Source: a virus. From it: a DNA stretch of 45,681 nt. The position numbers were made by a program, and so were the translations under genes. The notes under the pieces were generated by a model that was not told the origin of the DNA, did no database searches, and worked only from the letters and a program-made list of their open reading frames with translations. Of the stretch, positions 1 through 45,681 are shown one piece after another (within the stretch, counting starts at the first letter, position 1; each line of letters begins with the position of its first letter). The stretch lies in the IMG/VR virus record IMGVR_UViG_3300049893_001145, positions 1-45,681 of that record; one strand, given 5' to 3'.

Positions 1-104
1 GTTCAGTTCACCCGGATATTCCAATAGCGTTGGGTTATGCGTTGGAATTAGTCAATTCTGCTAATAGTCCGATAATAAGCTGGTCGGATGGAGAAAAGTT
101 ATGA
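1..104 (+). CDS. terL: Terminase large subunit, C-terminal fragment (continues from 45627 end)
   Basis: The open frame entering the window encodes the last 33 residues of the large terminase, including the HPDIPIALGYA motif that carries the third acidic residue of the nuclease domain, and stops with TGA at 102-104. It is the same gene end as 44089-45627, split by the cut point of the contig. It overlaps the next gene by ATGA. Confidence 0.93.
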   Translation, partial: SVHPDIPIALGYALELVNSANSPIISWSDGEKL

Positions 105-158
105 TAGACATAAAAAAAAGAAACGAGTCGTTGTTTAAAGAATTTGAGTTGGATGCAA
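1..158. repeat. Terminal direct repeat, left copy (contig closes on itself)
   Basis: Bases 1-158 match 45524-45681 except at positions 14, 29 and 32. The repeat covers the end of the large terminase gene and the start of the next gene. This is the usual sign of a circular or terminally redundant genome. All three mismatches are third codon positions of the terminase frame and leave the protein unchanged, so they look like real variation between genomes in the sample rather than read errors. Confidence 0.93.
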
Positions 159-364
159 AGAAATTACCAAAAGATGTGGAAGTAGATAATTGCGGAAGGT
201 CTTCTAATCAAGGAAAACCTATTAGTTCTCATTTAGTTTTGAAGTTTGAAGCGGACAGTGAGAAGGAAGCAAATAAATTTACTAAACTGAAGTATTTTCA
301 TAATTTAGAACGAGATTATGAAGACAAGTATGTGTGGCGAGTAACGTTTACGAGGAATTATTAG
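101..364 (+). CDS. Hypothetical protein, 87 aa
   Basis: Small, charged protein rich in Lys and Glu, with a probable helical N-terminus and a strand-like C-terminus. The start overlaps the terminase stop (ATGA), so it is translationally coupled in the packaging operon. I do not recognise a family. Its place between terminase and portal suggests a packaging or head accessory role, by position only. A partial copy of its start is repeated at the right end of the window. Confidence 0.75.
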   Translation: MIDIKKRNESLFKEFELDAKKLPKDVEVDNCGRSSNQGKPISSHLVLKFEADSEKEANKFTKLKYFHNLERDYEDKYVWRVTFTRNY

Positions 365-367
365 AGT

Positions 368-610
368 ATGCCTCTTATGCACAAGTGTCGGAAATGTGGA
401 AACATATTTAGACCACTTACTAAATTTTACGAGGTTTGTGACAGGTGTTTACCGAAGTCAGCCTTAGTTCAATTAAATACAAAAAAAACTGAGAGAATGT
501 ATGCGGAATCGCAACGGAGATTAAATAAAAATGGTAGAAAACAAAGAACAGACAACAATCGAGTACAAGGATGGGCTTTTAATTACGACGATGAATTATC
601 CCAAGCGTGA
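368..610 (+). CDS. Zinc-ribbon protein, 80 aa
   Basis: Two CxxC pairs, CRKC near residue 7 and CDRC near residue 24, form a four-cysteine zinc ribbon. A basic, Asn/Arg-rich tail follows. It starts three bases after the preceding stop. The last 80 bases overlap the next gene in another frame, which is long for this genome, so one of the two may start later. It probably binds nucleic acid; the target is unknown. Confidence 0.6.
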   Translation: MPLMHKCRKCGNIFRPLTKFYEVCDRCLPKSALVQLNTKKTERMYAESQRRLNKNGRKQRTDNNRVQGWAFNYDDELSQA

Positions 611-1022
611 TTTAGATTTACAAGTTGGGGGAAATAAATACACGGTTGGCTGGGACGGACCTAACAAGATTGTTCAGGTTGTTACTAAGGACAATATTTT
701 AATTCTGTTAGATTACTTGAAAGAACAATTCGCGTTAATCAATGGAAGATACGAAGAATCTAAGAAACAGTTGGCAGATATTGGTGATATGGATGAAAAG
801 TTGGCGACAGCGTTAGAAAACCATTCAAATCAACTCAGATTAGCTAATTCCAAAGACGTACAGCGTTTAGTGAAAAGATTGCCAGGATATGCTGAATTGG
901 TTGACAAAGTGCTAAAAAGACATAATTTGAAGAAAAGTATCGCTGATACGGAGCCTTCAGTACAGAGATTGAAAGAACAAATAGAAACAATTTTGAAAAT
1001 TATGAAAGAACATAAATTGTGA
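531..1022 (+). CDS. Hypothetical coiled-coil protein, 163 aa
   Basis: The first ~55 residues look beta-rich; from about residue 60 the chain is heptad-like and charged, ending in a Lys-rich helix. The ATG at 531 lies inside the preceding gene. A later in-frame ATG at 591 would shorten the overlap but remove part of the beta region. It lies just before the portal and ends at the promoter box 1021-1034. The family is not recognised. Confidence 0.7.
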   Translation: MVENKEQTTIEYKDGLLITTMNYPKRDLDLQVGGNKYTVGWDGPNKIVQVVTKDNILILLDYLKEQFALINGRYEESKKQLADIGDMDEKLATALENHSNQLRLANSKDVQRLVKRLPGYAELVDKVLKRHNLKKSIADTEPSVQRLKEQIETILKIMKEHKL

Positions 1023-1034
1023 ATACTTATAAAT
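1021..1034 (+). promoter_or_regulatory. Late promoter box (GAATACTTATAAAT), before portal
   Basis: Exact match to the 14-base consensus found eight times in this genome, placed directly after the stop of the preceding gene. No TTGACA-like -35 element is seen at 16-18 bases. It can be read as an archaeal TATA box (start near 1057) or as a phage-type -10 box (start near 1043). It would drive the head genes from the portal onward. Confidence 0.65.
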
Positions 1035-1042
1035 AAGAAAAC

Positions 1043-1090
1043 ACACATAACCAATCAACGCACAAATTGTTGTGTGTTTGATTTATGTGT
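1043..1090 (+). other. Imperfect hairpin in the portal leader
   Basis: Arms ACACATAA (1043-1050) and TTATGTGT (1083-1090) pair, followed inward by ATCAA/TTGAT and CACAA/TTGTG around a four-base loop, with small bulges. It sits between the promoter box and the portal ATG at 1129, which has no clear Shine-Dalgarno. With a -10 type start the mRNA would begin with this hairpin. A role in mRNA stability or translation is possible but unproven. Confidence 0.5.
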
Positions 1091-1128
1091 CGGGTGTCTC
1101 GTACCCATTAATTTTTCGTATCACTCTC

Positions 1129-3120
1129 ATGAATATACTAGGACTAAATATTGAGTGGAAACCCTCACTCAAGGCAGAGCCGAGCGCAAGGGATTCCTCA
1201 AGCGTAGGAGGAGACGTCTATGCAGATAGTGCCATGGCGGATGACGGGTCTATCTTCAAAGGATACATTCCGACTTTCTTATACAAACCGCCTTTCGGTT
1301 ATCCTCGTTCTGAAAACATTCCTTTAGTAAAAGCTATGGCTAAGAATCCATACATTCATGCAGTTATTACGACTTTACAAGAAGAAGCAGCTTGGAATAA
1401 ATGGGAAATAGTACCTACTTGCATTGATGATGAAGATGACGAAGAAAGTTCAGATTCCGGGCAATCGTCAACTGATCCAGGAGTTACTGTAAAAGCTGAA
1501 GAAATCAAAAAACAAAAGAAAAAAGAGAAAAAAGATAAATCTAAAGCTCAACAAGAAACAATTAAGAAAATCAAGAATTTCTTGAATAATCCTAACGAAA
1601 ACCCGCAAGGCTTCTCATATCTAGTTAAATGCGCAGTACGAGACATTTGTGAGATTGACGCAGCAGTTTGGGTAAAAGTCTTCAATCAACAAAAAGAATT
1701 CTGTCAATTATCAGTTCTTGACGGTGGTTCTATGTTAAAGAACCCAGACATACACGGTAACATTGGTAAGAGAACAGACATCGTTTTTCCTACTGACGTT
1801 AAGAATATTGATAATTTCGGTATGCAAGAACAAATAAAATATTACAATCTTTATTACAAGGAACAAGCGGCATATTTTCAATACGGTTGGACTGTAGCAT
1901 CTTTGCCAGTACCGTTTGGTAAACGAGAAATAATTTACTTCATGAAGAATCCTCGTTCTGATAACATTTACGGAACTTCTCCGGTAATGATTCTAACTGA
2001 TATTTTACTTACTTTAGTTTATGGTGCAAGATACAATTTGGACTTCTATCTGAACAGCAATATGCCGGAAGGTATCATAAACTTGATTGGCGCAAACCAA
2101 ACTCAAATTAATGCTTTCCAAGATAGAATTAAGAGTCAGATTCTTGAAGATGATGCAGTTACAGGATTTAAGAGAAGAATTGGTTATAAACTACCTGTCA
2201 CTAACGTGCAGGCAGGATTTACTCCTTTCCAGTTTAATTCAAAAGATATGCAGATTTTAGAGCAACAAGCTTGGTTTACGAAGATCGTTTGGATGGCGTT
2301 TGGTATTTCAGAACAAGACATGGGTGTATTAGAAAACTCAAACCGTTCGACTTCCCAGACGATGTTCAAGCAATATGCTCGTAAAGCAGTTAGACCAATC
2401 CTCGAATTAATCGCTGAAAGAATCAACCAGCAAATCATACCTGAGTTCGTCAATGACGGTTCTTTGATGTTCAAATGGGACGATTACGATCTTGACGAAG
2501 ATATTAAGAGACATCAACTTTACTTGCTACAAACTCAACTAGGAATCAAGACTGCTGAAATGATTGCAGAAGAAGAACACATTGACGTTAAGAAATTGAA
2601 GGCCTCTAAGGAAGAAGAACAAGCTAAGGAAATGGAAATGATGAAGGCTCAAGGTGGAGACCAATTTAGTGGACAACGAGGAGAGGGCGGCAAATTTGGT
2701 TCCGGTAAACAAATACCAGGTAGTAAAGGTAAGAAGAACCCTACTAAAGCTAATGCTTACGACAGACCCAATCCTGATACAAAATCACTTACTCCTGAAG
2801 AAAAACTAGGTTTTGATGCTGAACGGAAAGAACATCCTGCGTTTAGTGACGAGGAAGTTTTACAGATAGCTAGAGACCATATTAGAGAAAAACCTGATTA
2901 TTACTCGGTAGGTCCAGAAACTAAGTCTGATGATCCGTTTGCAAACAGACAGAAGTTAAACGATACGTCCGATATAGAGCAAGCAGCTTGGACGTATAGC
3001 GCAGATAACAATTCTGAACCTGATGAAGGCGAAAGTCAAGTCGATGTTCTCAAGAAAAAGAACAAAGAATCAGCTTTGAAAAGCGAGTTTGCTAAAATAG
3101 AGAAACTATTAAGTAAGTGA
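1129..3120 (+). CDS. Portal protein with C-terminal extension, 663 aa
   Basis: This is the dodecameric head vertex through which DNA is packaged. Recognisable portal-type features are the N-terminal segment with KNPYIHAVITTLQEEA, an acidic/Lys-rich insertion at about 105-145, and the core with YGTSPVM, SNMPEGIINL and the helical stem. I chose ATG 1129 over GTG 1072 because 1072 lies inside the leader hairpin. After about residue 515 there is a Gly/Lys-rich linker and then LTPEEKLGFDAERKEH followed by an HxREKPDYY-type motif. That resembles small DUF5661-like domains seen fused or free in environmental phages. The stop overlaps the next promoter. Confidence 0.85.
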   Translation: MNILGLNIEWKPSLKAEPSARDSSSVGGDVYADSAMADDGSIFKGYIPTFLYKPPFGYPRSENIPLVKAMAKNPYIHAVITTLQEEAAWNKWEIVPTCIDDEDDEESSDSGQSSTDPGVTVKAEEIKKQKKKEKKDKSKAQQETIKKIKNFLNNPNENPQGFSYLVKCAVRDICEIDAAVWVKVFNQQKEFCQLSVLDGGSMLKNPDIHGNIGKRTDIVFPTDVKNIDNFGMQEQIKYYNLYYKEQAAYFQYGWTVASLPVPFGKREIIYFMKNPRSDNIYGTSPVMILTDILLTLVYGARYNLDFYLNSNMPEGIINLIGANQTQINAFQDRIKSQILEDDAVTGFKRRIGYKLPVTNVQAGFTPFQFNSKDMQILEQQAWFTKIVWMAFGISEQDMGVLENSNRSTSQTMFKQYARKAVRPILELIAERINQQIIPEFVNDGSLMFKWDDYDLDEDIKRHQLYLLQTQLGIKTAEMIAEEEHIDVKKLKASKEEEQAKEMEMMKAQGGDQFSGQRGEGGKFGSGKQIPGSKGKKNPTKANAYDRPNPDTKSLTPEEKLGFDAERKEHPAFSDEEVLQIARDHIREKPDYYSVGPETKSDDPFANRQKLNDTSDIEQAAWTYSADNNSEPDEGESQVDVLKKKNKESALKSEFAKIEKLLSK

Positions 3121-3132
3121 GTACTTATAAAT
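3119..3132 (+). promoter_or_regulatory. Late promoter box (GAGTACTTATAAAT), before protease-scaffold
   Basis: One mismatch to the 14-base consensus. The centre of TTATAAAT is 27.5 bases before ATG 3156, exactly the archaeal TATA-to-start spacing for a leaderless transcript. No Shine-Dalgarno precedes that ATG. A separate promoter here allows the scaffold and capsid genes to be made in larger amounts than the portal. Confidence 0.65.
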
Positions 3133-3155
3133 ACAAAAAGCAATATTCCATATCA

Positions 3156-4163
3156 ATGTCAAACCAATCCTACGCATACCAACAACCATTTACTTTCTTA
3201 GAAGTAGAATTAAAGGGCGAGAAAAAGTACTTTATTGAAGGCTTTATCTCAACAACAGACCCTGATTTGTCCAACGAAGTTTTGACTTTAAAGGCTCAAG
3301 AAGACATAGTTAAGCAGTGCCTAAATAACAGCATAACTATGGATGTAGAGCATGAAGAATGGTATAAAGAAGGTAGAGTTCAGAACAAACCTTCTAATAC
3401 GCGCATTCCTGTTGCCAAGATAGTTCATGCAGAAATTAAAGGAAACGGTGTCTGGGTAAAGGCAGAAATTAATCAACATTCTGATAGATTCAAAAATATT
3501 TGGGGTTCAGTCAAAGAAGGATTCTTACACTCGTTTAGTGTAGCATTTTATCCTCTTGCAGCAGTAACTAAAACTGTAGGAAACCAAGTTATGAGATTTA
3601 TCGATTCGTTATCGTTAGTAAACGTTACACTCACAGGCAGTCCAGTTAATCCAAACGCTACATTCACTCCGGTGATGAAAGCAGCATTACTGAATATGCC
3701 AGCACAAGGTGAAATAAAAATGGAAGAAACTAAAATTGAAGCACCAGTTGCGGCTGTTAAGGCTGAACCTGTTGCAGAAGTAATTGCAGCACCAGTTGCT
3801 GAAATTAAAGCAGATTTCTCGGCTGATTTTGCTACAATGAAATCAGAATTTGAAGCTTTGAAAAAGGCGTTCGAATCATTGAAAGCAGAAAAAGATGAGA
3901 AGAAAGAGGAAGGAGCAGAAAATGAAAATAAAGTTCCAGAAGCTGAAGAAAAAAGTCTCGGCGTTCATGGTGGACAAAATCCTCATGTCAAAGCTAGTGA
4001 AGAAGTTATGGCTTCCGTCAAAGCTTTGCAAGAAGAAGTAGCATCATTGAAAGCAGAAATGGCAAAACCGGTTATCAAGGGCATTGGCCCAGAAACTAAG
4101 GTTGCCGAATTAACAAAGCAAGCTCAAATCGAACTGAAAAAATCGGTTCTCGATTACATATAG
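3156..4163 (+). CDS. Prohead protease fused to scaffold, 335 aa
   Basis: Residues ~20-175 match the HK97-type S78 prohead protease: MDVEHEEW supplies the catalytic His (about 66) and LHSFSVAF the Ser (about 126-128), followed by SLVNVTLTGSPVNPNATF. Residues ~190-335 are Ala/Glu/Lys-rich coiled coil with repeated AEPVAE and LKAE segments, typical of a scaffold domain that the protease later destroys. An upstream GTG (3117) would place the promoter inside the coding region, so ATG 3156 is preferred. It lies directly before the capsid gene. Confidence 0.88.
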   Translation: MSNQSYAYQQPFTFLEVELKGEKKYFIEGFISTTDPDLSNEVLTLKAQEDIVKQCLNNSITMDVEHEEWYKEGRVQNKPSNTRIPVAKIVHAEIKGNGVWVKAEINQHSDRFKNIWGSVKEGFLHSFSVAFYPLAAVTKTVGNQVMRFIDSLSLVNVTLTGSPVNPNATFTPVMKAALLNMPAQGEIKMEETKIEAPVAAVKAEPVAEVIAAPVAEIKADFSADFATMKSEFEALKKAFESLKAEKDEKKEEGAENENKVPEAEEKSLGVHGGQNPHVKASEEVMASVKALQEEVASLKAEMAKPVIKGIGPETKVAELTKQAQIELKKSVLDYI

Positions 4164-4175
4164 AGGTAAAATAAT

Positions 4176-5312
4176 ATGACAGAAAATATAAGCGCATTCG
4201 CAGATTTCGTAGGCGGTGCAGACCTAAAAAGTGCATACGTGCATTCTTTCGGACCTATTGCAGACAAAACAGTCTACTCTAGTGCATCATACGGGATTGA
4301 TATGCGACCACAATTCGAAACAGCATTGAAAGCAGGAGTTGCAAAACTCAAAGCACAAATGACAACGTCAGGCGGAGCAGGAACAGCTGGCTACGCAATG
4401 ATCCCTATTTATGTTGACCCGAAAGTCGTTGATATAACTAGAAAATATACACCATTAGTTGAAATTCTACCAAGAGTTACTAACATGGGTATAACTGCTG
4501 ATTATAACAAAATAACAGCAAAAGGCGGAGCATTCGCAGCAGCAGAAGACGCACCACTTGCAGAAACAAATACAACTTACGACAGAGCATCCACAGCAAT
4601 CAAATACTTGTATGCAGTAGGCCGTGTAACTGGGCAATCCCAAGCAGCACAACCTTCATACTTGTTAGCAGGATTCTTACCAGGAAGTGGAGCAACAGGT
4701 CCATTCTCTGACCAAGGCGCAAGTAACGCTATCCAACAAGAAGTACTAGTAAAGACTAGAGAACTTCGTGAATTGGAAGAAAACTTACTTATCAACGGTA
4801 ACGCAAGCACTTCATACACTTCATCTCCAAACGGAACTGAATTTGATGGTATTGCAACTTTGATGAGTACAACTAACCAACTTGACAAATCTGGCGCAGA
4901 TATTGCAATAGAAGACGTCATGACTCAAGCAGCAGTAGCATTTGCAAATGGCGGAAGACCAAACCTAGGTATCACTGACGGTTACACATACAACGCACTT
5001 TTGAAACAATTAACTCAAAAAATTGGTTACTTGCAATCAAGTGAAAAAGTATTCTGGGGATTCTCCACAATCGTAGTTCATACTATTGTAGGATCAATAC
5101 CAATTATACCAAGTATGTTCATGGGCTACTCTAGTGCATCAAGAAAACTATTCTTGCTTGACTTATCAGTAGTTGAAGTACGTGTCTTACAAGACGTTAC
5201 TTACCAAGAATTCGGCGTAGTCAACGATAGTAAAAAGTTTATGTTGAAATTATACGAGACTCTAATTATACGAGCAACAACTTTCTGTGCTCAAGTAGTT
5301 GGAATCAAGTAG
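4176..5312 (+). CDS. Major capsid protein, HK97 fold, 378 aa
   Basis: Position directly after the protease-scaffold, size, and composition fit the HK97-type shell protein. A helical N-terminal segment of about 45 residues is a candidate delta domain. The E-loop/P-domain region follows (residues ~60-130, with YAMIPIYVDPKVVDITRKYTPL), then the A-domain toward the C-terminus. A GAGGTAA ribosome site precedes the ATG by about 7 bases. Codons are unusually uniform and A-rich, as expected for the most expressed gene. Confidence 0.88.
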   Translation: MTENISAFADFVGGADLKSAYVHSFGPIADKTVYSSASYGIDMRPQFETALKAGVAKLKAQMTTSGGAGTAGYAMIPIYVDPKVVDITRKYTPLVEILPRVTNMGITADYNKITAKGGAFAAAEDAPLAETNTTYDRASTAIKYLYAVGRVTGQSQAAQPSYLLAGFLPGSGATGPFSDQGASNAIQQEVLVKTRELRELEENLLINGNASTSYTSSPNGTEFDGIATLMSTTNQLDKSGADIAIEDVMTQAAVAFANGGRPNLGITDGYTYNALLKQLTQKIGYLQSSEKVFWGFSTIVVHTIVGSIPIIPSMFMGYSSASRKLFLLDLSVVEVRVLQDVTYQEFGVVNDSKKFMLKLYETLIIRATTFCAQVVGIK

Positions 5313-5322
5313 GTGAACTAAA

Positions 5323-5586
5323 ATGACAGACGTAGACGTAACAGTACATCCAGTAGCTCCACTTGGTGGTGCTATGAACGACGGTGCTCGTCTTGTCCGT
5401 CTTGAAGCAACCTCAAAAGCAGCACAAAACGACACTATTACAGTTTCAAACTGTAGTACTGTTCTTTTGGCTTTTTTGCAAATTGTTGCCACAGGGGCGG
5501 CAGAAGCGCATACTATCTCGAACAACATAATAACTTGTACGAGTGCAACGACAGGAGAAGTAAAAGGACTTTTACTAATCAGATAA
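5323..5586 (+). CDS. Small virion protein, 87 aa (first of three relatives)
   Basis: Beta-rich protein just after the capsid gene with an AGGTGA ribosome site. Its middle and end (DTITVSNC ... SNNIITCTSATTGEVKGLLLIR) follow the same pattern as the two next genes (DTLTLTL ... NGVLTY ... KKRVV), so it is probably a diverged copy. A capsid decoration or head-surface protein is the likely role from position and size. It is not matched to a named family. Confidence 0.72.
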   Translation: MTDVDVTVHPVAPLGGAMNDGARLVRLEATSKAAQNDTITVSNCSTVLLAFLQIVATGAAEAHTISNNIITCTSATTGEVKGLLLIR

Positions 5587-5597
5587 GGTAAATAACT

Positions 5598-5888
5598 ATG
5601 ACAGACAGAACAGCAAGCAGAACAGAATTAGCACCAAATTGTGGTGTTAAATCGGTCGTACTTGTATCTGGAACAACAATGACTGGTGGTAGTGATACAT
5701 TAACTTTGACGCTGGCTGACTTTGGAATATCTAAAGTTTTAGCAGTACACGGTTTTGTTCACACAACTGAAGATTCAGTTATTGTTGTCGATTCAGGTAC
5801 TACGGCAGTATCAAACGGCGTTTTAACTTATACAACTGGAGCTGGTAATAACAGCAAGAAACGAGTTGTAGAAGTTATCGGAGTTTAG
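5598..5888 (+). CDS. Small virion protein, 96 aa (tandem paralogue A)
   Basis: About 74% identical by eye to the next gene (71 of 96 residues), sharing TASR, APNCGVK, DTLTLTLADFGISKVL and VHGFVHTTE. Probable beta-sandwich capsid decoration protein. The ribosome site AAGGTAA precedes ATG. The two copies differ at many silent sites, so the duplication is not recent. Confidence 0.8.
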   Translation: MTDRTASRTELAPNCGVKSVVLVSGTTMTGGSDTLTLTLADFGISKVLAVHGFVHTTEDSVIVVDSGTTAVSNGVLTYTTGAGNNSKKRVVEVIGV

Positions 5889-5898
5889 GTAATAAGCC

Positions 5899-6189
5899 AT
5901 GGCAGATAGAACAGCAAGTCGAGTAGAAAAGGCTCCTAATTGTGGAGTTAAAGAAGTTTTATTAGTATCAGGAACTACAGTTTCTGGTGCTATTGACACT
6001 TTGACTTTAACATTAGCGGACTTTGGTATTTCAAAAGTATTGTCAGTTCACGGTTTCGTACATACTACTGAGAATTCAGTAATTGTAGCAGAAGCAGGAA
6101 CTACGGCAGTATCTGGCGGAGTACTAACTTATTCGATGGTTGACGATAACGAAAACAAAAAGCGAGTTGTATTAGTAAAAGGAATTTAA
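5899..6189 (+). CDS. Small virion protein, 96 aa (tandem paralogue B)
   Basis: Close relative of the preceding gene with the same length and start (M-x-DRTASR). Changes cluster in the N-terminal third and in the loop before KKRVV, the part most likely exposed. AGGTAA precedes the ATG. Head decoration or vertex role inferred from position between capsid and connector genes. Confidence 0.8.
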   Translation: MADRTASRVEKAPNCGVKEVLLVSGTTVSGAIDTLTLTLADFGISKVLSVHGFVHTTENSVIVAEAGTTAVSGGVLTYSMVDDNENKKRVVLVKGI

Positions 6190-6232
6190 CTCGTTTATTT
6201 TTTAATTTTTCATTTTTCAGGGTTGAACAAAT

Positions 6233-7066
6233 ATGACTTATGCTACAGTTGATGACGTAAGACTTGCAGTCACAGTACCTTCCGCTACAGTTACAGATAT
6301 GTCTATTCAGAAATTTATTCAATGGGCAGAACGTGAAGTGGATCGGGAAACATTTACGACGTATTGGCAATTACAAGATAGCGGTACGGCTTCAGCAATT
6401 CCGGCAGCAACGACATTAATTGATACTACAAAATCATGGACTGAAAACCAGTTCGAAAACTGTTTAGTCAAACTTACAGGAGGAACGGGTTCAGGTCAAA
6501 TACGCAGCATTCTCTCAGGTAATTCCCCTACCCAAATAACTGTGGATCGGGCTTGGACTACGACTCCTGGTGTTGATACTACTTATGAAATTTACTATAC
6601 TGCAACAACTCCTTTCTTTAATCAGAGCGTTGACGGTAATAATATGCAGTGGTACTTTGTACCTAATTATCCCATTCGTGTTGTTGAATCACTGGTAATT
6701 AATTCTACAACCGTTACTCCCTCTTACATCCTAACCTATTCAGATACAGGTAAGTTATACCTTGGAAGTCAATGTGAGTACCGTTATTTCGATAACAAAA
6801 CTCCACAACTGGTATCGTTGAAATATTGGTGGGGTGTAAATGGGGTACCTACTGAAATCAATCGCTGGGTAGTTTTACACGCATCTATCCAGTGCTTGAA
6901 TCAGTTGTTATCTTCAACATATAATGCTCCTATCTCATACAGTATGCCAGAAGGCAGTGTGGCGATGAAACCGCCAGCAGATGCTATTCGTGGCACATTA
7001 GAAAAGTATAGAGAAGAAATAGCAGAATTGTCAAAGAGATTAATAAGATACCTTTCAATGGGTTAA
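6233..7066 (+). CDS. Head-tail connector (adaptor) with inserted beta domain, 277 aa
   Basis: The start, MTYATVDDVR then an all-helical stretch with FIQWAEREVDRE, and the C-terminal helices (RWVVLHASIQCLNQLL; LEKYREEIAELSKR) are the usual shape of gp6/gp15-type adaptor proteins that sit under the portal. Residues ~48-125 hold an extra Thr-rich beta segment (GGTGSGQIRSILSGN) that is longer than in typical adaptors. Assignment rests on gene order and fold pattern. Confidence 0.65.
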   Translation: MTYATVDDVRLAVTVPSATVTDMSIQKFIQWAEREVDRETFTTYWQLQDSGTASAIPAATTLIDTTKSWTENQFENCLVKLTGGTGSGQIRSILSGNSPTQITVDRAWTTTPGVDTTYEIYYTATTPFFNQSVDGNNMQWYFVPNYPIRVVESLVINSTTVTPSYILTYSDTGKLYLGSQCEYRYFDNKTPQLVSLKYWWGVNGVPTEINRWVVLHASIQCLNQLLSSTYNAPISYSMPEGSVAMKPPADAIRGTLEKYREEIAELSKRLIRYLSMG

Positions 7067-7077
7067 TACTTATAAAT
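7064..7077 (+). promoter_or_regulatory. Late promoter box (TAATACTTATAAAT), before connector/tail genes
   Basis: One mismatch to the 14-base consensus, at the stop codon of the adaptor gene. ATG 7111 lies 37.5 bases from the box centre and has TTAGGTAA as ribosome site at 7097-7104. An archaeal start near 7100 would cut this site, a -10 type start would keep it. This makes it a useful test case for the host question. Confidence 0.62.
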
Positions 7078-7110
7078 CGATTTGGACAAGTAATGCTTAG
7101 GTAAACAAAC

Positions 7111-7485
7111 ATGGTTGTACCAACAGTAACATTTGATCCGACATTGTTCGAAGGAATGATTGATAATTTCTCAAAATCACTTACTTATTATCCTGTTACG
7201 AAAACTACAGACAGCATTACTGGTCAAGAAACATTGACTGCTGGAACTGCAACAACGATATATGGCCACGTATTCTTGAAGAAGAACGTGTATGTTCAAT
7301 CTCAAGAAGGCCTAGTTCAAGGTGGTGACGCGACATTAATTGTTAAGAAAGACGTTACTATCAATAAGAACGACTTAGTTGTGTTCGCAGGAGTTACGTA
7401 TCGTATAGATAACGTCACTATGCGTTATTTAGACCAAACTGAATTTTACCAGGCTGCTGATTTATTCATAACGGATTCAGTATGA
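7111..7485 (+). CDS. Head closure / head-tail joining protein, 124 aa
   Basis: Size, order, and the beta pattern (YGHVFLKKNVYVQ ... GGDATLIVKKDV ... VFAGVTYRIDNV) fit SPP1 gp16-like stopper proteins that close the connector. It overlaps the next start by ATGA. No catalytic motif is expected. Confidence 0.6.
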   Translation: MVVPTVTFDPTLFEGMIDNFSKSLTYYPVTKTTDSITGQETLTAGTATTIYGHVFLKKNVYVQSQEGLVQGGDATLIVKKDVTINKNDLVVFAGVTYRIDNVTMRYLDQTEFYQAADLFITDSV

Positions 7486-7931
7486 CTGTAACTTATGAAA
7501 TGACTGGCGAACAATTTAGAGAGTTCGTCAATGGTGTTCGTAGAGAAGTAACTGATGTGTTGGCTTCCCAGGCCAGAAAAAATGCGCCAGAAGCAACAAA
7601 GATGCTTACTAATTCAATACGAGCTAAAAATAGAGGTGCGGTTGGCAGCGATGTAGTTGGACCAAAATATGCTATGTATGTCAATTATGGTACAGGCCCT
7701 AGAAACAAGTTACCTCCTTGGAAACCAATAGCGGACTGGGTTGATGCGATAATGCCAGGAGCTACTAAGGAACAAAAATATTGGAAAATAAAAAATACTC
7801 GTGAATTAATAATGTTGCGAGGAACACCATCCAATCCTTTCATCAGTGAGAAAACATTGAGGCAAGATTTGCCGAGGTTTGCTCCAGGAATCATATTAAA
7901 CAATTTGAATAGATACGGAAAACAGGTATAA
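7482..7931 (+). CDS. HK97 gp10-like tail/neck protein, 149 aa
   Basis: Shows the gp10 pattern: helical N-terminus with ARKNAPEATKMLTNSI, then VVGPKYAMYVNYGTGPR (the aromatic Y-x-NYGTGPR turn typical of the family), and a C-terminal NPFISEKTL helix. It acts in the neck between connector and tail terminator. Overlaps both neighbours, so it is in one operon with them. Confidence 0.75.
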   Translation: MTVTYEMTGEQFREFVNGVRREVTDVLASQARKNAPEATKMLTNSIRAKNRGAVGSDVVGPKYAMYVNYGTGPRNKLPPWKPIADWVDAIMPGATKEQKYWKIKNTRELIMLRGTPSNPFISEKTLRQDLPRFAPGIILNNLNRYGKQV

Positions 7932-7932
7932 A

Positions 7933-8586
7933 ATGTCAGACCAAACAAACATTTACATATCAAAAGTTAGAACTGAATTAGTTAATTATGTTCGCAGTAA
8001 AGACATCCTCACTACAACTCAACGAGGCGTAGTTACCAGAACGGTTACAGGAAACGTTAATGCTACATCTTTGACTTTACCTAACACTAATATGAAGAAT
8101 GTACGTTCTATAGTTATAGATGGTACAACTACTTTGAAGTATGGTAGAGATTATGATATAGCTAATGCTGGTGTAATTAACTTCACATCTACAGTTAGTG
8201 GCGCATATTCTATAAGTTATGATTATGGTAATCAAGATAAAATCTATCCAGATTTACCTCGCGATTTAGCTACAATAACGGATTTTCCTAGAGTTGGAAT
8301 AGAATGGTTAGGTAGCAATACACAACCAGGTGGTTTTGGATCAGTTGATGTGTCTGACATAGATATGACTATAGTTGTTTACGGTCCGGGTACTGATTAT
8401 TGTGAAAATGCTTTGAACACCCTTAGAGCGGCAATTAGAACTGACAAAAGTAACTTTTGGTACATGGGTTCATGGACTCAAATATTATCAACAGGTCCTT
8501 TTATTTTAGAGGACAGAAACATAGGTAAAGATAAATTGGTTCATCAAAATTTAGATATACGGGGGAGAATGAGATATGAAAAGTGA
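7933..8586 (+). CDS. Probable tail terminator protein, 217 aa
   Basis: Gene order (after gp10-like, before tail tube) and the end pattern (helix with CENALNTLRAAIRTDK, strands with QNLDIRGRMRYE) fit a tail-terminator/completion protein. Residues ~30-95 form an extra beta-rich insert (VTGNVNATSLTLPN ... YSISYDYG) like the insert in the adaptor at 6233. Confidence is from context. Confidence 0.55.
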   Translation: MSDQTNIYISKVRTELVNYVRSKDILTTTQRGVVTRTVTGNVNATSLTLPNTNMKNVRSIVIDGTTTLKYGRDYDIANAGVINFTSTVSGAYSISYDYGNQDKIYPDLPRDLATITDFPRVGIEWLGSNTQPGGFGSVDVSDIDMTIVVYGPGTDYCENALNTLRAAIRTDKSNFWYMGSWTQILSTGPFILEDRNIGKDKLVHQNLDIRGRMRYEK

Positions 8587-8767
8587 ACAGACACATTGTG
8601 CAGCTAGTTCCTTAACTGGAGTAACTGAGATAATAATTTGGTGTTTCACTGGATTAGATATTTTCAAAGGGTTAGGTATCGGGATGTTAGTGTATGCCTT
8701 CTGGTATGCGCTTCAATATAAGATACGAACGGGGAAAAGTATATGGCAGAGGACACAGAAAGATTAA
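8576..8767 (+). CDS. Small membrane protein, 63 aa
   Basis: One or two hydrophobic segments (ITEIIIWCFTG-like region and GLGIGMLVYAFWYAL) followed by a basic tail. It overlaps the preceding gene by 11 bases and the next one. Its place inside the tail gene cluster is unusual for a membrane protein; it could be a holin or an assembly factor. No family recognised. Confidence 0.6.
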   Translation: MKSEQTHCAASSLTGVTEIIIWCFTGLDIFKGLGIGMLVYAFWYALQYKIRTGKSIWQRTQKD

Positions 8768-8871
8768 TTGCAGAGATGCAATTATTACGCACACTCATGA
8801 ACGAACGATTAGGTGATATTCACACTACGCTTCGTCAAATGAATCAACAATTAAATAATATGAATAAGTAG
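8743..8871 (+). CDS. Small helical protein, 42 aa
   Basis: Open frame starting with ATG 8743 inside the end of the membrane protein gene and ending TAG 8869-8871. It encodes an amphipathic helix with LIAEMQLLRTLMNERL and a Gln/Asn-rich end, likely a coiled coil. It precedes the GAGGTAA site of the tail tube gene. Overlap and context support expression; function is unknown. Confidence 0.5.
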   Translation: MAEDTERLIAEMQLLRTLMNERLGDIHTTLRQMNQQLNNMNK

Positions 8872-8883
8872 AGGTAAATCAAA

Positions 8884-9828
8884 ATGGCTAATGTAGAATC
8901 AGTGTCTGGAGTTGACAGCTATGTCTTAATCGGCAAGCAGACAGCTTTCGGATCAGAACAAGCAACTTGTGCAACTCATCTTGGATTAATTAAATCATTT
9001 AAGCCAAGAACAACTAACACTAACTCGTACAGTCGTGGTTTCAAAGGAACTACAACTGGTGGAAGAAACGTCGCTAAGATTATACCAGGCGTAGCTGAAA
9101 GTACTATCGACATTGAAATGGATGTAATTAATTGGTCATTCATGGAATACGTAATGGGAAGTTCAGCAGGTTCTGGTACAGTGACCTACTCTGAAGCTGA
9201 CCAACCGCCTTATTTCACATTACACCGATGTATTGCAAATCCAGGTACTTCTGCAACACAAAGGGATGAAATATGGTTAGATTGTGTTATAGATTCAGTT
9301 TCAATCAGATGTGCAACTAATGGGGCAGTAAGTGCTTCTTTGACAATCAAATCAAGTCAACGTAAGTATGATGCAACAGTTTTATCAACAGCGGCTTTGC
9401 CAACCATTGATGTTTTTAACTTCGTTAATTCGTCAATATCTATATCAGGTAGCGCAGTTAGCAACATTATTGACAGTTGTGATGTAACTATTAACAACAA
9501 CCACAAAACACACGCAGGATTAGGTAGCAGATTTATTCGGGCAATACGTGCAGCAGAACGCGATTACAAGGCAAAATTTACAGTTAAGTATCTTGATGAT
9601 AGTTTAATTGTAAAAGTTCTTGGTGCAGCAGCTCCTACTGGAACCACTCAACCAACAAGCAACGCAAATATTGCATTAGTATTTGGTAACAATAGTTCAA
9701 AGACTGCAACGTTTACATTATCAACTTTTGTGTTTGATGATATATCTAACGCAGAAGAACTTAATTCATTGATCGGGGAAGATTTATCAGGCACAGCTCA
9801 AAGCGGTGCAGTTGTAGAGGTACAATAA
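8884..9828 (+). CDS. Major tail (tube) protein, 314 aa
   Basis: Position before the frameshifted chaperone and the beta-rich pattern with paired halves (residues ~10-150 and ~165-290) fit tail tube proteins. SESTIDIEMDVI- and FTVKYLDD-type strands and the helix RFIRAIRAAERDYKAK fit the tube fold. A strong GAGGTAAATC leader precedes ATG. The middle third has an additional conserved-looking Cys-containing stretch (residues ~105-145). Confidence 0.75.
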   Translation: MANVESVSGVDSYVLIGKQTAFGSEQATCATHLGLIKSFKPRTTNTNSYSRGFKGTTTGGRNVAKIIPGVAESTIDIEMDVINWSFMEYVMGSSAGSGTVTYSEADQPPYFTLHRCIANPGTSATQRDEIWLDCVIDSVSIRCATNGAVSASLTIKSSQRKYDATVLSTAALPTIDVFNFVNSSISISGSAVSNIIDSCDVTINNNHKTHAGLGSRFIRAIRAAERDYKAKFTVKYLDDSLIVKVLGAAAPTGTTQPTSNANIALVFGNNSSKTATFTLSTFVFDDISNAEELNSLIGEDLSGTAQSGAVVEVQ

Positions 9829-9830
9829 AC

Positions 9831-10190
9831 ATGGTAATAGAAAGTGAGAGAATATTGACTAATGTTCCAGGAATGGAAGGTCAGTCAGTAGTTATTAAAA
9901 AGTTGGGATATGCTTCATTGAGTCAATTACGTAGTAAGTCAGTCAATGCAAAACTTGGCGGGAGCACTATGCGTAATTTAGATGCAGAAATAGATATGGG
10001 TGCTTACCACAAGTGGATGTTGATTTATGGTATAAAACACGCACCTTTTTTCGCATCGTGTATTACTTTGGATGATAGAAGCAGAAAGTTTGATGAAGAT
10101 TTAATACCTGCGGATTCCGGAGAGTTTTTGTTCAACGAGATACAGAAATTCAATGGATTCAGTACAGGTGATGACTTAAAAAAAGAATAA
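9831..10190 (+). CDS. Tail assembly chaperone, short form (gpG-like), 119 aa
   Basis: Helical protein after the tail tube gene with the typical small size of lambda gpG-like chaperones. It ends GDDLKKE just after a run of seven A residues at 10178-10184 followed by G. In the zero frame this reads TTA AAA AAA GAA TAA, so the slippery heptamer is in the correct phase. Works with the longer form during tail assembly around the tape measure. Confidence 0.75.
   Translation: MVIESERILTNVPGMEGQSVVIKKLGYASLSQLRSKSVNAKLGGSTMRNLDAEIDMGAYHKWMLIYGIKHAPFFASCITLDDRSRKFDEDLIPADSGEFLFNEIQKFNGFSTGDDLKKE
10178..10184 (+). promoter_or_regulatory. Slippery heptamer A AAA AAA for -1 frameshift
   Basis: The heptamer lies in zero-frame phase X XXY YYZ, two codons before the stop of the short chaperone. 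After a -1 shift the frame is open for 64 codons to TGA 10376-10378. This is the conserved arrangement of gpG/gpGT genes in long-tailed phages. No strong stimulatory stem-loop was identified by eye downstream. Confidence 0.75.
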
Positions 10191-10378
10191 GTTTCACATT
10201 AAAGGATAGGTTAACCGGAGACCAAGAAGCAATAGAGTGGATAAATAACGCTATGCTTTGCAAGATATTCAGGTGCAGTCCCAAAGAATTAGCGGAGATG
10301 GATTGGGACGTGGTTGAATATTATAAGTTGGTTTACACGACAATAGCCAAAGATAATCCTTTTGTGATGTTTATGTGA
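10184..10378 (+). CDS. Tail assembly chaperone, frameshift extension (gpT-like), 64 codons
   Basis: Read in the -1 frame from the slippery site it begins RISFTLKDRL and continues through QEAIEWINNAMLCK and PKELAEMDWDVVEYYKLVYT to PFVMFM. It lacks a convincing start of its own, so it is best explained as the end of a ~182-residue fusion (9831-10378). The helical composition and 'EMDWDVVEYY' pattern resemble the T domain that binds the tape measure. Confidence 0.75.
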   Translation, partial: RISFTLKDRLTGDQEAIEWINNAMLCKIFRCSPKELAEMDWDVVEYYKLVYTTIAKDNPFVMFM

Positions 10379-10388
10379 AGGTAATAAA

Positions 10389-11357
10389 ATGGCAGAAGAA
10401 ATCGCTTTAATACGCATTATAAACGGAAGTGTAGGTGGAGGAGGAGATTCTCCAGGTTCTTCGGAAACCCCTACAAAACCAGGTTCAAGTTCCAAATCAG
10501 GATTTGAAATGAGCATGAGTTCTGTTTTGAAAGGGTTAGGAATAGCTACTGCTGCTGCCGCAATAGCTCAAATCGTTTCTACGTGGAAACCTCTCATAAA
10601 TATGGTTGAAATGATTCTAAAGATGATCGGTTGGGTATTAATGCCAATAGCTAACGTAGTTATGGTTATGTTGATGCCAATTCTTTTTATGTTAAAACCT
10701 ATAATTCAGGCCGTTAATCAAGTGATGGCTCCGTTCATTAAAGACGCTATGCAGATAATGAAAGCCAGTTCTGGCAAAGGATTAGTTGCTATGCAGATGG
10801 GGATAGGTGCAGCACAATCAGTTATGATGTTAGGTTTGGGTGCAATAATACTTCAACTTTTAGGCATGGTTGCACAATTCATGATTGACAATATAATGAA
10901 TGTCGTCATTATGATTTGGCAAGCCTTGGCCAGTTTGTTAGAAAAATTACCTTTTTTCACAAAAGAAGGATTGGCTAAAGTAACAACTTCTTTGGTTGAT
11001 TTTAGAGATAATAGTGATGAAATGATAAAGACAGGAACTGATAAGGCTGTTAATTTCTTGAAAACTAGTTCTAACACTATTACCACCGAATACGTTTCAG
11101 CCATGGATAAACTAATAACAAAAACTAAAGAATTTAAGACTGAAGTAGACAATATAAACGTTACTAAGAGGGGAGGTCGTTTTGGAACGTCTGGGACATC
11201 TTCTAGCGGTTCTACCTCAACGATCACGGCTCTTAATGAATTTGGGCAAGAAGTTTGTGCCGCAACTACTTTTACTCCAGAAATAACGGGATTTACTAGC
11301 GGCGTATATGGCCCAGTATTCGAATCACCTTGGGGGTTAAAGAAAACAAATGGCTAA
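10389..11357 (+). CDS. Short tape measure protein, 322 aa
   Basis: Position after the chaperones, a Gly/Ser-rich N-terminus, then a long hydrophobic helical middle (residues ~45-190, many Met, Ile and Ala) and a helical, charged C-terminal half fit a tape measure protein. It is short for the family; by the usual length rule the tail would be only some tens of nanometres. AAGGTAATAAA precedes ATG. Confidence 0.7.
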   Translation: MAEEIALIRIINGSVGGGGDSPGSSETPTKPGSSSKSGFEMSMSSVLKGLGIATAAAAIAQIVSTWKPLINMVEMILKMIGWVLMPIANVVMVMLMPILFMLKPIIQAVNQVMAPFIKDAMQIMKASSGKGLVAMQMGIGAAQSVMMLGLGAIILQLLGMVAQFMIDNIMNVVIMIWQALASLLEKLPFFTKEGLAKVTTSLVDFRDNSDEMIKTGTDKAVNFLKTSSNTITTEYVSAMDKLITKTKEFKTEVDNINVTKRGGRFGTSGTSSSGSTSTITALNEFGQEVCAATTFTPEITGFTSGVYGPVFESPWGLKKTNG

Positions 11358-11760
11358 TGTAACAATAACAAACGGAACGACTACTTTCACTTTTGCAGAT
11401 GGTGAAGTAGATAGTGTAGAATTCAGAAAGAACGGCAGTTTAGATGAAAACTCAATGCCCGCATCGGATAGTTATGATGCTTTCGTATTAGATTTTCAGG
11501 GAGTTAAAAAAGACGTAGTTGTAGTTGGTAAATTATTTGATACTACTGGTTCTAGTAGAACTGACATTGGAACAACGGTAACTATAGAAGACCAACTTAA
11601 TTGGTTGGCAGGAATATTGAATGGAAGTCAAACAGGCGTTACTTTCAGTTCATCATACCAAACGAATAAGAAATTATATATGCGTTCCTGTACGTTTACA
11701 GAAATATCCGGTAATCCATTAGTTGTTGTGTTTAGACTGGAGTTCGTAGAGGGTATGTAA
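11350..11760 (+). CDS. Tail-tip (distal tail-like) protein, 136 aa
   Basis: All-beta protein overlapping the tape measure end and the next start (TAATG). Composition with 'DFQGVKKDVVVVGKLFDTTGS' and a final strand VFRLEFVEGM is like small baseplate proteins of the gp5/LysM-free or Dit type. The exact family is uncertain. Confidence 0.5.
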   Translation: MANVTITNGTTTFTFADGEVDSVEFRKNGSLDENSMPASDSYDAFVLDFQGVKKDVVVVGKLFDTTGSSRTDIGTTVTIEDQLNWLAGILNGSQTGVTFSSSYQTNKKLYMRSCTFTEISGNPLVVVFRLEFVEGM

Positions 11761-13679
11761 TGGCTAATCCTGTTTTACACAAAGTTGTAATTAATAGTGT
11801 TGATGTATCAGATTACATTACTGGTTGGAATATAGCTATAAATTTAGAAACTCCGGTAAGAAACGCTGAAATTTATAGTCGTTATGATTTATCAGACGTT
11901 TTAGTTTATGCTGATGATTCAATAATAGGGAAGACTGTTGAAGTTTATCGCGGCTCAGTTACAACCACTGATGTAATTTTATTTAGAGGTTATGTCCGTA
12001 AAGTCGAAGAACAAAGAGGTATTTTGAAAATAGTGTGTGAGGATAAACTGAGTCAAATAAAATACACTATTCTCAATGAAAGTTTTGATTGGAATACTGA
12101 TACGGAAGCCGGTGTTATTTCAGAAATATTCAAGACGTGCATTAATTCGTACACTACATTAGTTGCAGACAACACTTCTGTTCAAAATAGCGGTTCTATT
12201 AATATCATCAAAAAATTTAGGTTCAGACGACGTTTGTTATCTGACGGTTTGTTAGAGTTGGCTACAGCATTAGGGTGGCAATTCTATTACGATCCGACAA
12301 CTGATAAAGTGTTCTTTGAACCAAAAGGTTATACTTCGTCAACCACTGTATTGAGTGTAGGAAACAATATATTAAAAATACCTAAATGGGATTTTGATAG
12401 TACTAAACTATTCAATAAAGTTACAGTCATTGGTGCACCACAAGACGTTCAGACACAAGAAGGTCCTCACAAGTTAGATGGAACAACAACTAACTGGTCC
12501 ACAACATCTTTGACTTTACAACAAGCACCTATAACAGTTAAAGTTTTATGTGACACTAATGCCACTCCGACTACTGAAAAAACACTCAATATTCCGGGAA
12601 CATCTTCAACTTATGATTATTCTGTTGACAAATACACTAAAAACGTAGAATGGAACACGTCTGTCTTTGCACCCACTACTTCTTATTATGCAACTGTCCA
12701 ATACACCTTCTTGCGACCAATAACTATTGTTAGACGAAATCAAAGTAGTATTGATAATTATTCGGGCGGTGTCGCTAAAGAACAAACAATTATACGAGAA
12801 GATTTACAAACTGTTGATGATTGCGCCAGATTAGCCTCAGCTCAGTTGGCAATATATTCAACTCCGTTTGTAAAATTAGACCAAGTTTATGTCAAGGATG
12901 AACAGAATTTAGAGATAGGTAAATTGTATAATGTTGATGATTCAATAACCGGATACAACTATACTTTATTGATTCGTTCTATAACTTACTCTTATCCTTA
13001 TAGATACGATATTATTTCATTGAGTGATCAAGAGTACCGTGTTGCGAACTGGGATTTAGAGGCCAGTCAACGATTAAAGAGAATAGAAGAACAACAAGTT
13101 GAATCCTCGGAACTCATTACGTCAATTAATGACTTATCTTCTGATTTGAAGGTTGCCCCCAGACATATCTACGTTAACTTCCAGGATACTACTAATGATA
13201 CTATCTGGGGCAGATTTACATTGGGTTCAGCAAACTGGGATGGAACTTATGCAGTAGCTGCGGTAGAACAGTATAGATTCCCTGGTGAATCCTATTTCGA
13301 AGAACTATTGTACGATTCTGAGTATTATGACTCAGGTACTAGTACAGGCGTTACTTGGAACACCACTACGCGCAAAATAACGATAACTGCGGGGTCTTTA
13401 GTAACCAACCCTCTAACCAGAGGGGTAACTATAATAAGTGCTAATATACAGCTTGCAAATGCGTCTGGCGACACTTATACTGTTGAATTAAGTTGCGACG
13501 GTGGTAATACTTGGCAAACAATCAATTCTTTCGGTGTAAGAGTTCCTATAACAACAACTAGTGATGGTACGACTACTCTTTTGAGAGTAACTACGTCAGG
13601 AACTACTTATCTTGAGAATACTTATAAATCTAGCGGGGATGTAAATAATGCAGCAATAGCTGTATTTTTCGAGGTATAA
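11760..13679 (+). CDS. Tail hub / tail-associated protein, 639 aa
   Basis: The first ~420 residues follow the gp27/prophage tail hub layout: MANPVLHKVVINSVDVSDYI start, a VEVYRG-x-LFRGYV barrel, a helical insertion with RRLLSDGLLELATALGWQFYYDP and a second barrel with LFNKVTVIGAP. The last ~170 residues are a separate beta domain (PRHIYVNFQDTTND ...) probably exposed. A promoter box lies inside its last codons. Confidence 0.7.
   Translation: MANPVLHKVVINSVDVSDYITGWNIAINLETPVRNAEIYSRYDLSDVLVYADDSIIGKTVEVYRGSVTTTDVILFRGYVRKVEEQRGILKIVCEDKLSQIKYTILNESFDWNTDTEAGVISEIFKTCINSYTTLVADNTSVQNSGSINIIKKFRFRRRLLSDGLLELATALGWQFYYDPTTDKVFFEPKGYTSSTTVLSVGNNILKIPKWDFDSTKLFNKVTVIGAPQDVQTQEGPHKLDGTTTNWSTTSLTLQQAPITVKVLCDTNATPTTEKTLNIPGTSSTYDYSVDKYTKNVEWNTSVFAPTTSYYATVQYTFLRPITIVRRNQSSIDNYSGGVAKEQTIIREDLQTVDDCARLASAQLAIYSTPFVKLDQVYVKDEQNLEIGKLYNVDDSITGYNYTLLIRSITYSYPYRYDIISLSDQEYRVANWDLEASQRLKRIEEQQVESSELITSINDLSSDLKVAPRHIYVNFQDTTNDTIWGRFTLGSANWDGTYAVAAVEQYRFPGESYFEELLYDSEYYDSGTSTGVTWNTTTRKITITAGSLVTNPLTRGVTIISANIQLANASGDTYTVELSCDGGNTWQTINSFGVRVPITTTSDGTTTLLRVTTSGTTYLENTYKSSGDVNNAAIAVFFEV
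13616..13629 (+). promoter_or_regulatory. Late promoter box inside tail hub gene (GAATACTTATAAAT)
   Basis: Perfect match to the 14-base consensus, within codons for ENTYK near the end of the 639-residue gene. The next gene starts with GTG 13682 and an AGGTATAACT ribosome site, 56 bases from the box centre. The match inside coding sequence could be chance, but the full 14 bases and the distance to the next start favour an internal promoter. Confidence 0.5.
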
Positions 13680-13681
13680 CT

Positions 13682-14593
13682 GTGACTAATGTTAGCGTAA
13701 AAACAAACGACGGTAAAAGAATATTATTGTATAGAGGATACACAAGTTCTCCTGGTTCAACTCTTTATACTAATCCGACAGTATTTGAATTAGGCACTAA
13801 CAATTCTACTCCTTCAAATCTATCAACTAGCATTGATTATCCTATACCTATTTCTAACGGAACAGTAAATGATAATGCTCAATACGTTTGGTCAGGTTCT
13901 CTTGGAGGAACCACTACTACTTCTAATGTTTCTGTCTATAAGGAAGGTGCAGGTCAATTAGACAATACTGCTCAAAGTTTACTTACTACTGGAAGTAATG
14001 TGGTGAAACAATGGACTAAATCCACTATCTCTGCAAACGTAGTTAAGACTCAACCTATTAGTTCTTGGATATATATCAAAGACGCAGCTACGTTGGCTAA
14101 GTTTAGTACGACAACAACGGCGTTAGAAATACATTATGCTGCTGATGCTGATAATTTCTATATGTTAGAAAAGCAATCCACTGATCTAGCTACTGGTTGG
14201 AACCTAATAACTTCCAACAAAGTCTTAGTGTCCAACCTAACTGTGTCGGGAACAGCCGTAACTTTATCTCGATTAGATATACTAATCAGAACTAACAATG
14301 CCGCTGATGCTTTTGTAGCCGGCGATGTTGTTTACGATTTGACTAGACAATGGGCAACGTCTGATTTACAGGTTGGATACGATACGAGTTATCCTACTTT
14401 TGATTACACTAAATTAGAAGTTACTAGAAAAGTAACAATTAACTCTGCTCAAGCAAATGGGTATAACATAAACGTCATAGGTACGTTTAATACAGATACA
14501 ACTCCTTTGCTTTCAGACATCCACACTTTAACGGCGGATAGTAAAAATTCAACTGATGAAATACAATATTTCATCGTAGATAGGTTTAGATAA
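13682..14593 (+). CDS. Tail-tip structural protein, 303 aa
   Basis: Thr/Ser/Asn-rich, beta-strand-rich protein of the baseplate or fibre type with no signal peptide. GTG start preceded by GAGGTATAAC. Its position between hub and transglutaminase-like gene indicates a tail-tip component. Residues ~105-215 (SSWIYIKDAATLAKFS ... WNLITSNKVLV) have the pattern of a carbohydrate-binding jelly roll, which would suit host recognition. The family is not certain. Confidence 0.6.
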   Translation: MTNVSVKTNDGKRILLYRGYTSSPGSTLYTNPTVFELGTNNSTPSNLSTSIDYPIPISNGTVNDNAQYVWSGSLGGTTTTSNVSVYKEGAGQLDNTAQSLLTTGSNVVKQWTKSTISANVVKTQPISSWIYIKDAATLAKFSTTTTALEIHYAADADNFYMLEKQSTDLATGWNLITSNKVLVSNLTVSGTAVTLSRLDILIRTNNAADAFVAGDVVYDLTRQWATSDLQVGYDTSYPTFDYTKLEVTRKVTINSAQANGYNINVIGTFNTDTTPLLSDIHTLTADSKNSTDEIQYFIVDRFR

Positions 14594-14595
14594 AC

Positions 14596-15552
14596 ATGAC
14601 ATTAATAACACTAACAAACGGAAACTTAGCAGACGCAGACCAAGTAATGTATAACTTTGTAGAAGCTTACACTATCTCTGGATTAAATTTAATAAGGCAA
14701 TTACAAGATAGGTCTGTAACTTTTTCAAAAGGAACTATGGACTGGTTCGGTGATGCTTATATTGATACCACTGGTAGATTAGATAGTGTAAACACAGGCA
14801 GTACTACTGCATTATATGATAGCAACTCATTGGTATATTATAATGATAATGGTACTGTGGATGCAGCAAGTGGAGATTCAACAAGCGACCCAGACTCTTT
14901 TACAAATGCAGCAAACGCTTTTGATGGTAACGATGCTACTTATGCTGAAAAAACTAATAGTTCTGGTGTGACTCTTGGAAAAACCTTTTCAGCAAAAAAT
15001 GTTGGTAAAGTTAAAATTAAAGCCGAAGTCACAGGTATGGGTTCTGCATCTACAGGAACAATAAAGTTACAAACATACAACGGTAGTACTTGGTCAGATT
15101 ATTGTACTTTAGGAACTGGTGCAGACCCAACATATACATATAATGGAACTGTTTTTGTAAACTTAAATATACAAGGTATTAGAGTACATTTTAGTTCTAC
15201 AGACCCATCAGCATCTGATATGAGACTTTATACTTTAGAATATTATACAGGAACTTCGTCTGAGAAAATTATTGTTCAAGCAATACCGTCTGGTACTTTT
15301 GGTGCAACAATATCTAGTGCTATAGGAGTTCCTATGATATATGGTTGGGAAACTGGTGGAGATATACAGTATAAATTAACTAATGGTAGTGAAGATAGTG
15401 GTTATTTATCTTGCGGTAATACTCCAACAATATCATCATTTACAGCATTTACTAGTGAGCCAACAACATTGACAATTAAATTAATTCCAAAAGGCACGAC
15501 ACCAACTTGTGGATACCCAGCACTCAAGGGGTTCTCAGTACGAGCGGCATGA
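14596..15552 (+). CDS. Tail-tip or fibre protein with discoidin-like segment, 318 aa
   Basis: N-terminal ~40 residues (LADADQVMYNFVEAY) resemble the small attachment helix found at the start of phage fibre proteins. Residues ~85-205 (FTNAANAFDGNDATYAEK ... IRVHFSS) show the F5/8 type C or CBM32 pattern of sugar-binding jelly rolls. It ends by overlapping the start of the protease gene. Confidence 0.62.
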   Translation: MTLITLTNGNLADADQVMYNFVEAYTISGLNLIRQLQDRSVTFSKGTMDWFGDAYIDTTGRLDSVNTGSTTALYDSNSLVYYNDNGTVDAASGDSTSDPDSFTNAANAFDGNDATYAEKTNSSGVTLGKTFSAKNVGKVKIKAEVTGMGSASTGTIKLQTYNGSTWSDYCTLGTGADPTYTYNGTVFVNLNIQGIRVHFSSTDPSASDMRLYTLEYYTGTSSEKIIVQAIPSGTFGATISSAIGVPMIYGWETGGDIQYKLTNGSEDSGYLSCGNTPTISSFTAFTSEPTTLTIKLIPKGTTPTCGYPALKGFSVRAA

Positions 15553-16202
15553 TTGTAAAATTCGATAAAAAAATAACAGAAAATAATCCTAAGCTGTTCG
15601 AGTACATTGAATCTCGTAACATCTGGTCAATAATTTATTTTCTCATCGATACAGACGCGCGCAAGTCTGTTGTTCTACAAGACTGGTTAAAAGATTTCGT
15701 ACGTAATCCTTCTGAAGAATTAAAGAAAGCTTGTGACGAAATACTCGACAACAAAGACTCGGATTATGTTATGACTGATATTCTTAGATTCGTGCAGAAA
15801 AAAGTTAAATACACTGGCGATATGGAAAAATGGAAGATGGCTGACAAATGGCAATCTCCTGCTGAAACTTTATCTTTAGGTACTGGCGATTGTGAAGACG
15901 GTGCAATCCTCATCTATTGTATGGCAATATTGAAAGGTGTTCCGGTGAATAGATTATTATTATTGTGTGGCGATGTCGTCGGTGGAGGACATTGTTGGTT
16001 AGCATATCGTTCTAGTGAGTATCCTCTAAACTGGTGTTTCATGGACTGGTGTTACTGGTATGATAGAAATTCTCCGTCGAGTAGAACTAAATATTTCATC
16101 GATGGTCAACAAATATTTGATGATCCAACCAACAATTATAAGAAAATCTGGTTCGGTATCAACCACCTTAACGGGTATTACGGCTTAGTTAACCGTAGTT
16201 AA
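15549..16202 (+). CDS. Transglutaminase-like cysteine protease, 217 aa
   Basis: A papain/transglutaminase-like triad is visible: Cys115 in GTGDCEDGA, His148 in GGGHCWLAY and Asp166 in CFMDWCYW. The start ATG 15549 overlaps the previous stop (ATGA), rejecting an upstream TTG. It is one of few enzymes in the tail module. Possible roles are cleavage of tail proteins, cross-linking, or attack on the cell surface during entry. No signal peptide. The last gene before the non-coding stretch. Confidence 0.72.
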   Translation: MIVKFDKKITENNPKLFEYIESRNIWSIIYFLIDTDARKSVVLQDWLKDFVRNPSEELKKACDEILDNKDSDYVMTDILRFVQKKVKYTGDMEKWKMADKWQSPAETLSLGTGDCEDGAILIYCMAILKGVPVNRLLLLCGDVVGGGHCWLAYRSSEYPLNWCFMDWCYWYDRNSPSSRTKYFIDGQQIFDDPTNNYKKIWFGINHLNGYYGLVNRS

Positions 16203-16273
16203 CTTCTAGTAGTTATTCACCCTTTGCCTCTTGGAAACGGCTTCGGTGTTAGGTGTAAGTAGTTCTAAAAAGC

Positions 16274-16287
16274 GAACACTTATAAAT
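16274..16287 (+). promoter_or_regulatory. Late promoter box (GAACACTTATAAAT), before non-coding RNA region
   Basis: One mismatch to the 14-base consensus, with no reading frame downstream for 385 bases. A -10 type start would fall near 16294, at the base of the hairpin AAGATAC/GTATCTT (16294-16313); an archaeal start would fall near 16310. It should therefore make a small RNA. Confidence 0.6.
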
Positions 16288-16313
16288 ATGTAAAAGATAC
16301 TTCACAGTATCTT

Positions 16314-16343
16314 AAACCGGTTGCAGATCGGTTTTCTTTTTTT
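16314..16343 (+). terminator. Hairpin plus T-run (possible terminator or attenuator)
   Basis: AAACCG (16314-16319) pairs with CGGTTT (16329-16334) and is followed by TCTTTTTTT. This is the form of an intrinsic terminator; T-runs also end transcripts in archaea. It lies only ~50 bases after the promoter box, so the product would be a very short RNA unless read through into the hairpin cluster that follows. Confidence 0.55.
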
Positions 16344-16514
16344 ACAACGTCTAGTTGGCCGTGCTAAACGTCTCTAGCATCATTAGTACCCTGCATAGAG
16401 TGGGATTAGTTCAACCTTTACCCCTGTGGTTTCCGTATTCGGATACGACTAAGCGTATTAGTTGAGCCGACTTCACTGTCGGAATCTCTCGTCGGAACGA
16501 GAGTTATGTGTTGT
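16344..16514 (+). ncRNA. Candidate structured RNA with at least five perfect hairpins
   Basis: A closing stem ACAAC/GTTGT (16344-16348 with 16510-16514, extended by two G-U pairs) encloses TGCTA/TAGCA (16362-16379), CGTAT/ATACG (16434-16447), ACTAA/TTAGT (16448-16462), CCGAC/GTCGG (16467-16482) and CTCTCGT/ACGAGAG (16486-16503). The last four are almost back to back. The G-U pairs work only on the + strand, so that is the likely sense. It does not fit a tRNA and I do not recognise the family. Confidence 0.5.
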
Positions 16515-16540
16515 GAGTTTAGGAAAAGATGAATTTACTA

Positions 16541-16554
16541 ATTTATAAGTATTC
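16541..16554 (-). promoter_or_regulatory. Late promoter box on the - strand, facing the structured RNA
   Basis: On the - strand this reads GAATACTTATAAAT, a perfect match. It points left, into 16517-16270, where there is no - strand gene. It would make an RNA antisense to the hairpin cluster. The + box at 16581 lies about 30 bases away and points right, so this is a divergent promoter pair. Confidence 0.55.
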
Positions 16555-16580
16555 CTTATTTCTATTTTTTATAATTATGT

Positions 16581-16594
16581 GAATACTTATAAAT
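16581..16594 (+). promoter_or_regulatory. Late promoter box (GAATACTTATAAAT), before fibre genes
   Basis: Perfect match to the consensus. It drives the gene starting at 16673 and the collagen-like fibre behind it. The transcript would carry a leader of about 55-70 bases with an 8-base-pair hairpin and no Shine-Dalgarno sequence. Confidence 0.65.
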
Positions 16595-16633
16595 CAAAAT
16601 AACAATAAGAATTGCATATCACCTCATTAAATT

Positions 16634-16660
16634 AGGTTGCCAGATGTCACCCGGCAACCT
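16634..16660 (+). other. Leader hairpin AGGTTGCC/GGCAACCT
   Basis: Perfect 8-base-pair stem with an 11-base loop, ending 12 bases before ATG 16673. The start lacks a ribosome site, so the hairpin may help position or block ribosomes, or be a protein-binding site. An upstream ATG at 16643 would begin inside the loop and is less likely. Confidence 0.6.
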
Positions 16661-16672
16661 TTCATACTCACT

Positions 16673-17056
16673 ATGGCACTAGTTATTGATTCGGAAACGG
16701 GAGATATTTCTCTCAAAGCAGGAGATTCGGGAACGATAGAATTCTACTTCTGGGAAGATGATGCACACACTCAAACTAAAGATATGACTGATTGTACTGC
16801 ACGTTTTACCGTTAAGAAAGTATTAGATAACGATGTTACTGATGCGAAAGCAGTTATAAAAATAGATGAGGTGTTATCATCTACAACGCCGGTTAACTTA
16901 GCAGCAATCTCTCTGGATAGTAATAATTCAGTTACTGGCACCGATGTTGTTCCGGGACAATATTATTACGATCTAAAAATACACCCTTCGTCTGGCGATA
17001 ATTACTATGCTTATTCTGGTAAATTCACAGTAACGCAAGCGGTGACTAAGAGATGA
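16673..17056 (+). CDS. Fibre-adaptor (BppU-like) protein, 127 aa
   Basis: Beta-rich protein with [20 protein letters not shown] at the N-terminus and [10 protein letters not shown] ... [17 protein letters not shown] at the end, the pattern of small immunoglobulin-like upper-baseplate proteins that hold fibres. The start chosen ([11 protein letters not shown]) avoids placing the leader hairpin in coding sequence. It overlaps the fibre gene by ATGA. Confidence 0.6.
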
Positions 17057-19455
17057 CTGACGCATTCTATGTAACGGTAGCAAATGCCCAACCTATAAAT
17101 GTTAGTGTTGCAAAAGCTAATCCTGTCAATGTAACAGTTGCAGCGGGCGTAGCAGGACCTAGAGGCCATACTGGTTACACTGGTTATACTGGCTACACTG
17201 GTTATACAGGATATACGGGTGCTACAGGCTATACGGGTTATACTGGGCCAGCTTCTACTATTACTGGACCAACAGGTTATACTGGTTATACGGGTCAAAC
17301 AGGTTATACTGGCTACACTGGATTTATAGGTCCGCAAGGTATTCAAGGTATTCAAGGATCAACAGGTTACACAGGGTATACCGGATATACAGGTTACACT
17401 GGAAGTCAAGGCGCAACCGGTTATACGGGATTCACAGGTTACACAGGTCCTGTTTCAAATGTAACAGGTCCTACAGGTTACACAGGTTACACGGGCTATA
17501 CCGGTTATACAGGTTATACTGGTGCAGTAGGTGCTGGTGGTACTTTAGGTTACTATGGTGCTTTCCAAGATACTACTAATCAAGCTATTGCTAACGTAAC
17601 TCAATCATATCCTGTAGCTATAGGGATTACAGATGAAGCTTCTGGCGTTTCTATTGTTGATGGTAATAAGATTACCTTCGCTTTCGCTGGAACTTATAAC
17701 ATACAATACTCCATACAATTCAGTAATGCAGATACAGTATTGCAAGACGCAAATATCTGGATTCGTAAGAACAATAACGACGTTGCTGACACTAACAGTA
17801 TTTACAACATTCCTGAAAGTCACGGAGGCACGCACGGACACGCAATAGCTGCCGTAAATTATGTCCTTACTTTGGCAGCAAACGACTATATTCAACTGAT
17901 GTGGTCTGCTTCTTCTACAGATGTATCTATCGAAACTCATCCTGCTCAAACTAATCCAACAGTTCCAGTTACTCCGGGAGTAATTGTAACCGCTCAACAG
18001 ATTATGTATACACAATTAGGGCCGACAGGTTATACGGGCTACACAGGATATACAGGTTACACAGGCTATACTGGTGCGGCTAGCACAGTAACTGGTCCGA
18101 CAGGATATACTGGTTACACTGGTCCTATTGGACCGACGGGTTATACGGGATACACGGGTGCCGATAGTACGGTGACTGGTCCAACAGGTTATACTGGCTA
18201 TACTGGATATACCGGGCCTCAAGGTAATGTAGGTCCAACAGGTTTTACAGGATATACTGGATATACTGGTGCAACAGGATACACAGGTTACACTGGTGCT
18301 GCAAGCACCGTTACAGGTCCAACTGGATATACCGGTTATACTGGTTATACTGGACCTACAGGTTATACTGGTTATACAGGTTATACTGGTGCTAATGGTG
18401 GAAACGCTGGTAAAATATTTTATTTAACAAACGATGCGGCAGACGTTGCAACATATTACCAAGCATTAGTTTCTCCTTCGGCTGGAGCACAATCTACACT
18501 AGCTCAAGCAAACACAGGTACTGGGGATACATTACTCGCTGCTTTTGTTACTTATCCAACAGGCGGTATTGGTGTTGATGCATTACCGGCTGGTACGGCT
18601 TTCAGACATTTCCATTACACTATAGTTGGTTCTGGTGGTGGCGCTGACCCAACGTATGGTAGATTTAAGGTAGAACTTTACAAGCGAACTCAGGCTGGTG
18701 CAGAAACGCTTTTACGTTCTGGTTATTCTGACAATTTGACAGGAACAAGCATCACCGAAACTGAGTTCTCATACTCAGATTCAAATAGTTTTGCTTTAGA
18801 CCCTACGGATAGAATTGTCTTCAAGATTTACACTGCTCGTGTTAGTGGTAAGGCCACTGCTACGATGACGCTGTATATGGAAGGAACAGACAATTCGTCT
18901 TATATTCAAACGACAATCTCTGCTGGTGCAGCTGGTCCAACCGGTTATACAGGTTATACTGGTTATACAGGAACTACAGGTTATACAGGTTATACAGGTT
19001 ATACGGGCTATACTGGTGCTGCAAGTACAGTCACAGGACCCACGGGTTATACTGGTTACACGGGTCCGGCTAGCACAGTTACTGGTCCTACTGGTTACAC
19101 TGGATATACAGGTTATACTGGAGCAACAAGTACTGTTACTGGACCAACTGGATATACCGGGTATACGGGTTATACAGGACCACAAGGTAATATTGGACCT
19201 ACAGGATATACAGGTTATACTGGCTATACAGGTGCTGCTTCAACTGTAACTGGTCCAACTGGGTACACAGGCTATACAGGATATACTGGGGCACAAGGCG
19301 CTACTGGTTACACTGGATATACAGGGGCGGCTAGTACAGTTACTGGTCCGACTGGTTATACTGGGTATACAGGTTATACTGGAGCAACTGGATATACGGG
19401 TTATAGTGGTCCAGCTGGCGGTTCAAACTTTTTAGTAACACAAGTATTTAGTTAG
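17053..19455 (+). CDS. Collagen-like tail fibre, 800 aa
   Basis: After a ~35-residue attachment region come three collagen-like blocks (about residues 36-160, 327-452 and 628-785) made of Gly-Tyr-Thr and Gly-Pro-Thr triplets with a recurring [11 protein letters not shown] break. Between them lie two globular beta domains: ~161-325, with the [12 protein letters not shown] start and repeated strands of a C1q/TNF-like jelly roll, and ~453-627. It probably forms a trimeric fibre for host binding. Codons in the repeats vary silently, which lowers DNA-level identity. Confidence 0.82.
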
Positions 19456-19466
19456 AGGAGAATAAT

Positions 19467-19829
19467 ATGGTCACAGTTTTAAAACGAAAATTGTCAGGGT
19501 CTACAGACGGACTTATGATTAAAGTCGTAGCTACGGCTACTACAGGTACTACTATTCACACAGCAGTAGCTGGTACAACAGCAGGAACATTTGATGAGAT
19601 TTGGTTATACGTAACTAACAATCATACAGCAGCAGTAGATTTAACTATTGAATTTGGTGGTACAACATCTCCTGATTGTTTGATACAGCAAAACATTCCA
19701 GCTAAACAAGGATTATACTTCATAGTGCCGGGATTCATATTACAGAACGCAAAGGTAGTTACAGCTTTCGCAAGTGTAGCTAACGTAATCTGTATTGGTG
19801 GATGGGTTAATACAATAACGGATGCTTAA
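19467..19829 (+). CDS. Small virion/fibre-associated protein, 120 aa
   Basis: Beta-rich protein with the pattern ATTGTTIHTAVAGTTAGTFDE and a hydrophobic C-terminal half (GLYFIVPGFILQ). Such proteins accompany fibre genes in environmental phages. AGAGGAG is a strong ribosome site 7 bases before ATG. No catalytic motif. Confidence 0.65.
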   Translation: MVTVLKRKLSGSTDGLMIKVVATATTGTTIHTAVAGTTAGTFDEIWLYVTNNHTAAVDLTIEFGGTTSPDCLIQQNIPAKQGLYFIVPGFILQNAKVVTAFASVANVICIGGWVNTITDA

Positions 19830-19831
19830 TT

Positions 19832-20809
19832 ATGACTAGACCAACTATTCGTAGAACGACTGATTTATTCTTTGGTACTTGGATTAATACTGCGGTTTAT
19901 GGATATATTAGTGGTGGAACTACTGATGGTGGGGGCACCAAGGTAGCAACTACGGATAAATTAACTTATGCTACAGATGTAACAGCAGCACAAACGGCCT
20001 CAAATCTTCCGGAAACTAGGGCAAATTCTCTAGGTTTGAGTGATACTAATATTTATGGTTATTCTTTGGGGGGAGACACAGGGGCATATACTAACACAGG
20101 TATTAGATTTACATTATCAACAGCAGCTTATGCTGCCAACACTGCCTCTAACTTAACTGCTAACAAAACATTTATTTCTCCTACGGGTTTGTCCGACAAA
20201 CAAAATTCAGGTTATATTTTGGGGGGTTATACTGGAGCCTACGTTGCAACTGGTGATAAAATGACTTTTTCAACCAGCACAACAGCGGCCAGCACGGTTA
20301 GTAATTTATCTACAATAGGTGGTTTTGTTCATAATATTTATGGTGGAACTACTTATGGATATTCTGTTGGAGGTTATAGAACAGGTGCCGTTAGTGCTGT
20401 AGCAGATAGAATCACTTTTACTACTTCGGCAACTGCTGCAAACACTGCTTCAAATTTATCTATAGCTAAATATGCAGGGGGCGTTGTTAGTGACCAAAGT
20501 ACTTATGGTTATATCTGCGGAGGATATACTGCAACATCTTCTGGATTTTATGCAGCTACAGACAGAATGACTTTTAGTACTGGAGCCTGTGCTGCCAATA
20601 CTGTTAGTAATATATCTGTAGCTCGGGGTCAACTAGCAACAGTATCTGGAACAACCGCTGGATATATTATGGGTGGCTTAACTAATAATGCACGTTCCGC
20701 TATTACTGATAAATTAGTATTTAGTACTGGAGTAACAGCAGCACAAACTAGCGCAAACTGTTCTTCTGTAAAAATAGATATGTGTGGATTTTCAGACAGG
20801 TGTGCATAA
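19832..20809 (+). CDS. Six-repeat propeller-like protein A, 325 aa
   Basis: Six repeats of ~48-52 residues, each with an aromatic-Gly-Tyr then GG motif (YGYSLGG, SGYILGG, YGYSVGG, YGYICGG, AGYIMGG), a D-K/R-hydrophobic-T-F-S/T-T strand and an A-A-N/Q-T-x-S-N segment. This looks like a kelch-type six-bladed beta propeller. No signal peptide. A receptor-binding or fibre-tip role is likely from position. Confidence 0.75.
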   Translation: MTRPTIRRTTDLFFGTWINTAVYGYISGGTTDGGGTKVATTDKLTYATDVTAAQTASNLPETRANSLGLSDTNIYGYSLGGDTGAYTNTGIRFTLSTAAYAANTASNLTANKTFISPTGLSDKQNSGYILGGYTGAYVATGDKMTFSTSTTAASTVSNLSTIGGFVHNIYGGTTYGYSVGGYRTGAVSAVADRITFTTSATAANTASNLSIAKYAGGVVSDQSTYGYICGGYTATSSGFYAATDRMTFSTGACAANTVSNISVARGQLATVSGTTAGYIMGGLTNNARSAITDKLVFSTGVTAAQTSANCSSVKIDMCGFSDRCA

Positions 20810-20810
20810 T

Positions 20811-21758
20811 ATGAGACAATTAAACTTAGGACAAATATCACCAGTAAGTGCTTGGACACAACAATCTACTTTTGGTTTCTATATTGGTGGTAATGGACCA
20901 GTAACTACAGCAGATAAGGTGACCTATTCTACTTCTACTGTTGCTGCTAATACTGCATCTAACTTAGCAGTATCTAGGTCATTTGCAGCTGGATTTAGTG
21001 ATTGTACTAATACTTACGCTTATATGTTAGGAGGAAATACCGGAACTGCTGTTAGTACTTCTTTGAGATTTACTTTCTCAACCCAAGCTAGTGCTGCGAA
21101 TACTGCTTCAGATATTACTACTGCTACATATTTCTTTTGTAATGCAGGATTATCTGATAAAGTTACGTATGGTTATTCCGGAGGAGGTTATACTGGAGCA
21201 TACGTAGCTACAGCATATCGTTTAACTTTCTCATCAGGTGCAACTGCGGCAAGTACTGTATCGAACTTATCTACTATATCCGGTTTCTCAGCAGCAATAT
21301 ATGGTGGTTCTATTTTCGGATATTGGGGTGGTGGTTTTTCTTCAGCTGCAAGAGCAGCAACAGATAGGATAACTTTCTCTACTTCTGTTACCGCTGCTAA
21401 TACTGTTTCTAATTTATCTCAAGCTAGATATGACTTATCAGCAGTTAGTGACCAGTCAGTAGCAGGTTACTGGTGTGGTGGAACTACTGGTGCTGGTGTT
21501 GCAACAGGAGACAAAATAACTTTTAGTACTGGTGCAACAGCTGCAAATACTGTTTCTAATTTATCAACAGCACGTTCTGAAAGTTTCTGTTCATCGGATG
21601 GTACTACTTATGGTTATCAATGCGGCGGTATAACTTCAGCAGATGTTGCCACAGGTGACAGATTAACATTTAGTACAGGAGTTAATGCCGCACAGACTAC
21701 AGCAAACTTATCAGGAACAAGACGTGGTGGTTCTAGTTTCTCAGACAGGAGTGCTTAA
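20811..21758 (+). CDS. Six-repeat propeller-like protein B, 315 aa
   Basis: Paralogue of the preceding gene with the same six repeats (FGFYIGG, YAYMLGG, YGYSGGG, FGYWGGG, AGYWCGG, YGYQCGG) and the same ending (G-x-x-FSDR-x-A). ATG 20811 follows the previous stop by one base. The N-terminal ~18 residues (MRQLNLGQISPVSAW) differ from copy A and may be an attachment peptide. The pair may form alternative or joint receptor-binding tips. Confidence 0.75.
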   Translation: MRQLNLGQISPVSAWTQQSTFGFYIGGNGPVTTADKVTYSTSTVAANTASNLAVSRSFAAGFSDCTNTYAYMLGGNTGTAVSTSLRFTFSTQASAANTASDITTATYFFCNAGLSDKVTYGYSGGGYTGAYVATAYRLTFSSGATAASTVSNLSTISGFSAAIYGGSIFGYWGGGFSSAARAATDRITFSTSVTAANTVSNLSQARYDLSAVSDQSVAGYWCGGTTGAGVATGDKITFSTGATAANTVSNLSTARSESFCSSDGTTYGYQCGGITSADVATGDRLTFSTGVNAAQTTANLSGTRRGGSSFSDRSA

Positions 21759-21759
21759 A

Positions 21760-21936
21760 ATGGAAATAGGAAAACAATATACTAACGAAGTACTGGGAAT
21801 ATCTGGAGAGTGTGTAGTTTTTAATATTAATCCTGAAGATACAACTAAAGCAACGGTCTGGATAAGTATAGATGGAAATTTAATTCAACTTAATAATATT
21901 GAGTTCATAGAATCAGACTGGGTTGAAGTCAACTAA
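21760..21936 (+). CDS. Hypothetical protein, 58 aa
   Basis: Short beta-rich acidic protein (MEIGKQYTNEVLG start) and the last gene of the rightward arm. ATG 21760 follows the propeller stop by one base; a longer frame from 21685 overlaps that gene and is rejected. The end overlaps the converging - strand gene by four bases. Confidence 0.6.
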   Translation: MEIGKQYTNEVLGISGECVVFNINPEDTTKATVWISIDGNLIQLNNIEFIESDWVEVN

Positions 21937-22232
21937 AGAAACTTAACTTTTTTCATACTAACAAACACTCCCCTAGTTTCTAAATACGGGTGTGCATTAC
22001 AAAATCTCATATACTGTTGGTGAGCATAATCCCATTTATGTTGACTAGTCTTGATCTCATAGAAGTGCCATTTTCCGTGAGGACTCTTAGCTAACACATC
22101 AACTTCCCCAGTATATTCGTGTTTGTGTATCTTAACACGATATTCCATATTTTGATAGATGTGCGAATAACCGTTTGACTTGAGTTTTTCTACAAGCCAA
22201 TATTGTAACTTACAATGGTCGTCAAGCGTCAT
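21933..22232 (-). CDS. PD-(D/E)XK nuclease-like protein, 99 aa
   Basis: GEVDVLAKSPHGKWHFYEIKT holds the motif D45-x13-E59-x-K61, with Glu30 as a possible first acidic residue. This is the core of the PD-(D/E)XK fold found in Holliday junction resolvases and RecB-like nucleases. At 99 residues it is near the minimum. Last gene of a leftward late operon, so a role in resolving DNA before or during packaging is plausible. Confidence 0.7.
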   Translation of the reverse strand: MTLDDHCKLQYWLVEKLKSNGYSHIYQNMEYRVKIHKHEYTGEVDVLAKSPHGKWHFYEIKTSQHKWDYAHQQYMRFCNAHPYLETRGVFVSMKKVKFL

Positions 22233-22371
22233 ATTGAGGAACCCCTACTGGACCAAAATGTCCGTGATATTTTCCACAATTTTTACAATAAATTCCAGGT
22301 AGTCTTTTTTCATCATAGTGTTTATTTTTAATCAAAAACATTACGTCTTTACATTTTTTACATACACTCAT
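22222..22371 (-). CDS. Zinc-ribbon protein, 49 aa
   Basis: MSVCKKCKDV at the start and IYCKNCGKYHGHFG later give two CxxC pairs. ATG at 22371 overlaps the stop of the preceding gene, and the end overlaps the next start by 11 bases. One of at least eight tiny zinc ribbons in this genome. Confidence 0.65.
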   Translation of the reverse strand: MSVCKKCKDVMFLIKNKHYDEKRLPGIYCKNCGKYHGHFGPVGVPQYDA

Positions 22372-22562
22372 TTTTTCCTCTTAATATATTTGTCATAAAT
22401 TAATAGAGTTAAAATAGAAGTCATTAACAAAGCTCCGTAAGTAGACGGTTCAGGAGTAACTGGATGATTGCCTCCTTTACCCCAACCTTGTGATGAATAA
22501 GGTTGGAACGGATCTTTGGCTTGTGCTATAGTGTGATAACTCACTAAGTCATTAATACTCAT
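22368..22562 (-). CDS. Small membrane protein with PEP-CTERM-like tail, 64 aa
   Basis: The C-terminus has the three parts of a PEP-CTERM sorting signal in order: VTPEPSTYG, a hydrophobic span (ALLMTSILTLLIYD), and the basic end KYIKRKK. The N-terminal 35 residues are polar with no signal peptide, ending in a Gly-rich stretch (GWGKGGNHPV). Real PEP-CTERM proteins are exported and cut by exosortase; here the missing leader suggests a mimic or an inner-membrane protein. It overlaps the phosphoesterase gene by ATGA, in a leftward late operon with holin-like genes. Confidence 0.72.
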   Translation of the reverse strand: MSINDLVSYHTIAQAKDPFQPYSSQGWGKGGNHPVTPEPSTYGALLMTSILTLLIYDKYIKRKK

Positions 22563-23377
22563 TCGAATCCCGGTATGAATTCGTGCACTAGTTTAGTAAC
22601 ACCGCTTTTATCGAAGTACACGTCAACTATACCGTATCCGATGTGTGCTTGAATACCTTTTCCTCGCATCCACCCGGTTTGTCCGCAAAGTGTTCCGGAC
22701 TCGAACCCGTGAACATTTCGTCTGAACTCATACAGTGCTTTGTGATAATGACCTTCGTGGAATATGTGCGGCTTCTCACCAGGAGTAAAGCTCTCAATTC
22801 TCTTTTGCAACTTGTAAGAATCCGCGTATGCGGTACCATCCCCTGCGTGGAATAGCTTTATTTTGAGTTTATTTCCTATTAATAGGTCGCCTTCCCATTC
22901 ACCCAAGTGATTATAATTCTTCACTAAACCGGCTAAAGTGCGCCCTACGTAAGCACCAGCATCACCCTTTTGGACGTACCAATGGTCGTGGTTGCCATCT
23001 ATACCGTAAATTGGGGCTTTAATTAAACGATAAAGTTCAGCAGCCCTATTTACCTGGGCTTGAAAACCTATTAAATTTAGCTCGTAAACGTGCCCTGGAC
23101 GGCCTGACATACCTTCTACGTGGTCACCTGGATGAATAACGAAGTCTACCTTTTCCCTATTGAATCTATCAACTGCATCTACGAACAAATCGTCCTTGAA
23201 CTTCTTTTGGCCTATGTGTGTATCGGAAACATAACCGTACTTAACGTGGTCTGAAACTGGTCTTATTAACGCCCTATTGGTTGGTTTACCTGGTGCTGAA
23301 TGAATTAATGCTATAGCTTCTTTCTCTGTAATTCCGCTTTGTGTTAATACTTGTTCAAGTTTACGAAGTTTGTCCAT
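22559..23377 (-). CDS. Calcineurin-like metallophosphoesterase, 272 aa
   Basis: All metal-binding motifs are present in order: SDTHIGQ (about residue 52), PGDHVEG (83), GNHDHW (127), FHAGDG (175) and HEGHYHKA (208). It can hydrolyse a phosphodiester or phosphomonoester; the substrate cannot be read from sequence. The first ~35 residues form a small helical domain (LRKLEQVLTQSGITEKEAIA) that looks like a helix-turn-helix. Overlaps both neighbours. Confidence 0.85.
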   Translation of the reverse strand: MDKLRKLEQVLTQSGITEKEAIALIHSAPGKPTNRALIRPVSDHVKYGYVSDTHIGQKKFKDDLFVDAVDRFNREKVDFVIHPGDHVEGMSGRPGHVYELNLIGFQAQVNRAAELYRLIKAPIYGIDGNHDHWYVQKGDAGAYVGRTLAGLVKNYNHLGEWEGDLLIGNKLKIKLFHAGDGTAYADSYKLQKRIESFTPGEKPHIFHEGHYHKALYEFRRNVHGFESGTLCGQTGWMRGKGIQAHIGYGIVDVYFDKSGVTKLVHEFIPGFE

Positions 23378-23699
23378 TTTTTGCTTTCTCCACGTTATTC
23401 CAATATTTAATCCAGTTCTGTTTCTCTTGTTCTAAACAAGCACCAATGCACTTGTAAGAAGGCATATTGATTGTTTGGTATGCCATAGAAGTATGTTTTT
23501 CATAATTACGTTGCATATACTTAACCATTCCTGCTAACTTCCAAGTTATGACTGCTTCGTAAGCCATTTGAGTTTTTCTTATGTGACAATAATCTAGGAA
23601 CTCATCAGCAAACTCCCAAAAGAAATTGAGGACATCTTGCTTGACATATCTTCCTTTAACTCTATCCATTTCCTTGAATAAGTCGTCAATAGTAGTCAA
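23361..23699 (-). CDS. Hypothetical protein, 112 aa
   Basis: Helical, charged protein rich in Tyr and Lys (FFWEFADEFLDYCHIRKTQ) with no membrane segment. It overlaps the phosphoesterase start by 17 bases and the upstream gene by 14 bases. Not recognised. Tight coupling suggests it works with the phosphoesterase or the next small gene. Confidence 0.6.
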   Translation of the reverse strand: MTTIDDLFKEMDRVKGRYVKQDVLNFFWEFADEFLDYCHIRKTQMAYEAVITWKLAGMVKYMQRNYEKHTSMAYQTINMPSYKCIGACLEQEKQNWIKYWNNVEKAKNGQTS

Positions 23700-23943
23700 C
23701 TATACAGTCATCCTCCGAGAAATACTTGTTACGTCTCGTTCTTTGAAATGCTTCAGCTATACCGCCGTTTATTGCTGCTTCAACATAATCTGAGAATTTT
23801 ACATTACATACTCTATGGTTATCAAGCATGAACATATCGTATCTTTCCTTCAAGTAGGTGCGTTGTTCTCTAACATACATTTGGAGATTAACGTCTCGCA
23901 TGAAAGGAAATTGTAATTGCTTAACAGTTTTTTCTAATTCCAT
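23686..23943 (-). CDS. Hypothetical protein, 85 aa
   Basis: Helical protein with several Arg and Tyr residues (YVREQRTYLKERYDMF). Overlaps the next gene by 14 bases. A gap of 26 A-rich bases separates it from the virion-like gene upstream. Not recognised. Confidence 0.55.
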   Translation of the reverse strand: MELEKTVKQLQFPFMRDVNLQMYVREQRTYLKERYDMFMLDNHRVCNVKFSDYVEAAINGGIAEAFQRTRRNKYFSEDDCIVDYY

Positions 23944-23969
23944 GATTGTGAAAATGAAAAAAATAAAAA

Positions 23970-24476
23970 TTAAGCTAGTTCTACGTTTCCGTCAGAACTT
24001 ATAGGACTCCAACTTAAATAAAAAGTTACTACTCCGCCAGTTAATGTGTCTGTTGCAATAGTATAAATTATATTTTGTTTAACTATTTTTTTAGTTAATA
24101 CTGAGTCTAATTCTACGCTAGCGTCAGGTGTCGCATCGTGCCATATTTCATTAGCATCAATGTCTGTTCCTGTTGTTTGCGCGATCAATCCTGCTGTAGA
24201 TAAAGCCGTGCCTACTTCTATAGTTCCAGAACCGCTTACGTTAGTTGTGCATACCGCAAACAATGTTACGTCGACAACACCAGTTACTGTGAATAAAGCG
24301 TGTGCTCCGACTGAACCTGTCGTAAGTGCTGAAAAAGTAATTGCTGCCGATTCTAATTTACGAGGTAGCGTTGTTGGTGCCGCAGCTGATGCTACTTGTA
24401 CTGCAACTGAATTTGTTCCTACAGATACGAACTTTTGGTTTTCGTTCTGTGTTCTCGAATATTGGTCAAATGCCAT
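23970..24476 (-). CDS. Virion-like beta-rich protein, 168 aa
   Basis: Ala/Thr/Val-rich and beta-rich, like phage head decoration or tail proteins (TTLPRKLESAAITFSALTTG; a strand-rich C-terminus with VVTFYLSWSPIS). It is odd to find such a protein on the - strand, away from the structural arm, but it shares the late promoter box of this operon (25066-25079). A structural role is inferred from composition only. Confidence 0.55.
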   Translation of the reverse strand: MAFDQYSRTQNENQKFVSVGTNSVAVQVASAAAPTTLPRKLESAAITFSALTTGSVGAHALFTVTGVVDVTLFAVCTTNVSGSGTIEVGTALSTAGLIAQTTGTDIDANEIWHDATPDASVELDSVLTKKIVKQNIIYTIATDTLTGGVVTFYLSWSPISSDGNVELA

Positions 24477-24535
24477 TTTTTATCCGCCTTTAATTTTCTT
24501 TTGTTTAAACGACGCAAGTAGGCTTCTGCCTGCCG

Positions 24536-24742
24536 TTAATTCTTTTCTTGTATATACTTGATGGCTGCGTTAATACCTACTGCCAGCATGGCTGTTAACC
24601 ATACTTTCCAGTCGAATACTGAGCCGCTAGTCAAAAAGAATGATAGTTGTGATAATGCAGCACCGCCAAATGCTATTGCTGCTCCTTTCAATATTTTCTT
24701 ATAATCGTCTTGATTCAATGAGAATTTCTTGCTATCTGCCAT
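24536..24742 (-). CDS. Holin-like membrane protein, 68 aa
   Basis: Short N-terminal polar region with a Lys-rich stretch, two hydrophobic segments (about residues 18-41 and 46-63, separated by a short turn with SGSVFDW) and a charged end (YIQEKN). Size, topology and pairing with a membrane-anchored coiled-coil gene fit class II holins. Overlaps the upstream gene by 11 bases. Confidence 0.6.
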   Translation of the reverse strand: MADSKKFSLNQDDYKKILKGAAIAFGGAALSQLSFFLTSGSVFDWKVWLTAMLAVGINAAIKYIQEKN

Positions 24743-25043
24743 CAGTCAACACCTTCACGTCAGATTTAACTTCCGCTAAATCTTTTTGAATTTGACCTTG
24801 TTGAACTCTGATAACTTCCAACTTAGTGGATATTTCTGTTAATTTGTCTTGTAATGCTTTGTCTTGTGAAGCTAATTCTTTATGTTTTTCTTCAAGAGAA
24901 GTTATGTCTTTTTGAGCTAAATCTAAATCAGAACGGAGTGCGAATGCCCACCCTACTAAACCTAACATTAATGCAACGATGCACAACAACGTATAGAGTG
25001 TCTTCGGATTAAAATGAACGTCTTCATTGGTTTCGCTAGACAT
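24732..25043 (-). CDS. Membrane-anchored coiled-coil protein, 103 aa
   Basis: One membrane segment near residues 14-37 (TLYTLLCIVALMLGLVGWAF) is followed by a ~60-residue heptad-rich coiled coil with many Lys, Gln and Glu. This is the layout of spanin-like or holin-partner proteins. First gene of the leftward late operon: ATG 25043 is 26.5 bases from the centre of the promoter box and has no clear ribosome site, so it may be leaderless. Confidence 0.65.
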   Translation of the reverse strand: MSSETNEDVHFNPKTLYTLLCIVALMLGLVGWAFALRSDLDLAQKDITSLEEKHKELASQDKALQDKLTEISTKLEVIRVQQGQIQKDLAEVKSDVKVLTDGR

Positions 25044-25065
25044 AGTATCAATCTCTGTTTTGTTT

Positions 25066-25079
25066 ATTTATAAGTATTC
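25066..25079 (-). promoter_or_regulatory. Late promoter box for the leftward operon
   Basis: On the - strand this is a perfect GAATACTTATAAAT. The centre of TTATAAAT is 26.5 bases from ATG 25043. It begins within the stop of the glycosyltransferase gene upstream, separating early or middle genes from the late lysis-like operon. Sharing the box with the + strand structural arm implies the same timing. Confidence 0.68.
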
Positions 25080-25659
25080 ACAATTCTTTAAGCTTCTTTT
25101 CCAGTAGCTTCCTATCAGCTTCTGCGTGTTCCCATCCTTTTTTGTTAACTTCGTCTTGTTCAATACCTGATCCGATTCTACTGAAATGGTAATGTTTGAT
25201 TCTGCCAGGGCCAACTATTGCCTGGCCTAACTTAGCACACTTGTGCCACAATAAATCGTCAACACCGACGTGATGAAAGTCAGTATCGAATATCTGACTA
25301 CCAATTTGTGGCAAGAAGTCTCTACGTATCATGAAATGTTCACATATCCAACCTTCGCTATTGCGTACACCCGAATCAAATGCAACAAGAGCCTTGTTAC
25401 CGTATACTCCTGCTTCTAAGTTTAATGCTAAGGAATCAGGTTCAAACTCCATATCGTTTGCTGCAAACACTACCCACTCACCACAACCATATTTTAAAGC
25501 CTTTGCTACCTTATTAGGTACCGTATCTTCACCTTCAATAACGAATGTATGTATTAGTTCTTGAGGATACTGTAGCTTGTTAATAGAAGCTAGACATCGT
25601 TTAAGTCCTTCAGGTCTACCTAAATGTGGTATGATAATGTCTACTGTTGGTCCAGTCAT
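25078..25659 (-). CDS. Family 2-like glycosyltransferase, 193 aa
   Basis: Begins with the GT-A pattern TVDIIIPHLGRPEGLKRCLAS and has VVFAANDMEFEP near residue 65-75 in the place of the DxD metal motif. VGVDDLLWHKCAKLG follows later, and GPGRIKHYHFSRIG supplies a typical C-terminal His. No membrane segment. It probably adds a sugar to a host surface polymer, a virion protein or DNA; the acceptor is not visible. One of three glycosyltransferases in this block. Confidence 0.78.
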   Translation of the reverse strand: MTGPTVDIIIPHLGRPEGLKRCLASINKLQYPQELIHTFVIEGEDTVPNKVAKALKYGCGEWVVFAANDMEFEPDSLALNLEAGVYGNKALVAFDSGVRNSEGWICEHFMIRRDFLPQIGSQIFDTDFHHVGVDDLLWHKCAKLGQAIVGPGRIKHYHFSRIGSGIEQDEVNKKGWEHAEADRKLLEKKLKEL

Positions 25660-25856
25660 TTTTCACCACGCAAAGTTTTTATCATTTTTACAATCCCATC
25701 TAATCCTTTCGCTGTATTACCATAAGCAATTTCATTCATACACTTAGTTAACTCGTCGGCGATGAGAGAACGTTCTTGTTGTATTAATTCTCTTACAGTT
25801 GATTCAGTATACACTTTAGTATTTCCTAAATTACTTGCATTAGTTGGTATTATCAT
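25656..25856 (-). CDS. Hypothetical protein, 66 aa (paralogue of 26539-26748)
   Basis: Contains RSLIADELTKC and ends in MIKTLRGEK, matching the SLIADEL and LIKTLRGGK of the gene at 26539. The DNA in these parts is nearly identical, so a duplication is clear. Overlaps both neighbours by ATGA. Function unknown. Confidence 0.65.
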   Translation of the reverse strand: MIIPTNASNLGNTKVYTESTVRELIQQERSLIADELTKCMNEIAYGNTAKGLDGIVKMIKTLRGEK

Positions 25857-25984
25857 TTATACAACCTCTCAATAGTTTTTTCAAATAATTTTTGAATACG
25901 TGCTTTATCTTCCTCGTTTATCGGCTTATAATACCAACAATGTTCTAGGTCAAAAGCAATTTCTCGTCTTTCTTTCTTGTTCAT
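25853..25984 (-). CDS. Hypothetical protein, 43 aa
   Basis: Frame starting at ATG 25984 and ending TGA at 25853, coupled to neighbours by ATGA on both sides. Highly charged helix (MNKKERREIAFDLEH) and an ending IQKLFEKTIERLYK that faintly recalls the ends of the duplicated genes nearby. Not recognised. Confidence 0.6.
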   Translation of the reverse strand: MNKKERREIAFDLEHCWYYKPINEEDKARIQKLFEKTIERLYK

Positions 25985-26181
25985 TTTTCACCACACAATT
26001 TACATTTGCCATTTATCCAAGATTGATTTATAAAACCATGTTCTTTACAAGACTTATGTCCTAATATTTTTCTGAAAAATAAATACATATCCAAATGATA
26101 AAATATGAAAAACCAATCTGAAAAATAAATGGAACTTTTACCTATTTGTAATGAATATTTTTTATTTAATTTAAATCTCAT
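25981..26181 (-). CDS. Small protein with C-terminal zinc-binding motif, 66 aa
   Basis: N-terminal half is aromatic (SDWFFIFYHLDMYLFF), suggesting membrane contact; the end has SCKEHGF and GKCKLCGEK, enough Cys and His for one zinc site. Overlaps the next gene by ATGA and the upstream one by 11 bases. Not recognised. Confidence 0.6.
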   Translation of the reverse strand: MRFKLNKKYSLQIGKSSIYFSDWFFIFYHLDMYLFFRKILGHKSCKEHGFINQSWINGKCKLCGEK

Positions 26182-26542
26182 TTTTTCCCTTGAGCGTCTT
26201 GGTTCTTTGTTCTAAGTATTTTGCTAATAATTTATCATAATGGGGGATGAAATCTTTTTCTAAATATATTTGAGCTAAAATATCAGTTTGTTTGATAGAT
26301 AATTCGTTTAACCATTGTTTAAAATCATCAAGCAACTCTTTCTTTGCTTCAAGTTTTTTTAATCCAATCATATTCTCATAATTCCTATTCAAAAACTCAT
26401 TAACGGCATTTCGTCGGATTTGGTCATGTAAATCTTTAGAAAAAACATATCCTTCTCCATGTTTTTTTGAATAAAAACGAATATGTTTATTAGAGTGTGT
26501 ATATTCTTTATCTTCAACCCATTCGTTCTGTTGTTCCGTCAT
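26171..26542 (-). CDS. Hypothetical protein, 123 aa
   Basis: Helical, Lys/Glu-rich protein with HIRFYSKKHGEGYVFSKDLH at the N-terminus and long helices after residue 40. Not recognised. Position within the glycosyltransferase block is the only clue. Confidence 0.6.
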   Translation of the reverse strand: MTEQQNEWVEDKEYTHSNKHIRFYSKKHGEGYVFSKDLHDQIRRNAVNEFLNRNYENMIGLKKLEAKKELLDDFKQWLNELSIKQTDILAQIYLEKDFIPHYDKLLAKYLEQRTKTLKGKNEI

Positions 26543-26748
26543 TTTCCACCACGCAAGGTTTTTATTAATTCTGTTAATCTTTCATCCATATCCTCTATAT
26601 TTGGAGAACAAGTAACTATATAATCCAACTCGTCGGCGATGAGAGAACATTCAACAAGTTTTATTTTCCTTCCGTATATGGGAAATCCTTCTTTATCTGT
26701 TCCGGTTTGAACCCAGTTTTCTAGTATATCTTTTTTAGTTAGCGTCAT
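26539..26748 (-). CDS. Hypothetical protein, 69 aa (paralogue of 25656-25856)
   Basis: ATG 26748 overlaps the stop of the zinc ribbon upstream by ATGA, so the longer TTG start is not needed. N-terminal part (TLTKKDILENWVQTGTDKEG) is unique, while SLIADEL and the ELIKTLRGGK end are shared with 25656-25856. A modular small protein made by recombination. Confidence 0.62.
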   Translation of the reverse strand: MTLTKKDILENWVQTGTDKEGFPIYGRKIKLVECSLIADELDYIVTCSPNIEDMDERLTELIKTLRGGK

Positions 26749-26915
26749 TTTGCACTCCAATCACTATGACAATTTTCACAATAAGGTGATTCTAAAGCTG
26801 CATCATAATGCAGATGATTAAATCCACAATTAGGACACTTTCTTTTTATTTTAGCATTGTGACAAAGAAGGGATATACCTTCCTCATCTAAGTCATAACA
26901 GTTTGTTTGTATCAT
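26745..26915 (-). CDS. Zinc-ribbon protein, 56 aa
   Basis: KRKCPNCGFNH and SPYCENCHSDW provide two CxxC pairs 19 residues apart. Start ATG 26915 overlaps the end of the glycosyltransferase gene by four bases. Likely nucleic acid- or protein-binding. Confidence 0.68.
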   Translation of the reverse strand: MIQTNCYDLDEEGISLLCHNAKIKRKCPNCGFNHLHYDAALESPYCENCHSDWSAK

Positions 26916-28084
26916 TTTTTCGCCCAGGGAAAATAGTATTCTAAATCCCTCAAATAGTCTTTGTTCTTTGGTTGATATTCTAACGCAATTAGAAGGTGTT
27001 TTTTAGCACTTTCTATATCACCTAGCCAACCTTTGGCCCAATACATCAAAGCGTGTGGTTCATGCGTATAATGAGCCATATCATTAGCGTAGAATGGCAT
27101 TAAAGGTATTTCCATAGCTGCTGCTGCATACGCTGCACAAGCTGCTGGTTTGTTGTTAGCTTTGTAGAATCTGGCCAATTTGATGAAAGCTTCCCTTCTT
27201 GTTGGGTCTACAAAGATAGCGTTGTTGTAAGATTCCACTTGTGACTCAGGCATATTGAGCATACCGAAACAATCACCTCTAAAGATGTAGCTCTGAGCTT
27301 TCTCAGCAGGCCATCCGTTCATCGCTATATGGTCATTAAAGGCTTTTAATGCACTTTTTGGTCTACCGCAGTACATTAGCTCTCTGGCAAAATAATGCAA
27401 ATTTCGGTCGTTTCCGGGGTTTAGATAACAATCGTATGCTAGACCTGATAAGTAATTGCCACGATGTTCAGCTGGTTGTTGGTGATGTTCTAACTTAATA
27501 GTTGATTCATCCAACAACTGACGTTTTGCATCTCCAGACAACACTTCGTGAACTCTATTTACCCACTTACACTTACGTCTATCATAAAACTTGCTTTGAA
27601 TAAACTTGATAGCTTCCTTTCCGTATTCGTCGTGAGCATAAACGAAGTTGTACTCGAATTGTTCACATCCTGCCAGAATCAACATATTCAATTCATCAAT
27701 GTTTAATTTAGTAAACATTTCGTCAGCATCAGCACAACTAATCATATCATTACTAGCTAATGTTGCACAATAGTTTCTAGCTGCTGAGAAGTCAAAGAAC
27801 TTCTTACCAGCCGATACTACTTCATTCTCGGAATCGACCACGAATCTTTTGTTGATTTTATCTGCGGTCTCGGCATCGAGTATTGTAATGAATTTATCAC
27901 CGACTGCTTCGACTTTACATCCAGCCTTCGTAGCAATAGCCACAGTATCATCAGTACTACCAGTGTCAACAACAACAATTTCTCCACCTCGTTCTTGGAA
28001 CTCTTTTAATGATTGAATCAGTCTTGGAAGTGTTTTAGCTTCGTTCTTTGTGATAACACAAATGCTGAATAAAGGCTTACTCAT
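26912..28084 (-). CDS. Glycosyltransferase family 2 with TPR-like C-terminus, 390 aa
   Basis: N-terminus (FSICVITKNEAKTLPRLIQS; VVVDTGSTDDTVAIA) is typical of GT2 enzymes of the SunS/TPR type, with ISCADADEMF near residue 120 as metal-binding motif. From ~215 on, Ala- and Tyr-rich helical pairs (LKAFNDHIAMNGWPAEKAQSY; YNNAIFVDPTRREAFIKLARF) form three or four TPR-like repeats. ATG 28084 chosen over 28096 to limit overlap with the zinc ribbon gene. Such enzymes often glycosylate proteins. Confidence 0.82.
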   Translation of the reverse strand: MSKPLFSICVITKNEAKTLPRLIQSLKEFQERGGEIVVVDTGSTDDTVAIATKAGCKVEAVGDKFITILDAETADKINKRFVVDSENEVVSAGKKFFDFSAARNYCATLASNDMISCADADEMFTKLNIDELNMLILAGCEQFEYNFVYAHDEYGKEAIKFIQSKFYDRRKCKWVNRVHEVLSGDAKRQLLDESTIKLEHHQQPAEHRGNYLSGLAYDCYLNPGNDRNLHYFARELMYCGRPKSALKAFNDHIAMNGWPAEKAQSYIFRGDCFGMLNMPESQVESYNNAIFVDPTRREAFIKLARFYKANNKPAACAAYAAAAMEIPLMPFYANDMAHYTHEPHALMYWAKGWLGDIESAKKHLLIALEYQPKNKDYLRDLEYYFPWAKK

Positions 28085-28238
28085 CTTTATCCTCATATTC
28101 TGAACCGCAGTTTGGACAAATCAATTTACTTTTTCTACAAAAATATTCTGGAACTTTGTGGTTTACATAATGTCTTTTTGTTCTAGTTCCGCAATAATCA
28201 CAAAAAGGAGTTGCGCTTCTTATTCTTTTTAGTTTCAT
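28077..28238 (-). CDS. Zinc-ribbon protein, 53 aa
   Basis: TPFCDYCGTRT and LICPNCGSEY give two CxxC pairs separated by ~26 residues, with an extra Cys in EYFCRKSK. Basic N-terminus (MKLKRIRS). Overlaps both neighbours. Confidence 0.68.
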   Translation of the reverse strand: MKLKRIRSATPFCDYCGTRTKRHYVNHKVPEYFCRKSKLICPNCGSEYEDKDE

Positions 28239-28519
28239 TTTCTCACCAACGGTCCAAATAGTTCTTCAATATCTTTCCAACGTCTGCTCATTCTCTTTTC
28301 TTCACTCAGTTTACCATCTTTATCTATTATCCATCGTTGTGTCGTAAATCTTCTTTCCAACTCAGCAAATAATTCTTTTAGTCTATCTATTTTCACATAT
28401 TCGGGTTCTGGTTGGTCAAAGTCATAATCGTTAAATTGTTTTACATAAGGAACATCCTCACAAGTACTTCCACAATATTCGAAGTAAAAATCCTCCTCGC
28501 TTAATGGTTTTACTGTCAT
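28235..28519 (-). CDS. Hypothetical protein, 94 aa
   Basis: Acidic first half (VKPLSEEDFYFEYCGSTCED) and a basic, helical second half (LFAELERRFTTQRW). ATG 28519 overlaps the upstream stop by ATGA; a start at 28534 would lie inside that gene. Not recognised. Confidence 0.6.
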   Translation of the reverse strand: MTVKPLSEEDFYFEYCGSTCEDVPYVKQFNDYDFDQPEPEYVKIDRLKELFAELERRFTTQRWIIDKDGKLSEEKRMSRRWKDIEELFGPLVRK

Positions 28520-28650
28520 TTTAACCACACCCACAACAACATAACAACTGTAAATGTTGCTGTAATTAATAATAATTTAAAAATAAATAACACCGCATCT
28601 TGTTCGCAAGTACATTCACTGTAGTCTTTATAACATCCTGTACACATCAT
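28516..28650 (-). CDS. Small Cys-rich membrane protein, 44 aa
   Basis: Starts MMCTGCYKDYSECTCEQD, four cysteines that may bind zinc or form a cluster, and then a hydrophobic helix (VLFIFKLLLITATFTVVMLL). It is preceded directly by the stop of the upstream gene. Probably an inner-membrane protein with a small metal-binding head; function unknown. Confidence 0.55.
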   Translation of the reverse strand: MMCTGCYKDYSECTCEQDAVLFIFKLLLITATFTVVMLLWVWLK

Positions 28651-28803
28651 TCAAATCACCCATACTGCTAAGTTTAATACTGTCAAATCCAATTCAAACT
28701 TAGTTCTCTTGAAGATTAGTCTAAATTCAAAAATTATAATATCGTTCTTAATTCCTTTAGATTGATATTTCTTTCTCCACCAATTAAAGAATAGTATTTT
28801 CAT
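28651..28803 (-). CDS. Hypothetical protein, 50 aa
   Basis: Basic and aromatic N-terminus (FFNWWRKKYQSKG), then beta-like hydrophobic stretches ending LDLTVLNLAVWVI. Adjacent to both neighbours without a gap. It could be membrane-associated. Not recognised. Confidence 0.5.
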   Translation of the reverse strand: MKILFFNWWRKKYQSKGIKNDIIIFEFRLIFKRTKFELDLTVLNLAVWVI

Positions 28804-29013
28804 TCAAATACCTCTTAAACAATGGAAGTAAGAATCATCTTCCTGTTTATAGTTCATCATGTGTAATTCTTTTTGTAGTTCTTGAAATTTTTTCATTACA
28901 TCATTGTACTTTGCTCTAAATTCTTCACTTATCTCTATATCTTCTACATACATATCTTGATTATCTATAATTAGAATTGGATATAATTCAGTTTCGTAAA
29001 TACAGACTTTCAT
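28804..29013 (-). CDS. Hypothetical protein, 69 aa
   Basis: ATG 29013 overlaps the glycosyltransferase stop by ATGA; a longer frame from 29052 is not needed. N-terminal beta segment (KVCIYETELYPILIID) and a helical coiled-coil C-terminal half (VMKKFQELQKELHMM). Not recognised. Confidence 0.6.
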   Translation of the reverse strand: MKVCIYETELYPILIIDNQDMYVEDIEISEEFRAKYNDVMKKFQELQKELHMMNYKQEDDSYFHCLRGI

Positions 29014-30185
29014 TGGTACACCTTCTTGGTCACTCTGTCTATATGCTTGCATTTAATACTCGTATCAACTAATAACTTGTATCCAGCTTCTCTAGCTAAC
29101 TGTGAGAAGAAACTATCTTGGCTCAAGTCTCTAGTAGTCATAAACCAAGGGAATGGTATATCTAAGAACACAGTCATTGGAATTAGAATACAACCTTGAC
29201 AAATAGTATAAGCTTCTCTGACTGTACCATCATCCGGCATGAATGTTCTTACTCCACCAATTACTTCAATGTGAGCACCTTCTCTAAACTTCTGTCTCTT
29301 AGGATACCAACCACCAACGATAGGTAACTTCTCCAAGTGACTCTGACGTTTGTTTCGTTCATTACTCATAAGAGCATAAAGTCTTTGTAAAACATCAGGT
29401 TTTGGATAAGTATCATCTTCTAATATGAATAGAAAATCTGGTTTTCCGGCCGGATATGTTAATGCGTGTTGTACGATATCGTTATAAGCATCAGCTATTG
29501 GTTTGCCAACACAACAGTATATGTCTTCGCTAATCTGTACTCCAGCAGGTATCTGTATTCCTTCAAAGGGATTCTTGTAATCTTTACCAGGTATCTTCTC
29601 AGTACACATAGCTCTGAATATCTTTACATTACCTTGCTCCAAGTATCTTCGTTGTACTGCTTCACCGACTGGTAATTGAGGAGTTAATTCTATACCAATC
29701 TGCCTTAGTCCTTCTTGGTTGCTTTGACTAATCTTACCAGTAGCGTTAAGGTCTTGTTGAGCTTGTGTTTCCAGCCTAATTCTATACTCTGTCTCTTGTG
29801 CTTTGTTTAAATCTTCTCGCGTATATTTCTTTTTGTACGATTGCCATTTCTTGAATAGATATTCAAACTCTCTTTCTGCACCAAGCATAGCACGTCGTGT
29901 TTGTTCCATTTCTATTTCTATTTCTTCTCTATCCAGTTGAGCATCTCGTGTACTGCCTTTAATCTTAGCTAGTTTACGTTCTTTACGTTCAACATTAATC
30001 TTAGCTAAACGTAGATTATCGTAAGCAATAGATAATTCTAATACACATTGTGCATATTGTTGTTCTTCAGTGAACCTTGAATTGACCACCATATTTTCTA
30101 ATACGTATGGTGTACGTGGCATTTGAATTTCGTCAAATGCTTGCAACATATCTGCTTTTATTTTATCTGTTTTTGACTTCTTCAT
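29010..30185 (-). CDS. Coiled-coil protein fused to a glycosyltransferase-like domain, 391 aa
   Basis: Residues ~45-165 are highly charged coiled coil (RLAKINVERKERKLAKIKG; MEQTRRAMLGAEREFEYLF). From ~180 the chain looks like a GT-A domain: FLFILEDDTYPKPDVLQRL with an EDD metal motif, KLPIVGGWYPKR, then SFFSQLAREAGYKLLVDTS and an IKCKH ending. The N-terminal coil is unusual for such enzymes and may anchor it to a filament or multimer. Acceptor unknown. Confidence 0.68.
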   Translation of the reverse strand: MKKSKTDKIKADMLQAFDEIQMPRTPYVLENMVVNSRFTEEQQYAQCVLELSIAYDNLRLAKINVERKERKLAKIKGSTRDAQLDREEIEIEMEQTRRAMLGAEREFEYLFKKWQSYKKKYTREDLNKAQETEYRIRLETQAQQDLNATGKISQSNQEGLRQIGIELTPQLPVGEAVQRRYLEQGNVKIFRAMCTEKIPGKDYKNPFEGIQIPAGVQISEDIYCCVGKPIADAYNDIVQHALTYPAGKPDFLFILEDDTYPKPDVLQRLYALMSNERNKRQSHLEKLPIVGGWYPKRQKFREGAHIEVIGGVRTFMPDDGTVREAYTICQGCILIPMTVFLDIPFPWFMTTRDLSQDSFFSQLAREAGYKLLVDTSIKCKHIDRVTKKVYQ

Positions 30186-30607
30186 AACACTTCCCTCTCG
30201 ATGTTATTAACAATAGTGTTCTGTTTTGGATCCTTTATCGTTCCCACTAAGAACGTGTATCGCCAATTATGATTTTTCATCGTTTCTGTTCCGACTGGTT
30301 TAATTGTCCCCATTCTTGCAAAGAAACGTATTGTTTTCAATAACAACCTTAATATTTTACCGTTGCTAGTTATGTTTTCTCTACACATATCTCCATCAAT
30401 AGACCAATGAACCAGACCGACAAGTTTTGCAAATTCAGGGACTTTATCTTCAGGTACCCTAAAGTCAAATACTCGCCACTCACTCAACATAGGTCTAACG
30501 AAACCAGACCGGAGTGGTCCTTCGTGAAACATCTTTATTTGTTGCGCTCTTTCTATGAATTCTTCGTGTCCACGCGGCGTGGAATAGTTTAGTAATTTAA
30601 CGTGCAT
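30182..30607 (-). CDS. Hypothetical protein, 141 aa
   Basis: Mixed alpha/beta soluble protein (FRVPEDKVPEFAKLVGLVHWS; LRLLLKTIRFFARMGTIKPVG). It overlaps both neighbours and lies between replication and glycosyltransferase genes. I do not recognise it; a helix-turn-helix is possible in the second half but not clear. Confidence 0.6.
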   Translation of the reverse strand: MHVKLLNYSTPRGHEEFIERAQQIKMFHEGPLRSGFVRPMLSEWRVFDFRVPEDKVPEFAKLVGLVHWSIDGDMCRENITSNGKILRLLLKTIRFFARMGTIKPVGTETMKNHNWRYTFLVGTIKDPKQNTIVNNIEREVL

Positions 30608-31244
30608 TTTTAGTCAACTCCAACGTGTAATCTTCTTGTAACACGTAATTTCCATCAAAGTGATTCTTAATCATCTGTTTTTCAGTCTGTTTTTTTGCAA
30701 CAAAAGCAACATCTTTAGTGTGAGGTAACCCGTACAGATTCATCACAGTTGCGTGCATATTCATACAAACATTAGTTTTCAAAAACAATATTGGTTCGTC
30801 TAAAGTTCCAGTAAACACGTAGGACTCCATTACTGAAGTCATATCTTCATTCAATCTTAATTTAGGTTTCTGGTCTTGCCAAGTGTTGAATCTTTCAGCT
30901 AAAACTATATCTTGGTTAAAATCAGATTTATGACAAACTACTTGTAATTTGTTTTCAATGATTTGGGGCGAACTGTTGTTCATAGTAAAATTGAATCTGC
31001 TGCAACCCAGATGATTCCAGTCTCCTACCCACGTCATGTACGGATCATCAGATACAGTTAACATGAAATTAGTGGGTTTACATTTCACTATATCTTTTAC
31101 TGCATCGTTGACTAATTCTAAAAATAAGTTGACTTGTTCTCCTTTGAAGTAAAAGTGAAAATCTCTTAATGGTACTATATATGTGTGGTATCCTTTTTCA
31201 TCAAGGAATCCTAACAACATAGTGTTTTGTGTACTAGGTTTCAT
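30597..31244 (-). CDS. Hypothetical protein of the replication operon, 215 aa
   Basis: Beta-rich soluble protein of two similar-sized halves (strand patterns around 10-30, 55-80 and 90-110, then 140-165 and 185-210). The size and operon with a primase would suit a sliding clamp, but I see no clamp motif or PIP-box partner, so this remains a guess. Overlaps primase stop by ATGA. Confidence 0.55.
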   Translation of the reverse strand: MKPSTQNTMLLGFLDEKGYHTYIVPLRDFHFYFKGEQVNLFLELVNDAVKDIVKCKPTNFMLTVSDDPYMTWVGDWNHLGCSRFNFTMNNSSPQIIENKLQVVCHKSDFNQDIVLAERFNTWQDQKPKLRLNEDMTSVMESYVFTGTLDEPILFLKTNVCMNMHATVMNLYGLPHTKDVAFVAKKQTEKQMIKNHFDGNYVLQEDYTLELTKNAR

Positions 31245-32092
31245 TTAACATCTCCGTTTATTCCAAACTCTTTCTTTATCCATTGTAACGCTTCAGGAAA
31301 AGTCATACTTTTCTTATCCATAACTAACTTGATTGTGTCTCCACCCCAACCGCAGTTGAAACAGTGACCTAATCCTAGTGAGTTATCGTAAGAGAAACAT
31401 TTACCGCCTTGTGACGGATGTCCTAATGGACACATACAAGGTCTATGTCGTACATCTATTCCGAAAGTACTTAGTACTTCTGATATTCTTACTTGTGCCT
31501 TGATGCGCGTTACTTCACTATCTTCTTTAGCAATCACTGGAAAAGCCATCTTCTTTGGCTTAATCTCCGGTGCGTGTTGTATCGTAACACTAACTGGCAA
31601 TAACAACTTAGCCAACTCGGCTTCGGTAATAGTCGCTATAGGGAATTGACTCGCCACTTCATACTTACCACCAGTAACTAATTTTGAATTAGGACCAACT
31701 ACTTGTGCCCCCATACCTTGAACGTCAATCAATGTTCTGCCGTGTGAATCCTTAATAGGATACTTGGCGATCGGTTTGTCCAGTATGAAGTACAGATGGG
31801 GTGCTCCTCTGCCACCAGACTTAACCACGAATGTGTCCGGTACTTCCCCTATAGCTTTCTGAGCCGCCAAATCGTCAAAATCAACTATGACTAAATTACC
31901 ATACCCCCCCAATACGCCGTAATTACCACCTTCATTTAACCAATTCTGCAACTCAGGAGCATCGTACGGGTAATTCAATTCAGTAGTCCAATGGGCTTCT
32001 AACGGCCTCTTGTCACCTTTTCTTACTTTGATGAAACGAAAGGCTGGATTGCGTAACTGGATTGGTATTTTGTTAACTGGTGGAAAATTCAT
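31241..32092 (-). CDS. Primase: prim-pol domain plus CHC2-type zinc finger, 283 aa
   Basis: Residues ~18-165 are a bifunctional primase-polymerase (prim-pol, AEP superfamily) domain with the metal motif VDFDD (Asp71, Asp73), SGGRGAPHLYF (His99) and DVQGMGAQVVGPNS (Asp123). Residues ~215-283 are a DnaG-like CHC2 zinc finger: Cys219/Cys221, His225, Cys244 and Cys247, then the usual MTFPEALQWIKKEFGI helix. ATG 32092 overlaps the stop of the upstream small gene, so the longer upstream start is rejected. It probably primes and may also extend DNA at the viral origin. Confidence 0.85.
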   Translation of the reverse strand: MNFPPVNKIPIQLRNPAFRFIKVRKGDKRPLEAHWTTELNYPYDAPELQNWLNEGGNYGVLGGYGNLVIVDFDDLAAQKAIGEVPDTFVVKSGGRGAPHLYFILDKPIAKYPIKDSHGRTLIDVQGMGAQVVGPNSKLVTGGKYEVASQFPIATITEAELAKLLLPVSVTIQHAPEIKPKKMAFPVIAKEDSEVTRIKAQVRISEVLSTFGIDVRHRPCMCPLGHPSQGGKCFSYDNSLGLGHCFNCGWGGDTIKLVMDKKSMTFPEALQWIKKEFGINGDVK

Positions 32093-32193
32093 ATAATCAA
32101 CTCCAATATGGAATAAATGAATATCAACATTGTCAATCCAATAGCCATACATACTACAAACAATATCAGCAACTCTATTATTTCGTCAATCAT
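32089..32193 (-). CDS. Single-pass membrane peptide, 34 aa
   Basis: MIDEIIELLILFVVCMAIGL and more hydrophobic residues form one membrane helix. The frame is linked by ATGA to the HNH gene upstream and by ATGA to the primase downstream, which argues that it is translated. It could anchor replication to the membrane, but that is speculation. Confidence 0.55.
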   Translation of the reverse strand: MIDEIIELLILFVVCMAIGLTMLIFIYSILELII

Positions 32194-32612
32194 CCGAATT
32201 CATCCTTCACATCAGCTAGTATTTCCTTTACGTCTTTTCTTGTTAATCTTTCTTGTTTTCTTAGTTCCATTTCTGCTTTAGTTTTGGTCTTATGACAAAC
32301 ATCGCAAATTACTTGTAAGTTATTGGCCAAACAAAATATTCTACTAACGAGTTCATTGTAATCCATGCTTTCCAATGACCTATTAGTTGGTACAACTGGC
32401 TCTATATGGTCAACCGCCACCCTGTTTGCAGGAAAAGCTTCCTTACAACATCTACAAATATATTGTTTGCCACCACGAACACCTTTCTTATACGGATGAA
32501 CTGCTCTATCCAGAACAAATCTAATGATTGGACTGCGAGCCATAACTCTACGTAATGCTCCTTTTATTATAATTTTATCCGGATAAGGTCTTTCTTTTTT
32601 AGTTTTTGCCAT
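32190..32612 (-). CDS. HNH endonuclease, 140 aa
   Basis: Motifs in order: CRCC (zinc), VAVDHIEPV (the HNH His), NNLQVICDVCHKTKT (Asn and His with the second zinc pair). Basic N-terminus and C-terminus. Located in the replication operon rather than next to the terminase, so it may be a free-standing homing-type or recombination nuclease rather than a packaging partner. Confidence 0.82.
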   Translation of the reverse strand: MAKTKKERPYPDKIIIKGALRRVMARSPIIRFVLDRAVHPYKKGVRGGKQYICRCCKEAFPANRVAVDHIEPVVPTNRSLESMDYNELVSRIFCLANNLQVICDVCHKTKTKAEMELRKQERLTRKDVKEILADVKDEFG

Positions 32613-32638
32613 ATATCACCTCAAAAATTATGAGAGAG

Positions 32639-32848
32639 TTAATTCTCCTTAATTTCTTTTATGTGTACTTCTACATTACCACGTACTTTGAAATCAAAAG
32701 GCATTTCACGTCGTTTCAATGTCAAAGTGATTCCTGACCCGTCGTCACTTTCGGCAGTAACTCGATACACTGTATCGGAGTCGTTTGCTCCTTCTTTTGT
32801 TGTCTTTTGTTCTAACTTCTTTACTTTTGCTATGAATAATTCACTCAT
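32639..32848 (-). CDS. Hypothetical OB-like small protein, 69 aa
   Basis: Beta-rich with the pattern VYRVTAESDDGSGITLTLKR and a final strand KVRGNVEVHIKEIKEN, which could be a five-strand OB-like barrel. It lies between the ATPase and the HNH nuclease. A role in binding single-stranded DNA or RNA is possible but not shown. Confidence 0.55.
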   Translation of the reverse strand: MSELFIAKVKKLEQKTTKEGANDSDTVYRVTAESDDGSGITLTLKRREMPFDFKVRGNVEVHIKEIKEN

Positions 32849-32854
32849 TTTGTT

Positions 32855-34090
32855 TTACCTCCCTGTACTGTATTTGTCAAACGCAGTCTTTTGAACTGGT
32901 TCTTCTTGTCCGCTTTTCCAAGCTTTGACCATGACTTTGTAATCGTGTAAGCACGTATTGATTAAGGAACATATCTCAAAAAACTCCATTTCGTTCTCAC
33001 TATAAGCATCAATGGCATCTATGACTCCTTGTAAATTAGCCAAATGTCTTCCCGATAAATGTTTAATAATGGTTCTATTATACCCGTGCATCTCTTGATC
33101 TAAATGTTTCGTGAAATAAGTGTAATTCTTAGCAATACTGGCCATCTTAGCGAAGTTCTTTTCCATTATCTTCTTAGCTTCACTATCGCTTAAATTAGCC
33201 ATTTTACTAGTGACCACGCCCTTGAATAGCATCTGGGGGTATCTGCTTCTAATTGCCCCAGGATTGTTCCAGGCTTCGTCGAAGAACTTCTCTCCGTTCT
33301 TCATGTCCTCTGGCCTATTGTAACCGAATGGAATGGATAAGTTTCCAGCATCCATTTTCTCCATTAATTTGTTCTGACTCTTAGAGTGTTTATTGTATTC
33401 GACTGAGCCGTCAGCAATAGCAATCATCAGGGATTCCAAGTCACGTATAGTCTTAGTTTCCCAGTTAGGTACTTCGTCAGGTAATACTACTCTGTTGAAG
33501 AACATCATAGATTCAAACTTAGCTATGGTCGGGTTAGTTATACGGCCAACATCACCACTAATGAATCCCATGATTGAATAGTTACTAGTTTTACCACCTT
33601 CCGGCTCACTGCATAAACCACACTTGACTCCTTTCCATTTGCAAGCAATAGCTATTAGTTTAAGCAATCGCCAGTATTCAGGATTGCTGTGATCAACTGG
33701 GTTCCAGTTGTCAATGAACTCTTTGAATGACTGTGTCTTTAATGGTGATATGGACATATCTTCAAACTTAACTATTAACTTCCAGATACGCTTATCAGAC
33801 TTCTTTAATTGGTATGGAGCTGTCGCCGTCACTTTAATAGGAAGTCTGTCTGCAAATTCAGCAGGGAGTATGTACTTATCTTGACCTTTGGATAACTTAA
33901 CGATGTTTCTGTAAGATACTGGCATAAGGGATTGTTCAATGGATTTACCATCTTTAACGTAAAAGACTGATTCATAGAATTCAACTATGCCGTCATTGTC
34001 TAAGTTTTCTGATGTAATACAATCTTCGTATAGTTTACGTGAAAACGCTTGCCATACTTTGAAATTCCAAAACATATTTTCTTCTAACAT
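32855..34090 (-). CDS. AAA-like ATPase / probable replicative helicase, 411 aa
   Basis: Walker A CSEPEGGKTSN (about 160-170) and Walker B RVVLPDEV (about 200-207) are clear. After that comes a helical C-terminal half without a recognisable extra domain. The N-terminal ~115 residues are beta-rich and could be an origin- or primase-binding domain. Gene order with primase and HNH points to a helicase loader or helicase of the viral replisome. The exact family is uncertain. Confidence 0.7.
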   Translation of the reverse strand: MLEENMFWNFKVWQAFSRKLYEDCITSENLDNDGIVEFYESVFYVKDGKSIEQSLMPVSYRNIVKLSKGQDKYILPAEFADRLPIKVTATAPYQLKKSDKRIWKLIVKFEDMSISPLKTQSFKEFIDNWNPVDHSNPEYWRLLKLIAIACKWKGVKCGLCSEPEGGKTSNYSIMGFISGDVGRITNPTIAKFESMMFFNRVVLPDEVPNWETKTIRDLESLMIAIADGSVEYNKHSKSQNKLMEKMDAGNLSIPFGYNRPEDMKNGEKFFDEAWNNPGAIRSRYPQMLFKGVVTSKMANLSDSEAKKIMEKNFAKMASIAKNYTYFTKHLDQEMHGYNRTIIKHLSGRHLANLQGVIDAIDAYSENEMEFFEICSLINTCLHDYKVMVKAWKSGQEEPVQKTAFDKYSTGR

Positions 34091-34110
34091 AAATCACCTC
34101 TGATTTATTT

Positions 34111-34275
34111 TTATTCTTCTGTTAACACCCACTTTAATATCATAATCATGTCGTTACAATGAGCTATTCTTTTGCACAAATATTCGTCAGGATGTTCTCT
34201 TAACTGCTCTAAATATCTTTCTTTAGCCAGAATATATGTTTCCAATCCTTCTTTTATTTCAGGTTCAGGTCTCAT
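34111..34275 (-). CDS. Hypothetical helical protein, 54 aa
   Basis: Frame from ATG 34275 to TAA 34111. Two helices with many Glu, Arg and Leu (EGLETYILAKERYLEQLREH) and a short hydrophobic end. Overlaps the next gene's end by ATGA. Not recognised; coupled with the ATPase, it may be a partner. Confidence 0.6.
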   Translation of the reverse strand: MRPEPEIKEGLETYILAKERYLEQLREHPDEYLCKRIAHCNDMIMILKWVLTEE

Positions 34276-34592
34276 ATTAAACTCCTTTGTGCTACGTCTA
34301 TTTTGACTTCCACTTCCTCTGGTGCTTCTGGCTCTGGTGCTTTCTCAATGATGACTTTGGATTTAGTCCATCCTTGTGTCTCAACCCTTGCATCAATACC
34401 ATACTTGAATAATTGTAATTTAACGAATGGGGAACCGTCACGGACAAATTGAAGGCCGTAACCGTTACCTAAATCAATCTCCCCTCCACCGTTACTGATG
34501 TGACCAAACATGGCTCCTTGGTGCATGGCTTTCTTTGCTATGAGTATCTTGTTCTTGAATACTTCTGGTGGTTTTGGTGCAGGAAATTTCAT
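34272..34592 (-). CDS. Hypothetical protein, 106 aa
   Basis: Pro-rich N-terminus, a mixed middle part (GGGEIDLGNGYGLQFVRDGS) and an acidic Pro/Glu tail (KAPEPEAPEEVEVKID). The tail resembles the C-terminal acidic tips of single-strand binding proteins, but the core is not recognised. AGAGGTAG ribosome site. Confidence 0.55.
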   Translation of the reverse strand: MKFPAPKPPEVFKNKILIAKKAMHQGAMFGHISNGGGEIDLGNGYGLQFVRDGSPFVKLQLFKYGIDARVETQGWTKSKVIIEKAPEPEAPEEVEVKIDVAQRSLI

Positions 34593-34873
34593 TAAACTAC
34601 CTCTAAGACTATTTGTATCCTTTTACCGAGCAATTCGTAAGGAACTGCACATTGAATTGAACCTACATTGATGTAAGCTCTGTCGTATTTTCTTCCACCT
34701 AAGACGTTCTGTTTATACTTCACTAATTGCACTGTTCTATCGTGTGAGTTATCAGCGCGCCTACTTCCATCATAAACATATCTTCCGTTTCCTGCATATT
34801 TGAACATATCGTCTCTCCATAAAAAGTGACTGCTTAACGTACAGTCGTGAGTTAGGACGTAATTGGTAAACAT
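34592..34873 (-). CDS. Hypothetical protein, 93 aa
   Basis: Tyr-, Arg- and Asp-rich soluble protein (MFKYAGNGRYVYDGSRRADN). ATG 34873 is preferred over a GTG two codons earlier. It is separated from the next gene upstream by ~60 bases holding a GAAAG/CTTTC-type inverted repeat. Not recognised. Confidence 0.55.
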   Translation of the reverse strand: MFTNYVLTHDCTLSSHFLWRDDMFKYAGNGRYVYDGSRRADNSHDRTVQLVKYKQNVLGGRKYDRAYINVGSIQCAVPYELLGKRIQIVLEVV

Positions 34874-34932
34874 TCCCACAACGCTCTTTCATCGATTGGA
34901 GAAAGAGGTGACTCAAACCTTTCTCTTGAGTT

Positions 34933-35625
34933 TTACTTAATCATCTCCACTATTTCCCAGTAGAGTGTTATTAATTGTCCGTCATCTAATTTACTAGTGA
35001 CTTCCTCGTTGCTTTTCATCCAGTCAATAAACGCTTGTGGTTTAACTTTTTGGTTATCCACATAAAAGCTTTCTTTAAATGATTCTTTATCGCTCAAACA
35101 AAACTTAATTACATTCTTAACGTCGTCCGCCCACTCGTTTGGACTAGCCGTCGAAACAATAGGTTTTGCTTGTACTGGAAATTTACTACCCCCTGCCCTT
35201 GAATTTAGATCAAGCTGTTGGTTTACTGAGCCAACCCAAACCATACGTTTAACTGGTTTATTCGTATCCTTGTCTACTGCTTCAAATGTCTTCAACGCCA
35301 TAAAGACGGTATCTCCTTTTCTCGCTGTTGCAAACGTTGTTTCTAACTTTTCCGGCAGTACAAATGTTGCACTACCATACTCGTTGTAAGTAACGTTCTC
35401 TATATCACAATTCGCTTTACCTGTTGCAATAACGTTAATGATTGTCTTTTGTACGCCGGTCTTTTTATCAGTATAAGGCGTTCGTTGTACTCTAACATCA
35501 AAAGCCAACACAACACTAAATACTGTATTTGCAATTAATCCGTTACCTTCTGCATCTAACTTCTTTACTAAATAATTAGTATATTTCTTTCCTTTGCTTT
35601 CAAATTCTCTTACTTGTAATCTCAT
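34933..35625 (-). CDS. Possible single-stranded DNA-binding protein, 230 aa
   Basis: The first ~140 residues are beta-rich with alternating hydrophobic and basic residues (LIANTVFSVVLAFDVRVQR; AKGDTVFMAL-like strand RKGDTVFMALKTFEAVD), as in OB folds. The C-terminal ~70 residues are helical (EWADDVKNVIKFCLSDKESF). Size, position upstream of the helicase and composition suit a viral SSB, but no family motif confirms it. Confidence 0.5.
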   Translation of the reverse strand: MRLQVREFESKGKKYTNYLVKKLDAEGNGLIANTVFSVVLAFDVRVQRTPYTDKKTGVQKTIINVIATGKANCDIENVTYNEYGSATFVLPEKLETTFATARKGDTVFMALKTFEAVDKDTNKPVKRMVWVGSVNQQLDLNSRAGGSKFPVQAKPIVSTASPNEWADDVKNVIKFCLSDKESFKESFYVDNQKVKPQAFIDWMKSNEEVTSKLDDGQLITLYWEIVEMIK

Positions 35626-35628
35626 GTT

Positions 35629-35856
35629 TTATACCTTCTTTGGAAACACCATTGGTTTCTTTTCATTTTTCTTTGTCACTATTTCCCCTTCAATTTCAGT
35701 CAATATTTTGTATAAATTTAAGACTTCTTTCTTGAATGGGTCTAAATATAAGTCATCACTAAAGTCGCATTTAGGGTCGTTAGCGTACGCTTGACCAACT
35801 ATATTCATAGCTTGACCTAGACGTATTGATTCCTTTGTTGTTAGTTCTTCAGTCAT
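35629..35856 (-). CDS. Hypothetical protein, 75 aa
   Basis: Helical protein starting MTEELTTKESIRLGQAMNIV with a Lys-rich end (VTKKNEKKPMVFPKKV). ATG 35856 overlaps the previous zinc-ribbon stop; the longer GTG start is rejected. Directly adjacent to the SSB-like gene, so perhaps a replication accessory. Confidence 0.55.
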   Translation of the reverse strand: MTEELTTKESIRLGQAMNIVGQAYANDPKCDFSDDLYLDPFKKEVLNLYKILTEIEGEIVTKKNEKKPMVFPKKV

Positions 35857-36079
35857 ACGCCCCACCCGTTCTGTTTATTCGTATTTCTCCGCTATGACAT
35901 TTAGGACAAGTAATGTGGTTCGCTAATTGTCTTCGTTGTACTGTACCAAATACCCAGTTGCAAATTCTACATCTAAACTCGCAATTAGTTTGGCAATTAT
36001 TACATATTGCTTGGTCTCCTATTTTCTTATTTATCTTTTTGTCACACATCGTGCATTCATATTTGTCTTCTTCACTCAT
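35849..36079 (-). CDS. Multi-zinc-ribbon protein, 76 aa
   Basis: Four cysteine pairs, YECTMCDK, AICNNCQT, FRCRICNW and ITCPKCHS, form two zinc ribbons. GGAG eight bases before ATG 36079 favours that start over GTG 36091. Likely a nucleic-acid binder, possibly a transcription factor of the early genes. Confidence 0.7.
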   Translation of the reverse strand: MSEEDKYECTMCDKKINKKIGDQAICNNCQTNCEFRCRICNWVFGTVQRRQLANHITCPKCHSGEIRINRTGGAYD

Positions 36080-36091
36080 ATTGTTCTCCAC

Positions 36092-36364
36092 CTACGGTTG
36101 ATAATACGATTTATATTCATCTTCCTTTGGCTTTCTTTTTGTTCTTATTTTATCTTGTTCACTTTCAAATTTCTCTTTAGTTATAACTTTACACTCACCG
36201 TCAATATTAATACGAGGAATGATTATTTTATCTCCAACGGCATCAATTATTGAAATGTGTGTATCATCTAAACCAACAACTTGACAAGTGTATATTTTGC
36301 CATAATTAGCATTCTTTAATCTACAATTAATTATGTAGTATTCATTGATTTCAAATGTTTCCAT
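36092..36364 (-). CDS. Hypothetical small beta-barrel-like protein, 90 aa
   Basis: Strands YYIINCRLKNANYGKIYTCQ, VGLDDTHISIIDAVGDKIII and a charged tail are arranged like SH3- or Sm-like barrels. It overlaps the upstream gene by 14 bases. No family recognised. Confidence 0.55.
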   Translation of the reverse strand: METFEINEYYIINCRLKNANYGKIYTCQVVGLDDTHISIIDAVGDKIIIPRINIDGECKVITKEKFESEQDKIRTKRKPKEDEYKSYYQP

Positions 36365-36866
36365 CTTTCTGTCTCACCCCTGAGTCTTTTACTTCTTGAG
36401 GGTAATCCTCGTATTTTACTAATTTTAATTCTTTAATTGTCCAAAACGTACTCGCAACATTTTTATTTTTCTTTGAACTTTTACGTCTCATAGTAACTTG
36501 TATACCGTCACGTTCTCCAGCTAAATGTAGTTCTTTTTGAATACATGATTCTACTTGTTGATAAAAACCGTATCCGCTAAAACTAACAGTTACTAATTGG
36601 TTCTTTCTCACCCAATACTCCATCTTAAATTCCATTTTCTTGAATGAAGTATCTTCGTGGAAATAACTGTAAAAATTTATGTACCAATTAAGTCTGGCAC
36701 GTCCAGTTAATTGTCTTTTCCCTTCATCGTACGTTTTATCTATCTGTTTCCAAATGAATGGAATTACAAATACATAATCGATGTCGGGCATGAATTCTTT
36801 GAATTCAACGAGTACACGATTAGTAATTAATGTTTGATATTTTTGTTTCGTTTCGTCGAGATTCAT
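36351..36866 (-). CDS. Hypothetical protein, 171 aa
   Basis: First gene after the promoter-like box at 36891-36908. AGGAG lies ten bases before ATG 36866. The protein is mixed alpha/beta and basic (TGRARLNWYINFYSYFHED; GIQVTMRRKSSKKNKN). Not recognised. Being first in the replication cluster makes it a candidate regulator or replication protein. Confidence 0.6.
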   Translation of the reverse strand: MNLDETKQKYQTLITNRVLVEFKEFMPDIDYVFVIPFIWKQIDKTYDEGKRQLTGRARLNWYINFYSYFHEDTSFKKMEFKMEYWVRKNQLVTVSFSGYGFYQQVESCIQKELHLAGERDGIQVTMRRKSSKKNKNVASTFWTIKELKLVKYEDYPQEVKDSGVRQKDGNI

Positions 36867-36890
36867 ATTTTCAACACTCCTACTGCGAAC

Positions 36891-36908
36891 ACTTATTTAT
36901 ATATCTAT
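36891..36908 (-). promoter_or_regulatory. Second promoter-type motif (ATAGATATATAAATAAGT)
   Basis: On the - strand these 18 bases are identical to 43033-43050 on the + strand, the only two copies seen. The core ATATATAAATA is TATA-like. Here the core is ~32 bases from ATG 36866, with an AGGAG between them. It probably starts the replication operon. It differs from the late 14-base box, so it may define a separate early or middle class. Confidence 0.6.
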
Positions 36909-37075
36909 TGATTTAGTAAATGTTGCACACTTGCTTGAGCCGACTCGACGACATTTTTTACGTGGTCAAAATCTTTATCCCCTGTATACTTGTGCATAGT
37001 TTCGGCAATAATTACTATTTCACCCAACTTACTGAACAAGTATAATAGGTCTTTTTGTTTAGTTGTTTTGTCCAA
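36905..37075 (-). CDS. Hypothetical protein, 56 aa (TTG start)
   Basis: Helical protein (KQKDLLYLFSKLGEIVIIAE) in a frame starting with TTG 37075 inside the end of the upstream gene, with no clear ATG before residue 27. The frame ends at TAG 36905, overlapping the promoter motif. The start is uncertain, but codon pattern and coupling suggest a real gene. Confidence 0.5.
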   Translation of the reverse strand: MDKTTKQKDLLYLFSKLGEIVIIAETMHKYTGDKDFDHVKNVVESAQASVQHLLNQ

Positions 37076-37313
37076 TGTCAATAGCCCCCACTACACAAGT
37101 TTCTTCGAATAATTCTGTCAGTAAGTCGTGCAATTCAGCGTGATTTTCACGAGTAATGTTCAACGCCGACACGCTACCACTTTTGATTGCTAAATAGAAA
37201 CCAATAGCTTCTATTATCGGCATACTCCTGTTGCTGTTGAGTAGTTCTTGTCCTCGTTCTACTCCTTTGTCAAATTGTACCATGATTGCTCTGTATTTTT
37301 CTTCTCTATTCAT
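37059..37313 (-). CDS. Hypothetical helical protein, 84 aa
   Basis: ATG 37313 overlaps the zinc-ribbon stop by ATGA. Helical, acidic (KYRAIMVQFDKGVERGQELL; NHAELHDLLTELFEETC). Not recognised. Confidence 0.6.
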   Translation of the reverse strand: MNREEKYRAIMVQFDKGVERGQELLNSNRSMPIIEAIGFYLAIKSGSVSALNITRENHAELHDLLTELFEETCVVGAIDIGQNN

Positions 37314-37414
37314 TTTCTCATCTCTCCCATTTTCCAGTCTAAACATTCAAGACATTCTCCAGTGTTCTCTCCTACTCGTCCTGCCTTATTACATTCTTTA
37401 CATCTTGCTACCAT
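37310..37414 (-). CDS. Zinc-ribbon peptide, 34 aa
   Basis: MVARCKECNKAGRVG and GECLECLDWK give two CxxC pairs, the minimal four-cysteine zinc knuckle. Coupled by ATGA to the next gene. One of two tiny ribbons side by side. Confidence 0.55.
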   Translation of the reverse strand: MVARCKECNKAGRVGENTGECLECLDWKMGEMRK

Positions 37415-37419
37415 TTTAT

Positions 37420-37509
37420 TCACCTTTTCACATTCTCACAACAATAATAACAAAGTCCTTCTAAATCTTCCTCTCCGAAATGAGTTCCACACTCTACACA
37501 TTTATTCAT
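37420..37509 (-). CDS. Zinc-ribbon peptide, 29 aa
   Basis: MNKCVECGTHFGEED and GLCYYCCENVKR give two Cys pairs in only 29 residues. ATGA overlap with the upstream gene. AAGGTGAATA after it supplies the next ribosome site. Very small, so some doubt remains. Confidence 0.5.
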   Translation of the reverse strand: MNKCVECGTHFGEEDLEGLCYYCCENVKR

Positions 37510-37667
37510 TTTTCCTTCACCATTTGTTCGCCTACACTTTCTATAAAATCATCTTTTCCGTGACAAGAGATATAACACTCAAGTCCTTCTTCGCCATCAA
37601 TATCATTCAAAGCATCAATTATTTTAGCGTGTGCTTTGCCTTTACATTTAACATATACGTATGCCAT
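37506..37667 (-). CDS. Hypothetical protein, 53 aa
   Basis: ATG 37667 chosen; the longer frame from 37724 overlaps the upstream gene. Beta-alpha-beta-like pattern (AYVYVKCKGKAHAKIIDALN then GLECYISCHGKDD) with two Cys in each half. Not recognised. Confidence 0.55.
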   Translation of the reverse strand: MAYVYVKCKGKAHAKIIDALNDIDGEEGLECYISCHGKDDFIESVGEQMVKEK

Positions 37668-37672
37668 TTTAT

Positions 37673-37870
37673 TCACCAGTATTTTATTGCGTAATGCAAT
37701 ACAACTATGCTTAACATTGTCCAAAATATTAACTTAGCCCATGCCGTCAAAAGTAAGGTTATTGCAACACTTCTTACTAAATACCCCTTGCTTTCTGGCG
37801 GTGAGTATTCTAGTTTAGTTGTGCCACCACCTTTGTATTTATTCATTATTTCTTCTGGTGATTTACTCAT
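37673..37870 (-). CDS. Small membrane protein, 65 aa
   Basis: Polar Lys/Pro-rich N-terminus (SPEEIMNKYKGGGTTKLEYS), then one long or two short hydrophobic segments (SVAITLLLTAWAKLIFW; MLSIVVLHYAI). Coupled by ATGA to the upstream gene. Function unknown; early membrane proteins may act in superinfection exclusion or takeover. Confidence 0.6.
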   Translation of the reverse strand: MSKSPEEIMNKYKGGGTTKLEYSPPESKGYLVRSVAITLLLTAWAKLIFWTMLSIVVLHYAIKYW

Positions 37871-38049
37871 ATTTCAGTCTCCAACCAACCAATAAAGGTC
37901 TTAAATTCAATGTCATCTTCACTTGGTGCCTCGGCAATACAATTTAGTAAATAGATTGCGTAATTCGTTGAGGCTGTTGCTAAATTAATAGTCTTAAATT
38001 TAGTCGGGTTAAGTGAAACCAATTTCTTAACTTTTATTTGTTTATTCAT
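37867..38049 (-). CDS. Hypothetical protein, 60 aa
   Basis: Basic start (MNKQIKVKKLVSL) and an acidic end (EDDIEFKTFIGWLETEI). ATGA overlap on both sides. Not recognised. Confidence 0.55.
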   Translation of the reverse strand: MNKQIKVKKLVSLNPTKFKTINLATASTNYAIYLLNCIAEAPSEDDIEFKTFIGWLETEI

Positions 38050-38192
38050 TTTATCTTCTCTCCGCGCATTTGATTGTTAATTACATCTAAATTATTTAAT
38101 ACTTCAAACACGTATAAGTCTTCATCTCTTGCAATTTTAACTATAATGTTGTAAAGTATTTTTAGTTTTTTATCGTAATCTTTAGTCTTCAT
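38046..38192 (-). CDS. Hypothetical helical protein, 48 aa
   Basis: MKTKDYDKKLKILYNIIVKI forms a basic helix, and EDLYVFEVLNNLDVINNQM a second one. ATGA overlap on both sides. Not recognised. Confidence 0.55.
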   Translation of the reverse strand: MKTKDYDKKLKILYNIIVKIARDEDLYVFEVLNNLDVINNQMRGEKIK

Positions 38193-38479
38193 TTGTTCAC
38201 GCTCTGTTCGTATAAATAATCTTCATCAACTTCAAAACTTTGTTCGTACATCGATTCCACGAAGTCATCTGGCACGTGCTTTAATTTAACGTGGCTTTCA
38301 ATCCAATCTATTACTGCATCAATGTCGTCAGCATATACGCCGTCTTGACTACAATTACTGACTGCATACTCCCAACACTTTTCTGATTCGTGCCATGCCG
38401 ATAAAATCTTATCTTCGTTTGCATCAATCCACGTCCAGTATTTTGCTCGTGAGTCTTCCTCGTCGTGTGGTTCTTGCAT
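38189..38479 (-). CDS. Acidic antirestriction-like protein, 96 aa
   Basis: Strongly acidic, with 'DSRAKYWTWIDANEDKI' and 'VIDWIESHVKLKHVPDDFVE' and a WES-x-x-K centre. The acidic, helical pattern recalls ArdA-like DNA mimics and small antirestriction proteins, though the usual YLDLP-type motif is missing. Alternatively an unrelated acidic early protein. ATG 38479 follows the upstream stop by five bases. Confidence 0.45.
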   Translation of the reverse strand: MQEPHDEEDSRAKYWTWIDANEDKILSAWHESEKCWEYAVSNCSQDGVYADDIDAVIDWIESHVKLKHVPDDFVESMYEQSFEVDEDYLYEQSVNK

Positions 38480-38483
38480 ATTC

Positions 38484-38678
38484 TCAACTCCATTTCTGTT
38501 TCTTACTTGTAAATAATTTTTGAAATATTTTGTATTTCTTCTCGCCGTCAGAACGTCGAAATAAATCATAATGATATTTACTTATTTCTGTTGTTTTCCA
38601 TTCTCCATTAATGTAGTCCATACGATAACCTTTGTTACCTTTATCGTCGAAACATTCCGATACAGTTATCTCGCTCAT
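38484..38678 (-). CDS. Hypothetical protein, 64 aa
   Basis: Begins TVSECFDDKGNKGYRMDYIN and ends in a Lys-rich helix (KKYKIFQKLFTSKKQKWS). Basic. Overlaps the upstream gene by ATGA. Not recognised. Confidence 0.55.
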   Translation of the reverse strand: MSEITVSECFDDKGNKGYRMDYINGEWKTTEISKYHYDLFRRSDGEKKYKIFQKLFTSKKQKWS

Positions 38679-38935
38679 AAGTTCCTCGTTTGGTCTGGGT
38701 CTTGCTCTAAATAATACAAATTTAACTCGATACCGCTACCTTTGAATTCCTCGAAATCTTTAGATATTACGTCTAAGTCGGCGTATGAATAACTACAATG
38801 GTGACAAGAACATTCAATCCAAGTTGTTTCATCACAATCTATTTGGAACTTCTCTCCAAACTTAACTTTGAATTCATCCCACTTTTTCTTTTTGCCTTCA
38901 TTCTGAAATGCTATTATTTTTATTTCCGTTCCCAT
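38675..38935 (-). CDS. Hypothetical protein, 86 aa
   Basis: Soluble, with a Cys/His cluster in the middle (WIECSCHHCSYSY) that could bind zinc, though spacing is unusual. GCAGGTGAATTAA gives a good ribosome site. Not recognised. Confidence 0.6.
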   Translation of the reverse strand: MGTEIKIIAFQNEGKKKKWDEFKVKFGEKFQIDCDETTWIECSCHHCSYSYADLDVISKDFEEFKGSGIELNLYYLEQDPDQTRNL

Positions 38936-38936
38936 T

Positions 38937-39218
38937 TTAATTCACCTGCGCGATTAGTGTTTGCAAATTAATTGCAGACGCTAAAGCCTTTAATCTCACT
39001 TTGTCTGTACTCAAATCTAAATCAGTCCAACCAATAGCACTATTTGTTTCCAAATTACTTTCAACGTAATCGCATAATGCGTCACTTTCGTCGGTATTTT
39101 CGTCACCCATTTCTTTAAATGCGTGTTCGTGCAATTCGTGTGCTGTGATTAAAACTGCTTGTAACTCGCCACTATCTAAAAGTAAAACTATGTGGTCTTT
39201 GTATTTTTTCGTTTTCAT
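38937..39218 (-). CDS. Hypothetical acidic protein, 93 aa
   Basis: Acidic protein (AVLITAHELHEHAFKEMGDE; TDESDALCDYVESN) with an alpha/beta pattern and an HELHEHAF segment that looks like HExxH, but no second metal site is visible, so I do not call it a protease. Not recognised. Confidence 0.55.
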   Translation of the reverse strand: MKTKKYKDHIVLLLDSGELQAVLITAHELHEHAFKEMGDENTDESDALCDYVESNLETNSAIGWTDLDLSTDKVRLKALASAINLQTLIAQVN

Positions 39219-39270
39219 GTTTTCGTTTTCTCCACTCGTCTTTCCGAGCCGTCAATTAATAGGATTTTAA

Positions 39271-39290
39271 GGTATCAAAATAAAGATACC
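39271..39290 (-). terminator. Hairpin GGTATC/GATACC after the coiled-coil gene
   Basis: Six-base stem with an eight-base AT-only loop, three bases after the stop of the gene at 39293, followed on the - strand by TTAAAATCC. It may slow or end transcription or mark RNA processing; the U-run is weak, so a full terminator is doubtful. Confidence 0.4.
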
Positions 39291-39292
39291 CC

Positions 39293-39508
39293 TTACTCAT
39301 AATCATAATTCACGTTTGTTGTATCTGTTTGTAGTTGTGATTGATTAACGTATTTAACTAATTCTTTAACTACTTCAACTTGTTCTTTGTGCTTTCTTTC
39401 TATTTCCAACAGTTGTTTTTTCATGGCTTTTATCTCGCCAAGTGCCTCGGAAATTCGTCGGTACTGCTGAATTTCATCAGTTTCGTTTTTTTCTTTTTTG
39501 TTTTTCAT
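39293..39508 (-). CDS. Coiled-coil protein, 71 aa
   Basis: Lys/Glu-rich throughout, with heptads from about residue 12 to 55 (ISEALGEIKAMKKQLLEIERK). AAAAGGTGACT is the ribosome site. Not recognised. Confidence 0.6.
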   Translation of the reverse strand: MKNKKEKNETDEIQQYRRISEALGEIKAMKKQLLEIERKHKEQVEVVKELVKYVNQSQLQTDTTNVNYDYE

Positions 39509-39520
39509 TTAGTCACCTTT

Positions 39521-39628
39521 TCAAATAATTAAATCGTAATATTCGCCGTTTACAATTACGCAAACATTAAAACCTTTTTTATGGGCATCTATTATCTGAT
39601 TTAAATTAATATTTTGTTGTTGTTGCAT
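39521..39628 (-). CDS. Hypothetical peptide, 35 aa
   Basis: Frame from ATG 39628 to TGA 39521 after AAGGTGGAAC. Gln/Asn-rich start, then NQIIDAHKKGFNVCVIVNGEYYDLI, a strand-like end similar in style to its neighbour at 39800. Small, so moderate confidence. Confidence 0.5.
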   Translation of the reverse strand: MQQQQNINLNQIIDAHKKGFNVCVIVNGEYYDLII

Positions 39629-39637
39629 TGTTCCACC

Positions 39638-39790
39638 TTAAACAAAATAGTAACCATAAACGCTTAATTTTGCGTGTGGCAATAAGCACATCTCAGGCTT
39701 AAAATAAAAGCTGTGTACAGCGTAGCCTAAAGCAAACGCAATTAAAATTAATAATGCTATTTTTATAAAAAGTTTTGTTGTTGTTTTCAT
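39638..39790 (-). CDS. Small membrane or secreted protein, 50 aa
   Basis: Basic start MKTTTKLFIK, hydrophobic helix (ALLILIAFALGYAV) and polar C-terminal half with a single Cys. This resembles a signal anchor. AAGGTGAAAAC precedes ATG 39790. It may act at the cell envelope. Confidence 0.55.
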   Translation of the reverse strand: MKTTTKLFIKIALLILIAFALGYAVHSFYFKPEMCLLPHAKLSVYGYYFV

Positions 39791-39799
39791 GTTTTCACC

Positions 39800-39916
39800 T
39801 TATAAAATATATTCAAAATCACTAAAAGAGGGGTTAAAATGTTTAGCCTCCTCAAGTGAATTAAAGTTTAATTCGTAGCTTATGCCGTTTTTGTCCTTTG
39901 CTTTAATTCGTGCCAT
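39800..39916 (-). CDS. Hypothetical peptide, 38 aa
   Basis: MARIKAKDKNGISYELNFNS then SLEEAKHFNPSFSD: a beta hairpin with a short helix, as in many tiny phage early proteins. The preceding AAAAAGGGG gives a weak ribosome site. Not recognised. Confidence 0.5.
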   Translation of the reverse strand: MARIKAKDKNGISYELNFNSLEEAKHFNPSFSDFEYIL

Positions 39917-39927
39917 ATTTCCCCTTT

Positions 39928-40260
39928 TTAGTTTTCTAGTGTATAAAGTGCGACATCAGTCTTAAACCAATTATCGCCATAAGCTTTTATTAATGATGGG
40001 CAGGTTTTAACGTCATGCGGTATTTTATCTAAATAGTTTATTTTATTGCATTTATTTTTAAAAACTACTAGATTATGAAAGATAAAATGTTTATCTGTTT
40101 CTTGAATTTGGTTTAATACGTCAATTAAATTTAAGTTGTTACTTTTGGCGATATTTTCGGCGAATTGCTTTTTTATAGTTTCGTCGCTGTTATAAATAAA
40201 TAGTTCTTGTTTTATCTTTTTAGCATTACCAAAAAGACTTAATAGTTTATTTTTATTCAT
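39928..40260 (-). CDS. Hypothetical protein, 110 aa
   Basis: Lys/Asn-rich protein (LFGNAKKIKQELFIYNSDE; HNLVVFKNKCNKINYLDKI), mixed alpha/beta. It lies after a 92-base hairpin-rich gap, so it may head its own sub-operon. Not recognised. Confidence 0.6.
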   Translation of the reverse strand: MNKNKLLSLFGNAKKIKQELFIYNSDETIKKQFAENIAKSNNLNLIDVLNQIQETDKHFIFHNLVVFKNKCNKINYLDKIPHDVKTCPSLIKAYGDNWFKTDVALYTLEN

Positions 40261-40289
40261 GTTGTCATTTGCTCCTATTCTGTATTTAC

Positions 40290-40350
40290 ACGGGCTTATA
40301 ACCGTTTAACATTCGTTAAGCTACATTAAGAGAGGGGAAATATTCCCCTT
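40290..40350. other. Cluster of three hairpins between early genes
   Basis: Going along the + strand: ACGG/CCGT around an eight-base loop, TTAAC/GTTAA around ATTC, and AGGGGAA/TTCCCCT around ATA (40333-40349). They lie within the 92 bases between the genes ending at 40353 and starting at 40260. Could be a terminator plus leader structure, or an operator. Confidence 0.45.
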
Positions 40351-40352
40351 AA

Positions 40353-40478
40353 TCAACAAACGACATTTAAAATATATTTTCCGTCTTGATAATTTACCCA
40401 ATACGTTTTATTTTCTTTTCTTGCTTTTGCACATTCTTTTAAAAATTCATGAAAAAACTTAAAGTGTTTTGTTTTCAT
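40353..40478 (-). CDS. Hypothetical peptide, 41 aa
   Basis: Basic, aromatic peptide (MKTKHFKFFHEFLKECAKAR) ending in WVNYQDGKYILNVVC. AAAAGGTGACACT is its ribosome site. Similar in style to other tiny early proteins here (short helix plus beta hairpin). Confidence 0.5.
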   Translation of the reverse strand: MKTKHFKFFHEFLKECAKARKENKTYWVNYQDGKYILNVVC

Positions 40479-40591
40479 AGTGTCACCTTTTCGCACTTGC
40501 ATAAACTAAAAGCCCAATTTATACTTTTATATTCCTCATCTGTGCAAAAATTAACTTGTTTGGTTAATAAATTAGTAATTTTATACGTCAT
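40475..40591 (-). CDS. Hypothetical peptide, 38 aa
   Basis: MTYKITNLLTKQVNFCTDEE and an end containing LCKCEKVTL, whose last codons hold the ribosome site of the next gene. Overlaps by ATGA. Not recognised. Confidence 0.5.
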   Translation of the reverse strand: MTYKITNLLTKQVNFCTDEEYKSINWAFSLCKCEKVTL

Positions 40592-40749
40592 ATTGTCACC
40601 TTTTCGTAAACGTAAATTAAATAAGTGTTTTCGTCTAAATAAAAGTCATAATCTTTAAAGATTAAATTAAGGTTATCGTTACCAAACCACAATTTACTTT
40701 TTAATAAACAGCTGTTGCGTTTATTATGTTCATCTTTGTTTAATCTCAT
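40588..40749 (-). CDS. Hypothetical protein, 53 aa
   Basis: MRLNKDEHNKRNSCLLKSKL then FKDYDFYLDENTYLIYVYEKVTI, ending in the same EKVT(L/I) as the next gene because both stop codons overlap a conserved AAAAGGTGACA ribosome site. Not recognised. Confidence 0.5.
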   Translation of the reverse strand: MRLNKDEHNKRNSCLLKSKLWFGNDNLNLIFKDYDFYLDENTYLIYVYEKVTI

Positions 40750-41144
40750 TAAATCACCTCAGTATATGTTAAAATTTGGTTACGTTCAAAACTTAAATAG
40801 TGTTCCCATGATTTATATTTAAGTGGTGCTTTTCCTTTAAACCAATTTGGTTTAACTGTGTTTATGGTCTCATTAGCCCATTTTAGAAAATCAGTATAAA
40901 CGCCCTCAGTATATCCGCCATTAGTAAAACTTATTCGGAAACCTGTTCCGCTCTCAATATTGGCAATATGGCACGAAGAAAACGCCAAACCCCCGAAATA
41001 CTCAATTTGACAATAGCCTATCTTATTATCCTTTACAAAGTGAAAATAAGTAGTTTTGTTTATGTCGCCTACTATGTAAACCTTAAAGCCGTTTGCTTTA
41101 AGTTCATTCATGCAACTTATTAAAAGGTCATGGTCTCGAATCAT
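40749..41144 (-). CDS. Hypothetical protein, 131 aa
   Basis: Alpha/beta protein (NELKANGFKVYIVGDINKTT; TGFRISFTNGGYTEGVYTDF), with a pattern like small nucleic-acid or ligand-binding domains. Coupled to both neighbours. Not recognised. Confidence 0.6.
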   Translation of the reverse strand: MIRDHDLLISCMNELKANGFKVYIVGDINKTTYFHFVKDNKIGYCQIEYFGGLAFSSCHIANIESGTGFRISFTNGGYTEGVYTDFLKWANETINTVKPNWFKGKAPLKYKSWEHYLSFERNQILTYTEVI

Positions 41145-41449
41145 TTTCGCACCCCTCGTTTAAAGTAGCCGTTTCCGTTTGGTTTACGTGCTAATATATA
41201 GCCGTTATCTCTCATAAAATCAAGTATTGACATTCTGAGATTATTAAAAAAGACGTGCCCCTTATCTAAATTGGCTGTGTCTAAATACCTTAAAGAGTTG
41301 TAAACGTCATTAATACGCTTTACTACTTGCTTAAGTTCTGAACTTAAGCCCGCCTCACTACTTTTTAAGATTTTATCAGGGTTTTGTTTGGCTATTAGTT
41401 CACTTAAAGCCCAATAGTTATTTAAATTTAGTTTTTCGTTTGTTTTCAT
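41141..41449 (-). CDS. Hypothetical protein, 102 aa (winged-helix-like)
   Basis: Helical protein whose C-terminus (LDFMRDNGYILARKPNGNGY) looks like the recognition helix and wing of a small winged-helix domain. That would make it a candidate early regulator. The rest is not recognised. It is separated from the upstream genes by a hairpin-rich gap. Confidence 0.55.
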   Translation of the reverse strand: MKTNEKLNLNNYWALSELIAKQNPDKILKSSEAGLSSELKQVVKRINDVYNSLRYLDTANLDKGHVFFNNLRMSILDFMRDNGYILARKPNGNGYFKRGVRK

Positions 41450-41464
41450 GTTCTCATATACTCC

Positions 41465-41523
41465 AAGGGCTTATTTAAGCCCTTTTTTTAATTAATTTAA
41501 GTAAAGGGTAGCAAAGCCACCCT
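41465..41523. other. Two hairpins between early genes
   Basis: AAGGGCTTA/TAAGCCCTT (41465-41484) is a perfect nine-base stem with a two-base loop and is followed on the + strand by TTTTT. AGGGT-x-GC/GC-x-ACCCT (41505-41523) has a three-base loop. On the + strand the first would stop antisense transcripts coming from the right arm; on the - strand both could be processing sites. Confidence 0.5.
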
Positions 41524-41551
41524 AAAATAATTATGCTTTAAATCGCTTAAT

Positions 41552-41761
41552 TTAAGCCTTATTTGGCGTTTGTGTGAGTTTAGCCTTTATTTTTAGCTTT
41601 TCGGCGTTATACTCATTAAGCTTTTTTTGTACTTGTTCAATAATAAAATCACTTAAAAAATCGTCAGCAATCTCATTAAACAAGGCGTTTATTCTATCCC
41701 CGCACGTTTTACAGTTAATAAACTCACATTGGGGTTTGTCGCTTTTTTCTACTATTGACAT
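41552..41761 (-). CDS. Hypothetical protein with CxxC motif, 69 aa
   Basis: MSIVEKSDKPQCEFINCKTCGD near the N-terminus offers three Cys for a metal site; the rest is helical (FLSDFIIEQVQKKLNEYNAE). ATG 41761 follows from overlap with the upstream stop; the longer frame is rejected. Not recognised. Confidence 0.55.
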   Translation of the reverse strand: MSIVEKSDKPQCEFINCKTCGDRINALFNEIADDFLSDFIIEQVQKKLNEYNAEKLKIKAKLTQTPNKA

Positions 41762-41762
41762 T

Positions 41763-41963
41763 TTAAGCACCTCTAAATAATAAAAATAAAGCTTGTGTTG
41801 TTGCCTCGTCGCCCATACGTAAAGCATAATCAGACCATGCGTTTTTAACACCCATTTTTAAGGCTTGGTGTTGCTCTCGATAAAATAAGGCGTTGTTATA
41901 ATGCCCTTCAGCACTTATTAATAAATCGATTGCGTCTTTTGTTGTTTGTGTCGTTTGTTTCAT
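41763..41963 (-). CDS. First gene of the leftward early operon, 66 aa
   Basis: Helical protein (TTKDAIDLLISAEGHYNNAL; GDEATTQALFLLF) directly downstream of the strong TATA-like box at 42020-42029. GGGAGAAC is its ribosome site. As first early gene it may act in takeover of the host. Not recognised. Confidence 0.6.
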   Translation of the reverse strand: MKQTTQTTKDAIDLLISAEGHYNNALFYREQHQALKMGVKNAWSDYALRMGDEATTQALFLLFRGA

Positions 41964-42019
41964 ATTGTCATGTTCTCCCGTGGCTACTGTGCCACTGATA
42001 CACCCTTAAAGACACGTTG

Positions 42020-42029
42020 TATATATAAA
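42020..42029 (-). promoter_or_regulatory. Early promoter TATA-like box (TTTATATATA)
   Basis: On the - strand this reads GGTTTATATATAC, the archaeal TATA consensus. The centre of TTTATATA is ~63 bases from ATG 41963, so the leader is ~35 bases in an archaeal reading and would contain a GTGGC/GCCAC hairpin and the ribosome site GGGAGAAC. It differs from the late box, consistent with early, host-driven expression. Confidence 0.6.
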
Positions 42030-42449
42030 CCTTGTGAAACATAAGTACATATTCGTATGTTATTAAGCCACTTGTCGCCATTATCCCTTAATATCAATAC
42101 ATTTAGGCACTAAATAAACCTTAAAATAAATAGCACTGGACACAAGACAAAAGACCCAGTGCCTACTATTTTTTATGTGTGAGCGTGTCTTTTTCTCCTC
42201 GCCACAGCCTTAAGAAAACAACCTTATTTTAACCACACAACAACAAACCATAAACACACCCAAAACAGACCCGAAAAATAGGTCTTTTTTAGCCCTTTTT
42301 TACGCACAAATCACTTTTTTTTATACTTTTTTCATGCCCAAAACACCCTTAAATCAATAAATTCATTCCTTAACGCTAAACCTTAACTTATGTTTTATCT
42401 CATGTTTAATGTCGTGTTGTATGTCAAGTTATAACTTAAGCTTAGTCTG

Positions 42450-42500
42450 TAGGCTAGGTAAGAGCTAGGTTAGGTAAGAGCTAGGTAAGAGCTAGGTAAC
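42450..42500. repeat. Iterons: TAGGT repeated in 11-base phase
   Basis: TAGGT occurs at 42455, 42466, 42471, 42482 and 42493, mostly within GCTAGGTAAGA units. Steps of 11, 5, 11 and 11 bases put most copies on one face of the helix, as in binding arrays of replication initiators. Confidence 0.7.
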
Positions 42501-42507
42501 CCAGTGA

Positions 42508-42536
42508 TTAAAGTATAATATGTATATATACTTTAA
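42508..42536. repeat. AT-rich dyad TTAAAGTATA / TATACTTTAA
   Basis: Perfect ten-base inverted repeat with a nine-base AT-only spacer, eight bases after the iterons. It could be the unwinding or initiation point, or an operator. Confidence 0.65.
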
Positions 42537-42584
42537 TAACTAGGGAGCACGGGGAAAAAATAACAAATCAGTGGTAGAACTGGC

Positions 42585-42629
42585 TAGTTGTTAGTTGTTA
42601 ATAGTTGTTTGCGTTTACGAATAGTTGTT
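42585..42629. repeat. Short direct repeats TAGTTGTT (four copies)
   Basis: Copies at 42585, 42592, 42602 and 42622, with steps of 7, 10 and 20 bases. Related sequences occur at about 43139-43155. Possibly a second protein-binding array in the control region. Confidence 0.55.
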
Positions 42630-42900
42630 GATAACTAATAAGGGCGAATGTTAGCACATGAGCCAGTAGTTATTGAGTGTTTGCGTATTGTGTGTATCAT
42701 TATGCGCATATATGTGCAATATTATGCAATATCATGCAGTAGTGTGCATCACACAGTATGTTCTCCTCGCTATATGCAGTATGTGTCGTGCTGATGTATA
42801 TACTAAACAATATATTGCACTGCATCAAGTAGTCGCATCATCTCGTCGACAAAAGTATAAAGTTTCGAAATAAGCATTCTTTTCTTTTAACTTCTTGGGT

Positions 42901-42962
42901 GGGAGAGTCAGTTACGAATCAGTTTTTAGCAGGGAGAGTCAGTCACGAGTTATTTTTTAGGA
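42901..42962. repeat. Two 31-base tandem repeats with GGGAGAGTCAGT
   Basis: Units 42901-42931 and 42932-42962 begin with the same 12 bases and end in a T-run plus TAGCA or TAGGA; a truncated third unit (GTCACGGG) follows. Located between the iterons and the ribbon-helix-helix gene, they may be operators for that protein. Confidence 0.65.
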
Positions 42963-43032
42963 GTCACGGGTCCCCGGGCTCTTTTTCGCCGGAAATAAAT
43001 TTTTTGAGTTTCTCTTGAGTGTTAACAAACCG

Positions 43033-43050
43033 ATAGATATATAAATAAGT
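43033..43050 (+). promoter_or_regulatory. Second promoter-type motif (ATAGATATATAAATAAGT), rightward
   Basis: Identical over 18 bases to the - strand motif at 36891-36908. It is the last promoter-like site before the terminase operon and gives a leader of about 140-160 bases before ATG 43210. The leader holds no reading frame. Confidence 0.55.
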
Positions 43051-43209
43051 ATAGGTAAGAGAATAGATAAAGACGCATACAGCAAAAAACCTACACGCAA
43101 AATGTAAACAAAAAGGCGTCTTGTTATTTTTTCAGAATAGTTAGTTTTCAATAGTTGTGACCAGCTCATGTCAATAAACTGAGTATTTTTTAGTGGGAGA
43201 AGAAAGAAA

Positions 43210-43365
43210 ATGAGTGAAGATAAGAAAAGCCGTCATTCGGTGATTCCGGTTAGTGTTGTGATAAAGAATGAGTTGAATGAGTTAAGGGAGAAGTTAGGGA
43301 GTAAGTTACAAGGTCCTTTGAGTTATAATGCGTTAATGCGTTATTTGTTGGATAAAGTAAAGTAG
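43210..43365 (+). CDS. Ribbon-helix-helix-like DNA-binding protein, 51 aa
   Basis: MSEDKKSRHSVIPVSVVIKN supplies an N-terminal basic strand (SVIPVSVV), then a helix (ELNELREKLGSKL) and a second helix (SYNALMRYLLDKVK) in the arrangement of CopG/Arc-like dimers. GGGAGAAGAAAGAAA precedes ATG. First gene of the rightward arm, next to the tandem repeats, so it is a good candidate for the late-switch repressor or activator. It could also be a packaging accessory. Confidence 0.65.
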   Translation: MSEDKKSRHSVIPVSVVIKNELNELREKLGSKLQGPLSYNALMRYLLDKVK

Positions 43366-43366
43366 G

Positions 43367-44092
43367 ATGGATGAGAGAGAAAAGCCGAAGTATAGTTTTC
43401 ATCAACAGGGTGGAGACTTTCGTATGGCGGTTAATTATTTTTATAAGGGAGCGTTGGCTTATATGGGTTTACCGATTGAAGATGAGGACAATTTTTCTAG
43501 GTTCAACAAAATCGACACGATTTTTATTAAGAAGTATGGTTGTGTACGGTGCCCTCATCGTGGGACTGATTATTGTCCTTATGGCATTGGTGATGAGCGG
43601 ACGGTAAAAAGGACTCATGTGTTGACTCCTTGGGAGAAAGTTGTGAAAGAAATGCCAGAAAGTGATGAAAAGGTAATAATTGCGAGTGAGCATCGAGAAG
43701 GTATTTGTAAGGAACGTATCCGTGAGATGGGTTGGTTTACTAAGCAAGTTACGAGTATGAATGGTCTTTTATCGGAAAGAGCCGATAATATGCGTGATAT
43801 GCGTGATTTGAAGGAGAAAATGCAAAATATTGTGCGTTCGATTGAGAAGGAACCAGCTACGTTTAAGACGAGTGAAGGGGATGAGAAGGTCAAAACGGTG
43901 TTGGCACAGTATCAGGACACATTGAATAAGTATAATCAGTTTTTGGATAATGCGATAAATCAGCAGTTGAAGTATGAGGAGATAAAACAGCGGGATAGAG
44001 AAGGTCCAAAGACTATTGATGTTGCTGCGGTGGAGGCTCATATTAAGAAAACATTGAGTCAGAAGCCATTAGAGGAGAAAAAGTCTGAATGA
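43367..44092 (+). CDS. Probable terminase small subunit with zinc finger, 241 aa
   Basis: Located directly before the large subunit with an ATGA overlap. CVRCPHRGTDYC (about residues 58-69) is a zinc-binding knuckle. After ~130 the chain is a long coiled coil (NMRDMRDLKEKMQNIVRSI; YQDTLNKYNQFLDNAINQQL), the usual oligomer-forming part. No clear helix-turn-helix. Assigned by gene order and shape. Confidence 0.65.
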   Translation: MDEREKPKYSFHQQGGDFRMAVNYFYKGALAYMGLPIEDEDNFSRFNKIDTIFIKKYGCVRCPHRGTDYCPYGIGDERTVKRTHVLTPWEKVVKEMPESDEKVIIASEHREGICKERIREMGWFTKQVTSMNGLLSERADNMRDMRDLKEKMQNIVRSIEKEPATFKTSEGDEKVKTVLAQYQDTLNKYNQFLDNAINQQLKYEEIKQRDREGPKTIDVAAVEAHIKKTLSQKPLEEKKSE

Positions 44093-45627
44093 AGATAACT
44101 AGTGCAGAGTTAGTAGAAATCTTAAAAACGACTCCGGATGATAAGAAACCGGAGACATTACGTCATATTTTCTCATTTCCGGAGAATATCCCGGAATTTA
44201 GTCAATTTTTCTTTCCAGAGGTAATTTGTACGCCCGTGCCAGATTTTCATAAGGAATTGTATGCAGCGTATCATTCACATGAATCGGTGGCATTGGCAGC
44301 CCCGAGAGGTCACGCTAAGAGTTCCACGTTAGGATTAGTGTATTTGACGTGGGTTATCGTTAACGGGTTGGAGCAATACATCGTTTACGGTTCACAGAAT
44401 CATGCGAAGTCTATTCAGTTCATCACACCATTACGTGACACTTTTAAGAGAAATGATAGAATAAAGTTCGTTTATGGTAATTTGGATCCACAGACGGCAA
44501 AAGACGAAGATGGGAAGGACAGAGAAGATTGTATTGACGTAAATAACATTCGTGTTGAAGCAATATCGTTTGAGAAGAACTTGCGTGGTTTCAAGTATAA
44601 ATCGTTCCGTCCTAGCCTTATTTGTTTGGACGACATAGAATCTGATGAAAGAGTCATAAATCCGGAACTTCGTCAGAAAGATTTCGATAAATTGAACAAA
44701 ATCGTAATTCCGGCACTTTCTGTTACTGGCAGAATAGTTTTCATCGGAACAATCCTTCACACTCAAAGTTTACTTGCATCGAAGATAAAACAGTACAAAG
44801 GCAAGATTTACCGTGCTATTGACGAAAACGGGAATGTTCTTATGCCGTATTTGTATACGAAGGAAAAGTTGGCTAAGATTAAAGAAGAAATAGGTTCGAT
44901 GGCGTTTCAACAAGAATTCTTAAATGATCCGGTTGACAACGAATCTGCGGTAATTAAGTCGGAATGGGTAAAAGCTTGTTTTGATGCGACAGTATCGATG
45001 GAAGAATTGAGGGAGAAGAAAAATGGTCAGTTTGTTCAAGAGTATGAAACAGTGTGTGCCGGCGTGGACTTTGCCTTTTCGGAAAGGATTACGGCGGATA
45101 AATCGGCGTTTGTCACGCTGGGTAAACTCAACGACAAGTTCTACTTACTTTGGGGAGACACAAAACGCGGTCTTTCTGTATCCGAACAACTGGACTACAT
45201 ACGATTTGGTTGGAATTCGGTTATACGACACGACTGGATTGGTTTGGAAGAAAATAGCATCAAAGCGGTCAGCAAAGACCTCGACTCGATGCAACTCCCG
45301 CTCAAATTGTTCTGGACGGCAGCGCGCGATCCGAAGAAAGAACAGATGAGAGATATGATGCGTCAGACTGTTGGTAAGACAAATTTGATAAATCGTATTG
45401 CTGTAGCGTTTGAACATCAGAGATTTGTGATACCTTACAAGACGGAGAGCGACAGATTCTTTGCAGAAATGCTTTTGCAAGAATGTACGTCGTATTCCTT
45501 AATGAACGGGAAACTGGTAGAAAGTTCAGTTCACCCAGATATTCCAATAGCTTTAGGTTATGCGTTGGAATTAGTCAATTCTGCTAATAGTCCGATAATA
45601 AGCTGGTCGGATGGAGAAAAGTTATGA
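44089..45627 (+). CDS. terL: Terminase large subunit, 512 aa
   Basis: The packaging motor. Walker A APRGHAKSST (71-80) and Walker B LICLDDIE (177-184) define the ATPase, with GTILHT (220-225) as coupling motif. The RNase H-like nuclease domain has CAGVDFAF (Asp327), IGLEENS (Glu387/388) and HPDIPIAL (Asp484). Length and motif order are normal for the family. All motifs are intact. The end is repeated at the start of the window. Confidence 0.95.
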   Translation: MKITSAELVEILKTTPDDKKPETLRHIFSFPENIPEFSQFFFPEVICTPVPDFHKELYAAYHSHESVALAAPRGHAKSSTLGLVYLTWVIVNGLEQYIVYGSQNHAKSIQFITPLRDTFKRNDRIKFVYGNLDPQTAKDEDGKDREDCIDVNNIRVEAISFEKNLRGFKYKSFRPSLICLDDIESDERVINPELRQKDFDKLNKIVIPALSVTGRIVFIGTILHTQSLLASKIKQYKGKIYRAIDENGNVLMPYLYTKEKLAKIKEEIGSMAFQQEFLNDPVDNESAVIKSEWVKACFDATVSMEELREKKNGQFVQEYETVCAGVDFAFSERITADKSAFVTLGKLNDKFYLLWGDTKRGLSVSEQLDYIRFGWNSVIRHDWIGLEENSIKAVSKDLDSMQLPLKLFWTAARDPKKEQMRDMMRQTVGKTNLINRIAVAFEHQRFVIPYKTESDRFFAEMLLQECTSYSLMNGKLVESSVHPDIPIALGYALELVNSANSPIISWSDGEKL

Positions 45628-45681
45628 TAGACATAAAAAAAAGAAACGAGTCGTTGTTTAAAGAATTTGAGTTGGATGCAA
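45524..45681. repeat. Terminal direct repeat, right copy
   Basis: Repeats bases 1-158 with three silent differences. See left copy. The unique genome length is therefore about 45,523 bases if circular. Confidence 0.93.
45624..45681 (+). CDS. Start of the 87-aa hypothetical gene (repeat of 101-158)
   Basis: Same start as the gene at 101, cut by the end of the window. It overlaps the terminase stop by ATGA. Not an extra gene. Confidence 0.9.
   Translation, partial: MIDIKKRNESLFKEFELDA

Follow-up and report, generated by a model that had tools for sequence, protein, structure and literature searches.

A candidate structured RNA gene on the minus strand between the tail and fibre genes of a tailed virus, probably of a DPANN archaeon

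The phi29 pRNA is reportedly a virus-encoded stand-alone RNA of about 174 nt that has its own promoter. In archaea, the promoter layout consists of a TATA box roughly 26 to 30 bases ahead of the gene start, combined with leaderless mRNA, and genuine structured RNAs typically have A-rich loops. The record on DPANN viruses is sparse; a groundwater study that assigned one virus to a host among the Nanoarchaeota describes it as unclear in what way cells of this small size sustain infection (PMC10980836).

Here we analyse one virus record of 45,681 bases (the whole stretch is referred to as the window), and we tentatively propose, at close to an even chance, that a gap between its tail and fibre genes holds a stand-alone structured non-coding RNA gene on the minus strand, in a tailed virus probably of a DPANN archaeon. 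The putative RNA is similar to phi29 pRNA in kind, i.e. it has its own (here predicted) promoter, a length of about 170-230 nt, several helices and paired ends. It differs from phi29 pRNA in having no sequence or Rfam match to it, and in its location between tail and fibre genes and not at the packaging end. The preliminary description of this DNA had suggested a packaging RNA, and for this we find no support; Rfam gave no match to the pRNA family of the phi29 type. The features of the region, given in window positions, are the following.

16203 to 16672, no strand: non-coding gap; the previous ORF (a transglutaminase-like tail gene) ends at 16202 and the next ATG, of a fibre-module gene, is at 16673
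16274-16287, plus: box GAACACTTATAAAT, predicted start at about 16309
16312-16293, minus: perfect 8-bp hairpin with a GUGA loop, then UUUU; the minus RNA probably ends here (3' end)
16317-16343, plus: hairpin with TTTTCTTTTTTT after it; probably terminates the plus-strand tail operon
16344 to 16519, minus: predicted structured RNA core, z -3.0 to -3.3, unpaired bases A-rich on the minus strand only
16510-16514/16344-16348, minus: predicted helix P1, probability 0.5-0.7
16497-16503/16486-16492, minus: predicted helix P2, UCCG loop
16478-16482/16467-16471, minus: predicted helix P3
16440-16465/16411-16435, minus: predicted rod P4
16388-16400/16372-16383, minus: predicted helix P5, its two terminal pairs at about 0.5
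16364-16369/16349-16354, minus: predicted helix P6
16541-16554, minus: box GAATACTTATAAAT, an extended archaeal TATA box; candidate promoter of the minus-strand RNA, predicted start at about 16519 by the family spacing rule
16581-16594, plus: box GAATACTTATAAAT; candidate promoter of the fibre module, predicted start at about 16616
16634 to 16660, plus: hairpin AGGTTGCCAG...CCCGGCAACCT in the fibre-gene leader, 12 bases upstream of the ATG

A 470-base non-coding stretch inside the tail module had been claimed and is borne out: the longest ORF contained wholly in 16203-16672 has 36 aa, and ORFs resume at the ATG at 16673, with a TTG at 16637 in frame with that ORF. The accompanying remark that nearly all genes overlap is correct for the tail module; other gaps of about 190-820 bases exist. 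The boxes, the hairpins (including those within 16434-16503) and the 171-base unit closed by ACAAC/GTTGT at 16344-16514 were all found in place. The fold of the whole gap has a z-score of -4.5 on the plus strand and -6.2 on the minus strand; these values, much stronger than those of the core, are inflated in part by the palindrome that the two facing boxes form. An imperfect inverted repeat of 28 nt (16267-16294 / 16534-16561, 79%) lies on either side of the unit, and the promoter box makes up half of each of its arms.

The window contains 8 copies of the sequence CTTATAAAT, where shuffling predicts 1.2 (none of 100 shuffles reached 8), and 3 of the 8 fall within the 470-base gap. Two window boxes lie 30-31 bases upstream of an ATG and the genes in question have no Shine-Dalgarno motif; internal operon genes of the window often carry GAGGT-like motifs. 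We compared this spacing with that in a family of related viruses, collected by a terminase alignment that gave four relatives (52-55% identity) and a second one that gave 59 contigs, most with 40-56% identity. Over about 40 long stretches of these contigs, the positions of TATA-like motifs show a sharp maximum 28 to 30 bases ahead of the ATG; 39 TATA-like sites are found at -32 to -27 among 1359 ATGs of the family, as opposed to 5 among 2199 ATGs of the controls. The peak is missing in the controls, 76 contigs chosen only by a distant terminase match. Boxes at about -26 to -30 of leaderless gene starts, as expected of archaeal TATA boxes, are thus found across the family, and the predicted start sites given above were placed accordingly at the first T of the box plus 29.

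The boxes had been called late promoter boxes. The promoter-like character stands and they lie mostly upstream of structural genes, but their spacing fits that of archaeal TATA boxes. With archaeal core promoters they have in common the TTATAAAT box, the distance of 28-31 bases to the ATG, the lack of a Shine-Dalgarno motif there and the family-wide positional peak, whereas the conserved context (GAATAC) is unusually long in this virus, which suggests a virus-specific or late-class variant of the promoter. The late promoter of the T4 type, TATAAATA, has the string TATAAAT in common with the boxes and both are biased to structural genes. We rejected this reading on the distance of 28-31 bases to the ATG and on the presence of relatives in archaeal bins; a late sigma factor of the T4 type was absent among the protein-family matches.

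Within the 171-base core most helices have a probability of at least 0.8, the exceptions being P1 and the two terminal pairs of P5. The core scores z -2.5 on the plus strand and -3.3 on the minus strand (600 dinucleotide shuffles); this is moderate, and a few other windows of the genome score alike. On the minus strand, A accounts for 44% of the unpaired bases and U for 16%; on the plus strand the shares are 25% for A and 41% for U. Among the minus-strand loops are the tetraloop sequences UCCG and GUGA. With a G+C content of 46.8%, the core belongs to the top 2.5% of windows of its size in a genome of 37%, and the flanks are A+T-rich (G+C about 15-25% on the right, 28-30% on the left). The start predicted from the minus box, 16519, lies five bases ahead of the closing stem P1. 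Among 68 TATA sites of the family that face non-coding DNA, the one at 16541 on the minus strand ranks first when fold, G+C and A-bias are combined. The minus strand, driven by the 16541 box, is most likely the RNA strand, because the predicted start lies close to the closing stem, the z-score is better, the loops are A-rich and a GUGA hairpin (16295-16312, arms AAGATACT/AGTATCTT) is followed by UUUU. A structured RNA that matches no known family had been claimed, and the core z-score, the helix probabilities and the lack of an Rfam match lend support to it; a new structured viral RNA is a plausible reading of this single sequence.

We infer the transcription of this RNA, both its ends and its mode of action as follows. 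The extended TATA box at 16541-16554 on the minus strand would be recognised by host TBP/TFB, perhaps helped by a late factor of the virus. Transcription would start near 16519 and cross the core, where P1 would join the 5' and 3' ends around five helices, and the GUGA hairpin with its UUUU would terminate it near 16290, for a total length of about 180-230 nt. On the other strand, the hairpin and T-run at 16317-16343 would halt the tail operon ahead of the RNA gene; transcription for the fibre genes would then restart from the box at 16581. The minus RNA would most likely act via a bound protein, as a decoy or a scaffold, and not by base-pairing with mRNA. This mode is a guess by elimination, since the core is predicted to be tightly folded with its ends paired and no convincing complementarity to viral gene starts was found. 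The fuller proposal, that no structured non-coding RNA gene was known before from a DPANN tailed virus and that this one is late, on the minus strand, protein-binding, without known relatives and inserted at the tail/fibre boundary, is one we put forward with somewhat less than even confidence.

Control of fibre expression had also been suggested. In its explicit form the minus RNA would be one half of a sense/antisense pair: RNA from the plus box at 16274 (about 35 nt, or read-through) would anneal to the 3' portion of the minus RNA, and together they would set fibre expression. The two boxes do face each other across the unit. The plus transcript, predicted to begin at about 16309, shares sequence space with the 3' tail of the minus RNA, and this tail is partly complementary to the fibre leader hairpin. 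However, a transcript from the 16274 box is predicted to be only about 35 nt long when it meets the T-run at 16331-16343, which should end it short of the core. Nor does the minus RNA pair significantly with the fibre leader: 22 of 300 shuffled leaders pair equally well and several other viral gene starts pair better, and antisense targeting of viral gene starts by the minus RNA was not significant in general. Control of fibre expression thus gains no significant support, and we regard the sense/antisense pair as improbable. Another account is that the gap is mainly transcription punctuation, comprising a plus-strand terminator, divergent promoters and a leader hairpin, and that the core is unselected or a spacer left by a swap of the fibre module. 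The terminator-like hairpin and T-run at 16317-16343 and the promoter at 16581 are where such an account expects them, the downstream fibre module is unlike those of the relatives, and the gap is lineage-specific. What it leaves unexplained is the G+C-rich core with its five high-probability helices and with A-rich loops on one strand only, as well as a promoter that places the start five bases ahead of the closing stem. We consider this account unlikely, though it deserves to be kept in mind.

Two further readings do without an RNA. The inverted repeats could belong to a DNA-level element (a replication origin, or a recombination or insertion site) and merely resemble RNA stems, a view for which the 28-nt repeat around the unit speaks. 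But half of each repeat arm is a promoter box, no recombinase or transposase is found among the scanned proteins, a better origin-like non-coding region is present at 41.9-43.2 kb and the loop composition is strand-biased; we hold such an element to be very unlikely. Lastly, a non-coding stretch in an otherwise packed module could be the remnant of a decayed gene. The best of the six-frame peptides searched against 3.2 Mb of fetched loci reached only E 0.008 over 19 residues, and the core exceeds its flanks in both structure and G+C, so that we see hardly any likelihood in this reading.

Returning to the minus-strand RNA gene, we searched for homologs and known families. Rfam 15 gave no match at the gathering score in the window, and a permissive Rfam scan of 16100-16750 gave only chance matches to eukaryotic snoRNA/miRNA families (E 0.19 and 2.3). 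No tRNA (introns allowed, default settings) or tmRNA was called in the gap, and loosened tRNA thresholds gave only mutually overlapping low-score matches there. The gap DNA had no significant match in phages, in the virus's own record or in records of related viruses; an 18-mer taken from the core had one chance match among viral contigs; blastn, six-frame tblastn and nhmmer with the gap found nothing significant in the 3.2 Mb of fetched loci; and a scan of viral contigs with the promoter boxes found unrelated contigs only. A covariance model built from the one sequence, and so of little power, gave nothing significant in related loci totalling 1.4 Mb or in 371 genomes from the phylum of one Woesearchaeota MAG. 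This model, R1, recovers itself along with marginal matches in a locus of the viral set (L219, E 0.79) and in two genomes (E 0.05 and 0.17, not significant among 371 genomes), and the alignments of these matches lack many core stems.

The tail/fibre junction of the relatives was also compared. Two relatives (G001 and G026) have a transglutaminase gene that runs directly into the next gene; in relatives found through the transglutaminase most junction gaps are below 125 bases, a few longer ones occur in distant relatives, and none of the gaps matches the RNA model. Relatives without conserved stems or boxes had been named in the preliminary description as evidence against a viral RNA, and this is largely the situation we find. 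Since no homolog was found and the junction is mostly tight, the unit appears to be a lineage-specific insertion known from this one copy, as far as the sequence collections show. The structured gaps of the relatives contain mainly single long hairpins, unlike the multi-helix unit of the window. Very strong long hairpins are present in L195 near 10458 (minus strand), L211:3754-4454, L191:11649-11896 and L181:2349-2723; such hairpins reach z of about -9 to -12 and are of a different kind from the window unit. Some G+C-rich gaps of the relatives resemble intron-containing tRNAs. Like the window unit, these form G+C-rich, structured islands between genes within this virus family, but the gap of the window has no tRNA call at default settings with introns allowed. 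The tRNA genes of the relatives are at L182:15694-15841, L182:15956-16059, L180:12531-12609, L201:9003-9394 and L198:7304-7539, and several are called with anticodon-loop introns, that of a tRNA-Thr, for example, being 76 nt long. Near L194:2370-2480 and L204:17360-17445 there are odd units that resemble tRNAs.

As to the host, the capsid-protein alignment matches five MAG contigs, two assigned to Woesearchaeota, one to Nanoarchaeota, one to a further archaeon and one to WOR-3, and these contigs have portal and/or protease homologs in common with the window. The bacterial WOR-3 contig is possibly mis-binned. The terminase alignment against genome contigs gave no relative. The tRNA calls with introns in some relatives are compatible with archaea. 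A DPANN host is likely because the archaeal TATA spacing, the capsid relatives in archaeal bins and the intron-containing tRNAs point the same way, even though binning of viral contigs into MAGs is not proof. If the RNA is real, a virus would be supplying an RNA of its own to a host whose genome is very small, and there is one strand and one start site to test. Independently of the RNA, about 60 viral contigs (the whole window and loci L017-L020, L109-L163 and L215-L219) form one terminase family with archaeal TATA spacing. They are probably a group of DPANN tailed viruses, and we point to them as a useful lead to such a group.

A few other features of the window can be mentioned. The leader hairpin at 16634-16660 is strong, and no Shine-Dalgarno motif is present between it and the ATG of the fibre gene. 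The region 41852-43200, between the minus- and plus-strand gene blocks, is long and largely non-coding, contains tandem GCTAGGTAAGA units and inverted repeats, and looks like an origin or an early control region. Further along the fibre module, a collagen-like fibre protein with GYTGYTG repeats is encoded at 17053-19455, followed by two paralogous repeat proteins at 19832-20809 and 20784-21758.
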